From Ardenticatena maritima (lineage in GTDB: Bacteria; Chloroflexota; Anaerolineae; Ardenticatenales; Ardenticatenaceae), in contig NZ_LGKN01000005.1 in NCBI RefSeq assembly GCF_001306175.1, positions 496,001 through 560,000 on the forward strand: DNA of 64,000 nt, in the 5' to 3' direction. Within the stretch, counting starts at the first letter, position 1; every line of letters starts with the position of its first letter. Under the pieces are notes generated by a model. It was not told the DNA's origin, did not search any database, and was given only the letters and a program-made list of their open reading frames with translations. A program made the translations under genes and the position numbers. Below, piece after piece: positions 1 to 64,000 of the stretch.

Positions 1-2
1 AA

Positions 3-470
3 GGGTTGGACAACATGGTCGTGGTCGCGCCGGACGTGGGCGCAACCAAGAAAGCCCGCAACCTTGCCGAAGCGCTCAACGCTCCGCTTGCCATTGTCGA
101 AAAGCGCCGCGTGGGCAACGACCCCACAGCGCGGGCGCTCTCGCTCATTGGCGATGTGGAAGGCAAGAACGCCATCATCTTTGATGACGAGATTGATACC
201 GCCGGGACGATGACGAACGCCATCCACTTCTTGAAGCAGGCGGGCGCAAAAGAGGTGTACGCGGTTGCCACGCACGGCATTCTTTCACCACCCGCCCTTG
301 AACGCTTGCGCGAAGCCCCACTGACCGAACTCATCCTGACCAACACGGTCCCCATCCCGCCTGAAAAGCGCCTGCCCAACATGACCATTTTGAGCGTGGC
401 ACCATTGTTGGGTGAAGTGATTCGCCGCATTCACTTTGGTATTTCGGTGGGGGCACTGTTCAACGAATAA
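3..470 (+). CDS. prs: Ribose-phosphate pyrophosphokinase, C-terminal part
   Basis: This is the C-terminal half of PRPP synthetase, a cytosolic enzyme that transfers pyrophosphate from ATP to ribose 5-phosphate and feeds nucleotide, histidine and NAD synthesis. The gene runs off the left edge of the window and the frame is open to the first bases. The visible part has the VAPDVGATKKARNLA segment that follows the catalytic region. It also has the PRPP-binding loop IIFDDEIDTAGTM, matching the family DDxxDTxGT pattern, and the conserved TNTVPIP near the end. A hairpin terminator follows the stop codon. The family assignment is firm; only the N-terminus is missing. Confidence 0.95.
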   Translation, partial: GLDNMVVVAPDVGATKKARNLAEALNAPLAIVEKRRVGNDPTARALSLIGDVEGKNAIIFDDEIDTAGTMTNAIHFLKQAGAKEVYAVATHGILSPPALERLREAPLTELILTNTVPIPPEKRLPNMTILSVAPLLGEVIRRIHFGISVGALFNE

Positions 471-501
471 ACACACGCGCAAAAACAAGTAGCGCTTGCC
501 G

Positions 502-534
502 GGGTGGCCGAACAGAGGCCACCCTTTCCGCTTT
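502..534 (+). terminator. Hairpin terminator after prs
   Basis: GGGTGGCC (502-509) pairs perfectly with GGCCACCC (517-524) around a 7-base loop and is followed by a short T-rich stretch. It separates prs from the phosphate operon. The T tract is interrupted, so strength is uncertain. Confidence 0.6.
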
Positions 535-546
535 TGTAAAGAAATC

Positions 547-574
547 TTAGCAGAACCTTTACAAACGATTTTCG
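547..574 (+). promoter_or_regulatory. Candidate Pho box upstream of pstS
   Basis: Hexamers TTAGCA (547-552), TTTACA (558-563) and TTTTCG (569-574) are spaced exactly 11 bases apart. That is the direct-repeat geometry of PhoB/PhoP binding sites (TT-A-CA-like hexamers with 5-base spacers). A weak extended -10 (TGC then TACGCT, 581-589) lies just downstream. The operon encodes its own PhoB, which fits autoregulation by phosphate. The repeat geometry is seen; binding is inferred. Confidence 0.5.
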
Positions 575-653
575 CACGTCTGCTACGCTCATCCTTGGGT
601 GTCAAACGCCTCACGCCCAAACCAAAAACCATGGCAAGAAGGAGTGAGAAAGC

Positions 654-1673
654 ATGAAGCGACTTTCCTGGCTGGTTGTATCCCTGCTCGTGTTCGTGTT
701 GGCTGCCTGTGGCGGCAGCAATGAAAGCACGACCACCACAGAAGGTAGTGCGGAATTGAGCGGCAACATTTTGATTGACGGTTCCAGTACCGTTTTCCCC
801 ATCAGTGAAGCCGTTGCCGAAGAATTTGGTCTGGAAAACCCGAATGTGCGTGTCTCCGTTGGTGTGAGCGGCACAGGCGGCGGGTTCAAGAAGTTCTGCG
901 CTGGCGAAACCGACATTTCGGATGCCTCGCGTCCCATCAAGCAGAGCGAAATTGAACAGTGCCAGGCGAACGGGATTGAATTCATCGAGTTGCCGGTGGC
1001 GTTTGACGGTTTGACCGTGGTGGTCAATCCCGAAAACGATTGGGCGACCTGCATGACCGTGGACGAGTTGAAGATGATTTGGGAGCCGAGCGCCCAGGGC
1101 GTGATTACCAAGTGGAGCCAGGTGCGCCCCGACTGGCCGGATGAAACGCTGAGCCTCTACGGTCCCGGCACCGACTCGGGGACGTTCGACTACTTCACCG
1201 ACGCGATTGTGGGTGAAGAAGGCGCCAGCCGCGGCGATTACACCGCCAGCGAGGACGACAACGTTTTGGTGCAGGGTGTCGCCAACGACAAGTACGCCCT
1301 CGGCTACTTCGGCTTTGCGTACTACGTCGAAAACCAGGGGAAGGTGAAAGCCGTGGCGATTGACGGCGGCAACGGCTGTGTCGAGCCAACGGTGGAAACC
1401 ATCAACAACGGGACGTACCAGCCGCTGTCGCGCCCCATCTTCATCTACGTGAGCACCAAGGCGCTGGAACGCCCCGAGGTCGAAGCGTTCGTCAACTTCT
1501 ACCTGGACAACGCCGCCACGTTGGCCGAAGAAGTGGGCTACGTTGGGTTGCCCGAAAAGGCGTATGAACTGGCGAAAGCGCGCGTCGCCCAGCGCATTAC
1601 GGGTTCGGTCTTCAGTGGTGGTTCGCAAGTGGGCGTTTCGATTGAAGATTTGCTGGCGATTGAAGAGCAATGA
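654..1673 (+). CDS. pstS: Phosphate-binding lipoprotein PstS
   Basis: Extracytoplasmic receptor of the high-affinity phosphate ABC transporter, 339 residues. It begins with a lipoprotein signal (hydrophobic stretch, then LAAC with Cys19). The mature part contains the phosphate-contact motifs [11 protein letters not shown], the Gly-rich [16 protein letters not shown] and [12 protein letters not shown]. The Ser/Thr- and Asp-rich linker after the lipobox is typical of surface-tethered receptors. It is the first gene of the phosphate regulon, preceded by a Pho-box-like repeat and followed by a strong hairpin. That arrangement is expected when the receptor is made in excess of the membrane subunits. 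Arsenate may also enter by this system, which gives a reason for the arsC gene downstream. Confidence 0.96.
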
Positions 1674-1709
1674 GCGTTTCGCCAGAACAACGTGCGTTAT
1701 GATAGAATG

Positions 1710-1749
1710 CCGACGGTATGAGTGGGATGCTCATACCGTCGGTTCTTGT
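1710..1749 (+). terminator. Intercistronic hairpin between pstS and pstC
   Basis: CCGACGGTATGAG (1710-1722) and CTCATACCGTCGG (1730-1742) form a perfect 13-bp stem with a 7-base loop, followed by TTCTTGTT. It sits inside the operon, so it probably works as a partial terminator or a 3'-end stabiliser that raises pstS expression over the transporter genes. Confidence 0.75.
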
Positions 1750-1789
1750 TCAGTGAGGGGAGCGCGTACATGAAAGGAGTTGACCGGCT

Positions 1790-2719
1790 ATGAGCACATC
1801 TCTGCCCATTTCCGAGGCGTTGCGGCGCAAACGACGCCGCGACGTGGGGGAAACAGTCATTCGCTATTTGCTCTTGTTGTGCGGCTTGGTTTCGATTGCG
1901 ACGACGATTGCGATTGTTGTGATTCTGTTTTGGGAATCGGTGCAATTCTTCCGCGACCCGCTGGTCTCGGTGTGGGAGTTTCTGACCGACACGCAATGGA
2001 CGCCCCTTTTTACTGACAAACATTTTGGCGTCTGGCCGCTGGTGGTGGGGACGTTCATGACATCGGCGATTGCCCTGATTGTGGCGTTGCCGCTGGGCTT
2101 GTTGAGCGCCATTTACCTGAGCGAGTATGCCTCGGCGCGCACGCGCAGCATTCTCAAGCCCATTCTCGAAATTCTGGCGGGCATTCCCACCGTGGTGTAC
2201 GGCTACTTTGCCTTGCTCTTCGTCACACCTGCCTTGCAGAAAATCATCCCCGATTTGGCGGGCTTCAATGCCATCAGCCCCGGTATCGTCATGGGCATTA
2301 TGATTTTGCCCATGGTCTCTTCGCTCAGCGAAGACGCCCTGCACGCCGTCCCCAAAGCCCTGCGTGATGCGGGCTACGGCTTGGGCGCCACCAAGTTTGA
2401 AGTGGCGACGCAAATCGTCGTGCCGGCGGCGCTTTCGGGGATTGCGGCTTCCTTCATCCTGGCGGTCTCTCGTGCGGTGGGCGAAACGATGATTGTTGCC
2501 ATCGCTGCTGGGCAACGCCCCGTGCTCACCTTCGACCCGCGCCAGCCCATCCAAACGATGACCGCCTACATCGTGCAAGTCAGCCTGGGCGATACACCTG
2601 CGGGCTCGCTGGCGTACAAAACCATCTTTGCGGTGGCGTTCCTGCTCTTCTTGATGACGCTCTCGCTCAACGTGGCCAGCCACTTCATTGTGCGGCGCTA
2701 CCGCCAGCGCTACGAGTAA
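1790..2719 (+). CDS. pstC: Phosphate ABC transporter permease PstC
   Basis: One of the two membrane subunits that form the phosphate channel, 309 residues with about six transmembrane helices. A charged N-terminus (RRKRRR) precedes the first helix. The cytoplasmic coupling loop contains the permease EAA-type region ([12 protein letters not shown]) and the C-terminal part has the PstC hallmark [14 protein letters not shown]. The ATG at 1790 has an AAAGGAG ribosome site about 11 bases upstream. It is separated from pstS by the hairpin at 1710 and from pstA by only 12 bases. Confidence 0.95.
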
Positions 2720-2731
2720 AGGGGGTGTGAG

Positions 2732-3622
2732 ATGACACTTCACGATATCGAATTTGAAGCCCAACTTGCTCGCCGTCGCCTGAAAGGGCGCATTTTCGAG
2801 ATAGTGGCGCTTTTGGCGATTACCATTGCCTTGACGGCGTTGGCGTTGCTCTTTTGGGATGTGTTGCGCGACGGGTTGGGGCGGCTCAACTGGCAATTCC
2901 TCACCAGTTATCCCTCGCGGCGTGCGGCACGCGCCGGCTTTTTGCCCGCCATCGTCGGCTCTGTGTACATGGTCGGCTTGATGGTGCTCTTCGCCTTTCC
3001 CATTGGCGTGGGCGCGGCGGTCTATCTGGAAGAGTACGCACCCAAAAACTGGCTTACCGACCTCATCCAAATCAACATTGCCAACCTGGCGGGCGTGCCG
3101 TCCATCATCTACGGGTTGCTGGGGTTGGAATTTTTCGCCCGTGTGCTGGGCGCATGGACGGGCGGGCGCTCCTTGCTCACCGGGGCGCTCACCATGGCGT
3201 TGCTGGTGATGCCCATCGTGATTATCTCCGCGCGTGAAGCCATCCGCGCTGTGCCCAACAGCGTGCGGCTGGCGGCGATTGGGCTGGGTGCAACGCGCTG
3301 GCAAGTCGTGCGCGACCACGTGTTGCCCTACGCCATGCCCGGCATTCTCACCGGCACCATCCTGGCGATTTCTCGCGCGATCGGCGAAACTGCGCCGCTC
3401 ATTACCATCGGCGCGCTCACCTATGTCGCTTTCTTGCCCGATAGCCTGCACAGCCAGTTCACCGTGATGCCTATCCAGATTTTCAACTGGATTTCACGCC
3501 CGCAGGCGGATTTCCACGCGAACGCCGCCGCCGGCATTATTGTGTTGCTGACGATTTTGCTCAGCATGAACGCCCTGGCGGTCTTCTTGCGCTATCGCTT
3601 CGAGCAGCGTTTGAAAGGATGA
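2732..3622 (+). CDS. pstA: Phosphate ABC transporter permease PstA
   Basis: Second membrane subunit of the phosphate transporter, 296 residues, partner of PstC. It has a cytoplasmic N-terminus, about six membrane helices, the coupling-loop motif [13 protein letters not shown] and the PstA signature [13 protein letters not shown]. An AAAGGGGGTG ribosome site precedes the ATG. The gene is 3 bases from pstB, so the two are almost certainly co-translated. Family assignment rests on these motifs and on gene order pstS-C-A-B. Confidence 0.95.
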
Positions 3623-3625
3623 GCC

Positions 3626-4495
3626 ATGATTGAAACAGAAACACGCGAGCCGATGACTGTTGACGCGATTCAGACGCAGACGAGGGGGGAGACAATGAAG
3701 CCCAAATACGTGGACAAACCAGCCAACGAAGAGATTGTGCTTCAAGCCGAAGAGGTGGGATTGCACTACGGGCAAAAAGAAGCCTTGCGCGATGTCTGGC
3801 TCTATGTGCCCAAAAACAAAATTACTGCGCTCATCGGACCGTCGGGGTGCGGCAAAAGTACGCTCTTGCGTTGCTTCAACCGCATGAACGACCTGATTCC
3901 CAATGTGCGTATCACAGGGCGTCTCACCTACCACGGGGAAGACCTGTACGCCCCCGATATTGACCCGGTGGAAGTGCGCCGCCGTATCGGCATGGTCTTC
4001 CAGAAGCCTAACCCGTTCCCCAAATCCATCTACGAAAACATTGCCTGGGGGGCGCGTATCAACGGCTACAAGGGCAACATGGATGAGTTGGTTGAACGCT
4101 CTTTGCGCCAGGCGGCGTTGTGGGACGAAGTCAAAGACCGTTTGCATAGCAGTGCGCTGGCGTTGAGTGGTGGTCAGCAGCAGCGGTTGTGTATCGCCCG
4201 CACCATCGCCATCGAACCCGAAGTCATTCTCATGGACGAACCCGCTTCGGCGCTCGACCCGATTGCCACGCTCAAAATTGAAGACCTGATGCAGGAATTG
4301 AAACAGAACTACACCATCCTCATCGTCACGCACAACATGCAGCAAGCCGCGCGTGTGAGTGATTACACGGCGATGATGATGCTGACCGACGACCGCAAAG
4401 CAGGCACGGTGATTGAATTTGGACCGACCGAGCAAATTTTCACCCGCCCGCGTGACCAGCGCACGGAAGATTACATCACAGGGCGGTTTGGCTAA
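3626..4495 (+). CDS. pstB: Phosphate ABC transporter ATPase PstB
   Basis: ATP-hydrolysing subunit of the phosphate importer. All ABC motifs are present: Walker [11 protein letters not shown]-loop [11 protein letters not shown] (the PstB form), signature [14 protein letters not shown], Walker [13 protein letters not shown] and the H-loop in IVTHNMQQA. The frame from 3626 gives 289 residues, with a non-conserved leader of 23. An internal ATG at 3695, with GGGGGGA about 6 bases upstream, gives 266 residues and fits the usual PstB length better. The true start may therefore be 3695. The gene sits between pstA and arsC. Confidence 0.95.
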
Positions 4496-4524
4496 ACAGA
4501 CAACCAACCAGCAAGGAGCAACAG

Positions 4525-4953
4525 ATGTCCAAGCGGCGCGTCTTGGTACTGTGTACCGGCAACTCTTGCCGCTCGCAAATGGCTGAAGCCATCATCAACC
4601 ACGAGTTGGGCGAGACCTGGGAAGCCTTTTCAGCAGGAACAAACCCATCCGGCTATGTCCATCCGCTCGCCCTGCGGGCGCTGGAAGAGATTGGGGTGCC
4701 AACTGCGGGCTTGCGTTCCAAATCCACCGAGGAATTTCGCGGGCAAACCTTCGATGTGGTGATCACTGTTTGCGATGACGCCGCGGAAAATTGCCCCGTT
4801 TGGCTGGGGGGCGGGCACGTTGTGCATATCGGCTTCCCCGACCCCGCCAAAGCCGAAGGTGATGAAGAGGCGCAAATGCGCGTCTTTCGCGAGGTGCGCG
4901 ACGGTATCCGTGAGCGGATTGTGGGGTATCTCGCCAATTTGGCGCACGCATAG
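4525..4953 (+). CDS. arsC: Arsenate reductase, low-molecular-weight phosphatase type
   Basis: Cytosolic reductase that converts arsenate to arsenite, here of the thioredoxin-coupled ArsC class built on the LMW tyrosine phosphatase fold (142 residues). The phosphate-binding loop is CTGNSCR, with Cys10 and Arg16 in the C-x5-R pattern. The redox pair is Cys83 and Cys90 in TVCDDAAENC, matching the Cys10/82/89 triad of the staphylococcal enzyme. A true phosphatase of this fold would lack that pair and would have a C-terminal DP motif. No arsR or arsenite pump lies nearby. Instead the gene lies 29 bases after pstB and 35 bases before phoB, so it should be induced by phosphate starvation, when arsenate uptake through Pst is highest. 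Confidence 0.9.
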   Translation: MSKRRVLVLCTGNSCRSQMAEAIINHELGETWEAFSAGTNPSGYVHPLALRALEEIGVPTAGLRSKSTEEFRGQTFDVVITVCDDAAENCPVWLGGGHVVHIGFPDPAKAEGDEEAQMRVFREVRDGIRERIVGYLANLAHA

Positions 4954-4988
4954 CAACCGTTGGTCAAGAAGCAGGTGCACGCGAACAC

Positions 4989-5702
4989 ATGAAAACCAAA
5001 AGCACGACACCCACACTGTTGCTTGCCGAAGATGACGACACCCTGCGCGAAGGGTTGGCGTTCAACCTTGCCCGTCAGGGCTTCACCGTCTTGCAGGTTG
5101 CCGACGGCGAAGCCGCCCTCGACGCCATCCGCGACGCCGAACCGGACCTTGTCATCCTGGACGTGATGTTGCCCAAACTCGACGGGCTGAGCGTCTGCCG
5201 CATTGTGCGCGCCCACTCCGATATTCCGATAATTCTGCTCACGGCGCGTACCAGCGAAGTGGACCGCATCATTGGGCTGGAAAGCGGCGCGGATGATTAC
5301 GTGGTCAAGCCATTCAGTGTGGGCGAATTGGTGGCGCGTATTCGCGCCGTCTTGCGTCGTGCGCAGCGGAGCGGTGAGCATGAAGATGTGCTCGAAGTAG
5401 GACCCTTCCGCCTGGATTTGCAGCGCTGGCGTGCCTTCATGCACGACCGCGAATTGGTGCTCAGCCCTCGCGAATTCCAACTCTTGCACGTTTTGTTGCG
5501 CCATCCCGGCATTGTGCTTTCGCGCGACTGGTTGCTTGAACGTGTGTGGGGCGAGGACTACGTCGGGGAAACCCGCACCGTGGACGTGCATATCTCCTGG
5601 TTGCGCAAGAAAATCGAAGCCGACCCTTCCAACCCGCGCTACATTCAAACCGTGCGCGGCTTGGGATATCGCTTTGAAGTGCCCGACGACGAAGCCGTAT
5701 GA
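4989..5702 (+). CDS. phoB: Phosphate-response regulator, OmpR family
   Basis: DNA-binding response regulator of 237 residues. The receiver domain (about 10-125) has the acidic cluster EDDD, the phosphorylation site Asp58 in LVILDVMLP, and the conserved Lys in DDYVVKPF. The C-terminal winged helix (about 140-232) ends with the OmpR-type TVDVHISWLRKKIE and YIQTVRGLGYRF. It overlaps phoR by four bases (ATGA), and the shared operon with pst genes marks it as PhoB/PhoP rather than another family member. It probably binds the repeat upstream of pstS. Confidence 0.93.
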   Translation: MKTKSTTPTLLLAEDDDTLREGLAFNLARQGFTVLQVADGEAALDAIRDAEPDLVILDVMLPKLDGLSVCRIVRAHSDIPIILLTARTSEVDRIIGLESGADDYVVKPFSVGELVARIRAVLRRAQRSGEHEDVLEVGPFRLDLQRWRAFMHDRELVLSPREFQLLHVLLRHPGIVLSRDWLLERVWGEDYVGETRTVDVHISWLRKKIEADPSNPRYIQTVRGLGYRFEVPDDEAV

Positions 5703-6841
5703 CCTGGTCATTGCTGGACACATTCTTGCTAGCGCTGTGCGTCTTGCTGGCGTTGGGGTGGGCGCGTGCGGTACGGCGAAGCGCCGCCATGCCGCCGCCG
5801 TCGCCGCGTAGTGCTCAGGCGACGCCCTCACCCTCCTGGTGGCGCACAGCGCTCGACGCCGCCCCCATTGCGATTGTGGTGGCGCAGGTTGAAAGCGCGG
5901 TGATGCGTGTGGTGTATGCCAACCAAAGCGCCGCGGCGCTCTTTGGCGCGCCAACGTTGCCTGCAAACATCATGGTCTATTTTCGCCACCACACCTACAT
6001 GGACCTGGCGGAGCAGGTACGGCGTCAAAACGCCCCGTTGCGCGAACGGTTGGCTGTTGAAGGTGACCGCACGTTTCAAATTGAAGTGATTCCGTGGCAC
6101 AACGAGGGACAGCACGGCGTAATTTTCTTTGTGGAAGACGTTACCGAGCAGGTGCGCGCCCAACGTGCGCGGCGTGAACTCGCGGGCAATTTGGGGCATG
6201 AACTGCGCACGCCGCTGGCGGGCATGAAGGTCTGGTTGGAAACGCTTGCCGGCGCACTCGATGAGCCTGAAACCGCGGCTCACATCGTCGAACGCCTGCA
6301 ACGCGAAGCCGACGCCATGACGCGTCTGGTGGATGATTTGCTCTCGCTCGCGCTCATCGAAAGTGGGCGGTTGCCGCTCCGCTTGACCGACGTCCCACTG
6401 CGCGACCTCATCGCCGCCCATGTCCAGCGCATGGAGCCGCTGGCGCGCGAAAAGCAGATTACCATCACCTACGACGCGCCCGCCGAGTGCCGCGTGATGG
6501 TTGACCGCGACCGTTTCGCGCAAGTGTTGACGAACGTGCTGGACAACGCCATCACGTTTACACCCGCGGGGGGACGCATTACCATTCAAGGTATGTGTGA
6601 TGACGAGCATGTGTTCCTGCGCGTGCAAGACACGGGACCCGGCATTCCCCCGCATTTGTTGCCGCGCATTTTTGAGCGTTTTTTCAAAATTGATCGTGCG
6701 CGCACGCGCGGACGGGGGGGAAGTGGTATCGGCTTGGCGCTTGCCCGCCATATCGTCGAAGCGCACGGCGGGCGGATTGAAGCCGCCAATGCTCCCGAAG
6801 GCGGCGCGCTCTTTACCATCACCCTGCCGCGTGCGCAATGA
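5699..6841 (+). CDS. phoR: Phosphate sensor histidine kinase
   Basis: Membrane-anchored kinase and phosphatase for the adjacent response regulator, 380 residues. It has a single N-terminal hydrophobic segment (about 4-24), then a Pro-rich linker. A PAS-like domain follows (about 50-150, DAAPIAIVVAQ through VIFFVEDVTE). The HisKA domain has the H-box NLGHELRTPL (His167). The ATPase domain has an N-box (LTNVLDNAITFTP), DTGPGIP, FERFFKID and GSGIGLALA. The lack of a large extracellular domain is normal for PhoR, which is thought to sense transporter state through PhoU. It starts inside the end of phoB (ATGA overlap). Confidence 0.93.
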   Translation: MTWSLLDTFLLALCVLLALGWARAVRRSAAMPPPSPRSAQATPSPSWWRTALDAAPIAIVVAQVESAVMRVVYANQSAAALFGAPTLPANIMVYFRHHTYMDLAEQVRRQNAPLRERLAVEGDRTFQIEVIPWHNEGQHGVIFFVEDVTEQVRAQRARRELAGNLGHELRTPLAGMKVWLETLAGALDEPETAAHIVERLQREADAMTRLVDDLLSLALIESGRLPLRLTDVPLRDLIAAHVQRMEPLAREKQITITYDAPAECRVMVDRDRFAQVLTNVLDNAITFTPAGGRITIQGMCDDEHVFLRVQDTGPGIPPHLLPRIFERFFKIDRARTRGRGGSGIGLALARHIVEAHGGRIEAANAPEGGALFTITLPRAQ

Positions 6842-6909
6842 CGTTCAGTTGCCAGCAAAGAGCGTTTGGGCGAAGATATCAACAGCGGAGCAAGTGAAAG
6901 GAGCGACCT

Positions 6910-7599
6910 ATGGACATCCGTCAAGAATTCCAACATAAACTCGAATCACTGGTGGGCGACGTGCTGCGCCTGGGGAGCATGGTGGACGTGGCTCTTCAAA
7001 AAGCGGTGAGAGCCCTGGTTGAAGATGACATCTCGCTGGCGCAGCAGGTGGTTGCCGAAGATGAGCAGATGAACCGCTTGCGCTACTACATCGAAGAACA
7101 CAGCGTTGCCCTGATTGCCACTCAACAGCCACTGGCGCGCGATTTGCGCACGATTATCGCCGTCATGTACCTGGCGACCAACCTGGAACGCATGGGCGAC
7201 CACGCCGCAGGCGTGGCGCGGCTTGTTTTGCGCATGCACGATGTGCCCTACCCGCGCGAACTGTTGCCCACGTTCGAGCAGATGTCGCACATTGGGCGCG
7301 AAATGTTGCGCGACGCCCTCAATGCGTTCATCAACAACGATGAAGTGACCGCCCGCCAAATTGGCATGCGCGACGATGAGTTGGACGACCTCTACAACGA
7401 CCTTGTTCAGCGCCTCATCCGCGAGATTGCGCAACAACCCGAATACGCTCAGGGGTTGACCTATCTGCTCTGGGTGGCGCACAACCTCGAACGCATTGGC
7501 GACCGTGTGACGAACATTTGCGAACGCACCATTTACATGGTGTCGGGCGAGCTGGTGGAATTTGTGGACGATATGGGAGCGAGCTCGTTTCTCGAATAA
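6910..7599 (+). CDS. phoU: Phosphate signalling adaptor PhoU
   Basis: Cytosolic all-helical protein of 229 residues that links the Pst transporter to PhoR and represses the regulon when phosphate is plentiful. It contains the two repeats typical of the family, each with a metal-binding acidic motif: NLERMGDHAAGVARL in the first and NLERIGDRVTNICERT in the second. It is the last gene of the operon, preceded by GTGAAAGGAG and followed by the terminator at 7623. Confidence 0.95.
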   Translation: MDIRQEFQHKLESLVGDVLRLGSMVDVALQKAVRALVEDDISLAQQVVAEDEQMNRLRYYIEEHSVALIATQQPLARDLRTIIAVMYLATNLERMGDHAAGVARLVLRMHDVPYPRELLPTFEQMSHIGREMLRDALNAFINNDEVTARQIGMRDDELDDLYNDLVQRLIREIAQQPEYAQGLTYLLWVAHNLERIGDRVTNICERTIYMVSGELVEFVDDMGASSFLE

Positions 7600-7622
7600 G
7601 CCGGGCACGCTTCGCAAGCCAA

Positions 7623-7654
7623 AAAAAACGCGCCACACGTGTGGCGCGTTTTTT
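7623..7654. terminator. Bidirectional terminator between phoU and dnaN
   Basis: A perfect 32-base palindrome: a run of A, CGCGCCACAC, then its complement and a run of T. It gives a stem with flanking A and T tracts, so it can stop transcription from both the phosphate operon (plus) and dnaN (minus). Confidence 0.9.
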
Positions 7655-7673
7655 GTTCAGGCGCAAACGCCGT

Positions 7674-8801
7674 TCAAATGTGCATGGGCATGATAACATG
7701 GGTGAAGTTCGTATCCTCGTTGGCGGGGCGGAAGACGCCCGGATGCGAGGATGATTGCGTTTGGATGACCGTTTGGGCGCTGTGCATGACGCTCAACACG
7801 TCCACCAGATAGCGCCCGTTGAAGGCAACTTCCATGGCGTCGCCTTCAACCGCGGCGGGCAATACTTCTTCATTTCCGCCAGCTTCGGTGGCTTGCGCCG
7901 AAACCACCATGCGCCCCTCCAGCCCGTTCCCCGGCTCGAAGCGCAGGCGCACGATGTTGGCGGCGTCGCGGGCGAAGATGAGCGCACGGCGCACGGCTTG
8001 CAGGAGTTGACCGGTGTCCACAACCGTGCGCGTCTTGTGAGTTTGGGGGATGATTTTGCGATAGTCCGGGAATGCGCCTTCGATCAGTTGCGACACCAGG
8101 TCCATGTCGTCGGCGTGGAACAGGATCTGGTTGCGGTTGGGCGACAAAATCACGTCCACCGTGCTGTCGGATGGCAGAATGCGCGCCAGTTCATTGAGCG
8201 CACGCGCGGGCACAATCACCGAGACGGGCGCTTCCACCGCCGCCCCGACTGCCGCACTGCGAACGGACATGCGGTAGCCGTCGGCGGCTGCCATGGTGAG
8301 TGTATCATCCTCGAATTTGACGAGGACGCCCGTCAGAACGGGGCGCATTTCATCGGTGGCGGCGGCAAACACCACCTGGCTAATCATCTCTTTCAGCAAA
8401 TCGGCGGGCAACGTCACCACTTCGCCTTCCGCCGTTTCAGACGTGGGAATGATGGGAAACTCCTCGGCGGGAATGCCGCGAATGGTGGCGGAGATGCTGG
8501 CGCAGTGGTAGCCCAGTTCGTTCGCGTTCTTCATCTCCAATTCAATGGTTTCGGCGGGCGATTGTTTCACCAGGTCTTCGATGAGGCGCGCGGGGACGGT
8601 CGTTGCGCCTTCTTCAATCACCTGCGCAGGCACCCAGGCGGTAATCCCAATTTCGAGGTTTGTCGCCACCAGTTTCAGGCGGTGGTCATCTGTTCCAATA
8701 AAAATGTTGCTCAACACGGGCAACGTTGTGCGCGTGGCAACGGCACGCCCCACAATCGAAAGCCCTCGCGCGAGTTGTTCCTGAGAGCATGTGACGCGCA
8801 T
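7674..8801 (-). CDS. dnaN: DNA polymerase III sliding clamp (beta subunit)
   Basis: Ring-shaped processivity factor of the replicative polymerase, 375 residues, full length. The N-terminal domain begins MRVTCSQEQLARGLSIVGRAV, followed by LPVLSNIFI. The middle domain has TDEMRPVLTGV and the C-terminal domain ends FTHVIMPMHI, close to the usual (Y/H)VIMPM(R/H)(L/I). Ribosome site AAGGAGG lies before the ATG at 8801. The neighbours are the parAB cluster rather than dnaA, recF or gyrB, so it is displaced from the usual dnaA-dnaN pair. It shares the strand with the methyltransferase and parAB across a 68-base gap. Confidence 0.96.
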   Translation of the reverse strand: MRVTCSQEQLARGLSIVGRAVATRTTLPVLSNIFIGTDDHRLKLVATNLEIGITAWVPAQVIEEGATTVPARLIEDLVKQSPAETIELEMKNANELGYHCASISATIRGIPAEEFPIIPTSETAEGEVVTLPADLLKEMISQVVFAAATDEMRPVLTGVLVKFEDDTLTMAAADGYRMSVRSAAVGAAVEAPVSVIVPARALNELARILPSDSTVDVILSPNRNQILFHADDMDLVSQLIEGAFPDYRKIIPQTHKTRTVVDTGQLLQAVRRALIFARDAANIVRLRFEPGNGLEGRMVVSAQATEAGGNEEVLPAAVEGDAMEVAFNGRYLVDVLSVMHSAQTVIQTQSSSHPGVFRPANEDTNFTHVIMPMHI

Positions 8802-8869
8802 ACAGCCTCCTTGCTTCTCTGATTCTTCAATCGAACAGGCTTGTCAACGATGTTGGCATTATAGATGAT

Positions 8870-9787
8870 TTACGAACGTGAAGCCACTTCTTCGACCAAA
8901 TCGGCGCGCAACACATACACCCCGTTGGTTTTGGGATAGAACCGCCCGCACGCTCGACACGCCAAGCCGGTTTCTTCTTCGTGCATGTCCAAACTGTGGC
9001 AGGCGGGGCAGCGCCATTGTGCCGTCTCTGGGGCGCTGGTTTGCTGGCGAATGAGCCGCGCCCGCACAAAGATGCTCGGCGTCAGGCGCAGGGGCGCAAG
9101 CGGGCGTTGCAGGCGCGCGTCCAGAGCGACGAGCAAGCCGGTGGGCAGCAGCCGTTTGAGCAGCGGCATGCGGAAGAAACTCGCCGACAATTCGCCGTGA
9201 TGGGTGAAGCCGGCGATGCGGAGTTCCCAATCCACCATGGCGGGGTGGTAGTCCAGGTTGAGCGGCACGAATTCGTATGGGTCGAGTGAGAAGGGGTTTT
9301 CCCCAGGACGTGCGCGGCGCAACAGCCAACGCAAGATGGCTTTCAGGTTGCGCTTGTTGGCGTATTCAGTGACGTACACGCCGTTGGGCGCCAGAATGCG
9401 CGCAATTTCTTCAAACGCTGCGCCCAAATCCACCACATGGTGCAGGACGCGCACGGTCACCACGGTGTCGAAAAAGCCCGTGGGAAACGGGAGATTGTAG
9501 ATGTCGCCTTGCACGTAGCGAATGCGGGGGTCGTGCCCCAGACGTTCCGCGGCTTGTTCCAGTTGCGAGCGTGCATAGTCGAGCAGGTACACTTCATCGT
9601 AGCCTTCGTAGAGCGAGGCGAGCCGTCCCGCACCTGCGCCAATCTCAATCAGCCGCCGACCACGCGGCGGAAGCAGTCGGCGCAAGGCGATACGTTCCAC
9701 ACGGTCTTCATACGTGCGGTCGGGTGTCCAAAATTCATCTTGATAGCGTGAACCTTCGTAATCACAACGTGGACGTGTATCGTTCAT
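8870..9787 (-). CDS. Class I SAM-dependent methyltransferase with C-terminal zinc ribbon
   Basis: Predicted small-molecule or lipid methyltransferase, 305 residues. The Rossmann domain has motif I LIEIGAGAGRLASLY, a post-motif Asp in VYLLDYARSQ, a QGDIYNLPF segment and VRVLHHVVD, the pattern of the UbiE/Methyltransf_11 group. From about residue 260 there is an extra zinc ribbon with CPAC and CRAC pairs, resembling Trm112/YcaR-type modules that stabilise methyltransferases. The gene starts inside the last codons of parB (4-base overlap) and precedes dnaN. The substrate is unknown. The fixed position in a chromosome-partition operon is notable. Confidence 0.8.
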   Translation of the reverse strand: MNDTRPRCDYEGSRYQDEFWTPDRTYEDRVERIALRRLLPPRGRRLIEIGAGAGRLASLYEGYDEVYLLDYARSQLEQAAERLGHDPRIRYVQGDIYNLPFPTGFFDTVVTVRVLHHVVDLGAAFEEIARILAPNGVYVTEYANKRNLKAILRWLLRRARPGENPFSLDPYEFVPLNLDYHPAMVDWELRIAGFTHHGELSASFFRMPLLKRLLPTGLLVALDARLQRPLAPLRLTPSIFVRARLIRQQTSAPETAQWRCPACHSLDMHEEETGLACRACGRFYPKTNGVYVLRADLVEEVASRS

Positions 9788-10692
9788 GAGAGGTCGTCTT
9801 CTCCTGTCACCAGTTTGTATATCTGTTCCAAATCGTCGTCGCTGTAAAAGTGAATCACCACTTTGCCGCCTTTTTTGCCGCGTTTGAGTTCAACTTTGGT
9901 GCCCAATCGGGCTTGAATGCGCTCTTGCAGGCGGCGGTCAAGCGGCGAGAGGTCTTGTTTTTGGGGGCGTTCGGTGGGTTCTTCCAACATGCGCTTGACG
10001 AGTTCTTCGGTTTGGCGCACGTTCAACCCACGTCCCACAATGATTTCCACGGCGTCGAGCATGCGGCTGAGCCGTTCCAGCGGCAGAAGCGCGCGCGCAT
10101 GCCCTTCGCTGAGTGTGCCCTGCGAGACAAGTTCCTGGATGGGCATGGGTAGTTTGAGCAGGCGGAGCATGTTGCTCACGGCGCTGCGGCTTTTGCCCAC
10201 GCGTTCGGCAATTTCGGCGTGGGTCAGCCCAAAGGTTTCCGCCAGTTGCTGATACGCCAAGGCTTCTTCGATGGGGTTGAGGTCGGCGCGCTGGATGTTT
10301 TCGATGAGCGCCCATTCGAGCATTTGTTGCTCGCTGGCTTCTTTGATGACGACGGGGACGGTTTCCAGCCCTGCGGCTTTGGCGGCGCGCCAGCGGCGTT
10401 CACCCGCAATCAGTTGGAAGCGTTCGCCCACCGCGCCTTCTTCAATTTGGGTGACGACGAGCGGCTGGATAAGCCCATGTTCGCGGATAGAAGCCGCCAA
10501 TTCTTCCAGCGCGGCAGGGTCTATGTGGCTGCGCGGCTGGTAGGGGTTGGGCAGAATGCTGTTGATGGGCACTTCGCGCACGTTGCCCGCATTGGGGGGC
10601 GGTGTGGCGCTCTGTTCGCTGGTGGGGATAAGCGCTTCCAGCCCTTTGCCGAGCCCTCTTTTCTTCTTGCCTTGGCGCTTTTGCGCACTCAT
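9784..10692 (-). CDS. parB: Chromosome-partitioning protein ParB
   Basis: Centromere-binding CTPase that loads at parS and works with ParA and SMC in chromosome segregation, 302 residues. After a basic N-terminus (KRQGKKKRGLGKGLEALIP, the conserved start of chromosomal ParB) comes the ParB/Srx domain with NPYQPR and the CTP-binding LIAGERRWRAAKAAG. The helix-turn-helix is THAEIAERVGKSRSAVSNMLR, followed by GHARALL. The C-terminal dimerisation domain is preceded by a charged linker. It overlaps the methyltransferase by four bases and follows parA by 43 bases. No parS matching the classical 16-mer was spotted in this window. Confidence 0.95.
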   Translation of the reverse strand: MSAQKRQGKKKRGLGKGLEALIPTSEQSATPPPNAGNVREVPINSILPNPYQPRSHIDPAALEELAASIREHGLIQPLVVTQIEEGAVGERFQLIAGERRWRAAKAAGLETVPVVIKEASEQQMLEWALIENIQRADLNPIEEALAYQQLAETFGLTHAEIAERVGKSRSAVSNMLRLLKLPMPIQELVSQGTLSEGHARALLPLERLSRMLDAVEIIVGRGLNVRQTEELVKRMLEEPTERPQKQDLSPLDRRLQERIQARLGTKVELKRGKKGGKVVIHFYSDDDLEQIYKLVTGEDDLS

Positions 10693-10735
10693 CGCTGCTC
10701 CTCCGCCTCTCGCTCTGCCGTGTTTCTTTGGTCAA

Positions 10736-11518
10736 TCAGGTGTGTGCCGTTTGCAAGCGTGCCTGCAGTTCTTCCGCCAGTGCGGTGTAGGCGCGCGCGC
10801 CTGCTGAATCGGGGGCGTATTCAAAAATGGTTTCGCCGAAACTGGGCGCTTCTCCTAAACGCACATTGCGCGGGATGATGGTGCGAAACACGCGCCGCCC
10901 AAAGTGTTCAACCAGTTCTTTGGCGACGTCGCTTGCCAGCCGTGTGCGGGCGTCGAAAAGCGTGAGCAGGACGCCCAGAATGTCCAGGGTGGGGTTCAGG
11001 TTGTCGCGCACAAGGGTGATGGTGTGCAAGAGTTGCGAAAGCCCTTCCAGCGCCAGGTATTCGGCTTGCACGGGAATGACCACATAGCGGGCGGCGGTGA
11101 GGGCGTTCACAGTCAGCAGCCCCAGGCTGGGCGGCGGGTCTATCAGGATGTAATCGTAGCGGTTGTGCACGGTTTGCAGGGCGCGCCGCAGCAAGGTTTC
11201 ACGGGCAATGACGTTGATGAGTTCCACTTCGGCGCCTGCCAGCGCCGGCAAAGCGGGCACAATCTCCAGGTTGGGGCGTCCTGTGGGGTGAATGGCTTGG
11301 CTGATGGGCAGGTCGCGCACCAGCACGTCGTAGAGGCTGGCGGTGAGCGTGGTTTTGTCAATGCCCAGGTGGCTGGTGCTGTTGCCCTGTGGGTCAATAT
11401 CCACCACCAGCACGCGCATACCGCGGGCGGCGAGCGCCGCGCCCACGTTGACCACCGACGTGGTTTTGCCCACGCCGCCTTTTTGGTTGGCAAAAACAAT
11501 GATGTGCGTCATCGCCAT
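10736..11518 (-). CDS. parA: Chromosome-partitioning ATPase ParA (Soj)
   Basis: MinD/ParA-family ATPase of 260 residues that binds DNA non-specifically and moves ParB-parS complexes. It has the deviant Walker A FANQKGGVGKTTSVVN with the signature lysine (KGGVGKT), the A' region DIDPQGNSTSHLG and the Walker B region YILIDPPPSLGLLTVNAL. Its length is typical of chromosomal Soj-type ParA without an N-terminal regulatory domain. Its start overlaps the end of the kinase gene by 10 bases. Confidence 0.95.
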   Translation of the reverse strand: MAMTHIIVFANQKGGVGKTTSVVNVGAALAARGMRVLVVDIDPQGNSTSHLGIDKTTLTASLYDVLVRDLPISQAIHPTGRPNLEIVPALPALAGAEVELINVIARETLLRRALQTVHNRYDYILIDPPPSLGLLTVNALTAARYVVIPVQAEYLALEGLSQLLHTITLVRDNLNPTLDILGVLLTLFDARTRLASDVAKELVEHFGRRVFRTIIPRNVRLGEAPSFGETIFEYAPDSAGARAYTALAEELQARLQTAHT

Positions 11519-12375
11519 TCGACCACCTGTTCAATTGGCAAAGTTTGTTCGGCAAGCCAGGCGTGAATACGCTCACGGTTGGGCACCGCCTCGACGCCGA
11601 CCCCTTCGACGGCGAATGAAGCCGCCACGTTGGCAAACCGTGCCGCGTCCAGGATGTCGCGGCATTCGGCATAGCGCAAGAAGAAGGCGGTGGCGAACAC
11701 GTCGCCTGCGCCGGTGGGATCTACCACATGGGCGACGGGGCGAGCGTGTACGCGCCACGTTTCCCCTTCGGCAAACACCAGGCACCCCTCATCTGCGCAT
11801 GTGACCACGGCGATGGGGACGGCGTTCACCAGCGCGTGCAGGGCGTTGCGGTTGCCTTGCACGTCTTCCAGGCTGAAAACAAGCGCGTCAATGTGCGCCA
11901 GCGCCTCGGCGGGGTTGGCAAGGGGGCGGAAGAAAACGCGCCCTTCGTCATCCCACGCGCGCAACCACCCCTGGGGTGTTGCGCCAACCAGTGCGTTGGG
12001 AAAGTGCACCGCCATGCGTGGGTCGCATTCCTGCGCGATGGGGCCCAAATGCACGATGGGCGCGTCGCGCCAGGCCGGCGGGATATCTTCAAAGGAAATG
12101 GGCGGCGCCCACGCTTTCAACCATTGGGTGCGTGCATTGCCGTTGTAGATGTTCTCGAACGTCGTCGAAACGTCTGCGGGCAGGCGGTGCACCTGCACAC
12201 CGGGCAAGAGCGTTTCCAGCGGTACGTTTTCATCGGCGCGGGTGACCAACGCCGCGCGGTAGCCCATTCGGCGCGCGGCAAGGGCTGAATACGCCCCTGT
12301 GCCGCCGAGCCGCCATGAGCCGTCGGGTTGCATATCTTTGGTGATGTTGCCGATGACGAGATAGTCAATGTTCAC
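11509..12375 (-). CDS. PfkB-family carbohydrate or nucleoside kinase
   Basis: Ribokinase-fold kinase. The start is most likely the GTG at 12375 (289 residues), because GGAAGGAG lies 10 bases upstream; an in-frame ATG at 12411 has no such support. N-terminal family features are DYLVIGNITKD and GGTGAYSALAARRMGY. The C-terminal signature DPTGAGDVFATAFF contains the catalytic Asp and the anion hole. The sugar pocket is not recognisable, so the substrate is open. It is the first gene of the parA-parB-methyltransferase transcript and overlaps parA by 10 bases. Confidence 0.82.
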   Translation of the reverse strand: MNIDYLVIGNITKDMQPDGSWRLGGTGAYSALAARRMGYRAALVTRADENVPLETLLPGVQVHRLPADVSTTFENIYNGNARTQWLKAWAPPISFEDIPPAWRDAPIVHLGPIAQECDPRMAVHFPNALVGATPQGWLRAWDDEGRVFFRPLANPAEALAHIDALVFSLEDVQGNRNALHALVNAVPIAVVTCADEGCLVFAEGETWRVHARPVAHVVDPTGAGDVFATAFFLRYAECRDILDAARFANVAASFAVEGVGVEAVPNRERIHAWLAEQTLPIEQVVEWR

Positions 12376-12462
12376 GCGCGGCGAACTCCTTCCCCCAAAG
12401 TGTGCCGCCATTGTATCACAAGACGCGCCAGAGGGGGAACGCTCCCACTCACGCCAGCGGGG

Positions 12463-14901
12463 TTAGCGCACCACAGAGACCGCTACGTCCAGCGGGGGCG
12501 CGCCTTTCTGGGCAAACCAGTATTGGTGCTCGCGCACGAGGTCGAATTGCAAGATGTAGTCGCCGACTGTCTCCGGGGCGACCACCGGCACGCGCAGGCA
12601 GAGCGATTGCGTCGGGTAGAGCGTGTAGGGCAAGCGCACGCGCTCCGATTCCCACTGCACGACGTCGCCCTGGGGGGTGAGCCAGTGGTATGCGACAAAG
12701 ACGGGATACCAGTCTTCGGAGCGCCACGATTGAGTGCCGTCATTGCGGAAGCAGACGCGCACCGGGTAGAACTCACCGGCTTGCATGCTGTGCGGCGTGG
12801 TATGGTCGAGCCAGGTGAGGCGGTAGAAGCCCTCATCGAAGGCGGCGCGTTGGGCGGCGATGGCGTTGGCGTCGTGCGGCCAGCCGCGCCGCAAGAGGAC
12901 GACGCCGTTTTCCCACGCCACCACGCCAAATTCGGGGTTGGCGAGCAGGCGGTTGACCATGTCGAAATAGGCGAAGTAATCCAGCGGGGCGCGTTCCGCG
13001 CCGTTGTCCAGGTCGAGCAGGACTTCTTCGGCGTCATCCAGCCCGACGGGGAAGAGGTACAGGTAGCGCCGGTTGGCGACGTGCGGCACAAGGTCGCTTT
13101 GTCCGCTGAGGCGGCTTTCAGGCTGAACGTATGTGAGCACCGTGCGGATGGCGTCTTGGTGGGGGGTGTTCACCCAAAAGCGCGCCAGATGAAAATCCTT
13201 GCCCGGTGGGAAGGGGCTGAAAAAGTAGCCGACCAGCAACGCCGAGAGCAAGATGTAGAGCGCCGTCCCGTCGCGCCAGAAGGCGTCGCGGCGCAGGCTG
13301 GGCTGAATGCGAATGGCGATGGCAGCGGCGAAGAAGATGAAGGGCAAAATCGGCGCGAAGTAGTGCGCCTGCACCGTGCCTTGCCAGGCGGAGTCGGCGA
13401 GCAGGTTGACGAGCAGGAGCGGCACGATGGCAACCAGCCAGACGGGGGCGAGCAGTGCCACGCCGCCCACAGGCATGAAGAGGTCGAACAGCGTTTGCAC
13501 CTTTTCGCGGTCCAGGAAGAGCCCCAAAAGGGTGCGGGGCTGTTGGGCAAGCGTGCGGGCGATTTCCAGCGGCGTCTCGCCGTATTGCCCAAAACGCTGA
13601 TTGACCAGCGCCAGGGGGTCGGGACCGTAGCGGGCGGTTGCCCACGGTACGATGACGTAGAAATCCACCAGAAACCAGGCGACCGCCGCCAGCAATGTGA
13701 AAAGCCCCACGCGCCATTGCTCGTATGCCATGAACGCCAGCGCCAACCCCGCCAGCGCAAACGCGACGTCCACGCGGCAGGCGAGCGCCAGCACCAGCGC
13801 CAGCGCGTAGAGCCGCCAGCGGTCGGTGACGCTGGCATAGAGCATCCACGCCAGGAAGAAGGGCGCCAGCGCCGAGGGGTGAAAATCCGCCATGTTGACG
13901 TAGTGCAGGGGCAGGTAGGCGAGATAGGCCAGAGCGAGCAGGGCGGCGGTGCGCCCAGAATCGGTGACTTTCTCAAAAGCCAGGAAGAGCGGCCAGGCGC
14001 TCAAGCCCAGCAGGGCGGTTTGAATGAACAACAACAAGAGTGGGTCGGGCCAGAGGCGGTAGAGCGGCGCAATCAGCAAGAAAATAAATTCGGCTTTGCC
14101 GGACGTGAGACGGTTGGAGATGGGGGGCGCGGCGGTGGTGGCTTCTTCCGGCATGGGGGTGTATTCCAGCCAGCGCCCGTGCGCTGTGTTCCAGGCGGCT
14201 TGCGCCATTGTGCCCAGGTCGAGGGCGTGGCTGCGAAACGAGAGATGGCGTGCCGCCGAAAGTCCGCCGAAGACGGCGAGGTAGAGCAGAATGCCGACGA
14301 TGACGACGAAGGCGGGGCGCACACGTTCACGCCACGAAGGGCGCACGTTGGTGTCGGTCAGCCAGTCGGGGGGGCGTTCGTTGCGTTCCAGCCAGGGCAC
14401 GAGCACAACCGCCAGCGTGAACGCGAGCGGGAGAATCAGCACATACGTCCAGAATGAACTGCCAATCCCCATGCCCAACGGTGTCCAGAGATAGCGCACG
14501 CCAATGAGCGGCATGCAGAAGAGCGGCAAATACCCCCGCGCCAGACGGCGCGCCCAACGGACAAACGGCGGCCATGTTCCGCGCTGGAAGAAGGTGGTCG
14601 GCGTCCAGGGACTGATGTGCAAGCGCCGCCAGGTTGCCAGCAGCCAGAGCACCACCGCCACCCCAGCGCCAACCGCCAGAAAGCGCTCCAATTGCAGGCG
14701 GTGGTAGGTGAACAGCGTATCGGTGTTCCAGAGTTTAGGGAGTTGCGCGGGATAGGTGTAATCCCACAAGGCAAGCCCTGCTGCTGCGCCTGCGGCGGCA
14801 ACCAGTAACAACGCATCAACAAAGAACCAGAGCCGCTTCCAGCGCCCCCATTGCTCTTTGGCGTCTTCTTTCCACCAGTCGGGTTCGTATGGTCGCCGCA
14901 T
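12463..14901 (-). CDS. DUF2079 polytopic membrane protein with C-terminal beta domain
   Basis: Large membrane protein, 812 residues from the ATG at 14901, chosen because AAGGGGGAAG lies just upstream; the longer frame to 15120 has no coding character. A first pair of helices is followed by a family-typical segment, ALDLGTMAQAAWNTAHGRW, characteristic of DUF2079, a group related to GT-C glycosyltransferases. About a dozen helices follow. The last 120 residues form a soluble region with WLDHTTPHSMQAGE and VCFRNDGTQSW, which looks like an immunoglobulin-type domain that may recognise surface polymers. Function is unknown; a role in cell-surface glycosylation is inference. Confidence 0.75.
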   Translation of the reverse strand: MRRPYEPDWWKEDAKEQWGRWKRLWFFVDALLLVAAAGAAAGLALWDYTYPAQLPKLWNTDTLFTYHRLQLERFLAVGAGVAVVLWLLATWRRLHISPWTPTTFFQRGTWPPFVRWARRLARGYLPLFCMPLIGVRYLWTPLGMGIGSSFWTYVLILPLAFTLAVVLVPWLERNERPPDWLTDTNVRPSWRERVRPAFVVIVGILLYLAVFGGLSAARHLSFRSHALDLGTMAQAAWNTAHGRWLEYTPMPEEATTAAPPISNRLTSGKAEFIFLLIAPLYRLWPDPLLLLFIQTALLGLSAWPLFLAFEKVTDSGRTAALLALAYLAYLPLHYVNMADFHPSALAPFFLAWMLYASVTDRWRLYALALVLALACRVDVAFALAGLALAFMAYEQWRVGLFTLLAAVAWFLVDFYVIVPWATARYGPDPLALVNQRFGQYGETPLEIARTLAQQPRTLLGLFLDREKVQTLFDLFMPVGGVALLAPVWLVAIVPLLLVNLLADSAWQGTVQAHYFAPILPFIFFAAAIAIRIQPSLRRDAFWRDGTALYILLSALLVGYFFSPFPPGKDFHLARFWVNTPHQDAIRTVLTYVQPESRLSGQSDLVPHVANRRYLYLFPVGLDDAEEVLLDLDNGAERAPLDYFAYFDMVNRLLANPEFGVVAWENGVVLLRRGWPHDANAIAAQRAAFDEGFYRLTWLDHTTPHSMQAGEFYPVRVCFRNDGTQSWRSEDWYPVFVAYHWLTPQGDVVQWESERVRLPYTLYPTQSLCLRVPVVAPETVGDYILQFDLVREHQYWFAQKGAPPLDVAVSVVR

Positions 14902-14973
14902 CGTCTTCCCCCTTGGCATGATGGCGTGATTGTACACAGGGCGCGCAAGAGGGAAAACTGTTTGCAAACGTGT

Positions 14974-15001
14974 TTGGCAAGGCGCAAATGGGCGGTACAA
15001 T
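14974..15001 (+). promoter_or_regulatory. Candidate sigma-A promoter of the CPBP gene
   Basis: TTGGCA (14974-14979) and TACAAT (14996-15001) are separated by 16 bases, about 95 bases before the start codon at 15095. A divergent TACAAT-type -10 for the DUF2079 gene lies on the other strand at 14929-14934. Confidence 0.5.
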
Positions 15002-15094
15002 CGTGATGTTCGTCTGTTCTTGCCACGCAACTTCCTTTTGCCGTACCCGACAAAACAAGCGTTGTTATCGCTGATACATCTAGGAGAATGCAAT

Positions 15095-15673
15095 ATGGCA
15101 TCATTGATTTTGTATAGCATTCCTTTGATGATTTACGCGTTTGTTGCCAAGTGGAAGTTTAAGGACGAATGGCGTGATATTGCCCAACGACTTGGATTGA
15201 CGGTTGGCCAAAGCACCTACTACTGGTGGGCGTTGGGGTTTTCTGTATTGGGCGTCGCCTTTTCGTGGATGTTATGGCCGACGATTCCTGAGGATGTAAA
15301 AAGCCAACAATTAATGGCAGTAAGCCGGTTTGCTGGGGAAACGTTCACTCTTAAAAATTTGTTTGCTATATTGACTTTTGGGATGATTGAAACGGGGTTA
15401 GGAGAGGAATTGTTTTTCCGTGGACTCATCGCTGGTTGGCTAGGGCGACGACAAGCACTCTGGCGAGCGAATGTGATACAAGCCGCTATTTTCACCTTAC
15501 CCCACCTTTTGGTGTTGATCGTAGATATACGCCTATGGCCTGTTGCTGTTGTGTTGCCGTTTGTGGCTGGATTGATGACGGGATGGCTCAGATTGAAATC
15601 GGGGAGTATCATTCCAGGGTGGTTGGTTCATGGCGTGAGCAATGTGGCATCCGTCCTGTTTGTCATGATATGA
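15095..15673 (+). CDS. CPBP-family intramembrane metalloprotease
   Basis: Membrane-embedded protein of the CAAX-protease/bacteriocin-processing (ABI) family, 192 residues from the ATG at 15095, which has TAGGAGA nine bases upstream; the longer frame upstream looks non-coding. The first catalytic motif is GEELFFRG (EExxxR) and the second region contains FTLPHLLV with the conserved His. About five hydrophobic helices are visible. Base composition is clearly more AT-rich than the neighbours, suggesting recent transfer. It stands alone between a DUF2079 gene and a sortase gene, so its substrate cannot be guessed. Confidence 0.8.
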   Translation: MASLILYSIPLMIYAFVAKWKFKDEWRDIAQRLGLTVGQSTYYWWALGFSVLGVAFSWMLWPTIPEDVKSQQLMAVSRFAGETFTLKNLFAILTFGMIETGLGEELFFRGLIAGWLGRRQALWRANVIQAAIFTLPHLLVLIVDIRLWPVAVVLPFVAGLMTGWLRLKSGSIIPGWLVHGVSNVASVLFVMI

Positions 15674-15771
15674 GCGGCAGTGCTTTGCTTTGAAAGGAAT
15701 GAGACGAATACGTAGACGGTTGAAAACCAATTTGGCGGGAAAGCGGAACAGAAAAGGATACGTGCCCACCT

Positions 15772-16698
15772 ATGTTCGGCAAGAAAAAACCGGAAGAGTT
15801 GAGCGTTGAAGAACTGGAACGTCTGCTGTTGCTCAAACGGCGCGAAGCCCGTCAGCGCCGCTTGCGTGAAAAGCCTATGCCGTCGCATGCCCCCCCCAAG
15901 CCGGGCGTCCAGCGGTATGATGAACTCGCGTTTCTGGAACGCCGCCGCGGCTCGGTGATGACGCGCGGTCTGTACCGGGGGGCGCGCTGGTATGAGCGTT
16001 TGTTGGTGGTGGTAGAAGTGGTGGCGCTCATCGGTTTGCTGACGGCGATTTTCTTCTACGTGCAGGATTGGCGCGCCAACCGTGAATTGGTGCGCCCCCC
16101 CGACGAGATCACCGTGGGCGACCTATCGCTTGCACCCGGCAACAGCGGCGCAACCAGCGCCGTGGCGGAACAGGTGTTGCCGGGGCGTCCGCCGCCGCCG
16201 CCCAATGCGCAAATTGCCGCCATTCCCGTGTTGTACGCCGAATGGCTGGAAGAAAAGCCGTCTGCCGCCGGCGCGCCTGTGGTGGATGAAGCCGAAGCGC
16301 AAAAATTGCCCACGCGGATTGTCATCCCCTCAATCGGGGTGGATGCGCCGATTGTGGAGGGCGACGATTGGGAGGCGTTGAAGCGTGGCGTGGGGCATCA
16401 TCTCGGCTCAGCCAACCCAGGCGAGCGGGGCAACATGGTGTTGTCGGCGCACAACGATATTTTTGGGGAAATCTTCCGCTATCTGGAAAAGGTGGAAGTG
16501 GGGGATGAAGTGCTGGTCTACGATGGCGCGGGGCGTGAATACCGCTACATTGTTGCGCAGAAACGCATTGTCGAACCCACGGCGGTGGAGGTGTTGGCGC
16601 CCAGCCAGGAACCGATTGCCACGTTGATTACGTGCCACCCCTATTTGATTGACACGCAACGGCTCGTTGTAATTGCCGAACTGGATACTTCTCGCTAA
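15772..16698 (+). CDS. Sortase-family transpeptidase
   Basis: Membrane-anchored sortase, 308 residues. An N-terminal charged, coiled-coil-like cytoplasmic region (about 1-75) precedes one membrane helix (about 76-96). A Pro-rich linker leads to the sortase barrel starting at LPTRIVIPSIGVDAPIV. The catalytic residues are visible as His227 in VLSAHND, Cys288 in TLITCHP and Arg297 in DTQRLVV. The form resembles class D/E-like enzymes of non-Firmicute bacteria. No LPxTG-type substrate gene lies next to it. A 56-residue membrane protein follows 39 bases later and may be co-transcribed. Confidence 0.88.
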   Translation: MFGKKKPEELSVEELERLLLLKRREARQRRLREKPMPSHAPPKPGVQRYDELAFLERRRGSVMTRGLYRGARWYERLLVVVEVVALIGLLTAIFFYVQDWRANRELVRPPDEITVGDLSLAPGNSGATSAVAEQVLPGRPPPPPNAQIAAIPVLYAEWLEEKPSAAGAPVVDEAEAQKLPTRIVIPSIGVDAPIVEGDDWEALKRGVGHHLGSANPGERGNMVLSAHNDIFGEIFRYLEKVEVGDEVLVYDGAGREYRYIVAQKRIVEPTAVEVLAPSQEPIATLITCHPYLIDTQRLVVIAELDTSR

Positions 16699-16737
16699 AA
16701 TCGCGGGCACTTTGAGAGAAGCAGGAGGAACGAACCG

Positions 16738-16908
16738 ATGGCACGCAAACAAGGACGCCGCCGCGCACGCACGCAATCCGTTTCGACGCAACCTTCGACG
16801 CGCATTGAGATGGATTACACGCATGTGAAGCACGACTTGACCCGTATTGCGATTTTGTCGGCACTGATTTTTGGCGGGCAAGTCGTTTTGTGGTTTTTCA
16901 TGCGCTAA
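16738..16908 (+). CDS. Small membrane protein, 56 residues
   Basis: Short gene with a strong ribosome site (GCAGGAGGAA, about 7 bases before the ATG). The product starts with a very basic segment (ARKQGRRRARTQ), has a short polar middle with MDYTHVKHDL, and ends in one membrane helix (IAILSALIFGG through VVLWFFMR). It lies 39 bases after the sortase gene and before a strong terminator, so it is the last gene of that transcript. The ribosome site, composition and position support it as a real gene. Function is unknown. Confidence 0.7.
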   Translation: MARKQGRRRARTQSVSTQPSTRIEMDYTHVKHDLTRIAILSALIFGGQVVLWFFMR

Positions 16909-16932
16909 GCCGTTGTTTGGTGGGAGTGGGGG

Positions 16933-16961
16933 AACGCACGCCGCGCGCGTGCGTTTTTTTT
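16933..16961 (+). terminator. Terminator after the sortase transcript
   Basis: AACGCACGC (16933-16941) and GCGTGCGTT (16947-16955) form a 9-bp stem with a 5-base loop and run straight into eight T residues in total. Confidence 0.9.
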
Positions 16962-16967
16962 GTGCGG

Positions 16968-17483
16968 CTAGCGTGGCGGCTGATGGCTTTCGTTGAGGAT
17001 GTCTTGCTCGGCACGCTCAATCTCCTCTTCAATGCGCAGGGGTGGGTAGAAGAGATTGGGGATTGGGTTCTTCAAGTTGAAAATTTCCACTTTGCGGTTG
17101 ATGGCGCGGGCTTGCTCGTAGAACGTTTCCACCGCCTGGTACCACGAATCCCACGCTTCTCGGTGCAGGGTTACAATTTCGCCGATGGCAGCGCGGTTGA
17201 GCTGTGCGAGCAGGCGTTCACGGCGGCGCGCAGCTGAACGCAGGGCGCGGCGGGCTTCGTCCACCTCGCGCTCGATTTCGCGGCGCATGGTGATAAATTC
17301 GGGGGGCATTTCCAGCGCGCCCAACACGCGGTTGGCTAAATCGTGCTCGCCGGCGTAGTAATCGCTGTGGGTGTCGCCTAGCAGTTGGCCTGTGCCGCGC
17401 AAGTCCTCAAAATCGCCTTGCTGAAAGGCGCGCCGAATGGCGTCTTCGATACGGCGCAACCAGGTCATGTGCCGTTCGTCCAT
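16968..17483 (-). CDS. DUF1992 (DnaJ-C28-like) domain protein
   Basis: Cytosolic helical protein, 171 residues from the ATG at 17483, preceded by CAGGAGCGGGAG; upstream in-frame ATG codons lie in apparently non-coding sequence. The N-terminal part has the DUF1992 signature: WLRRIEDAIRRAFQQGDFEDLRGTGQ, seen as EDAIRRAFQQGDF followed by LRGTGQLL. The rest is charged and probably coiled coil (EREVDEARRALRSAARRRE). In animals this domain occurs in DNAJC28; in bacteria its role is unclear. It lies downstream of the TPR gene but behind that gene's terminator. Confidence 0.75.
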   Translation of the reverse strand: MDERHMTWLRRIEDAIRRAFQQGDFEDLRGTGQLLGDTHSDYYAGEHDLANRVLGALEMPPEFITMRREIEREVDEARRALRSAARRRERLLAQLNRAAIGEIVTLHREAWDSWYQAVETFYEQARAINRKVEIFNLKNPIPNLFYPPLRIEEEIERAEQDILNESHQPPR

Positions 17484-17556
17484 TGCTCCCGCTCCTGCCA
17501 CCGTTTGCGACACATGCCATTGTATCCATTCAGTGGAGGGTTGTCCACCAAAACAA

Positions 17557-17585
17557 ACACGCGCCGACATGGCGTCGGCGCGTGT
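17557..17585 (-). terminator. Terminator after the TPR/PDWL gene
   Basis: A 12-bp perfect stem (ACACGCGCCGAC with its complement, loop of 5). Read on the minus strand it is followed by TTGTTTTGG, just after the stop codon of the TPR gene. Confidence 0.8.
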
Positions 17586-17601
17586 GGTGCGGCGGTGGTG
17601 G

Positions 17602-18753
17602 TTAGCGCAGGCTTTCAATCATGTTGCGCACTTCGTCTGCCATTTCGCTATCGGGGGCGATACGCAGATACTGCTCGAACATGAAGATGGCTTTCTGCTT
17701 TTGCCCCAGGTTCTGGTAAATCAAGCCCAGGTTGAGATAGGTCTCGGCGTGGTTACGGTCAATCGCCAGGGCTGTTTCAAAGGCTTTGATGGCGGGTTCA
17801 ACGTTGCCCTGCAAGAAGTAGACGCTTCCCAGGTAGTTGTAGGCTTCCACATGCCGCGGATTGAGTTTGACGGTGCGCTCGAAGAAGCGCGCGGCGGCGT
17901 CGAGGTCGTCGTTTTCGTAGGCGGCAAGCCCCATTTGGTAGGCGCGTGTGGCTTCGTCGCTGGCTTCCAGCGAGCTGTCGGTGAGCTGGTACTGCAAGGA
18001 TTCTTCTTCTTCGGCGGTGAGCTCGCCGCCACCGACAAGCCAGTCGGGTTCAGTGATGGCTTCCGCGGCGGCGGTGGGTTGTTCGCCCGCCACCCACTCT
18101 TCGGAGGATTCGGCTTCGGCGAAGATATCTTCGGCGTCGCCACGCAGCCAGTCGGGCAATTCTTCTTCGTCAATGCCCAGTAAACCGGTGTCAATGGCTG
18201 GTTCAGCGGTTGCGGCGGGGCTTGCGGCTTCCGCCTGGCCGCCTTGCAGCCAATCGGGGATTTCTTCTTCCGCTTCTTCTGCAACCTCGGCAACGCCAGC
18301 CTCACCTTCACCCTCGCCGCGCAGCCAGTCGGGCAATTCTTCTTCGTCAATGCCGAGTTCTTCCGCCGAGAAGGCTTCTTCTTCCTGCTCGGTGAACGAA
18401 ACCTCTTCCTCAAAAAGCGGCTCGGCGGTTTCCTCGCTCAACGCCTCTTCATCCACCGAGAGCATGTCCATGGTCTGTTCAAGGCTCAACTGTTCGCGCG
18501 CCCATGCCAACCCCGCCTGGGCGTGCGGATTTTCGGGGTCGAGAGCGAGGGCTTGTTCCAGCCATTCAATGGCTTGGGCGGCGCTGGGGGCGGTTGCCCC
18601 AAGCCAGATGAGACACCAGACGTTGTCTGGTTCAAGTTCGGAGGCTTGCAGAAAAAGGTCGTAGGCTGTGTTTTGGTCGCCTTGGTCGTACGCAGCGAGC
18701 GCCTGCTTGAAAAGGGCAATGAATTCGCTGCTGGCATTGGCAAGGCTGCTCAT
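17602..18753 (-). CDS. TPR protein with repeated PDWL motifs
   Basis: Soluble 383-residue protein in three parts. An N-terminal TPR pair (about 10-85) is followed by a highly acidic, disordered middle (about 90-245). A C-terminal TPR array (about 265-383) closes it, with NPRHVEAYNYLGSVYFLQGN and NHAETYLNLGLIYQNLGQK as clear units. The middle holds four copies of a short motif: LPDWLRG twice within an identical GIDEEELPDWLRG, IPDWLQG once and EPDWLVG once. Such motif arrays usually bind a partner domain. The gene has its own terminator and is divergent from a 56-residue basic protein. No enzymatic domain is present; a scaffold or adaptor role is inference. Confidence 0.8.
   Translation of the reverse strand: MSSLANASSEFIALFKQALAAYDQGDQNTAYDLFLQASELEPDNVWCLIWLGATAPSAAQAIEWLEQALALDPENPHAQAGLAWAREQLSLEQTMDMLSVDEEALSEETAEPLFEEEVSFTEQEEEAFSAEELGIDEEELPDWLRGEGEGEAGVAEVAEEAEEEIPDWLQGGQAEAASPAATAEPAIDTGLLGIDEEELPDWLRGDAEDIFAEAESSEEWVAGEQPTAAAEAITEPDWLVGGGELTAEEEESLQYQLTDSSLEASDEATRAYQMGLAAYENDDLDAAARFFERTVKLNPRHVEAYNYLGSVYFLQGNVEPAIKAFETALAIDRNHAETYLNLGLIYQNLGQKQKAIFMFEQYLRIAPDSEMADEVRNMIESLR
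18143..18177. repeat. 35-base direct repeat, copy 1 (PDWL motif coding)
   Basis: Identical over 35 bases to 18320-18354. Both copies encode the same acidic PDWL segment of the TPR protein, so the motif was duplicated recently enough for the DNA to remain identical, or is kept so by gene conversion. Confidence 0.9.
18320..18354. repeat. 35-base direct repeat, copy 2 (PDWL motif coding)
   Basis: Second identical copy of the segment at 18143-18177, in the same frame of the TPR gene, 177 bases away. Confidence 0.9.
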
Positions 18754-18872
18754 GCTGCACTCCTTTCTTTTTTACACCTATCTGGAACAAGGTGGTTGCT
18801 TGCGCTACAATCGTAGTTGAATACTATTAAAACACAGTCGAGGCGAAGAAGCAAGAGGGAGGAAAAGAAGAC

Positions 18873-19043
18873 ATGGCTCATAATCGTGCAGAACGCAAAC
18901 GTGAAATTCGCCGTCGCCGCCACCGCCGCGAAAAACTGCGCAAACTGCGGGCGCGGCTGGCGCAGGCGAAGAGCAGTGAAGAGCGCGCGCGCTTGATTGA
19001 GAAGATTCGCAAGATTAGCCCGCGTGCGCCGATTGAACTGTAA
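18873..19043 (+). CDS. Small basic coiled-coil protein, 56 residues
   Basis: Short gene with GAGGGAGGAAAAG upstream of the ATG and a strong terminator behind it. The product is extremely basic and helical (ERKREIRRRRHRREKLRKLR, then ARLAQAKSSEERARLIEKI) and ends KISPRAPIEL. This layout, including the KISP tail, recalls the small DUF6800-type proteins of Chloroflexota and Planctomycetota; that link is from memory and uncertain. The charge suggests binding to RNA, ribosome or DNA. It is divergent from the TPR/PDWL gene. Confidence 0.7.
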   Translation: MAHNRAERKREIRRRRHRREKLRKLRARLAQAKSSEERARLIEKIRKISPRAPIEL

Positions 19044-19061
19044 GTTTTTTGGGGATTGAAG

Positions 19062-19100
19062 AAGCGCCTTGCTTCGTTGGAAGCAAGGCGCTTTTCTTTT
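19062..19100 (+). terminator. Terminator after the 56-residue basic protein
   Basis: AAGCGCCTTGCTTC and its complement form a 14-bp perfect stem with a 4-base loop, followed by TTCTTTTG. Confidence 0.9.
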
Positions 19101-19145
19101 GCCGCCTCTGTGTTTCGGCAACGGCGCCCGCCGTCGTGCTGGTGT

Positions 19146-21932
19146 TTATCCCGTGTTGCGCAAACCCGCCGCAATGCCGTTCACAGCCAACAAGACGATG
19201 TCTTCCAGTTCGGCGCTGTTTTCGGGCGGGGGTGTTTCGCGCAAGCGCCGAATGAGCGCCACTTGAATGTAGTTCATGGGGTCAACGTATGGGTTGCGCA
19301 GGCGGATGCTTTGCTGCAACCAGGGTTCGTTTTCGAGTAGGTCGCTGTATCCGGTGATGCGCAAAATCATGCGTTCGGTGCGGGCGTGTTCTTCGCGGAT
19401 GGGGTCGAAGACGGCGGCGCGGGTGGCGTCGTCGGTGAGTGTGGCGTAGATGGCGGCGATGGTCATGTCGGCTTTGCGCAGGGACATTTGGGCGTTGTCA
19501 ATCACGGTGCGGAAGAAAGGCCACTGCCGATACATTTCACTGAGCAGGGCGATACGTTCTTCTTCATCGCCTTGCTCTACCCATGTTTCAAGTGCCGTGC
19601 CCAGCCCATACCATCCCGGCAGGTTGACGCGGGATTGCGTCCATGCGAAGACCCACGGAATGGCGCGCAGGTCGCTAATGCCTTGTGTTTGGCGGCGTTT
19701 GGCGGGGCGCGACCCGATGTTCAACCGTGTGATGTGGTCAATGGGTGTGGCTTCGTGGAAGTAGCGCAAAAATTCTGGGCGTTCCACCAGTGCGCGGTAG
19801 GTGCGGAAGGCAATCGCCGCCATCTCGTCCAGGGCGTTGCTCCACACGCTTTCCCGTTCGGGATGCGGGCGGCGGCCACTGCTGAGCAGGACGGCGTACA
19901 TGATTTGGTGCAGGTGGCGATGCGCCAGGTGAGGGTTGCCATAGCGGTGGCTAATCACTTCGCCCTGCTCGGTGACGCGGAAGCGCCCGCGCACGGATTC
20001 GGGGGGTTGGGCAAGGATGGCGCGCACGGCGTTGCCGCCGCCACGCCCGATGGTGCCGCCGCGCCCGTGGAAGAGTGTGAGTTGGATGTTGTAGCGGTCG
20101 CAGGTTTGGGCGAGCGCGCGCTGGGCTTTGAAGAGTTCCCAATTGGCGGTGAGGTAGCCGCCGTCTTTGTTGGAGTCGCTGTACCCAATCATGATTTGCT
20201 GGCGGTTGCCGCGCGCGGCGAGGTGCCGGCGGTACACGCTGTTTTCAAAAAGCGCGCTCATGATGCGCGGGGCGTTGTGCAGGTCTTCGATGGTTTCAAA
20301 CAGCGGCACGATGTCAATCTGCCCGAACAGGTTGGCGTCTTTGGCGAGCAAAAGCACTTCGAGCATGTCGCTGACGCTGGTGGTCATGCTGATGATGTAG
20401 GACTGAATGGCGCGTGGTCCGAGCAGGTCATGCGCACGGCGAATCAGGCGGAAGACGCGCACGGTTTCGTTGGTGTCGGGCGAGAAGGTGAGTTGCGCGG
20501 TGAGGGGGCGCGGGCTGTTGATTTCGCGTTCCAGCAATGCGACTTTGGTGTTTTCATCAAGTGCGGCGTAGTCGTCTGCCAGGGCGTAGCGTTTGAAAAT
20601 TTCGGCGAGTGTTTCCTCGTGGCGGCCGGAATGTTGGCGAATGTCCAGCGTTGCCAGGTGGAAGCCAAAGACTTGCACCTGCCGAATGAGGCGCGCCAAC
20701 CGCCCATTGGCGAGGATCTCGCCTTTGTGAGCGCGCAAACTTTCGTCAATTAGGCGCAGGTCGGCGAGGAATTCTTCGGGGTGGTGGTAGGCGCCGGGTT
20801 CGTGGAAGCCTTCGGTCCAGGCGTGTTCGGTTTCGCGCTGGGCGGCCATGATGCGGCGGTGCATGAAGACGAGTTTTTGGCGGTAGGGTTCATCGGCGAA
20901 GCGGTCCAGGATTTCGGGCGCTTCGTCCGGAAAGCGGGCGGCGTCTTCGGGAATGGAATCGAGCAGGGCTTGCGAGACGCCGATGCGTTTCTGCGACATG
21001 GTGAGTTCGTTGTAGAGTTCAGCGACTTCACGGCGGTAGAGTTTGAGCACGAGCGCTTTTTGGGCGCGCAGGGTTTCTTCGGTCACGTCTGTGGTGACGT
21101 AGGGGTTGCCGTCGCGGTCGCCGCCCATCCATGAGCCGAAACGCAGGAAGGAGGGAATGTCAAAGGCGGCGTCGGGGTACATGTCGGCGAGCGCGGCTTG
21201 CAAGTCCTCGTAGATGCGCGGAATGAGGTCGAAGAGTACGGTTTCAAAGTAGTAAAGCCCGTTGCGCACTTCATCCATGACGGTGGGGGGGCGTGGGCGT
21301 GTTTCGTTCGTTTGCCAGAGCGCGACGATGATTTCGCGGATGCGCTGAATGAGGCGGGCTTCTTCGTCGGGCAAGAGGTCGCGCGTGTCCATTTCGTAGA
21401 GGATGTTGGCAAGGGCTTGGAGTTTGGTGAGCACGGCGCGGCGCTGGGCTTCGGTGGGGTGGGCGGTAAAAACGGGCATGACGAGCGCGTCGCGCAGGAG
21501 CGCTTGCACGTCTTCGGCGGTAAATCCCTCTTCGCGCAGGCGGAAGATGGCGGCGGCGATGGATTCGCGCACGGGGTAGCCGTCGCGGGCGGCGGCACGG
21601 GCGCGGCGGCGCAAGACGCGCACGCGCTGTTCTTCTTCCGCCAGGTTGACGAGTTGGAAGTAGGTGGCAAAGGCTTTGATGATGGCTGCCGCCTGGCGCG
21701 GGTTCTGCGCCAGGCGCTCGGCGAGTTCCAGCGCTTGGCGTCCGGCGTCTTCATCGCCGGCGCGGTGCGCTTTGGTGAGGGCGCGCATGGTTTCTTCAAT
21801 GTCAAAGAGTTCACGCCCTTCTTGGGCGATGATGGTTTCGCCAAGGAGATTGCCAAGCAAGCGGATTTGTTCGCGCAGGCGTTCGTTGGGTGCGGCTTGC
21901 GCTGTGGGTTGGGATGTGGTTGAACGTGTCAT
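19146..21932 (-). CDS. ppc: Phosphoenolpyruvate carboxylase
   Basis: Biotin-independent anaplerotic enzyme that adds bicarbonate to PEP to give oxaloacetate. The product is 928 residues from the ATG at 21932, which has GGAGGGG six bases upstream; an extra 18-residue leader to 21986 is unlikely. Catalytic motifs are intact: VFTAHPTEAQRR (catalytic His), SWMGGDRDGNPYVT, the RHxGRHEE segment QHSGRHEETLAEI, GYSDSNKDGGYLTANWE, and the mobile Gly-rich loop FHGRGGTIGRGGG. The C-terminus VNGIAAGLRNTG matches the family end. It is monocistronic, with its own upstream region. Confidence 0.97.
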   Translation of the reverse strand: MTRSTTSQPTAQAAPNERLREQIRLLGNLLGETIIAQEGRELFDIEETMRALTKAHRAGDEDAGRQALELAERLAQNPRQAAAIIKAFATYFQLVNLAEEEQRVRVLRRRARAAARDGYPVRESIAAAIFRLREEGFTAEDVQALLRDALVMPVFTAHPTEAQRRAVLTKLQALANILYEMDTRDLLPDEEARLIQRIREIIVALWQTNETRPRPPTVMDEVRNGLYYFETVLFDLIPRIYEDLQAALADMYPDAAFDIPSFLRFGSWMGGDRDGNPYVTTDVTEETLRAQKALVLKLYRREVAELYNELTMSQKRIGVSQALLDSIPEDAARFPDEAPEILDRFADEPYRQKLVFMHRRIMAAQRETEHAWTEGFHEPGAYHHPEEFLADLRLIDESLRAHKGEILANGRLARLIRQVQVFGFHLATLDIRQHSGRHEETLAEIFKRYALADDYAALDENTKVALLEREINSPRPLTAQLTFSPDTNETVRVFRLIRRAHDLLGPRAIQSYIISMTTSVSDMLEVLLLAKDANLFGQIDIVPLFETIEDLHNAPRIMSALFENSVYRRHLAARGNRQQIMIGYSDSNKDGGYLTANWELFKAQRALAQTCDRYNIQLTLFHGRGGTIGRGGGNAVRAILAQPPESVRGRFRVTEQGEVISHRYGNPHLAHRHLHQIMYAVLLSSGRRPHPERESVWSNALDEMAAIAFRTYRALVERPEFLRYFHEATPIDHITRLNIGSRPAKRRQTQGISDLRAIPWVFAWTQSRVNLPGWYGLGTALETWVEQGDEEERIALLSEMYRQWPFFRTVIDNAQMSLRKADMTIAAIYATLTDDATRAAVFDPIREEHARTERMILRITGYSDLLENEPWLQQSIRLRNPYVDPMNYIQVALIRRLRETPPPENSAELEDIVLLAVNGIAAGLRNTG

Positions 21933-22043
21933 AAAGCCCCTCCGTGGTTGTTCGGCTGTTTTGCCGCCACCACGTTGTGGCTTCACCCCCCTTGGTGTGG
22001 GGGAATTGTGGGGGAAAGCGTCAAACGGTCAAGCGGATGTGGC

Positions 22044-22052
22044 TGTATAGCA
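22044..22052 (-). promoter_or_regulatory. Candidate extended -10 for ppc
   Basis: On the minus strand TGC is followed directly by TATACA, an extended -10 pattern about 110 bases before the ppc start codon. No good -35 is visible. Confidence 0.35.
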
Positions 22053-22094
22053 AAATGAGGTGAATTTGACATAATAAATATCATTTTATTACAA

Positions 22095-22105
22095 CTTGTT
22101 ACAAG
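22095..22105. promoter_or_regulatory. Palindrome in the ppc/regulator intergenic region
   Basis: CTTGTTACAAG is an 11-base palindrome with one central base, in a 274-base AT-rich divergent interval (21933-22206) that holds no gene. It could be an operator for the PRD regulator or for ppc. Nothing else in the interval looks structured apart from candidate promoters. Confidence 0.25.
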
Positions 22106-22206
22106 TGGAAGGAATTTATTGACTGTTTCACGGTGCGCCTTTGCTTGTATACTGAAAACTGTCCAAAGTCGTTGGACTGGTTGGGGGTTCACCTATTAGG
22201 CATACC

Positions 22207-23637
22207 ATGCCAAATCTTCATTTTCATCAACAGCAATTGCTCATACGGTTGTTGGAATCGTCAACACCGATGAGCGCCGCCGCATTGGGGGCTTCGCTTG
22301 GGCTGAGCCCGGCTCAGGTGCGGTATGCTTTACGGGGTGTGCAGGACTGGCTGGCGCGTTTTGGGCTTGCGCTCAGGATGCAAGCGGGGGTCGGCATCGT
22401 GATTGATGGGACTGTTGAGCAAAAAAGTGCCGCATTGGAAGCGTTGCGCCGGACGCAACAGAGCGTTTGGGTGGACGCAGAGCGGCGGCGTTTTTTGGCT
22501 CTTTACCTTCTCGCTGAAAACGAGCCTGCTATCCTCTATCAACTTCAACGGTTGACCACCGTTTCGCGGCGGACCCTCTTTTTGGATTTGGATGCGCTGA
22601 ATGAGTGGCTGGCTTCTTTCGATTTGATGCTCAAGAAGCGGCGCAACTATGGTGTGTGGATCCAGGGCGACGAAAAGAGCAAGCGGCAAGCCATAGCGGC
22701 GTTGCTGTGGGGGGCGTTTCCGGGGGCTGGAAGCAGTGTTCGCATTTCCTACGAGCATGGCATGATCCTGGATCGCACGCAATTGCCCGCTGTGAAATTG
22801 ATTGATGAGGTCGCGCAGATCATCAAACACCTTGATCTCAAACGTGGCTTGCACTACGTGGAGCGGGCTGAAACGCAAATGGGTGTGCGTTTTACCGACG
22901 AAGGGGCGTTGGCGTTAGCCTTGATGTTTGCTTTGCAAGTATGGCGTGTTCAGCAAGGGGATGTGGTGGATATTGCGGACGATTTGGTCTCGCGGGTTCA
23001 TACGTTGCCCATTTGGAATGTTGCAACGCGGATTGCTGAACGATTGATTTGGTGGTCGAACAATTCTGCATGGCCGGTTGATGAGATTGCTTTGCTGGCT
23101 ATGGCGCTGTTGGCGGCGCCTCGTGATGCCCTGTGGGTTGAGGATCTGGCGCTCGAGCCTCGCCTGGTTTCTCTTGTGGATGATTTCTTGCGGGAAGCGG
23201 CACAACAGTATGGCGCGCCGCAATTTTCGCATGACACAACCCTCCGAACGAACCTGCTTGTTCATGTCATTCCGGCATATTTTCGGCAGGCTTTTCGACT
23301 GTGGTTTCCCACGCCCAATGTCGAACTGCCGCCGCGCTATCACCGCGAATATGCACTGGCGCAGCGCTTGAATGCGCGTCTGGTTGATGAAGTTGGCGTT
23401 GAGTTGTCAACACAAGACCTGTTCAACATAGCGCTGCTTTTGCGTGCGACGTATCTTCACCAACAGCCCTATTACCCGTATCGTGTTTTGTTAGTTTGCC
23501 CCAGTGGTATGGCCACTTCACAAATACTGATGGCTCGTCTGAAGGCGCGGTTTCCTCGTTTTCGGCATATCGAAGTTGCTTCGTTGCGCACGCTCCACCA
23601 GCATGACTTGTCCTCCATATACCAACTCCATCGTTGA
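22207..23637 (+). pseudogene. PRD-type transcription regulator (BglG/MtlR-like), truncated by IS
   Basis: Regulator of the family that combines helix-turn-helix domains with PTS-regulation domains. The 476 residues show an N-terminal winged helix (LLIRLLESSTPMSAAALGASLG) and a second helix-turn-helix around LTTVSRRTLFLDLDALNEWL. Two PRD modules follow (about 190-390), then the start of an EIIB-like domain, VLLVCPSGMATSQILMARLKARF, with its Cys. The EIIB domain stops after about 38 residues, where the left end of the insertion element supplies the last codons and the stop; the expected EIIA domain is absent. No PTS transporter or sugar operon lies nearby. It is probably inactive or altered in control. 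Confidence 0.75.
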
Positions 23638-23647
23638 AGGGTACAAT
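23620..23647 (+). repeat. Left terminal inverted repeat of the IS630-family element
   Basis: Starts TACCAACTCCA and continues to a GTACAAT block. It matches the right end (24701-24728, inverted) at 19 of 28 positions. Confidence 0.8.
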
Positions 23648-23673
23648 AGCGGAAAAAAACCGGAGGCAAGAAG

Positions 23674-24639
23674 ATGCCTGGACGCAAAGCCCATACGCAT
23701 GGCGACCGGGCGATACGGAAGCGGTGTGGCAGGAGCGGTACCGCAAAGAAAAGCACCCGCAGCGCCGCGAGCGGGCCTGGGCATTCCGGCAGCCGGCCCG
23801 GGGAAAAAGCATCCGCCGGGTGGGCCAGGCGCCGGGCCGCAGCCGGAACACGCTGCACCGCTGGCTCAGGTGGTACAACGCAGGGGGCTGGGAGGAAGTG
23901 GTGCGGCGGACCCATGGCCGCCGTCCGGGCGCGCGTCAGGGGTCTCGGCTGAGGGAAGAACAGGCGGCGGCCCTGGAGGAAGCGGCCCGGCAGGGGCAGT
24001 TTCGCACGGTATGGGACGTGGTGGCTTGGGTGAAGGAAAACGTTGGGATGGCCTATTCGTATTCCGGCATGCATGCCTGGTTGCGCCGGCGGGGGTGGCG
24101 GCGGAAGCAGCCCCGCCCGCAAGGGGTGAAAGCCGATGAACAGGCCCAGACGGCCTGGAAAAAGGGGGGCTGAAAGCCCAGGTGGCGGGGTTCTGTGGCA
24201 AGAAGGTGCTGTTTTGGGATGAGATGCGTGTGGGAGGGTTGGACCAGATACGGCATCGGTGGGCGCCTCGGGGGATGAAACTGGTGCAGAAAGTGGCCAT
24301 GCGCTTTGAGTGGGTGTATCTGGTGCTGGCGGTGGCGCCGGGGCGTGGGGAGATTTGGTGGACCTGGATACCGACCATGGGGGCCGAAAGCCACAAAAAG
24401 GCCCTGGAAGCGGCGGCGCAGGCCACGGGCATGGAGGCGGTGATTTGGGACCGGGCGCCGGGGCATCGGGCCAAAGCGTTGGCAGGGGTGGCCGTACGAC
24501 GGATTTACCTGCCCCTTACTCGCCGGAGCTGAACCCAATAGAACGTTTGTTTGAAGAGGTGCGGCGGGCAGTGGAGGGGTACCGGTATCCCACGTTGGCG
24601 GAGAAACAGCAAGCGGTGGAAGCTGTGTTGCACAGGTAG
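23674..24639 (+). pseudogene. IS630-family transposase, frameshifted three times
   Basis: DDE transposase that can be read only by joining frames. MPGRKAHTHGD starts at 23674 behind AGGCAAGAAG. A frame change near 23705 leads to WQERYRKEKHPQRRERAW and the helix-turn-helix ARGKSIRRVGQAPGRSRNTL. A second change at the A5G6 run (24159-24169) leads to the catalytic domain with VLFWDEMRVGG and VIWDRAPGHRA. A third at CCCC (near 24513) leads to YSPELNPIERLFEEVRR with the catalytic Glu. Each break is repaired by adding one base. The A5G6 site could be programmed frameshifting; the other two look like decay or homopolymer undercalls. Confidence 0.8.
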
Positions 24640-24700
24640 CAGCAACGGCCTGACCTGGTGCGTTCGCTGACGAATTGGTCATGGATTCAGCAAGCCTTTA

Positions 24701-24728
24701 ATTGTCCTACTTAGAAGTGGAGTTGGTA
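24701..24728 (-). repeat. Right terminal inverted repeat of the IS630-family element
   Basis: Ends TGGAGTTGGTA and mirrors the left repeat at 23620-23647. The sequence from 24729 to 24883 beyond it holds no gene; one short open frame there (ending with a stop at about 24822) may be a remnant of the interrupted locus. Confidence 0.8.
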
Positions 24729-24883
24729 TTACTCTTTGGGGCGCGCAAAGGTGTTCCTGAAACGGTGATGAAGTGGTTTTTTGCGCACTTGGAGCATCGT
24801 TTGCCGTCATCGAAGGGGTAAAAACAGGGCGTAAAGACGTGGTTGCATGGATTTGCAAGTGGAAATGTGTATCGCATAACAAC

Positions 24884-24909
24884 AAACACCCGCCATTTGG
24901 CGGGTGTTT
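24884..24909 (-). terminator. Terminator after tRNA-Gly
   Basis: AAACACCCGCC and GGCGGGTGTTT form an 11-bp stem with a 4-base loop. Read on the minus strand it ends in TTTGTTGTT, directly downstream of the tRNA gene. Confidence 0.8.
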
Positions 24910-24923
24910 GCTTTGGCTCCAAA

Positions 24924-24995
24924 AGCGGGAGACGGGATTCGAACCCGCGACCCTCTGCTTGGAAGGCAGATGCTCTACCCCTGAGCTACTCCCGC
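24924..24995 (-). tRNA. tRNA-Gly (anticodon TCC)
   Basis: The minus strand folds as a standard cloverleaf. The acceptor GCGGGAG pairs with CTCCCGC, the D arm reads GCTCAGGGGTAGAGC, and the anticodon stem TCTGC/GCAGA holds loop CTTCCAA with anticodon TCC. The T arm reads GCGGGTTCGAATCCCGT. The discriminator base is T and no CCA is encoded. It lies about 200 bases from the IS630 element and has its own terminator. Confidence 0.95.
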
Positions 24996-25144
24996 ACACC
25001 TGCGCCTATTATACGCCGCCTCTGGTCTCGGTCAAACGCCTGGCGATGAACGCCCGCATGCCCCTTTGGTCTCCGCTCAAAGTCGAGTATGCTTTACGCC
25101 GCTTGATGTGCGAACCCGCCATCCCACGAGTGGAAGGAGCATGC

Positions 25145-26695
25145 ATGACGAACAAACCACGCGCCCCACATACAACCTACCTCGGCATTGTCGTCTTCGT
25201 TGGCGGCTTGGTTTCCTTGGGAATCGAACTGGCAGCCTCGCGCTTGTTGGCGCCTTTTTTCGGAACGTCCCAATTGGTCTGGATGAACCTCATCGGGCTG
25301 ATTCTGCTCTACCTTTCGGCGGGCTATTGGCTCGGTGGGCGATGGGCGGACCGTTCGCCTCACCTGACAACCTTGCTTCTCATTTTGGTTGCCGCCGGTG
25401 TCAGTGTGGCGCTGGTGCCTGTGCTGGCGACGCCCCTGCTGCACAACGTGCAAACATGGCTGGTGAACTACGAAAGCGCCTGGCTCATCGGCTCGTTTCT
25501 GGGGGTGTTGCTCTTGTTCGCCTTGCCGATGACGCTCCTGGGGTGCGTTTCCCCTTTTGCGGTGCGGCTGGCAACGGCAGATGTGCGTGAAAGTGGGCGT
25601 GTCGCCGGGCGGCTTTTCGCGCTCTCCACCATCGGCAGTTTTCTGGGAACTTTTTTGCCCGTGCTGCTCCTCATTCCGCTGATGGGCACACGCGCCACCT
25701 TTTTCACATTCAGCGCCTCTCTCTTCGCCGTCACGTTGCCGGGTTTCTGGTTGGTGCGCCGCCGCCTGTTGATTGCCGTGCCGCTGGCGGGCATGGTGCT
25801 GGTGGGCTGGTTGTGGTGGACCGTGCAGGCGTCCCCCATCAAACCCCACGCAAACTTGCTTTACGAAACCGAGTCCGCGTATCAGTACATTCGCGTGCTG
25901 GAAGACGCCGACGGTATGCGCTACCTTGAATTGAACGAGGGCGTTGGCACACACAGCATCTACCACCCGGAACGCCTCTTTACCCAACGCCTGTGGGATT
26001 ACTTCGTGGCGCTTCCTGCGTTTGCCGCCCAACCAAAACCGCTCGACGAACCCCGTTCCTGGGGCATCATTGGGCTGGCGGGCGGAACAGCGGCACGCCT
26101 CATTACCGCCACCTACGGTCCCGACCCCATCACCGGCGTTGAACTTGACCCCAAGGTCGTGGATGTGGCGCGCACCTACTTCGCCATGAACATGCCCAAC
26201 CTCGACGTGGTGGTGCTCGATGGACGCGCCTGGCTCGCCCAAACGCCCAACACCTACGACCTGCTCATCGTGGACGCCTACCGCCAGCCGTACATTCCCT
26301 TTGAATTGACCACGGTCGAATTTTTTCAGGCGGCGCGGCGGCATCTCACGCCTGACGGGGTTATCGCCGTCAATGTGGCGCATGGCGAAGATGAGCGTCT
26401 GGTGGATGCGCTTGCCGCAACCATGCAAACCGTTTTCCCGACGGTCTATCGCATGCCGGTCCCGCACACCTACAACACCTTCCTCATCGGCACGGTGCGC
26501 CCCACAACGCCCGAACAGGTGAGTGCCAACAGCGCCATGTTTGCGCCGCTTCTGCCTGCGCACCTGGTGCAGTGGGTTCAACAGGCGCGGCTTGCCCCAC
26601 ACACCAACGCGCAAGTGCTCACCGACGACCACGCGCCGGTGGAGTATCTGGTGGATTGGCTGATTGTGCGTGAGGGCGTGCGGCTGAACCGCTAG
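25145..26695 (+). CDS. Membrane-fused spermidine synthase-like protein
   Basis: Protein of 516 residues from the ATG at 25145 (GGAAGGAG upstream; the longer frame to the left crosses the tRNA gene). The N-terminal half has about seven membrane helices (for example YLGIVVFVGGLVSLGIELAA and NLIGLILLYLSAGYWLGGRW). The C-terminal half is a spermidine-synthase-type Rossmann domain with GLAGGTAARLI, VELDPKVVDVAR and YDLLIVDAYRQPYIP. The DAY segment holds the equivalent of the catalytic Asp. Such fusions are common in Chloroflexota and their real substrate is unproven. The stop codon overlaps that of the convergent gene. Confidence 0.82.
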   Translation: MTNKPRAPHTTYLGIVVFVGGLVSLGIELAASRLLAPFFGTSQLVWMNLIGLILLYLSAGYWLGGRWADRSPHLTTLLLILVAAGVSVALVPVLATPLLHNVQTWLVNYESAWLIGSFLGVLLLFALPMTLLGCVSPFAVRLATADVRESGRVAGRLFALSTIGSFLGTFLPVLLLIPLMGTRATFFTFSASLFAVTLPGFWLVRRRLLIAVPLAGMVLVGWLWWTVQASPIKPHANLLYETESAYQYIRVLEDADGMRYLELNEGVGTHSIYHPERLFTQRLWDYFVALPAFAAQPKPLDEPRSWGIIGLAGGTAARLITATYGPDPITGVELDPKVVDVARTYFAMNMPNLDVVVLDGRAWLAQTPNTYDLLIVDAYRQPYIPFELTTVEFFQAARRHLTPDGVIAVNVAHGEDERLVDALAATMQTVFPTVYRMPVPHTYNTFLIGTVRPTTPEQVSANSAMFAPLLPAHLVQWVQQARLAPHTNAQVLTDDHAPVEYLVDWLIVREGVRLNR

Positions 26696-27630
26696 CGAGG
26701 AAGCATGGGCGTGCTGTTGAGCACGCGCTGCATCACGTCGGTTTGCACATAACGTTCGATGGAATCGAGGGCGAGCGCCACGATGGGGGTTGTTTCGGTT
26801 GCCATGGTTTGGGCGAATTTGAGCGCCCCCGCCACCGCCGCGCCGCTCGATGGTCCCACCAGCAACCCTTCCATGCGCAGGAGACGCGCCAGGGCTTCGT
26901 AGGCTTCGGACGTGCTGATGTCAATCACGTGGTCAATCACGTCATCGTTGTAGAGGGTGGGCACGAAAGGCGCGCCCATGCCGTAGATGTGATGGTTGCC
27001 CGGCTTGCCCCCCGTCAACACGGGTGATTCGGCGGGCTGGACGGCGATGACGCGCACATGGGGTTGATGGTGTTTGAACCATGTGCCAATCCCCGTACAC
27101 GCCGCGCCAGTCGTCACGGGAATGACAACCGCTTGCACCGCCCCGTCTGTATCACGCCAGATTTCTTGCGCGGTTTGCTGGTGCGCTTCCGCAGCGGCGG
27201 CATTGGCAAACTGGCGTGGGCGAAACACTTTGGGATAGGCGTTTGCCAGTTCATCGGCGCGCGCAAAGGCGTTGTTCATGCCATGCGTGACGTGGACGTC
27301 GGCGCCCATGGCGCGCAAGAGGCGAATGCGCCATTCCGGCACCCAGTCGGGAAGGACCAGGACGAGGCGATAGCCGCGCGCCGCGCAGACCATGGCGAGC
27401 GAAAAGGCGATGTTGCCCGCCGTTGGTTCGATAATCACCGTATCGAGGTCAACCAGTCCCTGGCGTTCGGCGGATTCGATGATGGCGAGCGCCACGCGGT
27501 CGGTATCGCTGTGGGTTGGGTTGGCGGTTTCCAGTTTCAGGTAAAGGGGCATCCGCAGGTGGCGCGCCAGCGAATTGAGCGCCACCAGTGGTGTATTGCC
27601 GATGAGGTTAAGGCTGTTTTGTGCAATCAT
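26692..27630 (-). CDS. CysK-fold protein lacking the PLP lysine
   Basis: Homologue of O-acetylserine sulfhydrylase/cystathionine beta-synthase, 312 residues, full length and colinear with the family. It starts LNLIGNTPLVALN and keeps the asparagine-loop position (EPTAGN, Asn73) and the VGPSSGAAVAGAL region near the C-terminus. The segment that should read NPxxSVKDR, whose Lys forms the Schiff base with PLP, is NPTHSDTDR, so residue 43 is Thr. The phosphate-binding GTGGT loop is also changed, to TTGAA. It cannot be a normal PLP enzyme. It may be a regulatory or binding pseudoenzyme, or use another ligand. It has a clear promoter and no frame damage, so it is not simple decay. Confidence 0.85.
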   Translation of the reverse strand: MIAQNSLNLIGNTPLVALNSLARHLRMPLYLKLETANPTHSDTDRVALAIIESAERQGLVDLDTVIIEPTAGNIAFSLAMVCAARGYRLVLVLPDWVPEWRIRLLRAMGADVHVTHGMNNAFARADELANAYPKVFRPRQFANAAAAEAHQQTAQEIWRDTDGAVQAVVIPVTTGAACTGIGTWFKHHQPHVRVIAVQPAESPVLTGGKPGNHHIYGMGAPFVPTLYNDDVIDHVIDISTSEAYEALARLLRMEGLLVGPSSGAAVAGALKFAQTMATETTPIVALALDSIERYVQTDVMQRVLNSTPMLPR

Positions 27631-27670
27631 GCCTATTTTGATCGCCTTTGTTCCCTTGCGTCTCCTTGCG

Positions 27671-27698
27671 ATTATACGAAGGCAAGCCGAATTGCAAA
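27671..27698 (-). promoter_or_regulatory. Candidate sigma-A promoter of the CysK-fold gene
   Basis: On the minus strand TTTGCA (27698-27693) and TATAAT (27676-27671) are 16 bases apart, about 40 bases before the start codon at 27630. Confidence 0.65.
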
Positions 27699-27714
27699 TT
27701 ATGCTTCACGTCGG

Positions 27715-29988
27715 CTAGCGCCCCCACACTGCGCGATACGCGCCCCAATGGGTGTAGACGGCTTCCACGTAGGTGCGCGTCTCGGCAAAGGTGATGTTTT
27801 CCACGAAGAGGTCGGGGTCGGGGTCGTGCCAGCGGGCGGCGTTGCCGGGACCGCCGTTGTAGCCCGCCAATGCCGCGAAGACGTCATCATCGAATTGCTG
27901 CAAGACGTAGTTCAGGTAGAACGCCCCGAAGCGCACGGCGACGGGCACGCGGTAGAGGTCGCGGTCGGTGGTGGGTTCGCCCAGCCGCGCCGCAATCCAT
28001 TCGCGTGTGGCGGGAATGACTTGCATCAGCCCGCGCGCGGCGGCGGAACTGGTGGCGCGGCGTTCCCAGCGGCTTTCCTGGTAGATGACGGCGGCGAGGA
28101 GCAGCGGGTCGAGTTGGTAGGTGCGGCTGGCGTCGTTCAGCAGGGCGGCAAAGGGCAGCGGGTAGGCGAGGCGCGCCACGTCGGTTGGCGCGGTTTCGGG
28201 CGTCCAGCCGTGGGTGCGCATGAGAATGCGTGCCGCGGCAATGCTGAGCGCGTATTCGCCTTGTGCGTAGAGGGTGGTGGCGGCGGCGATGAGGCTGTCG
28301 GGGGCGTCTTGCGCCAGTTCTTCAAAGAGCGCCAGGTAGGCGGTGCGCGCTTCTTCGGACAAGCCGAGCCGACGCAGTTCTTCGGCGCGTTCCCATGCGG
28401 CGGTGGTGGGCGGTGGTGTGTCGGGGGCGGGGGTGAACGATGTGAGGGTGCGCGTGGTGCGTGGCGCCGGCGGGGAATCGAGCAGGTCGCGCGCGCGGAG
28501 GACGTAGAAATCGAAACCGCTTTGCGCGGTCGTTTGCCAGCGCGCACGGGCGGCGTCGGTGTCGCCCATTGCGGCGAGGGCTTTCCCCTGCCAGAACGTG
28601 GCTTGCGTCTGCCAGCCGTCGTAAGCCGCGAGCCTCTCCCAGTCCGCCAGCGCGGTGGGCGTCTCGCCCAGGCGGTAGCGCAACATCCCCGCCGACCAGA
28701 GCGCATCGGCGGCGTGGGTGTCGTTGGGGAAGCGCTGCGCCAGGGCTTCGTAGAGGGTGGCGGCGCGTTCGGGCGAGGTGCTGTGCAGCAGGTGGGCGCT
28801 TTCCCAGAGGGCTGTGGCGGCAAGGGGGCTGTCGGACGTGGCGAGTTGGGCGTAGGCGGCGACGGCGCTTTCGGTGTCGCCTTGGGCGGCGTCCACGCGC
28901 GCTTGTTCCAGCAGGGCGTCGTCTTGCAGGTCGCTTTCGGGGTGCGTTTGCACGATTTTGTCGAATTCCCGCCACGCCTGTTGCCAATTGCCGGCGTTTT
29001 TGAACGCGATTGCCGCCCACCAGTGGGCTTCGGCGATGTCGTCAGTTTCGAGGAGCGCCCAGCACGTTTGCACGGCGGCGTCCCACAAGCCGTTGAGCGC
29101 TAGCACGCGGCACTCATCCAGCGGGGCGACGGGGTGCCCATGTTCGGCGAGGGCTTGCAGGGCGGCAAAGGCTTCGGGCGTGTCGCCGTGTTCGGCGATG
29201 AGGGTGCGCCACCAGTGGAGCGCCAGCGGCAAGCGTCCACGCGCCAGGTCGGCGTTGGCAATGGCGGCGATGAGCGTGGCGCGGAAAGAGGGGACGCGCG
29301 AGTCGCGCAGGGCGGCGCGATACCAGGAGGCGGCGGCGTCCCACATGGCAAGGTCGGCGTAGATGTCGCCCAGGGTGCGGGCGGTGAGCGCCCGTTGCAC
29401 ACGGTCGCCCCGTGCGTCGGCGAGGCGGTAGCGGCGTTCGTAAGCGGCGATGGCGTCCTCGGTGCGCCCCAGGGCGGCGTAGGCGCGCGCCAGCGCCAGC
29501 GCGACGGCGTCGTCGGCGGCGTCGCGGGCGGCGTCGTACGCCAGGTAGTGGTGCACGGCGGCGTCGTATTCGCCCAGTGCTGCGAGACGTTGCCCCAGCC
29601 GAAAGTGGGCGTAGGGGGCGAAGGGGCTTTCGGGGTGGCGCTGGAGGAGCGCCTGAAAGACCACGCTGGCTTGCAAGAAGCGTTCTTCGCGTTCGTAGAG
29701 CACGCCGAGTTCCCAGAGGGCTGTGTCGGCGAGCGTGGGGTCTTCTTGCAGTGCCAGGTAGTGCCCCTCGGCGGTTTCGAGTTCACCCAGGCGGGCGGCT
29801 TCGCGCGCGAGCGCCAGCCGTTCGGCGGGCGCCGGCGTGGGGGTGGGCGGGACGATGGTGGGCGTGGCGGTTGGTTCGGGCGTGGGCGTGGTGTCGGGGG
29901 GCGTGGGACGGCACGCGCCCGTGATGATGAGCAGGAAGAGGGCGCAGAGAACGCCGCATATCTGCGCCCTGTGGCGTTGGGTGCGCAT
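27715..29988 (-). CDS. Lytic transglycosylase lipoprotein with TPR array (Slt-like)
   Basis: Exported peptidoglycan hydrolase of 757 residues. A lipoprotein signal ends in LLIITGAC, followed by a Pro/Thr-rich linker (PTPEPTATPTIVPP). A long run of TPR-like helical repeats (about 55-580) forms the ring-shaped superhelix seen in Slt70. The C-terminal domain (about 610-757) is the goose-lysozyme-like SLT domain, with the catalytic Glu in YQESRWERRA, then ARGLMQVIPAT and ALAGYNGGPGNA. Its start overlaps the last base of the mutase gene, so the two are probably co-transcribed. Confidence 0.9.
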   Translation of the reverse strand: MRTQRHRAQICGVLCALFLLIITGACRPTPPDTTPTPEPTATPTIVPPTPTPAPAERLALAREAARLGELETAEGHYLALQEDPTLADTALWELGVLYEREERFLQASVVFQALLQRHPESPFAPYAHFRLGQRLAALGEYDAAVHHYLAYDAARDAADDAVALALARAYAALGRTEDAIAAYERRYRLADARGDRVQRALTARTLGDIYADLAMWDAAASWYRAALRDSRVPSFRATLIAAIANADLARGRLPLALHWWRTLIAEHGDTPEAFAALQALAEHGHPVAPLDECRVLALNGLWDAAVQTCWALLETDDIAEAHWWAAIAFKNAGNWQQAWREFDKIVQTHPESDLQDDALLEQARVDAAQGDTESAVAAYAQLATSDSPLAATALWESAHLLHSTSPERAATLYEALAQRFPNDTHAADALWSAGMLRYRLGETPTALADWERLAAYDGWQTQATFWQGKALAAMGDTDAARARWQTTAQSGFDFYVLRARDLLDSPPAPRTTRTLTSFTPAPDTPPPTTAAWERAEELRRLGLSEEARTAYLALFEELAQDAPDSLIAAATTLYAQGEYALSIAAARILMRTHGWTPETAPTDVARLAYPLPFAALLNDASRTYQLDPLLLAAVIYQESRWERRATSSAAARGLMQVIPATREWIAARLGEPTTDRDLYRVPVAVRFGAFYLNYVLQQFDDDVFAALAGYNGGPGNAARWHDPDPDLFVENITFAETRTYVEAVYTHWGAYRAVWGR

Positions 29989-31658
29989 TAGAAAATCACA
30001 GCGGGTTCATATTCGCCCCACACCTCGCGCAGTGTGTTGCAAATTTCGCCTGTGGTGGCGTAGGCTTCCACCGCGTCGAGAATGTAGGGCATGAGGTTGA
30101 CGTCGTCGCGTTGGGCGGCGGTGCGCAGTGCGGCAAGTGTACGGCGCACCGCTTCGTTGTCGCGCGTGGCGCGCAGTTCGCGCAGGCGTTCGCGCTGGCG
30201 TTCGGCAACCGACTCATCAATGCGCAGGAGTTCGATGTCGGGCGTCTCGTCCGAGGTGAAGATGTTGACGCCGACCACCTTCTTTTCGCCCCGTTCGATG
30301 GCGAGTTGTTCTTCGTAGGCGGCTTGCTGGATTTCGTTCTGCATGTAGCCCGTTTCGATGGCGCGCAGTGCCCCGCCCAGGTCGTCAATCTTCTGGATGT
30401 AGGCTTGCGCGCGGTGTTCAATTTCGTTGGTGAGGTGCTCGATGAAATAACTGCCCGCGAGCGGGTCAATGGTATCGGCGACGCCGCTTTCGTAGGCGAT
30501 GATTTGTTGGGTGCGCAGGGCAATTTGCGCTGATTTTTCGGTGGGGAGCGCCAGGGCTTCGTCCATGGCGTTGGTGTGCAGGCTTTGCGTGCCCCCCAAC
30601 ACAGCGGCAAGCGCCTGAATGGCAACGCGCACGATGTTGTTTTCGGGCTGTTGCGCGGTGAGTGTGGAGCCGGCGGTTTGGGTGTGGAAGCGCAGCATTG
30701 CCGAGCGGGGGTCTTGTGCGCCAAACCGTTCGCGCATGATACGCGCCCAGAGACGGCGGGCAGCGCGGAATTTGGCGATTTCTTCCAGCAAGTTGTTGTG
30801 CGCGTTGAAGAAGAAACTGAGCCGCGGCGCGAAATCGTCCACGGCAAGCCCCGCTTTGAGCGCGGCGTTGACGTAGGCGATGGCGTTGGCGAACGTAAAG
30901 GCGACTTCCTGCACGGCGGTACTGCCTGCCTCGCGGATGTGGTAGCCCGAAATGGAGATGGGGTTCCACTTGGGCACGTACTTGTGCGCAAATTCAAACG
31001 TGTTCGTCACCAGGCGCATGGATGGTTCGGGGGGGAAGATGTACGTGCCGCGCGCCAGATACTCTTTGAGAATGTCGTTCTGAATGGTGCCGCGCAGGTT
31101 GCGAATGTCCGCGCCCTGTTTTTTGGCGACGGCGATGTACATTGCCCAGAGGACAGCGGCGGGGGCGTTGATGGTCATGGATGTGCTGACTTTTTCCAGC
31201 GGAATGCCGTCGAACAGGATTTCCATGTCGCGCAATGAGGAGATACTGACGCCGACTTTGCCGACTTCCCCTTCGGCGAGCGGGTCGTCGGCGTCGAGCC
31301 CCAGTTGCGTGGGCAAGTCGAACGCGACGGAAAGTCCCATCTGCCCTTGTTCGAGCAGGAATTTGTAGCGGCGGTTGGATTCCTCGGCGGTGGCGTATCC
31401 CGCATATTGGCGCATGGTCCAGAAGCGACCACGGTACATGGTGGGATAGACGCCGCGCGTGTAGGGGTATTCGCCGGGAAAACCGAGGTCGTTCAGGTAG
31501 TCCACTTCGACGTCGGCGGGTGTGTAAAGGCGGTCTACGGGAATGTGAGAAGATGTTTCAAAGGTCGGGCGTCGCTCGGGGCGGCGTGCCACAAATCGGG
31601 CAACGGTCTCTTCTTCCCAACGTTCTTTTTCGCGGCGGATGTCGTCCTGATTCATCAT
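29988..31658 (-). CDS. Methylmalonyl-CoA mutase, large (catalytic) subunit
   Basis: TIM-barrel subunit, 556 residues, that rearranges succinyl-CoA and methylmalonyl-CoA with adenosylcobalamin bound by a separate small subunit. Substrate-specific residues agree with methylmalonyl-CoA rather than isobutyryl-CoA: Tyr in WTMRQYAG (Tyr89 of the Propionibacterium enzyme) and Arg in [11 protein letters not shown] (Arg207). The catalytic His lies in [11 protein letters not shown] second ATG at 31655 fits the AGGGGG ribosome site better. The B12-binding subunit, epimerase and MeaB are not in this window. The downstream gene is a lytic transglycosylase. Confidence 0.93.
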
Positions 31659-31792
31659 GAAGCCCCCTTTCTGTCCAGGCGAACTGTTGATGCACTCTCA
31701 AACTGCTTCATCTTGATAAAAACACGCGTGCCTGCGTTCTGGTGCGGCTGTTGGCAACAACACGCGCAAGGAAAATCATGCAGTGCCTGGTC

Positions 31793-33121
31793 TTATTCAG
31801 CAACAAGATGGTAAACGTCGCCCCGCAAGTCGAGCACGTAGAGTTCTCCCTCTTCGTCTTCGGCAAACGATGAGATGAAGACGGTGGTGTCCAGCAGTTC
31901 TTCCAACACCCATTGCCCGTCTTGCTGACGCAACCCCCAAATGCGCCCGGAGCAGTAGTCGCCGAAGAAGTAGGTGCCGTAGAGCGCGGGGAAGCGCGTG
32001 CCGCGATAGACGTAGCCGCCTGTGACGGAACACCCCAGCCCGTGGTCGTATTCAGCGACGGGCAGCACTTTGCCGGACGTGTCGCACCCTTCGGGCGGTT
32101 CAAAGCAGTGCGCGCCTTCCATCGTGTCCCAGCCGTAGTGCAGCCCCCCGCGGCTTCCTGCCGGCGTGAAGTTGACTTCTTCCCACTTGTTTTGTCCCAC
32201 GTCGGCGATGTAGAGGTCGCCTGTCAGGCGGTCGAAACTGAACCGCCACGGGTTGCGCAGCCCATACGCCCAGATTTCGGCTTTTTGCCCGTCGGCGGGG
32301 TCGAAGGGGTTGCCGCGGGGAATGGCATACGTCTCCTGTCCGACGACGTCAATCCGCAGAAGTTTGCCCAGCAGCGTGTCGAGCCGCTCGGCGTTGTTCC
32401 AGGGGTCGCCGGCGGCGCCCCCGTCGCCGGTACCGATGTAGAGATAGCCGTCGGGACCGAAGAGCAGCAAGCCGCCGTTGTGGTTGGCGGCGGGTTGGTC
32501 AATTTGCAGAATGGTTTGGGCGCTCGTGGGGTCGGCGCGCCCGTCATCGCCGACGCGGTAGCGAGCGACGATGGTATCGCCATTGCCGCTTTTGGCGGTG
32601 TAGTTGACGTAAAACTCGCGGCTTTGGGCGAAATCGGGCGAGAAGGCGATGCTCAGCAAGCCTTGCTCGTTGAAGTCCGTTTCAACGAGCGTGTGGATGT
32701 CGAGGAAGGGTGTGGGGTCAATCTCGCCGTTGCGCCATTCGTACACGTAGCCCTGGCGTTGCACCAGAAAGAGCCGCCCGCTTCCATCGCCGATAGCCGT
32801 CATGTGCACCAGGTCGCCTTCCCCTAGCGAGCCAACCGGTTCCAGCGCGATACGCGGCGGCCAGACCGGTGTGGGTGTTTCGGTGGCGCTGGGCGTTTCG
32901 GTAGGCGCTTGTTGTGTTGCGGTGGCGCTGGCGGCGGTGGTGGGGATGGCTGTTGCGGTGGGGGCGAGCGTGCGCGTGGGGGGCACAGTTGCCAAAACGC
33001 GCGCCGTCCCCGCCGAGGTCGAAGCGAGAGGACGCCGCCATTGCCAGACGAGCAATGTTGCCAGAATGAGCAGGACGAGCGCCAGTGTCAGAGCAGCCCA
33101 GAGTGGGATTTTCTTCTGCAT
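31793..33121 (-). CDS. PQQ-dependent sugar dehydrogenase family protein
   Basis: Exported or membrane-anchored six-bladed beta-propeller of the soluble glucose/aldose dehydrogenase family, 442 residues from the ATG at 33121. One N-terminal helix (about 7-28) is followed by a long Thr/Ala/Pro-rich linker (about 40-80). Family features are EQGLLSIAFSPDF, NHNGGLLLFGPDGYLYIGTGDGG, KLLRIDV, GLRNPWRFSFD and DVGQNKWEEVN. The catalytic His equivalent is in ANHNGG. Cysteines in the last third may form disulfides. PQQ synthesis genes are not visible, so actual cofactor use is unproven. Confidence 0.85.
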   Translation of the reverse strand: MQKKIPLWAALTLALVLLILATLLVWQWRRPLASTSAGTARVLATVPPTRTLAPTATAIPTTAASATATQQAPTETPSATETPTPVWPPRIALEPVGSLGEGDLVHMTAIGDGSGRLFLVQRQGYVYEWRNGEIDPTPFLDIHTLVETDFNEQGLLSIAFSPDFAQSREFYVNYTAKSGNGDTIVARYRVGDDGRADPTSAQTILQIDQPAANHNGGLLLFGPDGYLYIGTGDGGAAGDPWNNAERLDTLLGKLLRIDVVGQETYAIPRGNPFDPADGQKAEIWAYGLRNPWRFSFDRLTGDLYIADVGQNKWEEVNFTPAGSRGGLHYGWDTMEGAHCFEPPEGCDTSGKVLPVAEYDHGLGCSVTGGYVYRGTRFPALYGTYFFGDYCSGRIWGLRQQDGQWVLEELLDTTVFISSFAEDEEGELYVLDLRGDVYHLVAE

Positions 33122-33216
33122 TGGTGTGCCTCTTGTACGTGCAGGATTGTTTCGTGTGGGGAATATGGTACAGAGATGCGCAGGTTCGCCAAAAAGAGCA
33201 CGACCGACGCGCGGGC

Positions 33217-34911
33217 TTAGCGGTTGGTGCGAAAGGCGTAGATGCGTGTTTGCCCATGCTGAAACACCAGGTCGAGGGGGGCGGTGGGGGGTGGCGGCGT
33301 CCAGTGGGCGTTCTTCGCGCCGATGAAGATGTGCGTCACGCCCGCCGCTTGCAAGCGTTCCAGCAGGGCGGTGTCGTCCAAGCCGTCGGCGGTTGCCCAT
33401 GCTTCCAGCAGGGCGTTGGTCTCGCGTATCCAGTCAGGCTCGCCCGAAACGGTGTAGAGCGAGGGCGGGGGAAGGCTGGCGCGGTCGGTCAGGACGCTGA
33501 GCCAGTAGCCGCCGTCGCTCCCGACGTAGATGTTGTATTGCCACAGACGCGCAGGCGTCACGAAGAGAGCGTTGGGCGGGGTGGCGTCGCGCACCCAGCG
33601 CAACGCTGCGACGTCGTCGGCGGTTGCAAGCACGGTGATGGGGTTGACGATGTCGCGCATTGCCCACGCCCCCCACACAGCAAGCAGGGTTGCCAGCACC
33701 GCCCCCACAAGCCGCGCCCGCGGCGGCGTCAGCCAGACGTGCAACACCCAGGCAACCAGCCCGCCCCCCGCCAGGCTCAGCGGCACAAACAGCGTGATGA
33801 ATGCTGAATCAACGTTGACGAAGGTGGGGCTTGGCAAGCCAATGTAGCGCCCATAAACCACCACCACCGTCAGCGCCGACCAGAGCGCCAGCAGCAGCCA
33901 GCCCCCCAACGCCCGGCGGGTGAAGGCGTGCGAGCGCCCGCGCCAGAGCGTGGCGTAGAGCACCAGCGCCCAGAGACCGCCGGCAATGACGAGCCAGAGG
34001 GGCGCGTGGGTGTCGCTGAAGAGCACCGCCACGCCGCCGGTTGCCAGCGTTAGCAGTTCGGCGTTGTGGGGAATCCAGAGCAGGTTGGTGGAGATGGTGG
34101 GTGTTGGCGGTGGGCTGGATGCGACGATGGCATAGCGGCGTTGTTGAATGAGCCACCAGAGCCAGGGGGAAAGCAAGAGCGCCACCACCATTCCGCACAC
34201 GCCCCAGCGCCAGAGCGAACGCCAGGCGCGTTGCGCCAGCAGAAGCAAGACCAGACAGGCGACGAGGGTCAGCGTGAAGACGGCGACGCGCAGATGCACC
34301 AGCGCCAACCAGAGCCCCCACCAGATGGTGGCGAACCACCAACGCGGCGCGGGAGATGTGTGCAAGCGCCAGAGCGCCTGGACGAAGAGCACCGCGATGA
34401 GGACGCCCAGCAGGTGCGTGTAGCGCCCCCACGAAACGTAGTAGGCGGGCATCCATGAGACGAGCGCGCCCAGCACCGCCGCCAAGAGCGCCGCGGTGCG
34501 GTTGCGGTAGAGCAGTCGCGCGCCCAATGCGAGCGCCAGCGGGGTCAGGGCGTTCAGCAGTTGCCCCCACCAGAGCAAAAAGGTGGCGAGAGTGAAGGCG
34601 TCGTGCGTGCCCAGCGGAAGCGCAGCGAGCGCTGTAAGCGCATGAAAGCCCCAATGGTAGAAGGCGCGACTGTTGGGAATAAAGGGGTCGTATGAGAGCG
34701 GAATGCGCATGTGTTCCAGAAAGAGCCGCACAATCATGAGGTGGTGAATGGGGTCAACCCAATTCGGCAGAACAAGGTGGCGAATATGCGCGATGCGCGT
34801 GGCAATCGTCAAGCCGAGCAGCACGAGCCACGCCAGTCGCTCCGCCCAAACAGCCATGCGTTCGGTCTGCGTGCGGGGTGCGCGCATAGCGACGGCGTTA
34901 GAGACCACCAT
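33217..34911 (-). CDS. Polytopic membrane protein, GT-C glycosyltransferase-like
   Basis: 564 residues with about eleven predicted membrane helices, then a soluble C-terminal tail of about 120 residues. An early extracytoplasmic loop holds LVLPNWVDPIHHLMI, an acidic loop of the kind used by GT-C transferases, and YHWGFHALTAL follows. The C-terminal tail (VRDATPPNALFVTPARLWQ, AAGVTHIFIGAKN) resembles tails of archaeal and Chloroflexota oligosaccharyltransferase-like proteins. The start overlaps the end of the anti-sigma gene by 14 bases, so it is probably translated with the sigma/anti-sigma pair. The donor and acceptor are unknown. Confidence 0.65.
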   Translation of the reverse strand: MVVSNAVAMRAPRTQTERMAVWAERLAWLVLLGLTIATRIAHIRHLVLPNWVDPIHHLMIVRLFLEHMRIPLSYDPFIPNSRAFYHWGFHALTALAALPLGTHDAFTLATFLLWWGQLLNALTPLALALGARLLYRNRTAALLAAVLGALVSWMPAYYVSWGRYTHLLGVLIAVLFVQALWRLHTSPAPRWWFATIWWGLWLALVHLRVAVFTLTLVACLVLLLLAQRAWRSLWRWGVCGMVVALLLSPWLWWLIQQRRYAIVASSPPPTPTISTNLLWIPHNAELLTLATGGVAVLFSDTHAPLWLVIAGGLWALVLYATLWRGRSHAFTRRALGGWLLLALWSALTVVVVYGRYIGLPSPTFVNVDSAFITLFVPLSLAGGGLVAWVLHVWLTPPRARLVGAVLATLLAVWGAWAMRDIVNPITVLATADDVAALRWVRDATPPNALFVTPARLWQYNIYVGSDGGYWLSVLTDRASLPPPSLYTVSGEPDWIRETNALLEAWATADGLDDTALLERLQAAGVTHIFIGAKNAHWTPPPPTAPLDLVFQHGQTRIYAFRTNR

Positions 34912-35656
34912 TCAACACACGCGGACCGGTTGGACCAGGGCTACCGCCGGCGGGTTCGATGGTCACGCCGACGCCCTGGTAGGTGCGCCACTCATCCGGC
35001 GGCGTGATGGGGAGCACCACGGTATCGCCCCCTGTGAAAATGCCGCCGCTTTCACGCATTCCCTCGGGGCGAATGAGCCACAGTTGGTACGCTTTCCCCG
35101 AAGGCGGCGGGGGAAGATTGCGAATAATCAGGTAGCCCGGCGCGGTGGGGTCGTCTTCGGGGTAGTAGAGCACCGCCTGGACGGGCGCGTTTTGGAGCGG
35201 TTCATCCACGTTGAGCCGCACGGCGCGCCATTCACCAGCCGCCAGGTGGGCGATGAGGTCGCGCTGTTGTTGCAGTTCCGCCTGGGTGGTGCGCCAGTTG
35301 CGATAGAGCCAGAGGTTGCTGAGCAGCAACCCGACGATGAAGAGCGCCGCCAGCCCGCCCCAGAGCGACCAGCGCGGTTTGCGTGTGGCGTGGGCGCGCG
35401 GGTAGCGTGCGGGAATGGCTGCCACGCGCTGCACAAGCGTGGGGGGCGCGGCGCTGAGCGGCGGTGTGTAATGCAGGGCTTCGATGATGGGGTCGTAGGC
35501 GGCGGCTTCGGCGGCGCACGTTGGGCACGTGTGCAGATGAAACCGCACAGCCGCGGCTTCTTCTTCGGGGAGTGCCCCCACCAGATAGAGTTCCAATTGT
35601 TCCAAACACTCGTGGCAGTTCACGGCTTGTTGCACCTTCATTGTCGTCTCTTTCAT
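34898..35656 (-). CDS. Anti-sigma factor, zinc-finger RskA type
   Basis: Membrane protein of 252 residues. The N-terminal anti-sigma domain has the zinc motif HLHTCPTC (His40, Cys44, Cys47) with an earlier Cys pair. One membrane helix follows (about 96-118). The extracytoplasmic RskA-like domain holds LIIRNLPPPPSGKAYQLWLI and ends in a Gly/Pro-rich tail. It binds and inhibits the sigma factor encoded just upstream. Its ATG overlaps the sigma gene stop codon (TAATG), the usual arrangement for stoichiometric production. Confidence 0.9.
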   Translation of the reverse strand: MKETTMKVQQAVNCHECLEQLELYLVGALPEEEAAAVRFHLHTCPTCAAEAAAYDPIIEALHYTPPLSAAPPTLVQRVAAIPARYPRAHATRKPRWSLWGGLAALFIVGLLLSNLWLYRNWRTTQAELQQQRDLIAHLAAGEWRAVRLNVDEPLQNAPVQAVLYYPEDDPTAPGYLIIRNLPPPPSGKAYQLWLIRPEGMRESGGIFTGGDTVVLPITPPDEWRTYQGVGVTIEPAGGSPGPTGPRVLNGGL

Positions 35657-36240
35657 TATACGCGCGGTGTCTGTGTTTCAGATTGCGCCTCTTCCAGGTA
35701 TATCGCGCGCAATTTTTGCAAACCCAGCCGAATGCGGCTTTTTACCGTGCCCAGCGGCACCCCCAGCATTTCGGCAATGTCGGTGTGGCTCAGCCCGTAG
35801 AAAAAGGCGAGTTCCAGGCATTGGCGTTGTTCGTCGGGCAATTCATCCAGGCTCAGGCGGATGATGTCATCCTCGAAGGCTTCCCAGATGGTGCGCGCGC
35901 CCGTGTTCTGCCGCCCAAGGTCGAGTTCTTCTTCGGCGACGGGGCGGCGGTTGTGATAGCGCAGGCGGTCTATGGCGTGGTTGCGTGTGATGGAGAGAAG
36001 CCACGAGAGCAAGCGCCCCCGTTTTTTGCGGTACTGCCCGGCGCGTTGCCAGAGACGCACAAAGACTTCCTGGGCAACGTCTTCCGCCATGTGGGGGTCG
36101 CGGGTGACTTTGAGCGCCATGGAATAGACCGCGTCGAGGTATTTTTCGTAGAGGCGGCGAAAGGCGTCCTCGTCGCCTTGCGCAACGCGGTGGACCAGGT
36201 CGCTATCATCTTCTTCGAGAATGAGCGCTAAGAGCAACAT
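35656..36240 (-). CDS. ECF RNA polymerase sigma factor
   Basis: Group 4 sigma factor, 194 residues, SigK-like by partner type. Region 2 shows FRRLYEKYLDAVYSMALKV and MAEDVAQEVFVRLWQ. Region 4 shows ELPDEQRQCLELAFFYGLS followed by the helix-turn-helix HTDIAEMLGVPLGTVKSRI. The gene is first in an operon with its anti-sigma factor and a membrane protein, so the pair probably responds to an envelope or redox signal. A TATACT box lies upstream on the same strand, but the ECF autoregulatory promoter was not identified. Confidence 0.93.
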   Translation of the reverse strand: MLLLALILEEDDSDLVHRVAQGDEDAFRRLYEKYLDAVYSMALKVTRDPHMAEDVAQEVFVRLWQRAGQYRKKRGRLLSWLLSITRNHAIDRLRYHNRRPVAEEELDLGRQNTGARTIWEAFEDDIIRLSLDELPDEQRQCLELAFFYGLSHTDIAEMLGVPLGTVKSRIRLGLQKLRAIYLEEAQSETQTPRV

Positions 36241-36314
36241 GATGCCTGGGTGGTGGGTTCTTGTCGGTTCGGCAGGAGTATACCCACGAGAAAGAAGGGA
36301 GCAAAGCGAATGAG

Positions 36315-36343
36315 AAGCCCCCCGATCTGTTTTCGGGGGGCTT
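36315..36343. terminator. GC-rich hairpin after the DUF711 gene
   Basis: AAGCCCCCCGA and TCGGGGGGCTT form an 11-bp stem with a 7-base loop just after the stop codon of the minus-strand DUF711 gene. The T tract is poor, so termination is less certain than for the other hairpins. Confidence 0.5.
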
Positions 36344-36347
36344 GCGT

Positions 36348-37562
36348 TCAGAAGAGTTCGACGATTTCATCCAGCATGGTTTGCCAGAGCGCGCCTTCGC
36401 CCGGTTCGTGCAGGTGGAGCACGCGCCCATTGGCGAAGTATTCAAAGTTGAAGTCGGTGAGGTCGCCGGCCTGTTTGCCGGGGATGGGCATGAGGCGCGC
36501 GGTGAGCGGCTTGTTGAGGCGCACGGCAAGCGCGGCAACGTCCAGCAACAGCCCGGTGAGCGCGCGTTCGCTGACGTCGCCGGGGAGCGGCACGGTGTCC
36601 AGCCCGGTGCCACAGACCGCGCTGTAGAGCAACAAGTCGTGGACGGAGTAGGTTTCGCCGGCGCGCGCCGCCAGGATGGCGTCTTCCAGAACGGGGAGCA
36701 TGAGACCGTTGAAGCCCGTGTGCAAAAAGCGTGCGCGCCGCAAGGCGTCGGTGGTGAGCGCCGCCGCCATGAGCGTGCCGGGAGCGCCAAAGGGGGATGC
36801 CCCAAGGGCTTCGATGCCCGCGGCGGTGCTTTTGTCGGGCGTGGGGAAGGGCGCCATGGAAAAATCCAGCCCCTTGAAGATGAGGTTGTGGCGTTGCGCC
36901 AGTTCATCCATGATGATGGTCAGCGCACGCCCGTGGGATTCCAGCGCCGCTGCAAGCCGCGCGCGTGCCATGCCGAGCGTGTCGGCGTCGGTGTAGGCTT
37001 CGACGAGCAGGTCGCCGCATTCCAGCGCTAAGGCCACAGTCGGCGGCTCTTTGGGATGGGCGTAGGCGGCGGGGAAGAATGGGCTATAGGGCGGCACGTT
37101 GGCGAGTGCGGCAAAGCGCAGGTTGGCAAATCCGTTTTCTTCGACGGTGGCAAGGTGGCGAATGAGAGCGGCTATTTCGCGGGCAACGCTGATGTGAATG
37201 CCTTCGCTGACCGAGGCGTAGAGCACGCTGCAAAAGATGGTTTGCGTGGCTTCGAGGATGCGGGTGAGAGTCTGCAAACGGGTGTGCTGGTTGCGTTGGG
37301 TGGCGTCCAGCGTTCCGAGCGAGGTGTAATCGAAGCCCATTTGGGGGGCTTCGCGGTTGAGATAGAGGGCGAGTGTGTACACGTCGCGGTCGTCGCCCCA
37401 CGTGTGCCAGGGGGGCAACGCCAACCGCACGGTTTGCACGGTAAATCCGCGGGCGTTGAGCGTCTCGCGAATGTCAGCGGCGGCTTGCGCCAGCGGTTCG
37501 AGGTGCGGTTGCGGGTCGAAAGGGTCTATGGATGTGAAAAACGTGATGGAACGCACGTGCAT
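36348..37562 (-). CDS. DUF711 family protein
   Basis: 404-residue cytosolic protein of the DUF711 group, related to the UPF0210/PFL-like proteins whose fold recalls radical enzymes but whose function is unknown. Recognisable features are MHVRSITFFTS at the start, KGLDFSMAPFPTPDKSTAAGIEALG, which is the family signature and is seen as DFSMAPFP then STAAGIEALG, and YSAVCGTGLDTVPLPGD. The gene stands between the ECF sigma operon and the acyl-CoA dehydrogenase, divergent from the latter. Confidence 0.8.
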   Translation of the reverse strand: MHVRSITFFTSIDPFDPQPHLEPLAQAAADIRETLNARGFTVQTVRLALPPWHTWGDDRDVYTLALYLNREAPQMGFDYTSLGTLDATQRNQHTRLQTLTRILEATQTIFCSVLYASVSEGIHISVAREIAALIRHLATVEENGFANLRFAALANVPPYSPFFPAAYAHPKEPPTVALALECGDLLVEAYTDADTLGMARARLAAALESHGRALTIIMDELAQRHNLIFKGLDFSMAPFPTPDKSTAAGIEALGASPFGAPGTLMAAALTTDALRRARFLHTGFNGLMLPVLEDAILAARAGETYSVHDLLLYSAVCGTGLDTVPLPGDVSERALTGLLLDVAALAVRLNKPLTARLMPIPGKQAGDLTDFNFEYFANGRVLHLHEPGEGALWQTMLDEIVELF

Positions 37563-37714
37563 AGGTTGCTCCGCAAGGTCGTTGTTGGCGTTTCGTCTGT
37601 TGTGTAGCGTAAAGCAAGAGGCGCGTCAAATGGGTGTTGATACTTTCGAGCAAGTCGGCTTCATGATACAATCGCAACGCCTGCCAACTCAATGAAGAGT
37701 GAAGGAGTGTTCGT

Positions 37715-38869
37715 ATGAACTTCGAGTATACCGAAGAACAAAGGATGATTCGTGATGCCGTGCGCGCTTTTGCCCGCGAGCAGATTCTCCCCTACTCCCG
37801 CGATTGGGAATTGCAGGAAGCCTTCCCCCGTGAGTTGATTCGTGAGATGGGCAAATTGGGTTTTTTGGGTGTGCCCATTCCCGAAGAGTACGGCGGCGCC
37901 GGGCTGGATTACATTGCCGAAGCCATTGTGTTTGAAGAAATCGGCTACGCCGACTCCTCGGTGCGCACCACGTTGTCGGTGCAGATGTCGCTGGTTGAGT
38001 TGACCATTCTGAACTGGGGCACCGAAGAGCAAAAACGCAAGTATCTGCCCAAACTTTGCTCCGGTGAGTGGATCGGGTGCTTTGGGCTGACCGAGCCGAA
38101 CGCGGGATCGGATGCGAGCAATGTGCAGACGCGCGCCGTGCGCGACGGCAATGAGTGGGTGTTGAATGGGCAGAAGATCTGGATTAGCAACGGCACATGG
38201 GCTGACCTGGCGATTATCTTTGCCCAGACCGAACCCGGCAGTCGCCACAAGGGCATGGTGGCGTTCCTGGTGGAAACCGATACACCCGGCTTTGAGGCGC
38301 GCAAGATGAAGGGCAAACTCGGCTTGCGCGCCAGCGACACGGGCGAACTCTTCCTCACCGATGTGCGCGTGCCGGATTCGGCGCGGTTGGGCGAAGTGGG
38401 GCAAGGGTTCTTTGTGGCGATGAGCGCGCTGGATAACGGGCGCTACGGCGTGGCCAGCGGGTGCGTGGGCATTGCGCAGCGCGCGCTGGATTGCAGTGTG
38501 GAATACGCCAAGGAACGCATTGCCTTCGACAAGCCGATTGCCTCGTTCCAGTTGGTGCAGGCGATGCTGGCGGATATGTATGTTGAAACGCAAGCCGCGC
38601 GCTTGCTCGTCTATCAGGCGGGGCATGTGAAGAACAAAGGCGAACGGAGCACCATTCCGGTCTCGGTGGCGAAATACTACGCCAGCGAAGTGGCCAAACG
38701 CGCCGCAGACATGGCGATTCAGATTCACGGCGGCTATGGCTACTCGAACGAATATCCGCCCGAACGGCTCTGGCGCGATGCGCGTGTGGCGAGCATTTAC
38801 GAAGGCACCAGCCAAATCCAGCAGTTGATTATTGGGCGGCATTTGACGGGCTTGGAGGCCTTTTTCTAA
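37715..38869 (+). CDS. Acyl-CoA dehydrogenase
   Basis: FAD enzyme of beta-oxidation or branched-chain acyl-CoA metabolism, 384 residues, a typical homotetrameric member. The N-terminal helical domain begins NFEYTEEQRMIRDAVRAFA. The beta domain has FGLTEPNAGSDAS and WISNGTWADLAI. The C-terminal domain has QIHGGYGYSNEYPPERLWRDAR and SIYEGTSQIQQ, with the catalytic Glu in YEGT. Short-chain or butyryl-type specificity is likely from this motif but not certain. The ribosome site is GTGAAGGAG; a terminator follows. Confidence 0.93.
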   Translation: MNFEYTEEQRMIRDAVRAFAREQILPYSRDWELQEAFPRELIREMGKLGFLGVPIPEEYGGAGLDYIAEAIVFEEIGYADSSVRTTLSVQMSLVELTILNWGTEEQKRKYLPKLCSGEWIGCFGLTEPNAGSDASNVQTRAVRDGNEWVLNGQKIWISNGTWADLAIIFAQTEPGSRHKGMVAFLVETDTPGFEARKMKGKLGLRASDTGELFLTDVRVPDSARLGEVGQGFFVAMSALDNGRYGVASGCVGIAQRALDCSVEYAKERIAFDKPIASFQLVQAMLADMYVETQAARLLVYQAGHVKNKGERSTIPVSVAKYYASEVAKRAADMAIQIHGGYGYSNEYPPERLWRDARVASIYEGTSQIQQLIIGRHLTGLEAFF

Positions 38870-38896
38870 CCGCTGACGGTGCAACACAACCAACCC

Positions 38897-38938
38897 AAGC
38901 CGCACGGGCAACCGACCATGCCTGTGCGGCTTTCTGTT
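38897..38938 (+). terminator. Terminator after the acyl-CoA dehydrogenase gene
   Basis: A 14-bp stem (AAGCCGCACGGGCA with TGCCTGTGCGGCTT, one mismatch) around an 8-base loop, followed by TCTGTTTG. It separates the dehydrogenase from the PuuD-like gene. Confidence 0.8.
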
Positions 38939-38959
38939 TGCAGACGAGGAGGAGACACC

Positions 38960-39685
38960 ATGCGCCCTGTGATTGGCATTACCACCAGCACGCTCAAACC
39001 CAAGCCGGAGTTCCCGCTGACGCAGGTCGCCACGACGCGCGCCTATTCGGAGGCGGTCATGCGGGCGGGTGGGATTCCGCTGTTGATTCCCCCGTTGCCG
39101 GAGATTGCCGAAATGTACCTTGACGCCATAGACGGGTTGATTTTGAGCGGGGGCGGCGATATTGCGCCCTGGCGCTACACAACCGAGCCGCCGCACCCGC
39201 AAGTCTATGGGCTGGATGAGACGCGGGATGCGCTGGAAGTGGCGCTGGCGCAAGCGGCGGTGGCGCGCGATATGCCACTGCTGGCGATTTGCCGCGGGAT
39301 GCAGGTGCTCGCGGTGGCGTTGGGTGGCACGCTCATTCAGCATATCCCCGATGCGATACCTTCGGCGTTGGAGCACCGCCCTGAGCCGTTGCGCGTGCCG
39401 TTGCCGCGCCACGAGGTGCAAATTGCAGAGGGCAGCCGCCTGGCGGCAGTGCTGGAAACGCAGCGGTTGAGTGTGAACAGCGGCCACCACCAGGCGGTGC
39501 GCACGGTTGCCGAGCCTCTGCAGGTGGTGGCGCATGCCCCCGATGGCGTGGTGGAAGCCATCGAAGTGCGCAAGGCGCGGTTTGTGGTGGGGGTACAGTG
39601 GCATCCGGAGTTGTTGGGAGATGAGGCGGTGCATCAGCGTTTGTTCAAGCAATTGGTGCAGGCGGCGCGCGGTGGGCGCGCGTAG
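38960..39685 (+). CDS. Gamma-glutamyl-gamma-aminobutyrate hydrolase family protein
   Basis: Class I glutamine-amidotransferase-like hydrolase (PuuD/peptidase C26), 241 residues from the ATG at 38960, which follows GAGGAGGAG. The start MRPVIGITTST is typical. The nucleophile elbow is AICRGMQVLAVALGG with the active Cys, and the His/Glu pair lies in VQWHPE. LILSGGGDIAPWRY gives the oxyanion region. Members cleave gamma-glutamyl amides, for example in polyamine catabolism. No polyamine genes are adjacent, so the substrate is uncertain. Confidence 0.88.
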   Translation: MRPVIGITTSTLKPKPEFPLTQVATTRAYSEAVMRAGGIPLLIPPLPEIAEMYLDAIDGLILSGGGDIAPWRYTTEPPHPQVYGLDETRDALEVALAQAAVARDMPLLAICRGMQVLAVALGGTLIQHIPDAIPSALEHRPEPLRVPLPRHEVQIAEGSRLAAVLETQRLSVNSGHHQAVRTVAEPLQVVAHAPDGVVEAIEVRKARFVVGVQWHPELLGDEAVHQRLFKQLVQAARGGRA

Positions 39686-39695
39686 CGGCGCACGA

Positions 39696-39723
39696 TTGAC
39701 ACCGCCGGGCTTTCGTCTATCGT
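39696..39723 (+). promoter_or_regulatory. Candidate sigma-A promoter of selD
   Basis: TTGACA (39696-39701) and TATCGT (39718-39723) with a 16-base spacer, about 36 bases before the selD start codon. Confidence 0.5.
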
Positions 39724-39758
39724 TTGCGCACGCCTGTTGATTGAACAAGGAGGGCTTC

Positions 39759-40814
39759 ATGGCGGACATTCGTTTGACGCAACTCGTCGCCTGCGCTGGT
39801 TGAGCCAGCAAAGTCGGCTTGGCCGACTTGGCGCACGTGTTGCGCCAATTGCCAACAAGTGAAGACCCCAACGTACTGGTCGGCACGGCTGTGCCGGCTG
39901 ATGCCGGCGTCTATCGTTTGAGCGACGATGTGGCGCTGGTGCAAAGCGTGGACCTGTTCACCCCGGTGGTGGATGACCCCTTCGACTACGGGCGCATTGC
40001 GGCGGCGAACAGCCTGAGCGACCTGTATGCGATGGGCGCGACGCCCCGCACGGCGCTGAATGTGGTGAGTTTCCCGAAGGGGTTGCCGACCGAGATTTTG
40101 GTGGAGATGTTGCGCGGCGGTGCTGAGGTTGCGCGGGAGGCTGGTGTGGCGATTCTCGGCGGGCACACCGTGCAGGGACCCGAACCGATGTACGGCTTGG
40201 CGGTCACGGGCGTTGTGCATCCTCAGCGGCTGGTGAGCAATCAAGGCGCACAGCCGGGCGACCTGCTGGTGCTGACGAAGCCGCTTGGGCTGGGTATTCT
40301 GACAACCGCGCACAAGCGGGGCATGCTCCCCGATGATGTGTTGCGCGAAGCCGTCGAGGTGATGGCGACGCTCAACCGGGCGGCGGCGGAGGCGATGACG
40401 GCGGTGGGCGTGCATGCCGCCACCGACATTACCGGTTATGGCTTGCTGGGGCATTTGCATGAATTGCTCGCGGCAAGCGGCGCGGCGGCGCGGATTGTGG
40501 CCGAGCGTGTGCCTGTGCTGGAGGCGGCGTGGACGTTTGCCGCGCAGAATGTGGTGCCCGGCGGTTCGCAAAGCACGTTCGGCTATCTCACAGACGAAAT
40601 TCAGGCGGTGACCTGGGATGCCGCGCTCACGTGGGAGCAGCAAATTGTGTTGTGTGATGCACAAACGAGCGGCGGCTTGCTGATAGCCGTGCCGCCTGAG
40701 CGGGTGGAGGCGCTTTTGGCTGCGCTGGAAGCCCGTGGCGTGGCAACGCGCGCGCTGATTGGTGAGGTTGTGGCGGGTGCGCCGGGGCATATTGACGTGA
40801 CGGCGCACGAGTGA
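39759..40814 (+). CDS. selD: Selenide, water dikinase SelD, selenocysteine-containing
   Basis: Makes selenophosphate, the selenium donor for selenocysteine and selenouridine, 351 residues if TGA is read through. Translation from the ATG at 39759 (AAGGAGGGC upstream) gives LTQLVACAG, then a TGA codon (39801-39803), then ASKVGLADL. The TGA falls exactly on the catalytic Cys of the family (Cys17 of the E. coli enzyme), and the essential Lys is kept three residues later. The downstream frame is intact to the end, with DLYAMGATPRTALNV, ILGGHTVQGPEPMYGL and DAQTSGGLLIAV. A hairpin follows the TGA. Reading the gene as starting after the TGA would remove the active site. An amphi-Trp gene follows. 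Confidence 0.93.
39801..39832 (+). promoter_or_regulatory. Selenocysteine TGA codon with candidate SECIS hairpin
   Basis: The in-frame TGA (39801-39803) is followed after seven bases by AAGTCGGC (39811-39818), loop TTG, and GCCGACTT (39822-39829), a perfect 8-bp stem; GCC/GGC can extend it outward. Bacterial SECIS hairpins lie directly behind the UGA inside the coding region, as here. The apical G in the loop fits the SelB-binding pattern loosely. Confidence 0.75.
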
Positions 40815-40848
40815 GGGGGCGTGGAAACCGACACGAAAGGAGCCTGGC

Positions 40849-41115
40849 ATGACGCAAAAACCCCACCGCGATGTTGAAAAAGTCTATTCGGTGAAGCAAT
40901 TTGCCGCCAAACTGCGGCGGCTCGCCGATGCGCTGGAAGCCAACAAGCCGTTTGTGATTCAGGTGGCGGGGGAGCGCATCTATGTGCCGCGCGATGCCGT
41001 CATCAGCATTGAGCATGAGCGGGCGGCGGATGGCGAGGAGTTGGAGTTTCAACTCAAATGGAACATTCCCGACGAGGAAGAAACGGACGCCGTGGATGTT
41101 GAAGCCGACGCCTGA
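40849..41115 (+). CDS. Amphi-Trp domain protein
   Basis: Small cytosolic protein of 88 residues that matches the amphi-Trp domain pattern: an N-terminal helix VKQFAAKLRRLADALEANK, a beta segment FVIQVAGERIYVPRDA, and the closing GEELEFQLKW with the Trp that names the family, then an acidic tail. Function is unknown. It lies 34 bases after selD on the same strand with a GAAAGGAG ribosome site, so the two are likely co-expressed. It converges with ftsK across six bases. Confidence 0.8.
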   Translation: MTQKPHRDVEKVYSVKQFAAKLRRLADALEANKPFVIQVAGERIYVPRDAVISIEHERAADGEELEFQLKWNIPDEEETDAVDVEADA

Positions 41116-41121
41116 GGCGGG

Positions 41122-43344
41122 CTAGCCTTCTTTTTCGCGGGTGGCGGCGCGTTTGCGCACCATGCCTGTGCGTGGGTCAATCAGCCCCTCGCGTGCCAGA
41201 AACTCGAACAGGCGCTCGGCGCGCGCCAGGCTCACACGCAAGCGATGCTGAATGAGCCGCGGGCTGAGGCGGGCGTACTGCGTGGTGAGTTCGCGCGCTT
41301 GCGGCAAAAGTGGGTCGGGTTCGGATTCATCCGCGGGCAGGGCGTCCCACAACGATTGTTGCATCAAGACACCTTCGGGCGGCGCATCTACCAGGTTGGT
41401 GGATCGCCGTTTTTCTTTGGCGTGCGCCGGGCGTTGGGCGGCGGCGCTCTGCCAGAAGCGGATGAGTTCGCGCAATTCTTCGTCGCTGACGTAGCAGGCT
41501 TGCGCGCGCATGGGAATTGAGGCGTCGGAACCGAGGTAGAGCATGTCGCCACTGCCGAGCAGGGTTTCGGCGCCCGGTTTGTCGAGAATGACGCGGCTGT
41601 CAATCTGGCTGGCGACGGCGAACGCGATGCGCGCCGGGAAGTTGGCTTTGATCAGCCCGGTAATCACATTGACGCTGGGGCGTTGCGTCGCCACGATGAG
41701 GTGGATGCCCGTGGCGCGCGCCATTTGCGCCAGCCGCGTGATGTTGTACTCCACTTCATCGGGTGCGGTGAGCATGAGGTCGGCGAGTTCGTCAATGACG
41801 ATGACCATGTACGGCAACGGGCGGTCGCCGCGCTCACGTGCGGCGCGGTTGTAGGCGTCCAGGTGGCGCGCGCCCACGGCGCTGAACAGCACATAGCGCC
41901 GCTCCATTTCCGCCACCGCCCAGCGCAGGGCGGGTGTCACGTGCTCAATGTCGGTAATCACCGGCGTCACCAGGTGGGGGATGCCGTTGTAGACGCTCAA
42001 TTCGACCATTTTGGGGTCAATCAACAGCAGGTTGAGCCGGTCGGGCGGGTTGTGGCAGAGCAAGCAGGCGAGAATGGCGTTGATGCAGACCGATTTCCCG
42101 CTGCCGGTTGCGCCGGCGATGAGCAGATGCGGCATTTTGGCGAGGTCGGCAACCAGCGGCGCACCGCTGACGTCGCGCCCGAGGGCAAGCCGCAGAGGGC
42201 TTTGCAGGCGCTGGAATTCGGGCGATTCCATGACGCCCCGCAAGGTGACGATGTCGGCGTTGTCGTTCGGCACTTCGATGCCGACGATGGGCTTCCCCGG
42301 CACCGGCGCTTCGATGCGGATGCGCGGCGCGGAAAGCGCCAGGGCGAGGTCGTTTGCCAGGCGGGTGATGGCGCGCACCTTCACTTTGTAGCGGCGGGTT
42401 TCGCCCCGCACTGTGCGCTCAATGTAGCCCGGTTCAACGCCAAATTGCGTGACGCGGGGACCGCGCTGGACTTCGACAACACGCGCGGGCACATGAAAGT
42501 GCGCCAACGTTTCTTCGATGATGCGCGTTTTGGTGCGAATGGAGAGCGGGTCGAAGGCGCTTTCGTCGTCTTCGCGCAGGAAGGTTTGCCAGGGCGGAAG
42601 CGGCCAGGGCGTTTCATCGTCAAGGGTGGGGGCGGAGGTCGCGCGGCGCGTTATGCCGACGGCGGGAAGCGTGAGCCGTGGTGCGCGCCACCGGCGCAGG
42701 GCACGCCAAGCCTGTCGCCCCAGGGTGGCGGCGAACGCCAGCAACCGCCCCAGCGCGTTGCGCACGGGACGCCACCAGGCGAGTGAGGGGGTGGGCAGGG
42801 GGATGTGCGGCATGGTGGGAAGGAAAGTGTGCAACGGGCGACCACTCACCCAGCGGAGCAGCAACAGCGCTAGCAGACCAAGCACCAACCACGTCCCCCA
42901 GCGCCCGAAACCAAGGAGCAACCAGCGCGCCAATGTCGCCCCAACACGCCCGCCATGCGCTCCGGTTCCCCCGCCCGCCACTTCAAGCGCCGCAAGCGCC
43001 AGCAGACTTCCCGCAAACAGGCCGCCCAGAAAGCGCGGCTGGCGCATTTCGGGCCAATCGAGGCGCGGCGCCAGCAGCCAGGCGCCGATGCTGATCAGGG
43101 CGAGTGTGGCGAACCAGCGCCCCGCCCCCAGCCAGGTTTGCCAGAAAGCCACCCAACGGGCGATGGGGGGGCTGTGCGTGGTGCTGAGGAAAGCCACCGC
43201 AGAAAAAAGCCCCAGCAAAATGAGCAGCAAGGCGGCGGCGTCAACCAGGGCGGCGAATGAAAAGCGAAAACGACGCTGGGATGTGCGGCGTCGTTGACGA
43301 GAGGTTTTTTGGGTTTTGGAACGGGCTGTTTTCTTGCGAGCCAT
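41122..43344 (-). CDS. ftsK: DNA translocase FtsK/SpoIIIE
   Basis: Septum-located DNA pump that clears chromosome ends during division, 740 residues. The N-terminus is basic, then there are about four or five membrane helices (to about 165). A Pro-rich linker is followed by the motor domain with the alpha region VPARVVEVQRGPRVTQFGVEPG, visible as VVEVQRGPRVTQF, Walker A AGATGSGKSVCINAIL and the Walker B region YMVIVIDELADLM. The C-terminal winged-helix gamma domain (about 655-735, AERLFEFLAREGLIDPRTG) would read the polar KOPS-type sequences. The linker is short compared with E. coli FtsK, as in SpoIIIE-type proteins. Confidence 0.95.
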   Translation of the reverse strand: MARKKTARSKTQKTSRQRRRTSQRRFRFSFAALVDAAALLLILLGLFSAVAFLSTTHSPPIARWVAFWQTWLGAGRWFATLALISIGAWLLAPRLDWPEMRQPRFLGGLFAGSLLALAALEVAGGGTGAHGGRVGATLARWLLLGFGRWGTWLVLGLLALLLLRWVSGRPLHTFLPTMPHIPLPTPSLAWWRPVRNALGRLLAFAATLGRQAWRALRRWRAPRLTLPAVGITRRATSAPTLDDETPWPLPPWQTFLREDDESAFDPLSIRTKTRIIEETLAHFHVPARVVEVQRGPRVTQFGVEPGYIERTVRGETRRYKVKVRAITRLANDLALALSAPRIRIEAPVPGKPIVGIEVPNDNADIVTLRGVMESPEFQRLQSPLRLALGRDVSGAPLVADLAKMPHLLIAGATGSGKSVCINAILACLLCHNPPDRLNLLLIDPKMVELSVYNGIPHLVTPVITDIEHVTPALRWAVAEMERRYVLFSAVGARHLDAYNRAARERGDRPLPYMVIVIDELADLMLTAPDEVEYNITRLAQMARATGIHLIVATQRPSVNVITGLIKANFPARIAFAVASQIDSRVILDKPGAETLLGSGDMLYLGSDASIPMRAQACYVSDEELRELIRFWQSAAAQRPAHAKEKRRSTNLVDAPPEGVLMQQSLWDALPADESEPDPLLPQARELTTQYARLSPRLIQHRLRVSLARAERLFEFLAREGLIDPRTGMVRKRAATREKEG

Positions 43345-43390
43345 GGGTGTATTGTAGCACGGCGTTCAGAAGGAACACAACGCAAATGAA

Positions 43391-43432
43391 AACCTGCCAG
43401 GCCTCTTCCTGTGTGAGGAGACCTGGCAGGTT
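43391..43432 (-). terminator. Terminator after the isocitrate dehydrogenase transcript
   Basis: AACCTGCCAGG and CCTGGCAGGTT form an 11-bp outer stem, extended by a TCTTCCT/AGGAGA inner stem, with TTTTCATTTG behind it on the minus strand. It follows the 63-residue ORF. Confidence 0.75.
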
Positions 43433-43440
43433 CGGTTGTG

Positions 43441-43628
43441 CTATCGGCGCAGGTATTCCGCCAGGCGCACGTTGTTTTCGTGGATGAGCGACGCGACAAA
43501 GCGCAAAATGGTTTCGACGTCCACCTCTTCATCGCCCAGCGTCTCGGCGAGCGTGTCCAGAAACTCATCAATGAGCGTGCTCATCTCTTCGTACGAAAGC
43601 CCCGGTGTCTCGCGAGGGTCTTGCATGC

Positions 43629-43632
<4 letters not shown>
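43441..43632 (-). CDS. Small acidic helical protein, 63 residues
   Basis: Starts within the stop codon of the upstream dehydrogenase gene (ATGA overlap) and ends just before a terminator, so translational coupling is likely. The product is acidic and helical ([20 protein letters not shown], then [18 protein letters not shown]) with a basic end. No known domain is recognised. The overlap and position support a real gene; the function is unknown. Confidence 0.65.
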
Positions 43633-44630
<998 letters not shown>

Positions 44631-44705
44631 AGCTGCTACTCCTTCTTCAAGACATAAAAAAATGGCCGCGAGGCCCTTGTTGCCAATGCCAATTTGGACG
44701 ATTTC

Positions 44706-44733
44706 ATTATATGATGCAGAAGCAAAGTGGCAA
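44706..44733 (-). promoter_or_regulatory. Candidate sigma-A promoter of the isocitrate dehydrogenase gene
   Basis: On the minus strand TTGCCA (44733-44728) and TATAAT (44711-44706), 16 bases apart, about 75 bases before the start codon at 44630. Confidence 0.65.
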
Positions 44734-44754
44734 GAAGAATTGAGGAGCAAGGTC

Positions 44755-45309
44755 ATGCGAACGGAGACATGGGTGTTTTGTCCACGGTGCGGCACACGTT
44801 TGGCGCGCCAAACCGTTTCGGGGGAAGAACGTCCCGTCTGCCCGGCGTGCGGTTTTGTCGCATTCGCGGACCCCAAGGTGACGGCGGGGGTGCTGGTTGA
44901 AGCCAATGGGCGGGTGTTGCTGGGGCGGCGTGGCGTCAACCCCGGCAAAGGGGCGTGGTACATTCCTTCGGGCTTCGTCGAATACGGCGAGCCGCCCGAT
45001 GCCGCCGCACGGCGTGAAGTGGAGGAAGAAACCGGGTTGCGCGTCCACATCACGCATTTGCTGGGGGTTTGGTTTTTCGATGAGACGCTGGGGGGCAAAG
45101 CCGGCATTGCCATTTTCTACTACGGCGTACCGCAAGATGACGCGCCGGCTGTTCCCGCCGATGATGTGGTGGAAGTGGGGTGGTTTGCGCCTGAGGCGCT
45201 CCCTGCGCCAATCGCTTTTCCCATTCACGCCAATGTGTTGCGCATGTGGGCGCAGGCGCGGCTTACGGGGCAACCTTTTCCACCACCAGCAGGTGCGATA
45301 AGCCAATGA
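44755..45309 (+). CDS. Nudix hydrolase with N-terminal zinc ribbon
   Basis: 184 residues from the ATG at 44755 (TGAGGAGCAAGG upstream). The N-terminal zinc ribbon has two Cys pairs, CPRC and CPAC, followed by [13 protein letters not shown], a layout like NADH pyrophosphatase NudC and related ADP-sugar hydrolases. The Nudix box runs from [12 protein letters not shown] to [10 protein letters not shown] and is complete. The likely role is cleaving nucleotide-diphosphate derivatives; NudC specificity is not shown because the SQPWPFPxS motif is absent. Its last 47 bases overlap the convergent methyltransferase gene. Confidence 0.88.
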
Positions 45310-45994
45310 TGCGCGCCGGTGTGCGTTCGGCGAAGCGGGCGCTGGCACGCAGAAGACGCCCCACCAGTGGGCGGCGGGCGATGACGTTGTCGAACGCGGG
45401 AAACACTTGCGAATGATGCACAACACGCACCGGCAGCCCGTCGAACAGGCGACGCAGAGAGCGCACCGTGTAGGCGCGCACGTGGGGCGCGAGCCGGTTG
45501 CGCAGGGGCGTCGGCAGGTAGTTCACGAGGGGAATGTTGCCGAAGTGGTACTCGCCGCGCCAGTAGATGCCGTGCGTCTCGAAGAGCCAGAGACGGTTCG
45601 GCACGAAAATGACCGCGCGCCCCCCCGCTCGCAAGACGCGCACAATTTCTTGCACCGCCAGCCGGTCGTCGCCGACGTGTTCCAGCACTTCATGCGAGAG
45701 GACCGCGTCGAACGTGTTGTCGGGAAAAGGCAAGCGCTCATCCGCCTGGACGACATGCCCGCGTTGTGCGGCTTGTTGCGCGCGCTCGAACTCGTATTCA
45801 GTCCCCACCGCCAGTTGAACGTTAGGCAGGGCGCTCATTTGCCCCAGGTAAAGCCCGACGCCGGTCCCATGGTCCAGAACGGTGGCGGCGGTCTGCAAGC
45901 GCCCCCATTCGACGATGAGCCGCCAGCGGAAGGCTTGACCCGCCCGCCAGACGTAGGATGGCTCTCCGAGTTGCGCGGCGAATTTGCTGGGCAT
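45263..45994 (-). CDS. Class I SAM-dependent methyltransferase
   Basis: 243 residues from the ATG at 45994, the best-supported start (AGAGGGAG about 11 bases upstream). Motif I is TVLDHGTGVGLYLGQM, in which Asp-His-Gly-Thr-Gly is a slightly unusual form. The post-I acidic residue is in VGTEYEFER, the motif II region LPFPDNTFDAVLSHEVLEHVGD is seen as FDAVLSHEVLEHV, and motif III is LRAGGRAVIFVPN. The C-terminal half resembles polyketide- or surface-glycan methyltransferases. The neighbouring WecG-type transferase suggests a cell-surface polymer role, which is inference. Confidence 0.75.
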   Translation of the reverse strand: MPSKFAAQLGEPSYVWRAGQAFRWRLIVEWGRLQTAATVLDHGTGVGLYLGQMSALPNVQLAVGTEYEFERAQQAAQRGHVVQADERLPFPDNTFDAVLSHEVLEHVGDDRLAVQEIVRVLRAGGRAVIFVPNRLWLFETHGIYWRGEYHFGNIPLVNYLPTPLRNRLAPHVRAYTVRSLRRLFDGLPVRVVHHSQVFPAFDNVIARRPLVGRLLRASARFAERTPARIIGLSHLLVVEKVAP

Positions 45995-46151
45995 GGTTGC
46001 GATGCTCCCTCTGCGTGAATTCGGTGGGGGATGGTAGCGCAACATGGCGGTTGAGCAAGTTGCCCGTGCAGACCTCGCGGCGCACCTGCTTGACAGAAAC
46101 GGCCACCCACGCTACCAACAAGCCGCTATCATCCATGCAGACGAGGAAGCC

Positions 46152-46904
46152 ATGTCCGTTGAAAAAATTGCGGTGCTGGGTGTGCCCATCGCCAACGTCA
46201 CAGAAGATGAGACGGTTGCTCTCATGGCGCAGATGATTGCCACACGCCAGCCCCATCACGTCGTCACCGTCAATCCGGAATTTTTGATGGAAGCGCGGCG
46301 CAACCCCGCTTTTCGTCGGGTGTTGCTGAACGCCGACCTTGCTATTCCCGATGGCATTGGCGTTGTGCTGGCGGGGCGTTTGCAGGGGCGCCCCTTTCGG
46401 GCGCGTGTAGCGGGCAGCGACCTTGTGGAACGTTTGGCGGCGGAAAGCGCCCGCCGTGGGTGGCGGCTCTACTTCCTGGGGGCTGCGCCCGGCGTGGCGG
46501 AGCAAGCCATCGCACGCTTGCAGGCACGCTACCCGACTTTTCGGGCGGCTGGGGCGTATGCTGGTTCACCCACTCCCGAAGAGACGCCCGACCTGATTGC
46601 ACGTGTGCGCGCCGCCCAGCCGGATGTGCTTTTTGTGGCCTATGGGCACCCTCGCCAGGACCTCTGGATTGCCGCCAACAAGGACGCCCTTGGCGTGCCT
46701 GTGATGATGGGCGTGGGCGGGGCGTTCGACTTTCTTGCCGGTGTTGTGCCGCGCGCCCCGGTGCGCATGCGCCAGATGGGGCTGGAATGGCTCTACCGGC
46801 TCTACAAGCAACCGTGGCGCTGGCGGCGCATGTTGGCGTTGCCCCAGTTTTTGATGTTGGCGTTGTTTGAAGCGATACGCTTGCGAAAGGAGCGGCATGT
46901 ATGA
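46152..46904 (+). CDS. WecG/TagA/CpsF-family glycosyltransferase
   Basis: GT26 enzyme, 250 residues from the ATG at 46152, preceded by GACGAGGAAG. It transfers N-acetyl-mannosamine-type sugars to a lipid-linked acceptor at the membrane. Family features are VTVNPEFLMEARRNPAFR, the conserved PDGIGVV, GWRLYFLGAAPGVAEQ, VLFVAYGHPRQDLW and GVGGAFDFLAGVVPRAP. The C-terminal WLYRLYKQPWRWRRM is the membrane-binding appendage. It overlaps the next gene by four bases (ATGA). The acceptor could be the WecA-type lipid made by the gene at 53317. Confidence 0.9.
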   Translation: MSVEKIAVLGVPIANVTEDETVALMAQMIATRQPHHVVTVNPEFLMEARRNPAFRRVLLNADLAIPDGIGVVLAGRLQGRPFRARVAGSDLVERLAAESARRGWRLYFLGAAPGVAEQAIARLQARYPTFRAAGAYAGSPTPEETPDLIARVRAAQPDVLFVAYGHPRQDLWIAANKDALGVPVMMGVGGAFDFLAGVVPRAPVRMRQMGLEWLYRLYKQPWRWRRMLALPQFLMLALFEAIRLRKERHV

Positions 46905-47884
46905 GCCAATGGCGTGTTTTTATCACCCGCCGCCTGCCGGATGATATTCTCGCCCCGTTGTTCGAGCACGCCGACGTTGATGTTTGGCCGGAGCGGCTTC
47001 CCCCGCCGTATGATGAACTGCGCCGCCGCACCGCCGCGGCTGATGGGTTGCTCTGCATGCTCACCGACCGCATTGATGCGTCCCTCATCGCGCAAGCGCC
47101 GCGCCTGCGCGTCATCAGCCAGATGGCGGTGGGCTACGACAACATTGACGTGGCGGCGGCGACGGCGCGGGGCATTCCCGTGGGACACACACCGGGCGTC
47201 TTGACCGAAAGCACAGCCGACCTGGCGTTTGCGCTCATTCTTGCCGCGGCGCGCCGCCTGCTGGACGGCGTGCGGTTCATCGAGCGGGGCGCGTGGCAAA
47301 CGTGGGAACCGTTCGGGCTGTTGGGGCAAGATGTGCACGGCAAAACACTGGGGATTGTGGGGCTGGGGCGCATTGGCGCGGCAACGGCGCGACGCGCGCA
47401 TGGTTTTGGCATGCGCATTCTCTACACTGGTCCGCGCGAAAAACCGGATGTCGCTGCCGCTTTGGGCGCAACCTACGTCTCGTTCGAGCGGTTGTTGGCG
47501 GAGAGCGATGTGGTCAGCATTCACTGCCCGCTCACACCGGCAACGCGCCACCTGTTCAACGCCGACGCCTTCGCCCGTATGAAGCCCGGCGCTATTCTGG
47601 TGAACACGGCGCGTGGCGGCATTGTGGACCACGACGCCCTGCTGGCGGCTCTGCGTGCGGGACACCTTGGCGCGGCTGGTCTGGATGTGACCGAACCGGA
47701 GCCGCTCCCGTCCGACCATCCGCTCATGCAGTGCGAGCGTGTCATCATCACCCCCCACATTGGCTCGGCAACGGTGCAGACACGGCGGCGTATGGCGCAA
47801 ATGGCGGTGGCGAATCTTCTGGCGGGCTTGCGTGGGGAGCGATTACCGCACTGCGCCAACCCGGAAGTGTTCGAGAAGCGCTGA
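46901..47884 (+). CDS. D-2-hydroxyacid dehydrogenase, glyoxylate reductase-like
   Basis: NAD(P)-dependent dehydrogenase of 327 residues. The substrate domain begins WRVFITRRLPDDILAPL and the Rossmann motif is TLGIVGLGRIGAATARRA. The catalytic Arg lies in VNTARGGIVD, the Glu in LDVTEPEPL and the His in TPHIGSAT. The overall form (ISQMAVGYDNIDVAAATARGIPV) is that of GyaR/GRHPR glyoxylate and hydroxypyruvate reductases rather than phosphoglycerate dehydrogenase, since no ACT domain follows. It is coupled to the WecG-type gene by an ATGA overlap, an unexpected pairing. Confidence 0.9.
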   Translation: MSQWRVFITRRLPDDILAPLFEHADVDVWPERLPPPYDELRRRTAAADGLLCMLTDRIDASLIAQAPRLRVISQMAVGYDNIDVAAATARGIPVGHTPGVLTESTADLAFALILAAARRLLDGVRFIERGAWQTWEPFGLLGQDVHGKTLGIVGLGRIGAATARRAHGFGMRILYTGPREKPDVAAALGATYVSFERLLAESDVVSIHCPLTPATRHLFNADAFARMKPGAILVNTARGGIVDHDALLAALRAGHLGAAGLDVTEPEPLPSDHPLMQCERVIITPHIGSATVQTRRRMAQMAVANLLAGLRGERLPHCANPEVFEKR

Positions 47885-47891
47885 AAGAGGC

Positions 47892-49037
47892 TTATTCGGC
47901 ATCGAGCGCGTGTACTAGCCGCAACGTCAGCGCCAGCGCCGTGTCCAGCGTGGTGGGTTGAATGGCGGAGATGGTATCGCTCACCCAATGCCAGTTGGGC
48001 AAGCGCCCGGTTTCATCGAACGCCATAAGGCTGATGGCGCGATAGCCCCGTTGCATTGCCACTTCGGCGTCGGTGAGTAAAAGGTGGTAGGGGCGTATCG
48101 TGACGGGAAGTTGGTAGGTTGCTGCGATGCGGCGCACCAGCGCCAGCAAATGGGGGTCGGCGTGATACCGTTTGAGAGGACCCTCGCTGGAAACAGCGGC
48201 CACCTGCCCAATGCCGATTGTGTCGCAGTTGATGAAAAAGGTGGTGTCCGGGTCGAAGCGATAGCCTTCCAAAAAAGCCTGCATCCCTTGCGAACCGGTT
48301 TCCTCACAGCCGGTGAGCACCACCCATACGTCTGTGAAGGGAAGCCCGCCCTGGAGCGCCTGAGCCGCCGCCAATACAACCGCCACCCCGCTGGCGTTGT
48401 CGTTCGCGCCGTCTACGTGCGGCATGCGTTCTTTGTGGAGCATCAACCCCAGCGCGACGCCGATGTTGCCCAGCGCCAGCCGCGCCAGTGTGCGCCCTGC
48501 ACGTCCCAACGGCGCCCCAACCAGCCCCCAGACCAGCGAAAGCACCAGCAACAGGTATGAACGCCGAAAGCCGCCCACCAGGCGCGGATGAAAGAGCAGC
48601 GCGGCTTGTTGAGTGTCGAGGTGGGCGGTGAGAACAACCGTGCGCCGCCGCTCACGGGTGGCGGGGCGACGCGCCACCACGTTGACCGAGGGCGTGCGTG
48701 GGAGCAGTTCGCTCAGGATGGGGCGCATGGTCTGTTCGGCGTAGAGCAATCCGCCGGCAAGCGCCGAGAGTTGCACGGCGCGGCGAGTCGCGCCCTTTTG
48801 CAACGCCCACGCGCCCAAGGCTCCCAGCATGTAGATGGGGGCTGTGTAGGCGGTGAAGGTTCGCAAGCCGGCCACCGGCATCAGATGGGTAGTATAGCCC
48901 CATGCTTGCAAGTGGTCGGCGGCCCATTCGGCGGCGCGTCGTTCAGCCGGTGAGGCGGACGGGCGTGGACCAATCGCCACGCTCAAAAAACGGATGGTGT
49001 CGAGCATGTGGGTTGTGGTTGGGTTGAGAGACGGCAT
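47892..49037 (-). CDS. M28-family zinc peptidase with membrane segments
   Basis: 381 residues from the ATG at 49037 (GCAGGAAC just upstream). The peptidase domain is split by hydrophobic segments: VVLTAHLDT holds the first metal ligands, then about two helices (SYLLLVLSLVWGLVGAPLG), then HVDGANDNASGVAVVLAAA with the bridging Asp, LTGCEETGSQGMQAFL with the catalytic Glu, and FFINCDTIG. The last His is in NWHWVSDT. Two early helices (about 65-100) suggest membrane attachment. It probably trims peptides; the exact substrate is unknown. It converges with the dehydrogenase gene across seven bases. Confidence 0.85.
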   Translation of the reverse strand: MPSLNPTTTHMLDTIRFLSVAIGPRPSASPAERRAAEWAADHLQAWGYTTHLMPVAGLRTFTAYTAPIYMLGALGAWALQKGATRRAVQLSALAGGLLYAEQTMRPILSELLPRTPSVNVVARRPATRERRRTVVLTAHLDTQQAALLFHPRLVGGFRRSYLLLVLSLVWGLVGAPLGRAGRTLARLALGNIGVALGLMLHKERMPHVDGANDNASGVAVVLAAAQALQGGLPFTDVWVVLTGCEETGSQGMQAFLEGYRFDPDTTFFINCDTIGIGQVAAVSSEGPLKRYHADPHLLALVRRIAATYQLPVTIRPYHLLLTDAEVAMQRGYRAISLMAFDETGRLPNWHWVSDTISAIQPTTLDTALALTLRLVHALDAE

Positions 49038-49142
49038 ACACGTTCCTGCGGCTTCTTTCATCGGGAACAGGCGCAGTATACGTGGGGCATACCGCCACGC
49101 CAAGCGTGCGGCGATACCGGGCGGGTGGTACGTTGCCGGTGC

Positions 49143-49838
49143 TTATTCGTTTGGCAAATCAACTTCTTCAAGCGTAATCAGCCCTTTTTTCAGCGCGTAG
49201 AGCGCGGCTTGTGTGCGGTTGTTCAAATTCAATTTGCGAAACAGGTTCGAGAGTTGGTTTTTGACGGTTTTCTCCGAGCGCCCCAGATAATCGGCGATTT
49301 CCTGGTTGCTCCACCCTTGTGCGACCGCACGCAACAACAACACCTCGCGCTCATCCAGCATGACGTCATCGTCAACGTGCTCTTTCACTTCCTCGCGCGC
49401 CAGCGCCGCTTGGCGTTGCCGCCCACGGAACAGGCTGATGACTTTGTGCGCCAACTTGGTGTCGAGAATGACGTCACCCCCCATCACTGCCCGAATGGCC
49501 GTCACCAACTGGCTAATATCGCTGTTCTTCAAAAAATACCCTTTGGCGCCGGCGCGAATGGCTTCCAGCATTTGCTCGTCGTCTTCGCTCATCGTCAGGA
49601 TGATAATGTGGGGGGGATTTGGCATTTGCATGATGGCTTTGGTCGCTTCCACCCCGTTCAAATAGGGCATGTTGATGTCCAGAATCACCACATCGGGTTG
49701 ATGCTGGTGCGTCAGGTCAACCGCTTGTTGCCCGTCGGCGGCTTCGGCGACAATCTCAAAATCTGGTTCAGCATTCAAAACTTGGGCAAGTGCTTGCCGC
49801 AAGACCGTGTGGTCGTCGGCTATGAGCAATCGAATCAT
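49143..49838 (-). CDS. NarL/FixJ-family response regulator, orphan
   Basis: 231 residues from the ATG at 49838, which has GGGGAGG upstream. The receiver domain has DDH at the start, the phosphorylation site Asp54 in VVILDINMPYLNG and the Lys in AKGYFLKNSD. The LuxR-type DNA-binding domain is complete: LDEREVLLLRAVAQGWSNQ, then EIADYLGRSEKTVKNQLSNL. No histidine kinase lies next to it, so its partner is elsewhere. A charged linker of about 40 residues between the domains is longer than usual (QRQAALAREEVKEHVDDD). Confidence 0.92.
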   Translation of the reverse strand: MIRLLIADDHTVLRQALAQVLNAEPDFEIVAEAADGQQAVDLTHQHQPDVVILDINMPYLNGVEATKAIMQMPNPPHIIILTMSEDDEQMLEAIRAGAKGYFLKNSDISQLVTAIRAVMGGDVILDTKLAHKVISLFRGRQRQAALAREEVKEHVDDDVMLDEREVLLLRAVAQGWSNQEIADYLGRSEKTVKNQLSNLFRKLNLNNRTQAALYALKKGLITLEEVDLPNE

Positions 49839-49883
49839 CCCAGCCTCCCCGCGCTTGCTTTCATTCAAATTTCCCTATTCAAC

Positions 49884-49913
49884 AGTATACGTCGAAACGA
49901 AAGAAACCTTCAA
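49884..49913 (-). promoter_or_regulatory. Candidate promoter of the orphan response regulator
   Basis: On the minus strand TTGAAG (49913-49908) and TATACT (49889-49884), 18 bases apart, about 45 bases before the start codon. Confidence 0.5.
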
Positions 49914-50032
49914 TATGCCGAAAGTCCTACTTTTTCATGAAACGCCTGAGAATGGAGGACAAGGGTGTTCAAGGGCAAAAGTCCTCAAAATGTAGTCAAA
50001 AAGTCCCCTTCAATTGTTTGAAAAGAGATGCT

Positions 50033-50473
50033 ATGCTGGCTGCGTCCACAGGCAAGTGGGCACACGCAGTCAAACGGGGGCAGATTGTCGAGGACCGGAA
50101 GCAGATGAAGCATCACAGCCCGCTCTTGAACGAAGCCATCATTGACCAATGCTTCCTGATGAGCGTCATCGCCTATATGGAAACATTGCCGCCTGACGAA
50201 GCAGCCAACATCGAACATCAGGTTCATCTGCTTCTCCCATTGCAGCAACATCTGTCCCCGTCTGATCAACTTGCGGTTATGTCTCTGTTGTGGGAGCACG
50301 AAGGCTCATTGCTGGAACATGCCTACCGCCTCAAAGAAGACTTGAAACGCTGCCTGCGGTATGGCTGCAACGACGACCAAAGCCTGCATGCGTTGCTCTC
50401 ACAACACCGACAGGGCGCGTGGCGGACACCATTGCACGCATTGCTGGAACGGGTTCTCTATCCCGCCGCCTGA
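50033..50473 (+). CDS. Hypothetical helical protein
   Basis: Soluble, mostly helical protein with no recognised domain. The start is uncertain: ATG codons at 49937, 50033 and 50105 are in frame. 50105 (122 residues, MKHHSPLLNEAIIDQC) has GGACCGGAAG upstream and begins the region that looks most protein-like. The visible sequence has IEHQVHLLLPLQQHL, LLWEHEGSLLEHAYRL and repeated short helices. The upstream 160 bases hold three AAAGTCC copies (49921, 49978, 50000). It precedes the MazG fusion on the same strand. It may be a lineage-specific gene. Confidence 0.5.
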   Translation: MLAASTGKWAHAVKRGQIVEDRKQMKHHSPLLNEAIIDQCFLMSVIAYMETLPPDEAANIEHQVHLLLPLQQHLSPSDQLAVMSLLWEHEGSLLEHAYRLKEDLKRCLRYGCNDDQSLHALLSQHRQGAWRTPLHALLERVLYPAA

Positions 50474-50524
50474 AGCGTCCTGAGGAATCGCTCGGTCTCA
50501 GACACTTCCACTCCGTTCATTGTA

Positions 50525-50533
50525 TGCTACAAT
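50525..50533 (+). promoter_or_regulatory. Extended -10 promoter of the MazG fusion gene
   Basis: TGC followed by TACAAT, an extended -10, 24 bases before the start codon. A -35 (TTCCAC) 16 bases upstream is weak. Confidence 0.5.
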
Positions 50534-50557
50534 GCAGCCAAAGGAGGGGAAGACGCT

Positions 50558-51892
50558 ATGGCGCACATCACAATCCTGGGTCTGGGACCGGGCGATTTTT
50601 CTTTGTTGACGCTGCGTGCCCACACCCTTTTGCAAGAAACATCGGAACTTTGGTTGCGCACACGCCACCACCCTGTTGTAGAAGCCTTGCCGTCGCACAT
50701 TCGCCTCGCTTCATTTGACGACCTCTACGAGCAAGCCAGCGACTTTGCCACGCTCTACGAAACGATTGCCTACCGCGTACTCGACTTGGGACGCCGCCCG
50801 GAAGGGGTGGTGTACGCCGTGCCGGGGCACCCGTGGGTGGGCGAGTTGACGGTACGCCTGATTACGCAACGCGCCGCCGAGGAACACATCCCTGTGCATA
50901 TTGAGCATGGGTTGAGTTTTATCGAACCAACGTTGGCGGCTTTGCAGGTTGACGCGCTCGACAACATTCAACTCTGTGATGCGACCACCTTTGCCGCGCG
51001 GTATGCCCCGCCTTTCGAGCCCGACCGCCCCGCGCTGATTGCCCAGGTGTACAACCGGCTCGTGGCGTCCGAAGTGAAAGTGCTCTTGCTCGATGTCTAT
51101 CCTGCAGACCACCCCGTCACGCTGGTTGACGCCGCGGGGACCGCGCACGAAACCGTGGTGACGATGCCGCTCTACCAACTCGACCATCGCGAGGATTGGG
51201 CGTTGCTCAGTTCGCTCTATGTGCCGCCTTTGAGCAAGCCCGCTTCGATGACGGCGTTGATGGATGTGGTGGCGCATTTGCGGGCGCCGGATGGGTGTCC
51301 CTGGGACCGCGAGCAGGACCACCAGACCCTGCGCCCCTATTTGCTGGAAGAAGCCTACGAAGTGCTGGAAGCACTGGACAATGACGATGCGCACGCCTTG
51401 CGTGAAGAGTTGGGCGATTTACTGCTGCAAGTTGCGTTGCACGCCCAAATTGCCGCTGAATATGGCGAGTTTACGATGGCGGATGTGTTGGCTGGGCTGA
51501 TCGAAAAACTGATTTATCGCCACCCCCATGTGTTTGGCGACCGCACGGTCAACTCCTCGCAAGAGGTTCTGCAAAACTGGGAAGCGCTCAAACAGCAGGA
51601 AAAGGCGGCGCGTGGCGAAGCAAGCGCTACCGCAGACCCCTTCGAGGGCGTGCCTGTTGCGTTGCCGGCGCTTGCCAAAGCGCAAAAAATCGTCAAGCGG
51701 TTGCGGGCGCTTGGCTACAACGTGCCTTCTCCCGATGAGGCGTGGCGTGCCTGGCAAAGCACCCCCGACGCTGCCACCCTGGGCACGTTGTTGCTGGCGT
51801 TGGCGGCGCATGCCCGCGACCAACACATTGATGCCGAAACCGCCTTGCGCGAAACCCTGGCGCACTGGATGCAAAAAGCGCGCCAATCATGA
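50558..51892 (+). CDS. Tetrapyrrole methylase-MazG fusion (YabN-like)
   Basis: Two-domain protein of 444 residues. The N-terminal half (about 1-220) is a tetrapyrrole-methylase-fold domain (ITILGLGPGDFSLLTLRA, VVYAVPGHPWVGE). The C-terminal half (about 235-444) is a MazG nucleoside-triphosphate pyrophosphohydrolase with APDGCPWDREQDHQTLRPYLLEEAYEVLEAL, visible as CPWDREQDHQTL and LLEEAYEVLEAL, and the metal-binding EELGDLLLQVALHAQIA, then a second MazG-like repeat. It resembles Bacillus YabN, which removes faulty nucleotides. The ribosome site is AAAGGAGGGGAAG. Confidence 0.92.
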   Translation: MAHITILGLGPGDFSLLTLRAHTLLQETSELWLRTRHHPVVEALPSHIRLASFDDLYEQASDFATLYETIAYRVLDLGRRPEGVVYAVPGHPWVGELTVRLITQRAAEEHIPVHIEHGLSFIEPTLAALQVDALDNIQLCDATTFAARYAPPFEPDRPALIAQVYNRLVASEVKVLLLDVYPADHPVTLVDAAGTAHETVVTMPLYQLDHREDWALLSSLYVPPLSKPASMTALMDVVAHLRAPDGCPWDREQDHQTLRPYLLEEAYEVLEALDNDDAHALREELGDLLLQVALHAQIAAEYGEFTMADVLAGLIEKLIYRHPHVFGDRTVNSSQEVLQNWEALKQQEKAARGEASATADPFEGVPVALPALAKAQKIVKRLRALGYNVPSPDEAWRAWQSTPDAATLGTLLLALAAHARDQHIDAETALRETLAHWMQKARQS

Positions 51893-51919
51893 AACCGGCG
51901 CACTCCCCGACGAGGAGGA

Positions 51920-52583
<664 letters not shown>

Positions 52584-52585
<2 letters not shown>

Positions 52586-53123
52586 GCGCTATCCACTTTT
52601 GGCGTTGACTTTGCTTTTGTTGGCGTCGTTGGCGTGTGGCGGGCTTCCCAACCCGCTGGCGTCCAAACCCACCCCTCTACCGACGGTACCGGTTTCGGAG
52701 GAAGCCGCCCAACGCGCCGAAATGAAATTGCAAGCCGCAGCGACGCAGGTTGCCGACGGTTCCACCGAAATTGCGCTGACCGAAGAAGAACTGACGTCGC
52801 TGATTGTTTATCGCTTGGGCGACTTGCCGCTGGAAAACCCCGTCGTTTTCTTGCGTGATGGTCGCATTCGTGCTGAAGCGAAACTCAGCATTGAAGGGCT
52901 TTCCCAACAAGCCGTGATTGTCATTCAACCGTCGGTCTCGAACGGCGCTTTGCAACTCACGGTGGAAGAAGCCAAAGTCGGCTTTTTGTCCATGCCGCAA
53001 GATGTCGTTGACCGGTTGACAACTGAACTTGAAAATGTCATCACCAATTCGCAGACGGTAAGCGTTGAAGATGTGCGCGTCGAAGATGGCACGCTCTATG
53101 TGCGTCTGCGTGTGCAAAAATGA
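52584..53123 (+). CDS. Lipoprotein of unknown function
   Basis: 179 residues with a lipoprotein signal ending LASLAC, then a Pro/Thr-rich tether. The body is a single compact domain (ALTEEELTSLIVYRLGDLP, VFLRDGRIRAEAKLSIEG, TVSVEDVRVEDGTLYVRLRVQK) that looks like a beta-rich lipid- or ligand-binding module seen in Chloroflexota lipoproteins; no named family is recognised with confidence. The ribosome site AGGAGG lies inside the scpB coding region because the two start codons overlap head to head. A strong terminator follows. Confidence 0.75.
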
Positions 53124-53139
53124 TTTGCAAACAGCGACG

Positions 53140-53168
53140 CCCCGCTGGTCAGCCAGCGGGGTTTTTTT
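53140..53168 (+). terminator. Terminator after the lipoprotein gene
   Basis: CCCCGCTGG and CCAGCGGGG form a 9-bp stem with a 4-base loop, followed by seven T residues. The T tract overlaps the stop codon of the convergent 45-residue gene. Confidence 0.9.
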
Positions 53169-53304
53169 ATGGCAACAAGAAATAGGTCGCCAAGAAGGTG
53201 TACGCCAACACAAACAGGACAACAACCAGCACGCCCAGGATGTTCGCGCGTGTGGTGCCTGCTTCGCCTGTGCGTCCAACTTGCAAGGGTTCACGTTCGC
53301 TCAT
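53167..53304 (-). CDS. Small membrane protein, 45 residues
   Basis: Short gene with a very good ribosome site (GAGGAGAGG) eight bases before the ATG. The product has a polar head (MSEREPLQVGRTGEAGTTRA) and a single membrane helix (VLVVVLFVLAYTFLATYF). It lies 12 bases downstream of the WecA-type transferase gene on the same strand, so it is likely translated with the envelope glycan genes. Function unknown; it could be a partner of the membrane transferase. Confidence 0.7.
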   Translation of the reverse strand: MSEREPLQVGRTGEAGTTRANILGVLVVVLFVLAYTFLATYFLLP

Positions 53305-53316
53305 GCGTTCCTCTCC

Positions 53317-54336
53317 TCAACTCGTTGCTGTGTCGTGTTGTTCCAGCCAGAGGATACTCGCAATGGCCAAAAGCGCCAGCACTCCCGCCACGGCATACGC
53401 GGTTGCGCGTGTACTGACGCTGACAAAAATGGCAAGCCCGCCGCCGACACAGCCAAACAGGTAGAGCAAGAGCACGGCTTCGCGGCGCGTCCAGCCCATG
53501 CGCACCAGGCGGTGCGACAGATGGTCTTTGCCGGGGGTGGTGAGTGGGTTTTTGCCGCGCCGTAGGCGTGAAACGAAAACCAGCGTGGTGTCAAAAATGG
53601 GCACAATCAACACCAGCGGCGGCACCATCCACGTTACCCAGGGCACGTTGGTGGGAAAGCGCAATTTGATTCCTATCACCGCCAGCACAAACCCCAGAAA
53701 GAGACTGCCGGCGTCCCCCATGAAGATACTGGCGTTGCTCAGCCGGAAATTGTAGCGCAAAAACCCGATGCACGCGCCCAACGTGGCCGCCGCCATGGCG
53801 CCGACAAGATACTGCCCACTCAGCGCCGCCAACAGCAAGAAGTAAGCGGCGGCAACCGCCGCCACGCCGCTGGCAAGTCCGTCCATGTTGTCCAGCAGGT
53901 TGAAAGCGTTGGTGATGCCTACAATCCAGAGAAGGGTGACGGCAAGGTCGCCCCACGCGGGCAAGAAGGGCAATTGCACTTGAATACCCGCGATGATGAG
54001 CATGACGGCCGCGGCGATTTGCGCCACCAATTTGGCGTATGCATTCAGATTGCTGCGGTCGTCCCACGCGCCCCACAGCACAATCCACGTGCCGCCAACC
54101 AGCACCGCCGCCGCTTCGACAATGAAGCGCCGTTCACCCCAAAAGAGCAACGAGAGCAAGACCCCCGCATAGATGGCGACGCCCCCCAGCAAAGGGATGG
54201 GCGTGGCGTGTATCTTGCGCGCCGAGGGGCGATCAACCACGCCCAGGCGCACAGCCACACGCTGCATGACGGGGGTTCCAGTGAGCGCCAACAGCAACGC
54301 CGTGCCAAAAATCAGAAGCAAGTTCCCAGTGGGCAT
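53317..54336 (-). CDS. Undecaprenyl-phosphate sugar-1-phosphate transferase (WecA/TagO-like)
   Basis: Polytopic enzyme, 339 residues from the ATG at 54336 (GGAGG upstream), that starts lipid-linked glycan synthesis by moving a GlcNAc-1-phosphate-type group to undecaprenyl phosphate. About ten helices are visible. Family motifs are GGVAIYAGVL, the acidic WDDRSNLNAYAKLV, the metal/catalytic NAFNLLDNMDGLASG, FMGDAGSLFLGF and the cytoplasmic GKDHLSHRLV near the sugar site. It begins two bases after the O-antigen-ligase-like gene ends, so both are on one transcript. It may feed the WecG-type transferase at 46152. Confidence 0.93.
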   Translation of the reverse strand: MPTGNLLLIFGTALLLALTGTPVMQRVAVRLGVVDRPSARKIHATPIPLLGGVAIYAGVLLSLLFWGERRFIVEAAAVLVGGTWIVLWGAWDDRSNLNAYAKLVAQIAAAVMLIIAGIQVQLPFLPAWGDLAVTLLWIVGITNAFNLLDNMDGLASGVAAVAAAYFLLLAALSGQYLVGAMAAATLGACIGFLRYNFRLSNASIFMGDAGSLFLGFVLAVIGIKLRFPTNVPWVTWMVPPLVLIVPIFDTTLVFVSRLRRGKNPLTTPGKDHLSHRLVRMGWTRREAVLLLYLFGCVGGGLAIFVSVSTRATAYAVAGVLALLAIASILWLEQHDTATS

Positions 54337-54338
54337 GC

Positions 54339-57300
54339 TCAGCCTCCACCCGCCTGGCTTTGCAACTGGTTGATGAGTTGTTGCAACGCGGCGCGGTCGC
54401 GTTCGGGGGCGCGTTGCAGGGCGGTTTGCGCATGTTGCAGGGCGCTTTGAATATCGCCAATTTCCTGATAGAGCACGGCGAGATTGCGATGGGTGATGTA
54501 ATCGTTGGGGCGAATTTCCAGCGCCTTCAAATTCGCCTGAATGGCGCCTTGCACGTTGCCCAGGCGGCGCTCGGCGACGCCCAGCCCGCTCCATGCTTCA
54601 ATGTTGCGCGGGTTGAGTTCGGTGGCTTTGCGGTAGGCTTCACGCGCTTCTTCCCACTTGTTTTGCTGTGCGTAGTAGGACCCCAGCAGGACATAGGTCT
54701 GGTCGAAGCGGTCGTCCAGCGAGAGCGAATGCTGAATGCGCTCGTAGGCTTGTTCCAAATTTCCCTGTTCCAGCGCGAGCGAGGCCCAGTCGTTCCAGAG
54801 CGAGGCGTTGTTGGGCGCCAGTTCCAGCGCCTTCTGGTAGTATTCATCGGCTTTGGCGAGATGTTGCGCTCGCAATTCGGGGTTGGTTTCCATGCGCGCC
54901 CAGGCGCGGTGCAAACTGGCCAGGTTGCGCCAGTGGTCCATGTTGAGCGGGTTCGTTTGGGCGGCTTCTTCCAAAACGTCTTCCGCCAGTTGCAAATAGG
55001 TTTGCCGCTCATTGGGGTCTGGCGAGGTTTGGGCGCGGTTCAGATAGACACGCCCCAGGTTGAGGAAGTAGCGGTCCTGGTGTGGTTGCAGGTCGAGCGC
55101 GCGGCGGTGCAAGAGAATCGCCGCGTCCCATTGCCTTGAATTTTCGTAGGCTTGCGCCTGTTTGGCGAAAATATCCGCGCGGGGAATGTTGAGATTGGTT
55201 TTCACGATGAGCGGGATGGTGAGCATGAGCAGCACCGGATACCCCCACGCTGCTGCGCCCGCTGATGACGTGCGGGCGGGCATTGGTTCGCCGTAGAGCA
55301 ACGCCAGGCCGCCAAGCCCGATGAGCGTGAACGTCCAGATGTAGAAGAGGGTGACGGTGTTCGCGAGGTGCGCCACCATGGCTTCGAGTTTGTCAGGGGT
55401 GATGGTGCCGTCGGTTGTGGGGCGCCACGTCACCCACCCGTAATGCACAAAGAAGTAGAAGAGCGAGAGCGTCAGCGAGATGGCGGCGAAAACGCCCAAA
55501 CGCTGCGCCCATTGCCCCGATTGCTCTTGCTCGAACATTGATTCAGCGACCACGACCAGCGCGGCAAAAACCCAGGTGCTGGCGAGCCAGTAGAAGCGCA
55601 CCCAGCCGCCCTGGCTTTCCACCGTGATGATGTCGAACATGAGGGTGGAGAGAATGAGCGCGACCAGCACGCTCAGCGCGAGCAAGGTGGGCGTTATCGC
55701 GCCGGGGGCAAGCGTTGCGGCTTGTTGCTTGCGCCGCCGTTTGCGGCTTTGCCGTGGCGCGGGCGTTTCCGCGAGCGTGGTGCGTTGCAGCCATTGCGCC
55801 CCCACCACCACAGCCAGCGCGGCATAGGTCCAGAAGTAGAGTTTGGTGGCGGCAATCGCAATCCCGAAGTGGATTTCGACGAAGTGCGCCATGAGTGCCG
55901 CCAGCAGCGCGATGAGCACCAGGCTGTGCGGGTGTTCGGCGACAACGGCTTCATGCTCGGCGTTCAAGGTGGCGACGGCGTACACCATGAGATAGAGCAC
56001 CATGCCGATGGCGATACCCGTCGGCATGGCGACCCCCGAAAGCGCAAAACTCCCCGTCAGCAGGTATGGCGTGAACCAACCAATCAGCCCGCCGGCAATC
56101 CACAAACCGATGTAGAGCCTCTGTTGCCAACGGGTGCGAATCAGCCCCAGCCATTTGAGCAGGTAGTAGAAGAGCGACGCAAAGAGGAAGAGTTGCACCG
56201 CAAACCCCATCACGCCGCGCATTGCCAGCGCGTCGAACGTTTCGTTGTGCGAGCGGTCGGGCGAGGCGTTGCGGGCTTCCAGTTTGGCAAGGTCCGGTTT
56301 GTAGTGTTGCGGATAGACCACGTAGAGCGTTTCATCGCCGTAACCGATGAGCGTGCGCACGGGGTTCGCCGCGAGCAAGTCGAGCACGCCTTCCCAAATC
56401 AGCAAACGCACGCGCCCCGTCCCGCTTTCGGTTTCAAACACGCGCCCCAACCGCCCGATGTAGGGCGCGTCGCGCAGGTCGGCGAGCGGGCTGTTGGGCA
56501 GGTTGAACACGATGAGGAACGCGATGCCGAAAACCGCTGCGGCAATGGTGGCGAACGAGCCCACCAGCCGTTGGCGGCGTGATTTGAGGTGCAGCGCTCC
56601 CACTAGCGCAAAGAAGTACAAGCCCACCGCCAGCCCAATCATCGGACCGCGGCTCTGGCTGTACAGAATCGTCAAACCCTGAATGACCAGCAAGAACAGG
56701 TAAGCGCCAAGCAGTAAGGAAGCGGGGAGCGTTGCCTGGTCGTCTTCTTCATCGCGCAGCAAGCGCCCCATGTGTTCGATGATTTTGGCGATGGTGAAGG
56801 GCACCACCATGATGAGGTAGGCGGCGATGAAAATGGGGTTGCCCGCCACACTGCTGACACGCTTGGTGACGTCGCCGCCCCAGGGCAGGGGGTCAAGCCC
56901 AAAGTGCTGGATGATGCCGTAGATGGCGGCGGGCGCGCTTGCCAGCAAAATCGCGGTGATAAGCCGCCCCAATTGTTCGCGCCGCCGTAGGATGAGATAG
57001 ACCAGCAGGAAGATGAGCATGTACGAAAGGTTGCTGTACATGCCCTGTCGGCGGATATACGCGCCCCAGAGTGAGATGCGCGGCGTCACGCTCCAGAGTG
57101 TGGTGAGAATGTAAACCAGCACCATGCCCGCCCAGGGCAACACCAGCGGCTGTTTCCAGAACGGGCGTTCATCTTCAAACGAAAACGCCTGCCGCCCCCG
57201 TTCTATCGCCCAGATGATGCCCAACGCCAGCATGAGCAGGGCGATGGAGCGCAAAAGCGGGATTTTGTCTTCCTCAAACACGCGCTCGTCATAGACGTTG

Positions 57301-57383
57301 AAGAAGAGCGGCACAACGATGAGCGCCGCCAACCAGGCGCTTTCGATAAACCGTTCAGCATACCGCGACAATCGAGTTTCCAT
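54339..57383 (-). CDS. O-antigen ligase-like membrane protein fused to a TPR array
   Basis: 1014-residue protein. The N-terminal two thirds have about a dozen membrane helices and the Wzy_C/WaaL-type periplasmic region, with SQSRGPMIGLAVGLYFF in the first part and TESGTGRVRLLIWEGVLDLL plus PDRSHNETFDALAMRGV. SRGP and the H-N-E region are the usual ligase landmarks. From about residue 730 a cytoplasmic or periplasmic TPR array follows (ALDLQPHQDRYFLNLGRVYL, LELAPNNASLWNDWASLAL, ATELNPRNIEAWSGLGVAE). It likely polymerises or ligates a lipid-linked glycan. It is the first gene of the operon with the WecA-type gene. Confidence 0.85.
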   Translation of the reverse strand: METRLSRYAERFIESAWLAALIVVPLFFNVYDERVFEEDKIPLLRSIALLMLALGIIWAIERGRQAFSFEDERPFWKQPLVLPWAGMVLVYILTTLWSVTPRISLWGAYIRRQGMYSNLSYMLIFLLVYLILRRREQLGRLITAILLASAPAAIYGIIQHFGLDPLPWGGDVTKRVSSVAGNPIFIAAYLIMVVPFTIAKIIEHMGRLLRDEEDDQATLPASLLLGAYLFLLVIQGLTILYSQSRGPMIGLAVGLYFFALVGALHLKSRRQRLVGSFATIAAAVFGIAFLIVFNLPNSPLADLRDAPYIGRLGRVFETESGTGRVRLLIWEGVLDLLAANPVRTLIGYGDETLYVVYPQHYKPDLAKLEARNASPDRSHNETFDALAMRGVMGFAVQLFLFASLFYYLLKWLGLIRTRWQQRLYIGLWIAGGLIGWFTPYLLTGSFALSGVAMPTGIAIGMVLYLMVYAVATLNAEHEAVVAEHPHSLVLIALLAALMAHFVEIHFGIAIAATKLYFWTYAALAVVVGAQWLQRTTLAETPAPRQSRKRRRKQQAATLAPGAITPTLLALSVLVALILSTLMFDIITVESQGGWVRFYWLASTWVFAALVVVAESMFEQEQSGQWAQRLGVFAAISLTLSLFYFFVHYGWVTWRPTTDGTITPDKLEAMVAHLANTVTLFYIWTFTLIGLGGLALLYGEPMPARTSSAGAAAWGYPVLLMLTIPLIVKTNLNIPRADIFAKQAQAYENSRQWDAAILLHRRALDLQPHQDRYFLNLGRVYLNRAQTSPDPNERQTYLQLAEDVLEEAAQTNPLNMDHWRNLASLHRAWARMETNPELRAQHLAKADEYYQKALELAPNNASLWNDWASLALEQGNLEQAYERIQHSLSLDDRFDQTYVLLGSYYAQQNKWEEAREAYRKATELNPRNIEAWSGLGVAERRLGNVQGAIQANLKALEIRPNDYITHRNLAVLYQEIGDIQSALQHAQTALQRAPERDRAALQQLINQLQSQAGGG

Positions 57384-57505
57384 GCGCTTCCCTACTGCTC
57401 ACAATTGGTTGAAAAAATGTTTGCCTTGGCAGACCGGTATCTTAATGAAGTGCACAGGTGAAGGCAAAGCGTTCTGGCATGGTGCGGCTGAAAGCGTGTT
57501 ATGCC

Positions 57506-58099
57506 TTATTCCGCCCGCACTTCATCTTCACGCACCCATTTGGCGACCAGGTCATGCGCGACTGCACGAAAACGCCCCCAATCGCGCCAACGACCGGGCA
57601 GGCTGCGCAGGTTGTGCGCGATGGTGGGGAGCGCCGACAACGGGACTTCGCGCGCTTCGGCGATTTCTTCACCTTCGCCCTGGCGAATGGGGTGGTCGGA
57701 ATAGCCCATCAGGAAGATGTAGGTGGCAAAGTCAACACGACGCTCGCCAATGCCGATGTCGTAGGTCAACACGCCCACAAAGCGCCGCACCGGCGGCGTA
57801 AAGCCGATTTCTTCTTCGGGTTCACGCAGCAGCGCCTCTTCCACCCGTTCGCCCAGTTCAATGCCGCCTGTCAGCAGCCGCCAGACGTTGGGCGGGTAGT
57901 GCGCTTTGCGGTGCACCAGCAGACCGCCGGGGCGCGGCAACAGGAACATGACTTCGCCGCGCCGTGAATAGAATTTGCCTTCCCACGGCATGAAAAAGTC
58001 TTCGCCGACGTCGAGCCGCACATGTTCGCGCTGAGGCGTGCCAAAACGGGCGGCAAGGTCGTCCACTTCTTCGGGAATGAGTATGAGCCGTTCGTGCAT
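57506..58099 (-). CDS. Nudix hydrolase
   Basis: 197 residues with a single Nudix domain. The box runs GGIELGERVEEALL, then REPEEEIGF, which matches G-x5-E-x7-REUxEExGU except that Pro takes the hydrophobic position. The N-terminal 60 residues (LIPEEVDDLAARFG, RGEVMFLLPRPGGLLVHRK) are of a form seen in several Chloroflexota Nudix proteins. The substrate is unknown. It is divergent from hisS. Confidence 0.8.
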   Translation of the reverse strand: MHERLILIPEEVDDLAARFGTPQREHVRLDVGEDFFMPWEGKFYSRRGEVMFLLPRPGGLLVHRKAHYPPNVWRLLTGGIELGERVEEALLREPEEEIGFTPPVRRFVGVLTYDIGIGERRVDFATYIFLMGYSDHPIRQGEGEEIAEAREVPLSALPTIAHNLRSLPGRWRDWGRFRAVAHDLVAKWVREDEVRAE

Positions 58100-58199
58100 A
58101 CACCTGCCTCACAAAGTGGGTTGCCAACGATACGGCATTGTACGAAAGGGGCATGAGAGGACAAGGCGCGCGCCGTTGTCAACCGCGCTTGCACGGGCT

Positions 58200-58227
58200 T
58201 TTGCAGGGCTTTCACAACTCGTATAAT
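58200..58227 (+). promoter_or_regulatory. Candidate sigma-A promoter of hisS
   Basis: TTTGCA (58200-58205) and TATAAT (58222-58227) with a 16-base spacer, 43 bases before the hisS start codon. It is nearly identical in form to the promoter at 27671-27698. Confidence 0.7.
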
Positions 58228-58270
58228 GGCACGCTGAACAGCAATTTGATGGAAGATGAGGCAAACAACC

Positions 58271-59545
58271 ATGGCGAAGTTCCAAGCACCACGTGGTACG
58301 CTCGATATTCTGCCCGAACAACAACCGTACTGGCAATGGATTTTGTCCGAAGCGCGGGCGATTGCCGGGCAATATGGGTTCCGCCCCATTGAAGTGCCCG
58401 TTTTTGAGGAGACGGATGTCTTTGCGCGCGGCGTGGGCACGGGCACGGATATTGTCGAAAAAGAGATGTACACGTTTGAAGACCGTGGCGGACGCTCTTT
58501 GACGCTTCGTCCGGAGTTTACGGCGGGGATTGTGCGCGCCTACATTGAACATGGCATGCACGTGTTGCCCCAGCCGGTGCGCCTCTATTCGATTGGTCCT
58601 GTGTTTCGTTACGAAGCCCCCCAAGCCGGGCGCTATCGCCAGCATACGCAGTTCTCGTGCGAGTGTATTGGTGAAGCCGACCCGCTCGCCGACTTTGAAA
58701 TCATGTCCATGGCGTGGGATTTGTTCGACCGCCTGGGCTTTACGGGCTTGCGCTTTGAAATCAATAACATTGGGTGCCCCGCGTGCCGCCCACGCTATTT
58801 GCGCGAGGTGCTCATCCCCTACCTGGAAGCACACCGCGAGCGCCTGCCCAAAATTGACCAGGAACGCCTGCAAAAGAACCCCTTGCGTGTGCTGGACAGC
58901 AAAGAACCCGAAACCCAGCCCATCATTGCCGCAGCGCCCGTCATCACCGATTTTTTGTGCGACGAATGCCGCGCTCACTTTGACGACCTGCGCCACTATC
59001 TCGACCTGATGGGGCGCGAGTACGTGGTCAACCCGCGTTTGGTGCGTGGGCTGGACTACTACACCAAAACCGTTTTTGAAGTGAAAGCCGAGGGCGCGTT
59101 GGGGGCGCAAAACACCATTTGCGCCGGCGGTCGCTACGACGGGCTGGTGGAATTGCTGGGCGGCGCCCCGACGCCGGGCGTCGGCTTTGCCGCGGGGATT
59201 GAGCGTGTCATGCTCTTGTTGCAAGAGCAGGGCATTCAACCGCCCCCGCTGGAAGAACCGGTGGTCTTTTTTGTGCACCGTGGGCAAGCCGCCAAAGACC
59301 GCGCCGTGCAGTTGGCGCATACCTTGCGTACCGCCGGCATTGGCACGGAAATTGCCTTTGGCAATCGCAGTTTCAAATCGCAATTGCGTCAGGCGGGGCG
59401 TTCTTCGGCGCGTTTCGCCGCCATTCTTGCCGAAGGTGAATTGGAACGCAACGAGGTGACGATCAAAGACTTGGCAAGCGGTGAGCAGACCACCGTTCCG
59501 CAAGAAGGGTTGGTGGCGTTTCTGCAAGCCTGTTTGAGCGAATAG
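58271..59545 (+). CDS. hisS: Histidyl-tRNA synthetase
   Basis: Class II aminoacyl-tRNA synthetase, 424 residues from the ATG at 58271; an ATG five codons upstream at 58256 is also possible. Motif 1 region is PRGTLDILPEQQ with FRPIEVPVFEETDVF. Motif 2 lies at IGPVFRYEAPQAGRYRQHTQF, seen as VFRYEAPQAGRYRQ. The histidine-specific loops are VRGLDYYTKTVFEV and ICAGGRYDGLVE, and motif 3 is GFAAGIERV. The C-terminal anticodon-binding domain has AHTLRTAGIGTEIA. It opens the operon with nadK, a TPR/B-box gene, ruvA and menH. Confidence 0.96.
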   Translation: MAKFQAPRGTLDILPEQQPYWQWILSEARAIAGQYGFRPIEVPVFEETDVFARGVGTGTDIVEKEMYTFEDRGGRSLTLRPEFTAGIVRAYIEHGMHVLPQPVRLYSIGPVFRYEAPQAGRYRQHTQFSCECIGEADPLADFEIMSMAWDLFDRLGFTGLRFEINNIGCPACRPRYLREVLIPYLEAHRERLPKIDQERLQKNPLRVLDSKEPETQPIIAAAPVITDFLCDECRAHFDDLRHYLDLMGREYVVNPRLVRGLDYYTKTVFEVKAEGALGAQNTICAGGRYDGLVELLGGAPTPGVGFAAGIERVMLLLQEQGIQPPPLEEPVVFFVHRGQAAKDRAVQLAHTLRTAGIGTEIAFGNRSFKSQLRQAGRSSARFAAILAEGELERNEVTIKDLASGEQTTVPQEGLVAFLQACLSE

Positions 59546-59559
59546 GTGGCGAGCCAACC

Positions 59560-60423
59560 GTGAACATGTCTGCTGCTCCCCCCATTTCGGTCGCCGGCGT
59601 GCTCTATAACCCATACCGCCCGGCGGCGCGTGCGCTTGCCGAACGCCTGCACGCCTGGTTGCAGGCGCGTGGTGTACGCGCGTGGCTGGGGTCGTCTTAC
59701 GAGGTGACCGATATTCGCACATGCAGCCGTGAACCGTGTACGCTGCTTATCACACTGGGGGGCGACGGCACCATTTTGCGCGCCGCCCGCGCCGCCCTGC
59801 CGGACGCGCCCCCCATTCTCGCCGTCAACTTTGGACGGTTGGGCTTTCTCGCCGAGGTGTCGCCTGATGAAGTGGAGCCCGCTCTGGAACGTGTGCTGGC
59901 GGGGGATTTCTGGATTGAAGAACGCCCATTGCTCGACGTAGCCGTTTATGATGACGGTAATCTGGTGGAGCAGGCGGTCGCCGTCAACGAGGTGGTGCTC
60001 GCGCGGGGGGACGGACCGCGTGCGCTGCGCATTGATGTGTGGGTTGATGACGCGCACCTGACGCGCTACACCGCCGACGGCGTGGTGGTGGCGTCGCCCA
60101 CCGGTTCGACCGCCTATGTGCTCGCCGCCGGCGGCCCGATTGTTGCGCCCACAGCCGATGTGCTGATTGTGCAACCCATCGCCGCCCACCTGACGCATGT
60201 GCGCTCGCTGGTGGTGCCCGGTTCGGCGCGTGTGGCGCTCAGCACCGTCACCCATCATCATGAAACAGTCGCCGTCATTGACGGGCAATTGTCCCTGGCG
60301 TGGACGCCGGCGCACCGTCTGGTGGTGACGCAAAGCCGACACACCTTGCGGTTTGTTCGCCTGGGGGCGTCAAATTACTATTACGCTACCCTGGAAACAC
60401 GCCTGGACCGACGCAATGAGTGA
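59560..60423 (+). CDS. nadK: NAD kinase
   Basis: Phosphorylates NAD to NADP, cytosolic, 287 residues. The GTG at 59560 is the likely start; an ATG two codons on (59566) is an alternative. The signature GGDGT is in LLITLGGDGTILRAAR. Next come NFGRLGFLAEV, the NE motif in AVNEVVLARGDG, and VVASPTGSTAYVLAAGGPIV with the adenosine-binding loop. The C-terminal all-beta part is complete. It is 14 bases from hisS and next to the TPR/B-box gene, with which it nearly overlaps. Confidence 0.95.
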   Translation: MNMSAAPPISVAGVLYNPYRPAARALAERLHAWLQARGVRAWLGSSYEVTDIRTCSREPCTLLITLGGDGTILRAARAALPDAPPILAVNFGRLGFLAEVSPDEVEPALERVLAGDFWIEERPLLDVAVYDDGNLVEQAVAVNEVVLARGDGPRALRIDVWVDDAHLTRYTADGVVVASPTGSTAYVLAAGGPIVAPTADVLIVQPIAAHLTHVRSLVVPGSARVALSTVTHHHETVAVIDGQLSLAWTPAHRLVVTQSRHTLRFVRLGASNYYYATLETRLDRRNE

Positions 60424-60431
60424 GGCGTTGC

Positions 60432-61214
60432 ATGCCTGAACCAACAGCAGCCAGCCTTTTGCAAGAAGGAATTGCCGCGGTACGTGCCGGCGATACAGAA
60501 GAAGCGCGCAAACTCTTCCGCCGCGCGATCGAACTCGACCCCCAAAACCCACAAGCCTGGCTCTGGCTGAGCACGGTGACCGAAGGCACGGCGGACAAGA
60601 AAGCCTACCTGGAAGAAGCCTTGCGGCTCGACCCTTCCCTGGAAGAAGCCCGCCTGGCGTTGCAAAAAATCCAGGCGCAAGAAGGGGCGCTCGCCGAACG
60701 CGCCACCGAAGAACCGCTCTACTGCACCGTCCATCCCGACCGCGAAACCATGTTGCGCTGTAATCGGTGCGGGCGTCCCATGTGTGTGGAATGCGCTGTG
60801 CGCCACCCCGTGGGCATGCGTTGCCGCGAATGCGTGCAGGCGACGCGCTCGCCGGTCTATCAGGTGACATGGGCGCAAGCCTTGCTGGCGTTTGCCGCCG
60901 CCACAGCCGCCGGCGTGGTGGCGATGTTGGTCTCCATGTTCATCAGCGGCTTGTTCTGGTTGCTGCTCATCTTCGTCTCGCCGGCGTTGGGGACGGCGGT
61001 CGCTTCTGTGGTGGAGCGTGTCGTTCCGCGCAAGCGTGGGCGTCTGTTGCAGTTGGCGACGGTGGCGGGCATGCTGGCGGGAGTGGTGCTGGTCGGGTTG
61101 GGGGTTGGTCTGCTCGCGCGCGCGCCGCTGCGAGGGTTGCTGATTCTCGCCAACCCCTTCACCTGGCTCTACCTGGTGCTGGGGGGCGGCGCAGCCGTCG
61201 CCCGCCTGCGTTGA
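60432..61214 (+). CDS. TPR/B-box zinc-finger membrane protein
   Basis: 260 residues from the ATG at 60432 (GAGTGAGG about 6 bases upstream); an overlapping GTG at 60420 is an alternative. An N-terminal TPR-like segment (LLQEGIAAVRAGDTEEARKLF, ELDPQNPQAWLWLS) is followed by a B-box-type zinc finger (about 100-138: YCTVHPDRETMLRCNRCG, CVECAVRHPVGMRCREC). Four membrane helices follow (about 150-255). Bacterial proteins that pair a B-box with membrane helices are often linked to rhomboid-like or transport modules, but no catalytic residues are seen. Function unknown; it lies between nadK and ruvA. Confidence 0.75.
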   Translation: MPEPTAASLLQEGIAAVRAGDTEEARKLFRRAIELDPQNPQAWLWLSTVTEGTADKKAYLEEALRLDPSLEEARLALQKIQAQEGALAERATEEPLYCTVHPDRETMLRCNRCGRPMCVECAVRHPVGMRCRECVQATRSPVYQVTWAQALLAFAAATAAGVVAMLVSMFISGLFWLLLIFVSPALGTAVASVVERVVPRKRGRLLQLATVAGMLAGVVLVGLGVGLLARAPLRGLLILANPFTWLYLVLGGGAAVARLR

Positions 61215-61232
61215 GAGAGGAGCGCACATGCC

Positions 61233-61802
61233 ATGATTGGCTATCTGGAAGGCACACTCCTGCACAAAACCGAGGATACATTGCTCATCAACGTTGGCGG
61301 TGTGGGCTACAAAGTGCGCGTGCCCACGCATGTCGCCGCCGAAGCCGGCGCGGTTGGCGCCACCGTGCGCTTGTTCATCCACACCTACGTGCGCGAAAAC
61401 GAAATCAGCCTCTACGGGTTTCGCACCGAAGAGGAACTCAATCTCTTTGAGTTGCTTTTGGGGGTGAGCGGCATTGGTCCCAAAGTCGCCATCACCTGCC
61501 TTTCCACGCTCGACCCCGTCACCATCACCAACGCCATCGTCAACGACCAGGCGGACTTGTTGACGCGCATTCCCGGCATTGGCAAACGCACCGCCCAACG
61601 TATCGTGCTGGATTTGAAGAACAAAGTGGAAACCACCGGACTGGACCTGTTGCCGGCGGCGACAACCGACAGCGACGCCATCGAAGCGTTGACGGCGTTG
61701 GGGTACAGCATTCAGGAAGCGCAACATGCCTTGCAAGGCTTGCCCCCCGATCTCCCGCTGGAAGATAAAATCTTCCGCGCGCTGCAACGGTTGGCGGAAT
61801 GA
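61233..61802 (+). CDS. ruvA: Holliday junction DNA helicase subunit RuvA
   Basis: Tetrameric junction-binding protein that works with RuvB in branch migration, 189 residues. The N-terminal OB domain starts MIGYLEGTLLHKTEDTLLI and has VPTHVA. The two helix-hairpin-helix motifs are LLLGVSGIGPKVAITCLS and LLTRIPGIGKRTAQRIVLDL. The C-terminal domain (EALTALGYSIQEAQHAL) is the RuvB-contacting part. Its stop overlaps the menH start (ATGA). RuvB and RuvC are not in this window. Confidence 0.96.
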   Translation: MIGYLEGTLLHKTEDTLLINVGGVGYKVRVPTHVAAEAGAVGATVRLFIHTYVRENEISLYGFRTEEELNLFELLLGVSGIGPKVAITCLSTLDPVTITNAIVNDQADLLTRIPGIGKRTAQRIVLDLKNKVETTGLDLLPAATTDSDAIEALTALGYSIQEAQHALQGLPPDLPLEDKIFRALQRLAE

Positions 61803-62599
61803 GTATGGCGTGGCCGCTGCATACACTTGGTTCCCCCGACAACCCGCCGCTCTGCTTTCTGCACGGTTTCATGGGGAGCGGCGACGAGTGGCGCGAGATT
61901 GCCGCCGCCTTTGCCGATGACTTCTTTTGCCTCATGCCCGACCTGCCGGGGCATGGCGCAAACCGCCCACTTCCCGTTGAACGGCTCACGTTCGACCTGC
62001 TCGCCCGCGGCTTGTTGGCGACGCTCTCGGCGCACGGGCTGACGCGCGTCTGGCTGGTGGGGTACTCGCTTGGGGGGCGGCTGGCGCTCTACACCGCCGC
62101 CATGTGGCCTTACCATGTGCGCGGGCTGGTGCTGGAAAGCGCTTCACCGGGGCTGGAACGTCCCGACGAGCGACGGGCGCGCGCCCACCTCGACGATGAG
62201 CGCGCCGCGCGTATTCGGCGCGACGGCTTGGGGGCGTTCGTGCAGGCGTGGTACACCGCGCCGCTCTTTCGCGGGCTGGCTGCAAACGCCGCCTTGCTCG
62301 CTCAGGTGCAACAACGCCGCTGCGCCCAAGACCCCGACGCCATGGCGCGGGTGATTGCCGAACTTAGCCCCGGACGTATGCCGCCGCTTTGGGGGGCGTT
62401 GCCCTTTTTGCGTATGCCGCTGGCGTTTGTCAGCGGGGCACTGGATGAGAAGTACACGGCGCTGGGTGGGCGGGTTTGCACGCTCGCGCCCAACGCACTG
62501 CACACCATCGTTCCCCACGCCAGCCACACCGTGCATCTTGAAGCGCCGCAGGCGTTCATCGCCGCCGTGCGCACGCATCTGGCACGCTGGGGTATCTAG
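61799..62599 (+). CDS. menH: Alpha/beta hydrolase, MenH-type (SHCHC synthase)
   Basis: Predicted 2-succinyl-6-hydroxy-2,4-cyclohexadiene-1-carboxylate synthase of menaquinone synthesis, 266 residues. The fold has CFLHGFMGSGDEW (oxyanion loop), the nucleophile elbow VGYSLGGRLALY (Ser) and VPHASHTVHLEAP (His). The MenH hallmark is ESASPGLERPDERRARAHLDDERAA, visible as SASPGLERPDERR. No other men gene is adjacent. The ATG overlaps the ruvA stop. Convergent with the M23 gene across three bases. Confidence 0.85.
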   Translation: MSMAWPLHTLGSPDNPPLCFLHGFMGSGDEWREIAAAFADDFFCLMPDLPGHGANRPLPVERLTFDLLARGLLATLSAHGLTRVWLVGYSLGGRLALYTAAMWPYHVRGLVLESASPGLERPDERRARAHLDDERAARIRRDGLGAFVQAWYTAPLFRGLAANAALLAQVQQRRCAQDPDAMARVIAELSPGRMPPLWGALPFLRMPLAFVSGALDEKYTALGGRVCTLAPNALHTIVPHASHTVHLEAPQAFIAAVRTHLARWGI

Positions 62600-62602
62600 G
62601 CG

Positions 62603-63919
62603 CTAGGGCGCACGCCCTGCGTGGCGCACCGTTGCCCCCACAGCAACCCAGCGCCCTTCAACATGCCGCACGCCGCCCGAAGGCATCGGAGGTCCGTCGT
62701 GGTCGCGGAAGAAGAGCGGCAACCCCTCAGCAAATCCCACAGGTCGCTCCCATGGGGGCTGGCGCTGGTGGTGGATGTGAATGTGCGGCTCACTGCTGTG
62801 CCCGGAATTGCCGCACGCCGCGAGTGGTTCCCCTTCATGCACAGTTTCACCCACTTGTACACGCAGACTCCCCGCTTGCAGGTGCGCCAGCACCAAAAAT
62901 GTGCCCGTCTCCGCCAGTTGGAGTACCACATGGTTGCCGAAGACCGTTTCATTGCGGATTTCGTCTGTGGCTGGAAATTGCCCCGCCGGGTGGTCGGGTT
63001 CGCCGTCGTGCGCCGCGACCACCACACCATCCGCCGGCGCCAACACAGGCACCCCCCAACAGCCGTATGCGTCAAGCGCGGCAACGCCCACAAAAAAGGG
63101 CGCAATGACCAGGTCATACGCCCAGCGTTGGTCAGCCGAAAAAGCGTGGTAATTGGCTTCCAGCGTATCGCCGCCCCAGACCACGGTGAGCGGTTCGTCG
63201 GCGGGTAAGCGCACCCAGGCGTGGGGGTGAAGCGCCTCGATTGCTGCGGGGTACGCCATACGACCAACGCCCATCGTCCAGGCGAACGGGGCGCTGAGCA
63301 AGAGTGGGGGAACAAGAGCGATCGCCCGAATAGCGCGCGCGGCTTTCGTGTACTGGGTTGGCGTTCGCCACGCCAGTACGCCGAACAGCACCCCTACCAT
63401 GGGAAATACCGTTGGAAGCAGATTCCAAAGCCAGATTTTGAAGTCGCCGCCGTCCAGCCCCCATACCAGCCCCCACACAGCCGCCACAACACCCGCCGAA
63501 AGCAACGCGACCCGCTCGGCGGTGAGCCGTGGGCGCAGCCAGACCGTCACGGTAGTTCCCGCCAGCAATCCCGCCAGTGCGATCAACATGCCCGGCATGC
63601 GATAGGCGACGAGGGCGGTGGCGTTTTGGGGTGGTGCAGTGGCGCGAAGCAAGAGGAACAAGGTCAGCACAGTGCCGCCGGCCGTGACGAATACCAGGCG
63701 GCGCAGACCATTTTGCAACCGTCCGATGAGCGCTCCGACCAGAAAGGCGCTTGTGGCCAGCGCACAGAGCAAACCGCGTATGCGCACCCCCGTTGGCCAA
63801 GGTTCAAGCAGTGGACGCCAGAGGCCGACCAGCACAAACATTCCCACGACCACCAGGAACCCCGCGCCAATGCCATAGCCCAACATGAAGCCCCATCGTC
63901 GCCATGCGCTTGCTTGCAT
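62603..63919 (-). CDS. M23-family peptidase with multi-helix membrane domain
   Basis: 438 residues. About seven membrane helices make up the N-terminal half (from GYGIGAGFLVVVGMFVLVGL to PPLLLSAPFAWTMGV). The outer C-terminal half is a LytM/M23-type zinc endopeptidase domain: the first metal motif is NYHAFSADQRWAYDLV (His and Asp), then CWGVPVLAPADGVVVAAHDG, FGNHVVLQL and the closing HxH motif SSEPHIHIHHQ. It may cut cell-wall cross-links or act as a surface sensor. The ribosome site AAAGGAGGAGG precedes the ATG. The 81 bases to the right edge hold no gene. Confidence 0.85.
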   Translation of the reverse strand: MQASAWRRWGFMLGYGIGAGFLVVVGMFVLVGLWRPLLEPWPTGVRIRGLLCALATSAFLVGALIGRLQNGLRRLVFVTAGGTVLTLFLLLRATAPPQNATALVAYRMPGMLIALAGLLAGTTVTVWLRPRLTAERVALLSAGVVAAVWGLVWGLDGGDFKIWLWNLLPTVFPMVGVLFGVLAWRTPTQYTKAARAIRAIALVPPLLLSAPFAWTMGVGRMAYPAAIEALHPHAWVRLPADEPLTVVWGGDTLEANYHAFSADQRWAYDLVIAPFFVGVAALDAYGCWGVPVLAPADGVVVAAHDGEPDHPAGQFPATDEIRNETVFGNHVVLQLAETGTFLVLAHLQAGSLRVQVGETVHEGEPLAACGNSGHSSEPHIHIHHQRQPPWERPVGFAEGLPLFFRDHDGPPMPSGGVRHVEGRWVAVGATVRHAGRAP

Positions 63920-64000
63920 TGCCTCCTCCTTTCATGCTGCACTACCACCATGCTTAGCCTATCGCACCCGCTGGTGTTTTTCAAGATGTTTGTTTGGAAA

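Follow-up and report, generated by a model that had tools for sequence, protein, structure and literature searches.

A gene in the window, the 64,000-nucleotide stretch of Ardenticatena maritima DNA analysed here, encodes a CysK-fold protein that has lost the lysine with which PLP forms a Schiff base (Table 1). We consider it fairly probable that this protein is a selected pseudoenzyme, that is, a CysK descendant that does not hold PLP through a lysine, is probably PLP-free and has been kept for a binding role. The sequence-only reading of this DNA had preferred a selected non-PLP role to decay, and this preference is supported by a K-to-T change shared between two species, a dN/dS of 0.07, synteny, the promoter and the joint loss of PLP-site residues.

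CysK is already well known as a moonlighting enzyme. Ordinary CysK accompanied by CysE, the lysine-bearing orthologues of sister genera without CysE, and the lysine-less protein of Ardenticatena form an ordered series, and along this series one can test, stage by stage and at a single locus, how a PLP enzyme turns into a non-enzyme. The case also cautions that a best-hit pipeline would label the gene "cysteine synthase", an annotation to be avoided.

Table 1. Features of the CysK-like locus, in positions of the window.
Feature	Position	Strand	Basis or remark
Convergent neighbour, spermidine-synthase-like	25103..26695	plus	PF01564 domain; hydrophobic, membrane-like N-terminal part
PLP-lysine-less CysK-fold gene	26692..27630	minus	ORF, Pfam/NCBIfam match, AlphaFold2, fold match
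Ser261, equivalent of the PLP-ring-nitrogen Ser, kept	26848..26850	minus	Alignment; role according to PMC12785664
Former phosphate-binding loop, residues 173-177, TTGAA (GTGGT in CysK)	27100..27114	minus	Alignment
Substrate loop, residues 70-75, TAGNIA (canonical TSGNTG)	27406..27423	minus	T70, G72 and N73 kept
Codon 43, ACC, Thr for the Schiff-base Lys	27502..27504	minus	Lys in 135 of 139 compared rows
Codon 42, Asp for the PLP-ring-packing Val/Ile	27505..27507	minus	Acidic throughout Ardenticatenaceae
Sigma-70-type promoter, TTTGCA-16-TATAAT	27671..27698	minus	Motif match and conservation between two species
Upstream co-directional neighbour, TPR and SLT lytic transglycosylase	27715..29988	minus	

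An intact gene without the PLP lysine

The open reading frame begins with ATG and continues without interruption for 312 amino acids. Its product belongs to the PALP family (PF00291, E=1.5e-67), and its best fit in NCBIfam is cysK (TIGR01139), for which its 297.3 bits fall below the equivalog cut-off of 350.95. An AlphaFold2 model built with a 48-row alignment reached a pLDDT of 95.3 and a pTM of 0.92, and the nearest solved fold is that of the M. tuberculosis OASS 2q3b (TM 0.90, 45% identity). The gene is intact, and an O-acetylserine sulfhydrylase fold is predicted for its product. The sequence-only reading, which had described a full-length, in-frame gene with a clear promoter, SDTDR in place of SVKDR, TTGAA in place of GTGGT and an otherwise well kept fold, was accurate on each of these points.

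In CysK, PLP is contacted by a Val and the Lys, an Asn, the GTGGT loop and a Ser; the Val packs against the PLP ring, and the Ser bonds the ring nitrogen (PMC12785664). In the A. maritima protein, N73, T174, G175 and S261 are kept, and V42, K43, G173, G176 and T177 are lost. SDTDR is the reading in both Ardenticatena species compared, and three of the five phosphate-loop residues are replaced (G173T, G176A and T177A, the last being T177I in the second species, where the loop reads TTGAI). An alignment with 42 homologues from the class and from other prokaryotes, all 42 of which have Lys at position 43, revealed further changes, namely, S71 and G75 to Ala, P288 to Leu and a deletion of three amino acids after residue 115. 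On the carboxylate side, T70, N73 and Q140 are the same in 48 of 48 sequences. Among the 71 near-invariant CysK positions, 13 have changed in the Ardenticatena protein, and these include four of the seven PLP contacts compared with nine of the 64 other positions (Fisher p=0.018, on a small, hand-picked set).

Because residue 177 is Ala in one Ardenticatena species and Ile in the other, the former phosphate contact appears free to vary. The loss of the residues for covalent PLP and phosphate binding, together with this variability, makes PLP chemistry unlikely, and we infer from the sequence that both PLP and catalysis are absent from the protein. This is the situation of a pseudoenzyme, in which cofactor and catalytic residues have been lost from an intact homologue of a PLP family. 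The fold, the length, the carboxylate-binding T/N/Q and the GISSGAA-type Ser are shared with CysK, but the Schiff-base Lys and the GTGGT loop are missing, Asp replaces Val beside the lysine site, the IGAGF loop carries a G-to-P change, and the genome has no identified CysE.

Distribution of the change

The orthologue of a second species, Ardenticatena sp. S012_161 (WFOS01000115), is 88% identical, occupies the same locus and has the same Thr43, so SVKDR is not restored in the closest species. Position 43 was read in 139 rows, among which some genes are represented in two collections and so entered twice; it is Lys in 135, Thr in three and, in one poor assembly, a stop read as X. The three Thr rows represent the two Ardenticatena species, one of them counted twice, and Thr occurs nowhere else among the compared rows. 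Orthologues with 49-54% identity in four genomes of sister Ardenticatenaceae genera (G002, G003, G004, G005) keep Lys43 within SDKDR or SEKDR, and their loop reads ATGGT, or GTGGT in G003. The acidic residue at position 42 is common to all Ardenticatenaceae. Conservation of the K-to-T and loop changes within a clade, which the earlier reading had named as a check, holds for the two Ardenticatena species but does not extend to the sister genera. The sister orthologues resemble the Ardenticatena protein further in their location beside the spermidine-synthase-like gene, a one-amino-acid deletion before TAxEI and a GMGxPF loop; they differ in the kept lysine and loops and in a dN/dS of 0.15-0.22. 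In the tree, the six Ardenticatenaceae sequences group together (SH-aLRT 98), as does the Ardenticatena pair (SH-aLRT 100).

A wider K-less clade was considered and rejected. Among the best 30 loci from 400 sampled Chloroflexota genomes, where the gene's own match scored 564 bits and the next 377 bits, no further K-less member was found. One genome per species was also scanned with a motif in which T or K was permitted; of the 80 loci retained, only those of Ardenticatena had T.

Two other sequences deserve mention. In the CysK of a class relative (G036:C1:911693-912598), the lysine codon is read as a stop (SVXDR); the assembly is a single contig, 77% complete, in which further residues are unread, and the stop is probably a sequence error. 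The CysK of Barnesiella sp. An55 reads SEKDR, with an acidic residue before the lysine, and keeps the TSGNTG and GTGGT loops.

Selection, promoter and neighbouring genes

Between the two Ardenticatena species, the CysK-like gene has a dN of 0.075, a dS of 1.08 and a dN/dS of 0.070 by the pairwise NG86 method, in which a dS near 1 approaches saturation. This value indicates purifying selection and lies within the range of the syntenic neighbours of the same species pair (0.02-0.18; the gene at 12463-15120 was left out owing to misalignment); the corresponding values for CBS and CysM are 0.013 and 0.022. Two pairs of lysine-bearing sister orthologues are less constrained, with values of 0.152 and 0.215. 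In an LG tree of the CysK-like protein, the Ardenticatena stem measures 0.57 and the tips 0.05 and 0.08, a stem-to-tip ratio of approximately 9. The acceleration on the stem was judged against two control genes, CysM (0.093 vs. 0.014 and 0.026) and a neighbour gene (0.56 vs. 0.03 and 0.19), each with a ratio of approximately 5.

The promoter has 10 of 12 matches, with 0.3 such sites expected in shuffled sequences, and lies within two blocks that are identical in both Ardenticatena species; outside them, the intergenic sequence has diverged. The low dN/dS and the conserved promoter blocks together indicate that the gene is constrained rather than decaying after the loss and is probably expressed.

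The spermidine-synthase-like gene adjoins the CysK-like gene in convergent orientation in all six Ardenticatenaceae genomes, and in A. maritima the 3′ ends of the two genes overlap by 4 bp (26692-26695). The transglycosylase neighbour is common to the second Ardenticatena species only, among the loci compared. The genomic neighbours give no pointer to sulfur metabolism. Farther away, 22207-24640 contains an ORF that may encode a BglG/PRD-like regulator, along with ORFs (23634-24173 and 24182-24532) similar to a split IS630-type transposase; this block is absent from the second species, in which the matching C115 interval (approximately 43214-43524) is a few hundred bases long.

Cysteine and sulfate routes

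A profile search of the six Ardenticatenaceae genomes, which an unrelated type of serine acetyltransferase would escape, returned no CysE over the family cut-off; the sole weak match in A. maritima falls in an ORF of the hexapeptide acyltransferase type (L040). The CysE-supplied O-acetylserine that belongs to CysK function thus has no source over the cut-off in this genome, and CysE as the partner of the protein, one of the roles put forward in the sequence-only reading, is not supported. CysE exceeded the cut-off in eight of 15 other genomes searched, often no more than a few kb from the cysK match, and in several class relatives with an ordinary CysK it lies at most a few kb away on the same contig. 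That reading had also raised the matter of a second, catalytic CysK in the genome. Such a hidden copy was sought and rejected, the only two close paralogues being CBS and a CysM of the CysO/thiocarboxylate type.

The CysM-type PALP gene lies in a cluster (G000:C4:210000-229000; L134:9257-15615) with ThiF+rhodanese, ThiS/CysO-like and rhodanese genes beside SufT/SufU/SufS-like genes, an arrangement suggesting that cysteine is supplied by a thiocarboxylate (CysO) route adjacent to Fe-S assembly. The CBS gene adjoins a gene for a Cys/Met-metabolism PLP enzyme, which we take to be CGL. Judging from the presence of the CysM-CysO cluster and of the CBS and CGL genes, cysteine can be made without CysK.

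Sat-type ATP sulfurylase (PF01747) is absent from the A. maritima genome and present in sister genera. In A. maritima, a CysD-like gene (PF01507) lies beside a gene for a CysN-like GTPase of 667 aa (G000:C9:185000-196000; L156:2757-5782), and the sulfate-activating enzyme has apparently been swapped between genera. Because matches to CysH and sulfite reductase are present along with the CysD-like and CysN-like genes, sulfide can probably still be made in Ardenticatena. The idea that sulfate assimilation was lost along with the lysine was dropped for the same reason, despite the absent Sat.

Proposed origin and role

The clefts of CysK proteins accept the C-terminal carboxylate of partners, as with CysE, CdiA and, for CYSL-1, EGL-9 (PMC5562914, PMC3388911). 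Since the carboxylate-binding residues are largely kept in Ardenticatena, we favour, tentatively, a PLP-free receptor or sensor, presumably regulatory, that uses the old pocket for the C-terminal tail of a protein or for an amino acid. What we say here of the ligand, of the regulatory output and of the sequence of events is inferred.

A possible history, held with the same reserve, is that a CysK lineage lost CysE, dropped PLP and became such a receptor, with the lysine-bearing sister orthologues as the intermediate stage. The ancestor of Ardenticatenaceae would have lost CysE, and cysteine synthesis would have shifted to CysM/CysO and CBS-CGL, so that CysK may have been freed from making cysteine from O-acetylserine. 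The active-site loops would then have diverged with the lysine still in place. On the Ardenticatena stem, the lysine, the phosphate loop and part of the substrate loop would have been lost in one burst, after which the K-less protein would have come under strong purifying selection. A ligand with a carboxylate group, be it an amino acid or the C-terminal tail of a partner protein, may now occupy the old cleft, and this occupancy would be passed on as protein binding.

Alternative explanations

In the main rival reading, the protein is a subunit with no catalysis of its own that forms a complex with CysM or CBS, both active paralogues, and tunes its partner. In favour of this, no part of the fold has been lost, enzymes of the CysK family usually form dimers (PMC12895370), plant TSB-like with TSA offers a precedent for a pseudo-subunit of fold type II (PMC12727527), and both candidate paralogues are encoded in the genome. 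However, CysM and CBS, the nearest paralogues with catalytic function, share no more than 37-38% identity with the CysK-like protein and lie at separate loci, and both also occur in sister genera in which the CysK-like protein still has Lys43; we regard this arrangement as unlikely. It is more doubtful still that the protein continues to work as a PLP enzyme, either with PLP bound non-covalently or with another residue in the role of the base. N73, T174, G175 and S261 would be available for this purpose, and CysK-type proteins with a mutated lysine still fold and crystallise (the K-to-A mutants 1z7y, 3vc3 and 3x44 are among the fold matches, and 3x44 has its substrate in place), so that, on the sequence alone, PLP could conceivably be bound non-covalently. 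Nevertheless, the Schiff-base Lys, three of the five phosphate-loop residues and the ring-packing Val have been lost together, position 177 alternates between Ala and Ile in the two species, and Asp42 adjoins the site of the lost lysine.

The strong constraint, the burst of change on the Ardenticatena stem and the conserved convergent spermidine-synthase-like neighbour would also suit a new, PLP-independent enzyme chemistry in the same cleft. We rate this as very improbable, given that the protein shows no evident new set of conserved catalytic residues and that no precedent for the CysK family was found in the literature searched. The loss of catalytic residues, taken alone, could suggest a decaying pseudogene or an assembly error. 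Short of an artefact common to both genomes, both were rejected as extremely improbable because the same changes occur in an independently assembled second species, the frame has no stops, the dN/dS is low and the promoter is conserved.

Comparison with known systems

Antizyme inhibitor, an ODC homologue, belongs to fold type III. Similar to the selected pseudoenzyme that we propose for Ardenticatena, it is a homologue of a PLP enzyme that lacks catalysis and is kept as a regulator (PMC3084279), but it is eukaryotic, has a known partner, antizyme, and has a different fold. The literature searched contained no natural bacterial member of the CysK family that lacks the PLP lysine. Compared by description only, CYSL-1 of C. 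elegans is a CysK homologue that has likewise lost its biosynthetic activity and regulates by binding the C-terminus of a partner (PMC5562914); in contrast to the present case, its partner is known to be EGL-9, and its bisulfide-binding site is described as kept. Plant TSB-like is a pseudoenzyme of the fold-type-II PLP family that has been kept for allosteric binding (PMC12727527), but its two key changes are an active-site Glu and an Asp-to-Glu switch rather than a replaced PLP lysine, and its partner, TSA, is known.
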